Assembly (NCBI GenBank): GCA_001412365.1 | Contig: LKUE01000032.1 | Span: 1 to 11,748 of the forward strand | Origin: Desulfuromonas sp. SDB | Lineage (GTDB): Bacteria > SDB-A | Length of the DNA: 11,748 nt | Direction of reading: 5' to 3' | In this document: positions 1 to 11,748 of the stretch, one piece after another | How the letters are laid out: the number at the start of each line of letters is the position of its first letter | Numbering within the stretch: the first letter of the stretch is position 1 | Program-made: the position numbers and the translations under genes | The notes under the pieces: generated by a model | What the model was told of the DNA's origin: nothing | Seen by the model: the letters and a program-made list of their open reading frames with translations, nothing else | Databases searched by the model: none

Positions 1-161
1 AAATTTTGCTGATTGTTCTGGTCGAAAAAACGGTCTGATCCGTGAATGATGAATCCCAGGGATTTCAGAAACCAAGCCAGGGGATAGATGCCGCTTCCGG
101 CAATTCCCGCCAGATAAATTGATTTTATTTGAGAATTAAACAATTGATAAGAATATTCCAA
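1..161 (-). CDS. MurC-like Mur ligase, N-terminal fragment (runs off left edge)
   Basis: Only about 53 codons of this leftward gene are present. They encode the opening strand, glycine-rich loop and helix of the Mur ligase N-terminal Rossmann-like domain: the peptide reads KSIYLAGIAGSG, then PLAWFLKSLGF, then HGSD. This matches the MurC/Mpl pattern of a GIGGxGM-like nucleotide loop followed about 17 residues later by G-S-D. MurC adds L-alanine to UDP-N-acetylmuramate in the cytoplasm; Mpl is the recycling relative. The fragment cannot separate these, or a related paralogue. The start is uncertain. There is no ATG, an in-frame TGA lies at 162-164, and the candidates are TTG at 159-161 or TTG at 141-143, neither with a clear Shine-Dalgarno. 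It begins a few bases after the stop of the PilT-like gene, so it is probably co-transcribed with it. Confidence 0.7.
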   Translation of the reverse strand, partial: MEYSYQLFNSQIKSIYLAGIAGSGIYPLAWFLKSLGFIIHGSDRFFDQNNQQN

Positions 162-165
162 TCAG

Positions 166-1275
166 TTAATCTTGTTTTTCTTTGTTCTTATTCTCTCCTT
201 TAAGGATTTCATACCAATGGGATTCGATAAGATTATGTTTATTCAACTTTTCGGCAGTGTTGCTGAATGATATCATCCCGTATTTTTGTTCATTTTGATC
301 CATAATCTCTTTGTAGTGTTCATAGTTTTTCTCATTTAAAATTAAATCTCTGACTTCCTGGTTATTTCTCAATATCTCCAGTGCCATTACCCTTTGAGTC
401 CCTTCGGCAGGAGGAATTAATTTTTGGCATATTACTGCATTGAGATTATCCGCCAAGATTATCCGGGCGTATTCCTGTTCTGATTCGGGAACCAGACTAA
501 TCAGATACTGGATGGTGTTGTGTACATTTTGAGCCTGTAATTCGGCAATGACAGTTATTCCGTTGGTTAATACATTGAACATCAATTTTACTACTTCAGC
601 ATCATGAATTTCCGAAATATAAATTAAATCTACATTTTGGTGAAGGGAAGCATTTAAGGCAGTCTTGAAGTCATAGACATCCGTACCCACTTCACGCTGA
701 ATTATTATTGATTTATTGTTGACATGCAGGTATTCAATGGGGTTTTCAATGGTCAGAATTTTTTTGCCGGTTTGATTGTTCAGAAAATTAATCATAGCGG
801 CAATAGTAGAGGTTTTCCCTGAAGAGCCAGTACCCGAGACCAGAATTAAACCCTTACCGGAAAGAGTGATTTTTTCCAGTACCGGAGGTAATTTCAAGGA
901 CTGAAAGGTTGGGTTTTCCATGGGTATGGGTCTTAACACCAGAGCAAAAGTTCCCCGCTGGGAGGTTATATTTACCCTAAATCTCCCCACTCCTTCCAGA
1001 GAATAAGAGCAATCAAAGTCAGTTAGAAAATCAATGAAATTGTCAATTTTGTGTTTTTCAATTTTGTGTGAATTCACTATTAAATGTTTGATGATCTCTT
1101 CCATCTCCGGAACAGTAATCTTACTTTCCGCCCCCAGAGACATGAAGTTATTCCCTACCCTGAAATACCAGGGAGATCCGGCACAGAGATGAATATCAGT
1201 AGCTTGGGCATCTTTAATTTTTAACAGGGTTTGACGGAATTTTCCGATTAAAGGGCTGAGGTTATGATCGTTCAT
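166..1275 (-). CDS. PilT-like secretion/retraction ATPase with degenerate catalytic boxes
   Basis: A 369-residue member of the PilT/GspE secretion-ATPase family; canonical PilT is about 345 residues and powers type IV pilus retraction at the inner membrane. The N-terminal PAS-like domain is recognisable (ATDIHLCAG, residues 25-33). Walker A is GTGSSGKT (148-155). The Walker B region is DLIYISE (216-222) and keeps the catalytic-type Glu222. The C-terminal PilT region is also present (about 300-350, including QKYGM). Three normally conserved places differ. The Asp box IEDPIE is IENPIE (Asn178). The usual R-D after the Walker B glutamate is H-D (224-225). The His box TLHT is ELQA (245-248), so the histidine is gone. 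This suggests weak or altered ATPase activity, or a regulatory paralogue. No pilB, pilC or pilin gene is nearby. It lies 26 bp downstream of the M1 peptidase and just upstream of a Mur ligase. Confidence 0.88.
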   Translation of the reverse strand: MNDHNLSPLIGKFRQTLLKIKDAQATDIHLCAGSPWYFRVGNNFMSLGAESKITVPEMEEIIKHLIVNSHKIEKHKIDNFIDFLTDFDCSYSLEGVGRFRVNITSQRGTFALVLRPIPMENPTFQSLKLPPVLEKITLSGKGLILVSGTGSSGKTSTIAAMINFLNNQTGKKILTIENPIEYLHVNNKSIIIQREVGTDVYDFKTALNASLHQNVDLIYISEIHDAEVVKLMFNVLTNGITVIAELQAQNVHNTIQYLISLVPESEQEYARIILADNLNAVICQKLIPPAEGTQRVMALEILRNNQEVRDLILNEKNYEHYKEIMDQNEQKYGMISFSNTAEKLNKHNLIESHWYEILKGENKNKEKQD

Positions 1276-1279
1276 GATT

Positions 1280-1285
1280 CCTCCT
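1280..1285 (-). promoter_or_regulatory. Ribosome binding site of the PilT-like gene
   Basis: AGGAGG on the minus strand ends 4 bases before the ATG at 1275. It fixes this start and shows that the host uses strong Shine-Dalgarno sites for genes inside operons. Confidence 0.8.
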
Positions 1286-1301
1286 AAAATTTGTATTGTA
1301 T

Positions 1302-3803
1302 TTATTTTATCAAAAAAACCTGGTAACTCTCAACTACTGAATTCAAGTCAGGTAAATTTTCACTAGCACCTTGATTGTTTAGATTGAGCTTTACAATATA
1401 TCTTCCCGAGGGCAGTATATGTCCCTGATGGTCAGTTCCGTCCCAGAGGATAAAATTGTCTTTTTGCAGATCCCAGTTGATTAATTTTCTGCCGGTTAAA
1501 TCCCATATAGTCAGTTGGGCACTAATGGGAGCGGTCAATTTAAACATAATTGATCCATTGTCCTGGTATTCTATAACTAAATTACAAGGGGGAGAATGAG
1601 GAGGTGGAAGGGGGCAGTTCACCGGATAGCCGAAATACTGCAAAATACGTCGGATTAAATTCAAGGGGGTGGCGGATTCAGGTTGGGGGAGGATGTCGGT
1701 AATATCTACGGTTGAAAAGACAATTTGAAAATTGCTTTTACTTCTTATTATGCCGTAATCAGAATTTTGAAAATAGGCACATCCTTCTCCCTGAACAGAA
1801 GGATAGATAAATTCATAGCGCTGAACTGGATTGATATACCAGCTGAAACCATTGCCAATGGGATCTTGCTGATTACCCACTAGTTGATTTGAGTACCCGC
1901 TGTCCCCGGAGAAAATCACTCCCAAGGTATCCTCCAGAAAAGAGGTTTGTGAAAGCTGGCTTGCGGCATGGGTAGAAAAAATTGCCAAGGGATAATGGTT
2001 GGTTATGATGAAGTTCAGTCTTTCCCGGTCAATACTGTCCAGGGGATTTTGAATCCTGCCGGTGATCCAGAAAATTGAGGAGACTTGTTGAATTAAAGAG
2101 AAGGGTGGGCTTCCCAGGCTTTCAACTGCCCATAAAAGATTGGGAATATTTATTTGATCACAGATATTTTGATAATTTATTCCTAAATTCTGACTTTGTC
2201 CGTCATCAATAATCAATACTGACTGAGCTAGGGGGGTAATCCTCCGGGGACGGAAATATAGTTTCATCTGAGGATCCATGGTTATTGAATCAGGGCAGGA
2301 AATTAGTTCTTGGATAATCAGCTCTCTCTGTTCCATCAGGTATTCCCGGCTGACTGAGCAGGAATTTCCGTACCACAAGCCCAATTCCAGGGGAATCTTG
2401 TAGATGAAAGAATCTGGTTGCACCTGAGTAATGTTTATGTGCAGGTACTGTTGGTGGTGGTACCACCATAAATTCAATTGGGGATAATCAGGGCGGTAAA
2501 GCCATTGTTGAAAAAACCAATCTAAGGGTTCTAGTTTGTAGTACTGTTCAATGGTATTCTGGAGATCTGTTATTGAGGCGTTTCCTCCTTTGTACTGATG
2601 ATAAAATGCTCGCATGGCAGGATAGTAAAGGGTATCTCCAATTAGATTTCTAAGCATGTGATGAAACCATGCTCCCTTCCAGTATACATTAAGCCCGAAG
2701 GGATCAGGGCTGTTGATAATGGGCCAGTGATGCTGATCATCACAATCTAATCCCCCCTGCCTCATATGCTCTAATCTCTGGTTGAATCCTTCATCTCCTT
2801 GAAGTACCCTGGTGGCTAAGCATTCATAATATGAAGTGGTCCCTTCGTTGATAAACATCTGCTGGTAGTTAATACAAGTTAAAGCATCTCCCCACCAAGA
2901 ATGGGCAATTTCGTGGGCGTGGGTTATAGGAGACAGCCATGAATTCGGAGCATAGCGGATACAGGTCTGATTTTCCATAGCTCCCCTTCCCCCTGATTGG
3001 ATTTGTCCAAGTTTTTCATCCGCAAAAGGGAAGGTGTCAATTAAGGTATCAAATAAACTCATAATAACTTCAGTGCTGTCCAGCATCATTTCCGCCATGT
3101 ATTCATATCCGGGAATTGCATAGTAAATTAAAGGATAGCCGTGGTAATTTCTCTGGAGTACCAGATAATTTGAAGCAAGTATTGCCACCAGATAAGTTGC
3201 AATAGGATGCTGATGAACCCAGTGAAAAGTAAGCCGGTTGCCGGATATGCTGTCAATTCCGGTTAAAACTCCATTACTCACCGGGTAAAGATTTTCAGGT
3301 ACAGTAATATGCAGCTCTATGCCCAGATCAGCTTTATCCCAGCAGTAGTCAAAGCAGGGCCACCACTGCTTAGCCGCTTGATTTATCTCCACATCGGTTA
3401 GAAAACCTGAAAATGCCTGGAACAATCCATCTATAGGTTTTCCCTGATAATAAATACTGATTTCAGAAACAAGGTGGGGGGGGAGAGCAGAGGTTAGACT
3501 TACATAAATTGTATCTTCAATACGGTGGTAGCTCTGAAGGATATTATTCATGGTGATGCTATCTACTGTCATTGCCTGTCCCAAATGCACTGGCAGAGTA
3601 TCCATATTCTGATTGGGGCTAAATGTTATCACCACCATTCCCGCCAAAGTGTCGTAAGGGGTAAAGAATTCCACGGTTAGATTGTATTTTAGGACATCAT
3701 AACTATGAGTTATGACACTATCCTGGGGAAGGTGAAACTGATTGCCAGCTTTGTTAATTTCAGGATGAACAAACTGGCTTATCAGTAAAAGTAGTATAAT
3801 CAT
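1302..3803 (-). CDS. Secreted M1-family metallopeptidase with GATase-like and C-terminal sorting domains
   Basis: An 833-residue zinc aminopeptidase-type protein. The exopeptidase motif GAMEN is at 274-278. The zinc site HEIAH is at 297-301 and the third ligand Glu320 follows after exactly 18 residues (NEG). The conserved catalytic tyrosine is probably Tyr374 in VYWKGAW. The M1 beta-saddle domain covers roughly 33-215 and the catalytic domain about 216-435. From about 528 to 725 there is a Rossmann-like segment (VLIIDDGQS, then IFWITGR and AIFSTHA) resembling the type-1 glutamine-amidotransferase-like domain of other secreted FCB peptidases. Residues 757-833 form a FlgD-like/type IX-like sorting domain (LTIWDLTGRKL, WDGTDHQG, SGRYIVKL, ending in FLIK). 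The N-terminus MIILLLLIS is hydrophobic and signal-like but carries no positive charge. The ATG at 3803 is the first one after an in-frame stop nine codons upstream and has no Shine-Dalgarno. It is probably exported or surface-attached and feeds on peptides. It leads the leftward unit. Confidence 0.92.
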   Translation of the reverse strand: MIILLLLISQFVHPEINKAGNQFHLPQDSVITHSYDVLKYNLTVEFFTPYDTLAGMVVITFSPNQNMDTLPVHLGQAMTVDSITMNNILQSYHRIEDTIYVSLTSALPPHLVSEISIYYQGKPIDGLFQAFSGFLTDVEINQAAKQWWPCFDYCWDKADLGIELHITVPENLYPVSNGVLTGIDSISGNRLTFHWVHQHPIATYLVAILASNYLVLQRNYHGYPLIYYAIPGYEYMAEMMLDSTEVIMSLFDTLIDTFPFADEKLGQIQSGGRGAMENQTCIRYAPNSWLSPITHAHEIAHSWWGDALTCINYQQMFINEGTTSYYECLATRVLQGDEGFNQRLEHMRQGGLDCDDQHHWPIINSPDPFGLNVYWKGAWFHHMLRNLIGDTLYYPAMRAFYHQYKGGNASITDLQNTIEQYYKLEPLDWFFQQWLYRPDYPQLNLWWYHHQQYLHINITQVQPDSFIYKIPLELGLWYGNSCSVSREYLMEQRELIIQELISCPDSITMDPQMKLYFRPRRITPLAQSVLIIDDGQSQNLGINYQNICDQINIPNLLWAVESLGSPPFSLIQQVSSIFWITGRIQNPLDSIDRERLNFIITNHYPLAIFSTHAASQLSQTSFLEDTLGVIFSGDSGYSNQLVGNQQDPIGNGFSWYINPVQRYEFIYPSVQGEGCAYFQNSDYGIIRSKSNFQIVFSTVDITDILPQPESATPLNLIRRILQYFGYPVNCPLPPPHSPPCNLVIEYQDNGSIMFKLTAPISAQLTIWDLTGRKLINWDLQKDNFILWDGTDHQGHILPSGRYIVKLNLNNQGASENLPDLNSVVESYQVFLIK
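3476..3483. repeat. G8 homopolymer inside the M1 peptidase gene
   Basis: Eight consecutive G on the plus strand, read as C8 in the gene, encode Leu107-Pro108-Pro109-His110. A one-base slip would truncate the peptidase before its catalytic domain. It is either a phase-variation candidate or simply an error-prone tract. Confidence 0.6.
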
Positions 3804-3838
3804 TTGATTAGTTGAAAGTATTTAAATCTGTTAAGTTA

Positions 3839-3867
3839 AGAATATATGTAAATTTAACAGAAATCAA
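3839..3867 (-). promoter_or_regulatory. Candidate sigma-70-type promoter for the leftward M1 unit
   Basis: On the minus strand, TTGATT (3862-3867) and TATTCT (3839-3844) are separated by 17 bases, each a 4/6 match to consensus. The start would give a leader of about 28 bases before the ATG at 3803. The region is AT-rich, so chance matches are common, and an FCB-type promoter consensus could differ. Confidence 0.3.
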
Positions 3868-3881
3868 CCTGAACCCTTTTC

Positions 3882-3910
3882 TTGACAGAGAAAATAAATA
3901 GTGATATTGC
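3882..3910 (+). promoter_or_regulatory. Candidate promoter for the hutI-TPR-ATPase-TPR unit
   Basis: A perfect TTGACA -35 box lies at 3882-3887 on the plus strand. The hexamer 17 bases on is only TATTGC (3905-3910), so the -10 is weak. A second possible -10, TATAGA at 3989-3994, lies closer to hutI but lacks a good -35. If the first is right, the leader is about 100 bases and contains the inverted repeat at 3927-3951. Confidence 0.35.
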
Positions 3911-3926
3911 TTTATTACGTGATATT

Positions 3927-3951
3927 ATATTAAATGAGAATTATTTAATAT
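3927..3951. repeat. Perfect 9-bp inverted repeat in the divergent intergenic region
   Basis: ATATTAAAT (3927-3935) and ATTTAATAT (3943-3951) are exact reverse complements around a 7-base spacer. Outside them a shorter pair, ATTGC (3906-3910) and GCAAT (3953-3957), is also inverted. It could be a regulator operator shared by the two divergent units or a leader hairpin. In such AT-rich DNA, chance is possible. Confidence 0.5.
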
Positions 3952-4016
3952 GGCAATGTAATTTTGTAAATTAATCAGGGAAAATCAATATAGAATAGAA
4001 ATAGATAATTTATATT

Positions 4017-5261
4017 ATGAGAAAACGAATTATCAACAGCGGAGGGATTATTTCTCTTCAGCAGGGAGAAATACCCCGAAGAAAAAAGGAACTGAATTTA
4101 ACCGGCGTAATTAATCATAAAGATGTAATTGTGGAAGATGAAAAAATTTTAGATATTGTGGGTAGAAGTAAGCCGGATAAATCTGATTTTTTAGTGGATG
4201 CAAAAGGAATGTGGATAATGCCGGGGATAGTAGATGCCCACACTCATCCCATTTTTGGCGGTCAGCGTTATAATGAATTCTATTTACGGGCTCAGGGAAA
4301 GTCCTATCTTGAAATTGCTGAGCAGGGGGGGGGTATTCTCTCCACGGTTGAGCAAACCCGCTGCAGTAATCCGGAAATATTATATGAAAAGGGAGTCAGG
4401 ATAATTAATAAATTTTTGGAATTAGGGACCACTACTATTGAGGCAAAGTCAGGATATGGATTGAGTTTAGAGGATGAGGTTAAAATACTATCAGTTATCC
4501 GGGATTTAAATAAGAACACAAAAATGGATATCTTTCCCACCTTTCTAGGTGCACATTCTGTTCCCCGGGAATATAAGTCTAATCCACAAGATTATGTTAA
4601 ATTACTCTGCGATAGGATGATTCCTGAAATTGCCTCTTCCCGGTTAGCTGACTATTTAGATGTATTCTGTGAAAAGGGAGCTTTTAGCATTGAACAAACT
4701 GAGAAAATATTAAACTCGGCAAAACTGAACAAATTGAAGATCAGAATGCATGCTGAACAGCTTTCTCATAATGAAATTGTGCCGGTGGCGATGAAATACA
4801 GTCCAGTTAGCTTAGATCATGGAGTTATGGTTTCTCCTCAGGACATCCAGCTTCTGGCAAAGTCTTCTACCACAGTGATACTGCTTCCAGGCACGGAGAT
4901 AGTTTTAAATCAAACCACCTTTGCCCCTGCCCGGGAAATGATTGAGCAGGGATGTATTATTGCCCTGGCTACAGATTTTAATCCGGGCAGCTGTCCCATT
5001 CAGTCAATGTGGTTGATTGCCAGTTTTGCTGTGCTGAAACTGAATCTTACCATAGCTGAAATTTTAAATGCGATTACGGTTAATGCCGCTTATTCTTTGG
5101 GAATAGCAGATAAAGTTGGACAGATAAAACCAGGTTATCAAGCTGATATTATTTTCCTGGATATAGATAATCCTCTGGAAATACCTTACTGGATAGGAGC
5201 TAATCCGGTAAAAGCAGTGATGAAGAAAGGTCAAATAGTATATCAGAGGAATTATGGATAA
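4017..5261 (+). CDS. hutI: Imidazolonepropionase (histidine degradation)
   Basis: A 414-residue amidohydrolase, the usual HutI length. It hydrolyses 4-imidazolone-5-propanoate to N-formimino-L-glutamate, the third step of cytoplasmic histidine catabolism. Visible hallmarks are the metal-binding HxH in VDAHTHPIFGG (His75, His77), the family stretch EIAEQGGGI (99-107), TTIEAKSGYGL (139-149), FLGAHSVP, RMHAEQLS with His245, LDHG with His268, and ALATDFNPGS with Asp320. His75, His77, His245 and Asp320 fit the known metal ligands. The ATG at 4017 follows an in-frame TAG five codons upstream and gives the full N-terminal beta-sandwich, but has no clear Shine-Dalgarno. No hutH, hutU or hutF is in the window. 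The gene is instead the first of a tight four-gene unit, and its last 8 bases overlap the start of the next gene. Confidence 0.96.
   Translation: MRKRIINSGGIISLQQGEIPRRKKELNLTGVINHKDVIVEDEKILDIVGRSKPDKSDFLVDAKGMWIMPGIVDAHTHPIFGGQRYNEFYLRAQGKSYLEIAEQGGGILSTVEQTRCSNPEILYEKGVRIINKFLELGTTTIEAKSGYGLSLEDEVKILSVIRDLNKNTKMDIFPTFLGAHSVPREYKSNPQDYVKLLCDRMIPEIASSRLADYLDVFCEKGAFSIEQTEKILNSAKLNKLKIRMHAEQLSHNEIVPVAMKYSPVSLDHGVMVSPQDIQLLAKSSTTVILLPGTEIVLNQTTFAPAREMIEQGCIIALATDFNPGSCPIQSMWLIASFAVLKLNLTIAEILNAITVNAAYSLGIADKVGQIKPGYQADIIFLDIDNPLEIPYWIGANPVKAVMKKGQIVYQRNYG
4325..4333. repeat. G9 homopolymer inside hutI
   Basis: Nine consecutive G encode the end of Gln103 and the conserved Gly104-Gly105-Gly106. 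The glycines are a normal HutI feature, but unbroken GGG-GGG-GGT codon use makes a long slippage-prone tract. A slip would truncate hutI near codon 106 and could also affect the translationally coupled downstream genes. Confidence 0.65.
5245..5250 (+). promoter_or_regulatory. Ribosome binding site of the first TPR-like gene (inside hutI)
   Basis: AGAGGA lies within the last codons of hutI, a few bases before the ATG at 5254. It supports that start and hence the 8-base overlap with hutI, consistent with translational coupling. Confidence 0.65.
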
Positions 5262-7080
5262 AAATATAATTTTAGCAGATAAATTATTTGATCAAAAACG
5301 CTACTATGAAGCAGTTGCCCAATATGAAGGCAACAAGTTAAATCCGGTTCAACTGGAGAAACTGGCGGTATGCTATGCCAAAACTGATCAATTTTCCAAA
5401 GCCACTAAACTTACTTCTGAATTAATTGAAAATTACCGATTGTCCGATAAGGATGTTGAAACTATAGCCATGTATCTTGTACATTTTGAGTACTGCCCTG
5501 AATTAACCAGTCCCTTTCTGCTTACCTACACTGAGATTGCGGTAAGAAACAAGGTTTGGAATCAAGTAATAGATATGATAAAACAATGCATTAATGAAAA
5601 TTTAGATGATCCGGGTAAAGTTGTAGATTTTCTAAAATCAATTAAAAAACAAGCAAAAGTTGGAGATTACATTATTGATTTAATTGATAACCTTGTTTCT
5701 AGATACGATGCCAGCATGGGTTCCAATGAACAAATGCTTAAAGATGATTCTGCTCAATCTGAATTTTCACTGCCTGAGTTTTTTGAAAGTATTGGGTCCT
5801 ATGAAAACGCGGTTAATGCTTATATAAAAATTGGCAAGTGGGCGGTCAAGGTAAATAAACCCAATCTAATAAGAAAATCATTGGAAGCATTGGAACGGCT
5901 GGGTTATCAGGATAATTTAGAATATATTGATTTAAAAGAAAGCTTGGACAAAGCAGGTCCGGTTTTTGATCCGCATGAAATCATTAAAGGATTACCTGAA
6001 AAAACTGACGATATCCCCATGGAATTAGCTGACAATCACTTGAAATTAGCTTTACTTTTAAATATTAGAGGATTAGCTGATCAAACTAAAACTGAATTTT
6101 TGAATTCTGTTTTAGCTACACCCATTTTAGACCAGCAGGAATATGTGGAAAAGCTTTATGCTAAATTAAAGATGATTGATGCAGATTTAACTCAGGAGGT
6201 TATGAATTACATCGCTTCTACCGGACAATTTTCCTATGAACTGCAGGAAACCATAAAGAGTTTAAGCCACCCCACCCAAGGTTTGGATAGGTTTGTAAAA
6301 TCTGAGTCTGGAGATCAGACGGTCAGTGTTTCTCCAAATCAGAATTCTGATGGTCAGGATGTATATGATCTTGATTCATTGTTGAATCAGGAGGCTCAAC
6401 CGCCTTTTAATTTGCCGGAATCTAAAATTGATGAAACCGGGAAAACTACTGAGGAGCAAAAATTATTTTCTGAAGAATTCAAGATAGATATAGAACAGGA
6501 GGTTTTTCCGTCTAATTCGGATAGTGAATTTCAATCAACATCCAATATTCCCTTGGATGCCAAAGCCACATCAACAGAATCAGCCCCCATAAATACACCA
6601 CTTGAAACCGGAGAGGAAGATATCATAAGGTCAGAGAATGAATTTGATTTAAAACCAGCGGAAAACCTTTCTCCTGATTTTAAAACAGAAACTGAATCAA
6701 CAGATCATTTTCCCCTGGACTTAGAATCTTCCCAAACACCATCTGATTTCAGTTCAATTACAGCTGATAACACCGGGGAGCAGTTTAATAGTGATGGAAT
6801 TACCAGCGATTATTCAGAAGAAGATAAACATATAATGGAAGATTTAAAAATCCCCTTGGAAACTGATAAAGTAAGCCAGTATGAGAATTTAACTGATCAA
6901 AAGGATTTCATGGAAGAAGATGATATTGCCAGTGCTGAAGTTTCAAAAATAATGGAATCACAAAAAGAAAATGAAATCATTCCTTCAGAAGAACAGACAG
7001 ATCAATCTGCGTACTCAGGTGATCAGTCTGAAGGTGAACAAGAAAACCAACTAGATGAAATGAATATTGATTTTTTATAA
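5254..7080 (+). CDS. TPR-like cytoplasmic protein with long acidic C-terminal tail
   Basis: A 608-residue protein with no signal peptide or membrane segment visible. The first ~60 residues carry a TPR-type helical hairpin (LADKLFDQKRYYEAVAQYE, then LAVCYAKTDQFSKA). Further alpha-helical, TPR-like material continues to about 340, including FFESIGSYENAVNAYIKIG (176-194). From about 350 to the end the chain is low-complexity, rich in Glu, Asp, Ser and Thr, and probably disordered. It contains repeated short pieces of the type PL[DE] (IPLDAK, TPLETG, FPLDLE, IPLETD) and a YDLDSLL motif (371-377) that recurs in the larger TPR protein of the same unit. The start overlaps hutI by 8 bases and the next gene follows after 16. 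I cannot name it. A scaffold or partner of the neighbouring ExeA-type ATPase is an inference from context. Confidence 0.85.
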   Translation: MDKNIILADKLFDQKRYYEAVAQYEGNKLNPVQLEKLAVCYAKTDQFSKATKLTSELIENYRLSDKDVETIAMYLVHFEYCPELTSPFLLTYTEIAVRNKVWNQVIDMIKQCINENLDDPGKVVDFLKSIKKQAKVGDYIIDLIDNLVSRYDASMGSNEQMLKDDSAQSEFSLPEFFESIGSYENAVNAYIKIGKWAVKVNKPNLIRKSLEALERLGYQDNLEYIDLKESLDKAGPVFDPHEIIKGLPEKTDDIPMELADNHLKLALLLNIRGLADQTKTEFLNSVLATPILDQQEYVEKLYAKLKMIDADLTQEVMNYIASTGQFSYELQETIKSLSHPTQGLDRFVKSESGDQTVSVSPNQNSDGQDVYDLDSLLNQEAQPPFNLPESKIDETGKTTEEQKLFSEEFKIDIEQEVFPSNSDSEFQSTSNIPLDAKATSTESAPINTPLETGEEDIIRSENEFDLKPAENLSPDFKTETESTDHFPLDLESSQTPSDFSSITADNTGEQFNSDGITSDYSEEDKHIMEDLKIPLETDKVSQYENLTDQKDFMEEDDIASAEVSKIMESQKENEIIPSEEQTDQSAYSGDQSEGEQENQLDEMNIDFL

Positions 7081-7086
7081 TTAATC

Positions 7087-7092
7087 GAGGTG
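7087..7092 (+). promoter_or_regulatory. Ribosome binding site of the ExeA-like ATPase
   Basis: GAGGTG sits 4 bases before the ATG at 7097, inside the 16-base gap after the preceding stop codon. It supports this start. Confidence 0.65.
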
Positions 7093-7096
7093 TTAT

Positions 7097-7921
7097 ATGC
7101 ATTATAGAGAGTTCTATGGTTTAAATATGGATCCTTTCAATAATGTCCCTGATCTTAGATTTTATTATCCGGGAAATCTTTATTCTCGAATATATACCCG
7201 GTTGATGAGGGTTGCTCAGGAGGGGAGAGGATTGGCTGTCCTTACCGGGAAGGTGGGCACAGGAAAAACCACTATGGCCAGACAGCTTTTATACCTGCTC
7301 AGGGGGAATAGAACCCTGCAAACCGGGTTATTGGTATTAATGCACAGTGAGTTTGAACCGGGATGGCTGGTTAAAAGAATTGCGGGACTAATTGGAATAA
7401 ATGAAATCCCCAATGAAAAGACTGATGCATTGGCGGTGGTTACCAAGAAATTGCTAAAATATGATCAGGAGAATAAGCATACAGTTATTTTAATAGATGA
7501 AGCTAATAAAATGGTTAATCCCGATCAGCTGGAAGAAGTAAGAGGTTTTTTAAATCTGGAAAAGGGAGACCGGAGACTGGTAACTTTCATTTTATTTGGA
7601 ACCAGCGAATTATTGGATAATGTAAAAAGTAATCAATCACTATCCCAGCGGGTAATAATGAGACTAACTCTTAAATTAATGGACTTTGAATCGACAATCA
7701 AGTACATTAGACACAGACTAAGTGTTGCTGGTGCAAGAAGAGATGTTTTTGCCAAGGATTCATATAATTTGATTTATCGTTATACTAAAGGCAATCCAAG
7801 GGTAACCAATGCACTTTGCGATAATGTGCTTTTTGAAGGGGCATTGGCTAATTACCAGGTGATAACCCCAAGTTTAGTTGAAGAAGTCGCCATGATGTTA
7901 GGTTTTGAAAAAGAGGTATAA
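7097..7921 (+). CDS. ExeA/MshM-type AAA+ ATPase, short form
   Basis: A 274-residue ATPase of the ExeA (GspA)/MshM family. The family N-terminus is present (FYGLNMDPFNNVPDLRFYYP), followed by Walker A GKVGTGKT (51-58), Walker B VILIDEA (130-136), a sensor-1 region ILFGTSEL (165-172), a likely arginine finger in LSQR (Arg185), and the sensor-2 stretch GNPRVTNALCDN (232-243). All catalytic positions look intact. ExeA assembles the type II secretion secretin together with ExeB and has a C-terminal peptidoglycan-binding region. MshM serves the MSHA pilus. This protein ends straight after the AAA+ module, so it has neither a peptidoglycan-binding tail nor a membrane anchor. It is flanked on both sides by TPR/acidic proteins in one unit (gaps of 16 and 7 bases), reminiscent of the mshM-mshN pair. 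The actual substrate or complex is unknown. Confidence 0.9.
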   Translation: MHYREFYGLNMDPFNNVPDLRFYYPGNLYSRIYTRLMRVAQEGRGLAVLTGKVGTGKTTMARQLLYLLRGNRTLQTGLLVLMHSEFEPGWLVKRIAGLIGINEIPNEKTDALAVVTKKLLKYDQENKHTVILIDEANKMVNPDQLEEVRGFLNLEKGDRRLVTFILFGTSELLDNVKSNQSLSQRVIMRLTLKLMDFESTIKYIRHRLSVAGARRDVFAKDSYNLIYRYTKGNPRVTNALCDNVLFEGALANYQVITPSLVEEVAMMLGFEKEV

Positions 7922-7928
7922 TTAACAA

Positions 7929-10202
7929 ATGCCACTTTCCAGCGGAGAAAAAAGAAGATTAATTAATCAAGCCCGGGATTATATCAGATCCAAGGATTAC
8001 CAGGATGCTATCCGTATTTACCGCCAGATATTGGAAAGTGGACAGGAGCCGGAGGTATACCAGCAATTAGGTGATGTTTACGAAAGAATTAATGACCGTG
8101 ATAATTCCATAGAAGCTTTCCGCCATTCAGCAAATTTGTATATGGATGAGGAGATGTGGAGAGAGGCGTTGGGAGTTTACCGGAGATTGTCCAGAATAAT
8201 GAAGGAAGACAGTGCTGATTTGGGCTGGGATCTTGCCAATTTGTATTTAAAAATGAACATGGAAGTTGAGGCGATCAGAGAGTTAACCAATTTTGGCGAC
8301 AAGAAAATGAATGAAAACGATCTTCAGGAAGCATTTAAGGCTTTTGATAAGGTAATGGAGTTAGAACCTGAAAATGTTTTCATAAGAATTAAGTATGCGG
8401 ATTTGTTGGAACAAAAGGGACAATTTAATAAAGCTATGGATAATTATCAAATTGTCAAAAATGCCTTTGAGAAAAAAGGGGACCAGACAAAAATTGAAGA
8501 ATTCCAAGCTAGAATTGATATTTTAAAATCAAAGATAAAGGAAATCACTCCTCAGGTTAAAACCAAAGAAACCAAGAAAGGTAAACCTGATTTTGGTTTC
8601 ATGCTTGGTGAATTTGTTGAAGAAACCGGACAAAAAGAAACTGCTTCCGCCAGTGAAGATAATTATGTGGAACAGAAGACTGCCCCCCCTGAATCTATAA
8701 CCCCTGAACCACCTCCTGAATCTGAACAGACAAGTTCCTATGTCGAAGTTGACTTGAAAACAGAAGAATTGAAGGAGTTGCCTGCGTTGAATAAGCTGGG
8801 CACCGAAGGTGATGAAGAAATTCTGGAAAGCAAGGAAGAACCAACCCCTGAAATATCCGCGGAACAAGCTGAACCAGAAGTGTCCGAACCAGTTGATCAG
8901 GTTCCTCAGCAAGATGAATTCCCCCTGGGAGAAATAATTGACGAGGTAGCTGAAGAAATGGCTGAAGCCACTCCTGGAGCTAAACCGGAAAAGGTCTCCC
9001 CAAAAGCAGAGGAATCTACTGGATTTTTTGAAGGATTGGATTTGCAGGATCTTCTTTCCGGAGTATCTGAACAGAAATCTGAAGAATCTGAACAACCAGA
9101 TTTTTCAATTACGGAAGATAAGAAAAAGCAGGTGGATAAAAAGATTAAAAGCCGCAAATCCCACACCGTGTCCATGTCCAATATTGATGAAACTATCTCT
9201 CTGGAAGGATTGCTAAAGGGGGATGTAGATAGCTGGAGCGATGTCGCTTCGGAGTTAGCTAAGGAATTACTAGATGATAAAGGGGTTGATGAATTTAAAG
9301 CCACCCAGGATAAGATTTTAACTGAAAGTACAACCTGGGAGGAATTTGAAGAACAAGCCCAATTGCTGCTTTCGGTGGGGGAAACCGAGGAGGCAATTGA
9401 TTATCTTTACCAGGCTGCAGATGGATATTATGATGAGAATGTTTTAGACAAGTCCTGGCAGTTGTACAATCAGATAGTGGATCTAAGACCATTTGAAATA
9501 CGACCCCGGCAGAAAATGGTTCAAATTGCTCTTAAACTCGAAGATACTGAAAAAGCAACTACTGCCTACCTAAGTCTCTATGATTGCCAGAAGAGAAGAG
9601 GTGCATTTATTGATGCCGAAGAGACCCTTGGCAAATTAAGGAATATTGCTCCCAATCATCCCGGGGTTATTGCCAGAGATCATCCTCATACTGAGAAAAC
9701 CACTCCGGAAGGGCAGGCTGTAGATCTTTCCACACTGCTGGAAATGGAAACTCTTCAGGAAAAAATCGGAAATAGAAGTATGAATTCATTAGTTGATGAA
9801 TTTAAAGAAGAGGTGTATCAAAGTATCAGTTCCAGTGAACGAGAAAATTATGATGCTCATTATGACCTGGGAATAACTTTCAAGGAGATGGGTTTATACG
9901 ATGAAGCTATTGAAGAATTCACCATAGCCACTAAATCCAAGAAATCATTTTTAAAATCCATGGAGATGATAGCTAATTGCCTTTTTGATTTGGGTAAAAA
10001 AGATGCCGCAGTTTCCCAGCTGGAGGAAGTAATTAACAATCACGATTACCAGGAATCTGAATTAGTGGGTATAAGATATTTGCTGGGAACAATTTATGAA
10101 AGCAGAGGAAATTCATCGGAAGCAAAAAATCAATACATAAAGGTATATCAGAGTTATCCTGATTTTGCGGATATAAAGGAAAAAGTAAAAAAATTTAAAT
10201 AG
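7929..10202 (+). CDS. Large TPR protein with acidic disordered linker
   Basis: A 757-residue protein with no signal peptide or membrane span. Residues 10-205 hold several TPR repeats (ARDYIRSKDYQDAIRIYRQIL, VYQQLGDVYERINDRDNSIEAF, and LADLL-type helices ending near 180). About 210-410 is a Glu/Pro/Ser-rich, probably disordered linker. TPR-like helices return at about 467-580 (LLSVGETEEAIDYLYQA), and classic repeats close the protein (AHYDLGITFKEMGLYDEAIEEF at 643-664, then 676-745). A D/S-L-x-x-L-L motif recurs at 371-376, 424-429 and 599-604. The layout resembles cytoplasmic TPR hubs such as the FimV cytoplasmic part, but I see no LysM or membrane anchor. The start ATG lies 7 bases after the ATPase stop; AAGAGG at 7911-7916 is 12 bases away, a rather long spacing. 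It is the last gene of the rightward unit and its stop touches the rarA stop. Confidence 0.88.
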   Translation: MPLSSGEKRRLINQARDYIRSKDYQDAIRIYRQILESGQEPEVYQQLGDVYERINDRDNSIEAFRHSANLYMDEEMWREALGVYRRLSRIMKEDSADLGWDLANLYLKMNMEVEAIRELTNFGDKKMNENDLQEAFKAFDKVMELEPENVFIRIKYADLLEQKGQFNKAMDNYQIVKNAFEKKGDQTKIEEFQARIDILKSKIKEITPQVKTKETKKGKPDFGFMLGEFVEETGQKETASASEDNYVEQKTAPPESITPEPPPESEQTSSYVEVDLKTEELKELPALNKLGTEGDEEILESKEEPTPEISAEQAEPEVSEPVDQVPQQDEFPLGEIIDEVAEEMAEATPGAKPEKVSPKAEESTGFFEGLDLQDLLSGVSEQKSEESEQPDFSITEDKKKQVDKKIKSRKSHTVSMSNIDETISLEGLLKGDVDSWSDVASELAKELLDDKGVDEFKATQDKILTESTTWEEFEEQAQLLLSVGETEEAIDYLYQAADGYYDENVLDKSWQLYNQIVDLRPFEIRPRQKMVQIALKLEDTEKATTAYLSLYDCQKRRGAFIDAEETLGKLRNIAPNHPGVIARDHPHTEKTTPEGQAVDLSTLLEMETLQEKIGNRSMNSLVDEFKEEVYQSISSSERENYDAHYDLGITFKEMGLYDEAIEEFTIATKSKKSFLKSMEMIANCLFDLGKKDAAVSQLEEVINNHDYQESELVGIRYLLGTIYESRGNSSEAKNQYIKVYQSYPDFADIKEKVKKFK

Positions 10203-10228
10203 TTAATTTTTGATATTTCTTTTTTTTT
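10189..10228. terminator. Weak AT-only hairpin plus T9 run at the convergent gene junction
   Basis: AAAAATT (10189-10195) can pair with AATTTTT (10205-10211) across a 9-base loop, and nine T follow at 10220-10228 on the plus strand. It spans the stop codons of the second TPR gene and rarA. The stem has no G-C pairs, so it would be a poor intrinsic terminator. There is no other candidate at the junction. Confidence 0.25.
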
Positions 10229-11474
10229 GCTCCCACCATTTCAATCTTTTATTTATCTCTCGTTCAAATCCCCTGGTTTGGGGATGGTAGAAAGTAAACT
10301 CAGATAATTGCGGGGGTAAAGTTGTCTGTCCTGAAAATGCATGAGGATAATCATGATCGTATTTGTACCCGCGTCCATGTTTTAACTGTTGGGCTAATTT
10401 GGTCGGTGCATTCCGCAGATGAAGGGGAACAGGAATTGATCCTGTTTTTTTCACCTCTTGCTGAACCCTGTCCCAGGCTTGATAAATACTGTTTGATTTA
10501 GGTGAAACTGCCAGATAAATTGCCGCTTGTACCAGTAATAACTCGGCTTCGGGCATGCCTACCACATCAAAAGCACTGCGAGCCTGAGTTACCTGTACTA
10601 AAGCCAGAGGATCAGCTAAGCCAATGTCCTCACTGGCTATTCGAATCATCCTTCTGAATATATAGGCAGGATCAGCACCTCCCATTATCATCCTGGCGAG
10701 ATAGTACAGTGCCCCCTGGGGATCGCTGGCTCGGACACTTTTATGAAAAGCGCTGATTAAATCATAAAAATAATCACCTTGTTTATCGTAGCTGAATATT
10801 TTTTTTGAAAAATCAATTTTATCTATATTTTCAATATTTTGTATTATTGCTTCAAAGAAATTCAATGCTCTCCGGGCATCTCCTTCTGAATAGGAGATTA
10901 TATGAGGAAATATACTGGTAATCTGTTTAATCTGATTTTTATCAAGATGTTTAAAATACTGTGCTGACTGGCAATAATGTAACCCCTGGTGAAGAATTTT
11001 TTCAATTGCCTTATCCGGTAAGGGTTCTAGGACAAAAAGCCTCAGCCTGGACATCAGGGGAGAATTAAGATAAAAGGACGGGTTTTCAGTAGTAGCTCCA
11101 ATTAAAATAATTTTTCCCTGTTCAACGTAGGGAAGAAGAACGTCCTGCTGTGATTTTGAAAAGCGGTGAATTTCATCTAAAAACAAATAGGAACCAGGTG
11201 AGGATATTAAATTATGCCCATCTCCGATTTCTCTAATTCTGTTTACCCCTATTTTAACTGCGCTTTCCTTAAAATGAGGAATGCTTGGGCTGTACTGAAA
11301 AATTAAATTAGCCAGGGTTGTTTTCCCTGATCCAGGAGGTCCCCACAATAGTAAACTTGGAAAATTTTTGTGATTGAAATAACTGTGTAGTTCTGTTCCG
11401 GGAGCAAGGATTTTTTCCTGCCCGAAAAATTCTTTTAAGTCAACCGGACGTAATGCATCGGCAAGCGGTTTCAA
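10203..11474 (-). CDS. rarA: Replication-associated recombination protein A (AAA+ ATPase)
   Basis: RarA (MgsA) is a clamp-loader-like AAA+ ATPase that acts at stalled replication forks. Taking the TTG at 11472-11474 as start gives 423 residues, near the family norm, and an N-terminus (M)KPLADALRPVDLKEFFGQ that fits RarA proteins. Walker A GPPGSGKTT is at 45-53, Walker B LFLDEIHRF from 97 with Asp100-Glu101, sensor 1 GATTENPSF from 126, the arginine finger in SRLR (142-145) and sensor 2 GDARR (198-202). The oligomerisation and C-terminal region is clear: SAFHKSVRASDPQ, MIMGGADP, ASEDIGLADP, PVPLHLRNAPT and FYHPQTRGFE. An upstream TTG at 11507 would add 11 residues but has no ribosome binding site, whereas the chosen one has GGAGG. 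It is convergent with the TPR operon with zero bases between the stop codons. Confidence 0.95.
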   Translation of the reverse strand: MKPLADALRPVDLKEFFGQEKILAPGTELHSYFNHKNFPSLLLWGPPGSGKTTLANLIFQYSPSIPHFKESAVKIGVNRIREIGDGHNLISSPGSYLFLDEIHRFSKSQQDVLLPYVEQGKIILIGATTENPSFYLNSPLMSRLRLFVLEPLPDKAIEKILHQGLHYCQSAQYFKHLDKNQIKQITSIFPHIISYSEGDARRALNFFEAIIQNIENIDKIDFSKKIFSYDKQGDYFYDLISAFHKSVRASDPQGALYYLARMIMGGADPAYIFRRMIRIASEDIGLADPLALVQVTQARSAFDVVGMPEAELLLVQAAIYLAVSPKSNSIYQAWDRVQQEVKKTGSIPVPLHLRNAPTKLAQQLKHGRGYKYDHDYPHAFSGQTTLPPQLSEFTFYHPQTRGFEREINKRLKWWEQKKRNIKN

Positions 11475-11477
11475 ATT

Positions 11478-11483
11478 ACCTCC
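11478..11483 (-). promoter_or_regulatory. Ribosome binding site that decides the rarA TTG start
   Basis: GGAGGT on the minus strand lies 3 bases before the TTG at 11474. Measured from GGAGG the spacing is 4 bases, the same as for the PilT-like gene. It lies inside the longer reading frame, so it argues against the TTG at 11507. Confidence 0.75.
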
Positions 11484-11562
11484 GTCATTTATATTGTTAT
11501 AGAACAATGATAAATAATAATTATTTAAATTTGAAGTTTTTTAAATAACTTTCATAATTTTA

Positions 11563-11591
11563 CTTATATTTTTTTATATTTCAGGGCACAA
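11563..11591 (-). promoter_or_regulatory. Candidate rarA promoter
   Basis: On the minus strand, TTGTGC (11586-11591) and TATAAG (11563-11568, 5/6 match to the -10 consensus) are separated by 17 bases. The expected leader is roughly 80 bases to the TTG start. The -35 is weak and the surroundings are about 85% A+T, so confidence is limited. Confidence 0.38.
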
Positions 11592-11599
11592 TATATTGT
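11588..11599. repeat. 12-bp palindrome ACAATATATTGT overlapping the rarA -35
   Basis: A perfect dyad on both strands that overlaps the proposed -35 box by 4 bases. It could be a dimeric repressor site, but AT-rich palindromes of this size also arise by chance. Confidence 0.35.
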
Positions 11600-11676
11600 A
11601 TTACTTGTATATTTTTATGTTTATATTGTAATTATAAATATTTAATAAAAATGGTCTAAATTTCGTAAAATAAAGC

Positions 11677-11748
11677 TTGACATAATTGGGTGGGTTGATT
11701 AAAGATAAAAATGGGTCAAAGTGGGTCAAAAAAGGTATAAAAATGGGT
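11677..11748 (+). promoter_or_regulatory. Promoter with MraZ-type TGGGT repeats (probable start of mraZ/dcw cluster)
   Basis: MraZ autoregulates the division/cell-wall cluster by binding direct TGGGN repeats with 5-base spacers, a 10-bp period. Here TGGGT occurs at 11712 and 11722, exactly 10 bases apart and each followed by CAAA. A degenerate AAGGT follows in register at 11732, and a further TGGGT lies at 11744 (2 bases out of register). Upstream is a perfect TTGACA (11677-11682); 17 bases on is a weak TAAAGA (11700-11705). Alternatively TATAAA at 11736-11741 is the -10 and the repeats cover its -35. Two overlapping TGGGT copies at 11687-11695 lie within the upstream spacer. No coding frame follows before the window ends. 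Confidence 0.6.

Follow-up and report, generated by a model that had tools for sequence, protein, structure and literature searches.

What do the short direct repeats at the right edge of this contig regulate, and which gene lies beyond them? The window, by which we mean the whole stretch of 11,748 nucleotides that was analysed, is the entire contig C32 of a draft genome of Desulfuromonas sp. SDB in 433 contigs, and its last five letters are one of the repeats. A preliminary description of this DNA had proposed that the repeats bind MraZ and that mraZ and the dcw cluster would be found just past the edge.

Direct repeats with a 10-bp period

A scan of the last kilobase of the window located exact TGGGT sequences at 11687, 11691, 11712, 11722 and 11744. 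A 9-base match, TGGGTCAAA, is common to those at 11712 and 11722, which are spaced by exactly 10 bp, and the earlier claim of two exact units with this period is borne out. As a null model, the 235 bp preceding the mraZ start were shuffled 20,000 times with dinucleotide composition preserved. The arrangement TGGGTCAAA-N-TGGGTCAAA was present in none of the shuffles, a 10-bp repeat of any 9-mer containing four or more G/C in one, and TGGGT-N5-TGGGT in 42. The sequence TGGGTNNNAGTGGGT has a single occurrence in the 3.14-Mb assembly, at the right edge of the window.

Unit 1 (TGGGT, 11712-11716, plus strand, as are all units) lies at the predicted transcription start, and unit 2 (AAAG-TGGGT, 11722-11726) follows exactly 10 bp later. 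Unit 3 (AAGGT, 11732-11736) is degenerate and in register, as had been described, with the correction that it contains the mraZ ribosome-binding site. The nearby fourth copy of the preliminary description exists as TGGGT at 11744-11748, and it turns out to be the mraZ start codon together with the Gly2 codon (A-TGGGT), 2 bp off register. The proposal that this is a variant box, its last copy being displaced, therefore stands as far as the 2-bp shift is concerned, and the box is better described as one whose last two units are a ribosome-binding site and a start codon. With two exact units, a degenerate one in register and one 2 bp off, the array has the direct TGGG/GTGK repeats, the 10-bp period and the minimum of three units by which an MraZ box is recognised.

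A further copy, TGGGTGGGT at 11687-11695 (plus strand), is located in the spacer of the predicted promoter between the −35 and −10 elements, outside the 10-bp register. An upstream half-box was one reading of this copy, which we dropped since the three relatives examined lack it; judged from these alignments it is probably not part of the core MraZ box. In this species it might give MraZ one more contact, or it may have arisen by chance.

mraZ and the dcw cluster across the contig end

Only one mraZ is encoded in the genome, and it lies right at one end of contig C42. The last 19 bp of the window, AAAAGGTATAAAAATGGGT, are identical to the first 19 of C42 when that contig is reversed, and a search of the whole assembly found this 19-mer at those two contig ends only. 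The putative join of C32 and C42 was made through the overlap and the synteny of relatives. The comparison set comprised the window's own genome and three other species of its phylum; NCBI lists one of these under candidate division WOR-3. Besides the overlap, synteny supports the join, in that each of the three relatives has rarA and mraZ side by side and divergently oriented on an uninterrupted contig, with rsmH further on.

In the joined sequence mraZ starts at the ATG at 11743, such that its first two codons (ATG GGT, 11743-11748, plus strand) are in the window and the remainder of the gene is on C42. The 142-aa product scores 96.4 bits against the MraZ Pfam model (PF02381), which matches two stretches, each with a D-x-K-G-R-type loop, and residues D12, K14-R16 and D84-R88 of these motifs are invariant across the four proteins of the phylum. 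Relatives in the PDB include 1n0e and 9qlr; a literature search retrieved no publication for the recent entries 9qlr, 9r4j and 9sx6.

The gene order on C42 is mraZ, a STAS-domain gene, rsmH, a small gene at the ftsL position, ftsI, murE and murF, which is the dcw order (mraZ, rsmH, ftsL, ftsI, murE, murF) with the STAS gene inserted. Pfam matches were obtained for rsmH, a PBP transpeptidase and two Mur ligases; the gene at the ftsL position had no significant Pfam match and is named by its place only. The overlap and the contiguous synteny of the relatives thus put the box directly upstream of an mraZ that heads a dcw cluster. The gene that had been predicted just past the edge already begins within the window, and the predicted cluster, from rsmH to murF, is found on C42. 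The proposal could have failed if the next gene had been another one or the repeats had been unconserved; mraZ is next, and the repeats are kept in three relatives. An open reading frame of about 140-150 codons followed by rsmH had also been expected. The length agrees, and the STAS gene, which had not been foreseen, precedes rsmH.

The STAS protein has 108 aa (L003:5689-6015, minus strand; PF13466, E 7.9e-8). In the three relatives there is either a similar gene, recognised by its likeness to the protein of the window's own genome, or a gap of matching size between mraZ and rsmH. Most other surveyed genomes in which rsmH was located have it directly after mraZ. The STAS protein is possibly an anti-sigma-antagonist-like part of the dcw operon.

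Predicted promoter and conservation in the phylum

The gene divergent from mraZ, here and in the three relatives, is rarA/mgsA (10203-11474, minus strand; MgsA_C Pfam, E 5.9e-65). The list of open reading frames starts it with a TTG at 11507, and GGAGGT sits 4 nt upstream of another TTG at 11474. This ribosome-binding sequence and the N-termini of the relatives (M..PLAD.IRP) suggest 11474 as the real start. Elsewhere in the window, inspection by eye revealed two long TPR-like proteins with acidic low-complexity stretches (5254-7080 and 7929-10202), an ExeA-like AAA ATPase between them (7097-7921) and a PilT-like ATPase (166-1275); the ExeA-like ATPase flanked by TPR-like proteins, along with the PilT-like ATPase, suggests a pilus or secretion locus.

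Good alignment of the four rarA-mraZ regions is confined to about their last 70 bases, the rest of the intergenic region having diverged. The aligned order is CTTGACA, an A/T-rich −10 region and then the repeats. The −35 element TTGACA of the predicted mraZ promoter (11677-11682, plus strand), which the preliminary description had noted beside the repeats in the region divergent from rarA, is retained in all four genomes as part of an identical CTTGACA. The likely −10 element is TAAAGA (11700-11705, plus strand), 17 nt after TTGACA. It was read from the sequence and is weak, below the threshold of a consensus scan; its equivalents in the relatives are TTTAAT or TAAAAT, 16-17 nt after TTGACA. 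The box is thus set against a conserved −35 element and −10-like hexamers in place, and the start site is a predicted one.

Counting the A of ATG as 0, the units of the relatives are TGGGW at −29, TGGGT at −19, GGGGT at −9 and TGGGT at +1, with an exact 10-bp period. The window's own genome has units at −31 and −21, AAGGT at −11 and TGGGT at +1, and a 2-bp insertion shifts the last unit out of register. Unit 3 with its ribosome-binding site reads AAAAGGT here and AAAAAGGGGT in the relatives (AAGGGGT, with GGGGT exactly in register). Each relative genome has a single match to the three-unit pattern, located at mraZ; the reversed-pattern control gave 0 matches. The arrangement is also common outside the phylum: in a survey of 109 mraZ genes, most of which belong to other families and whose start codons were chosen by rule, 60 had at least three in-register TGG units in the 70 bp upstream, compared to 0.24 expected from shuffles. 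Five loci with failed start picks were dropped from this survey, and some GTG starts (G380) are uncertain. Judged on sequence, the repeats at 11712-11748 are almost certainly an MraZ operator.

Proposed control of the operon

We propose that a sigma-70-type promoter, with TTGACA at 11677 and a weak −10 at about 11700, would start transcription near 11712. The TGGGT repeats begin there and would cover the short leader. MraZ, the product of the first gene, would bind them along one face of the DNA and block RNA polymerase at or just after initiation, so that the operon mraZ-STAS-rsmH-ftsL?-ftsI-murE-murF would be held at a set level by its own MraZ. The array would extend across the ribosome-binding site and start codon in this phylum, and for this reason codon 2 (Gly, GGT) would probably be part of the operator. 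Given the degeneracy of unit 3 and the 2-bp shift of unit 4 in the window's own genome, the functional box there may have two or three units only. The explanation as a whole, a dcw promoter-operator at which MraZ represses its own operon by binding TGGGT repeats that reach the translation start, is in our view very likely correct.

Alternative readings

Short repeats might arise by chance in AT-rich intergenic DNA or belong to another regulator, and the genome does contain four copies of TGGGT-N5-TGGGT, a number that the reversed-pattern control equals. Two of the three matches away from mraZ are within long open frames and the third adjoins the end of one. A wider MraZ regulon was not detected with this pattern, and a search of the four genomes with three mismatches gave little beyond mraZ above the control level. 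The full unit is absent from all shuffles and recurs at mraZ across families, and its retention at mraZ in every relative refutes this explanation, which we consider extremely improbable. The main rival on the direction of control accepts the same box and lets MraZ activate the operon. According to PMC8475190, MraZ overexpression was linked with raised FtsZ levels in M. gallisepticum, and the direction of control is therefore not universal. Against activation here, the first repeat coincides with the predicted start site, past the likely −10 element, and the array covers the leader, a placement that fits blocking better than recruitment; repression has been seen in E. coli and in M. genitalium, where MraZ represses the cluster (PMC8475190). 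We regard activation as unlikely and repression by MraZ as the preferred direction.

The role of the start-codon unit is more finely balanced. It may lie outside the operator, ATGGGT being the product of chance and shared descent and Gly2 having a role in the protein, and to this we give not quite an even chance. In the window's own genome the unit misses the register by 2 bp, which weakens a start-codon operator there, and Gly2 is limited to one phylum of related species, so that the four sequences may amount to scarcely more than a single event. Yet the three relatives keep all four units at an exact 10-bp period, and Gly2 sets the MraZ proteins of all four species apart from the other 105 in the survey, which lack it. 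All four genomes encode it as GGT, the sole identical one among ten shared glycine codons, and only 20 of 142 third codon positions are invariant. The box is in start-codon register in five of nine genes whose second codon starts with G and in nine of 100 others (Fisher p 0.0016, a value that ignores kinship, as three of the five belong to one genus and one start, in G380, is uncertain). These data provide moderate evidence that the operator would include the start codon in this lineage. The fuller proposal is that the phylum's operator and the translation start of mraZ are one structure, with repeat 3 as the ribosome-binding site, repeat 4 as the start codon and codon 2, and Gly2 kept by DNA-level selection for the operator; we hold it tentatively, as somewhat short of evenly probable.

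In another lineage, at L106 (G286) and L124 (G149), the mraZ start (ATGGAACAAA or GTGGAACAAA) is in 10-bp register with upstream GTGGA units, possibly an independent case of a box over a start codon. G149, G286 and possibly G380 bring the start codon into register through a different second codon, Glu, and the arrangement may for that reason have arisen more than once.

Discussion

The locus is largely an ordinary, known system that departs a little from others of its kind at the start codon. It would extend the control of cell division by MraZ to a scarcely sampled candidate phylum. A short repeat at a contig end correctly predicted the neighbouring gene cluster and bridged two draft contigs. 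Where operator, ribosome-binding site and start codon overlap, a regulatory site may dictate the second residue of a protein, a small case that can be tested.

The E. coli MraZ operator at Pmra reportedly consists of TGGGN repeats with 5-nt spacers. The box described here resembles it in having TGGG direct repeats that recur every 10 bp, past the likely −10 element and before mraZ as the first dcw gene, and differs in that the repeats reach the ribosome-binding site and start codon and that a STAS gene follows mraZ. The mycoplasma site, given as (AAAGTGKN3)3 where Fisunov et al., 2016 is quoted in PMC5282649, shares the 10-bp period and the AAAGTGG core, unit 2 here being AAAGTGGGT, whereas the last unit coincides with the start codon only in the present case. 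The PmraBc promoter of B. cenocepacia has four 7-nt repeats separated by 3 nt, which lie past the −10 element and over the transcription start site (PMC7761207); their placement is equated there with that in E. coli, where MraZ represses. Four repeats and the 10-bp period are common to both, and so would be the position downstream of −10 and the overlap with a start site, which are predicted in our case. In B. cenocepacia 100 bp separate the start site from the downstream mraZ, in contrast to a predicted leader of about 30 nt here, and it is because of this short leader that the box reaches the gene. Since our mraZ survey agrees with the published mycoplasma and B. cenocepacia sites, the box is of a known kind.
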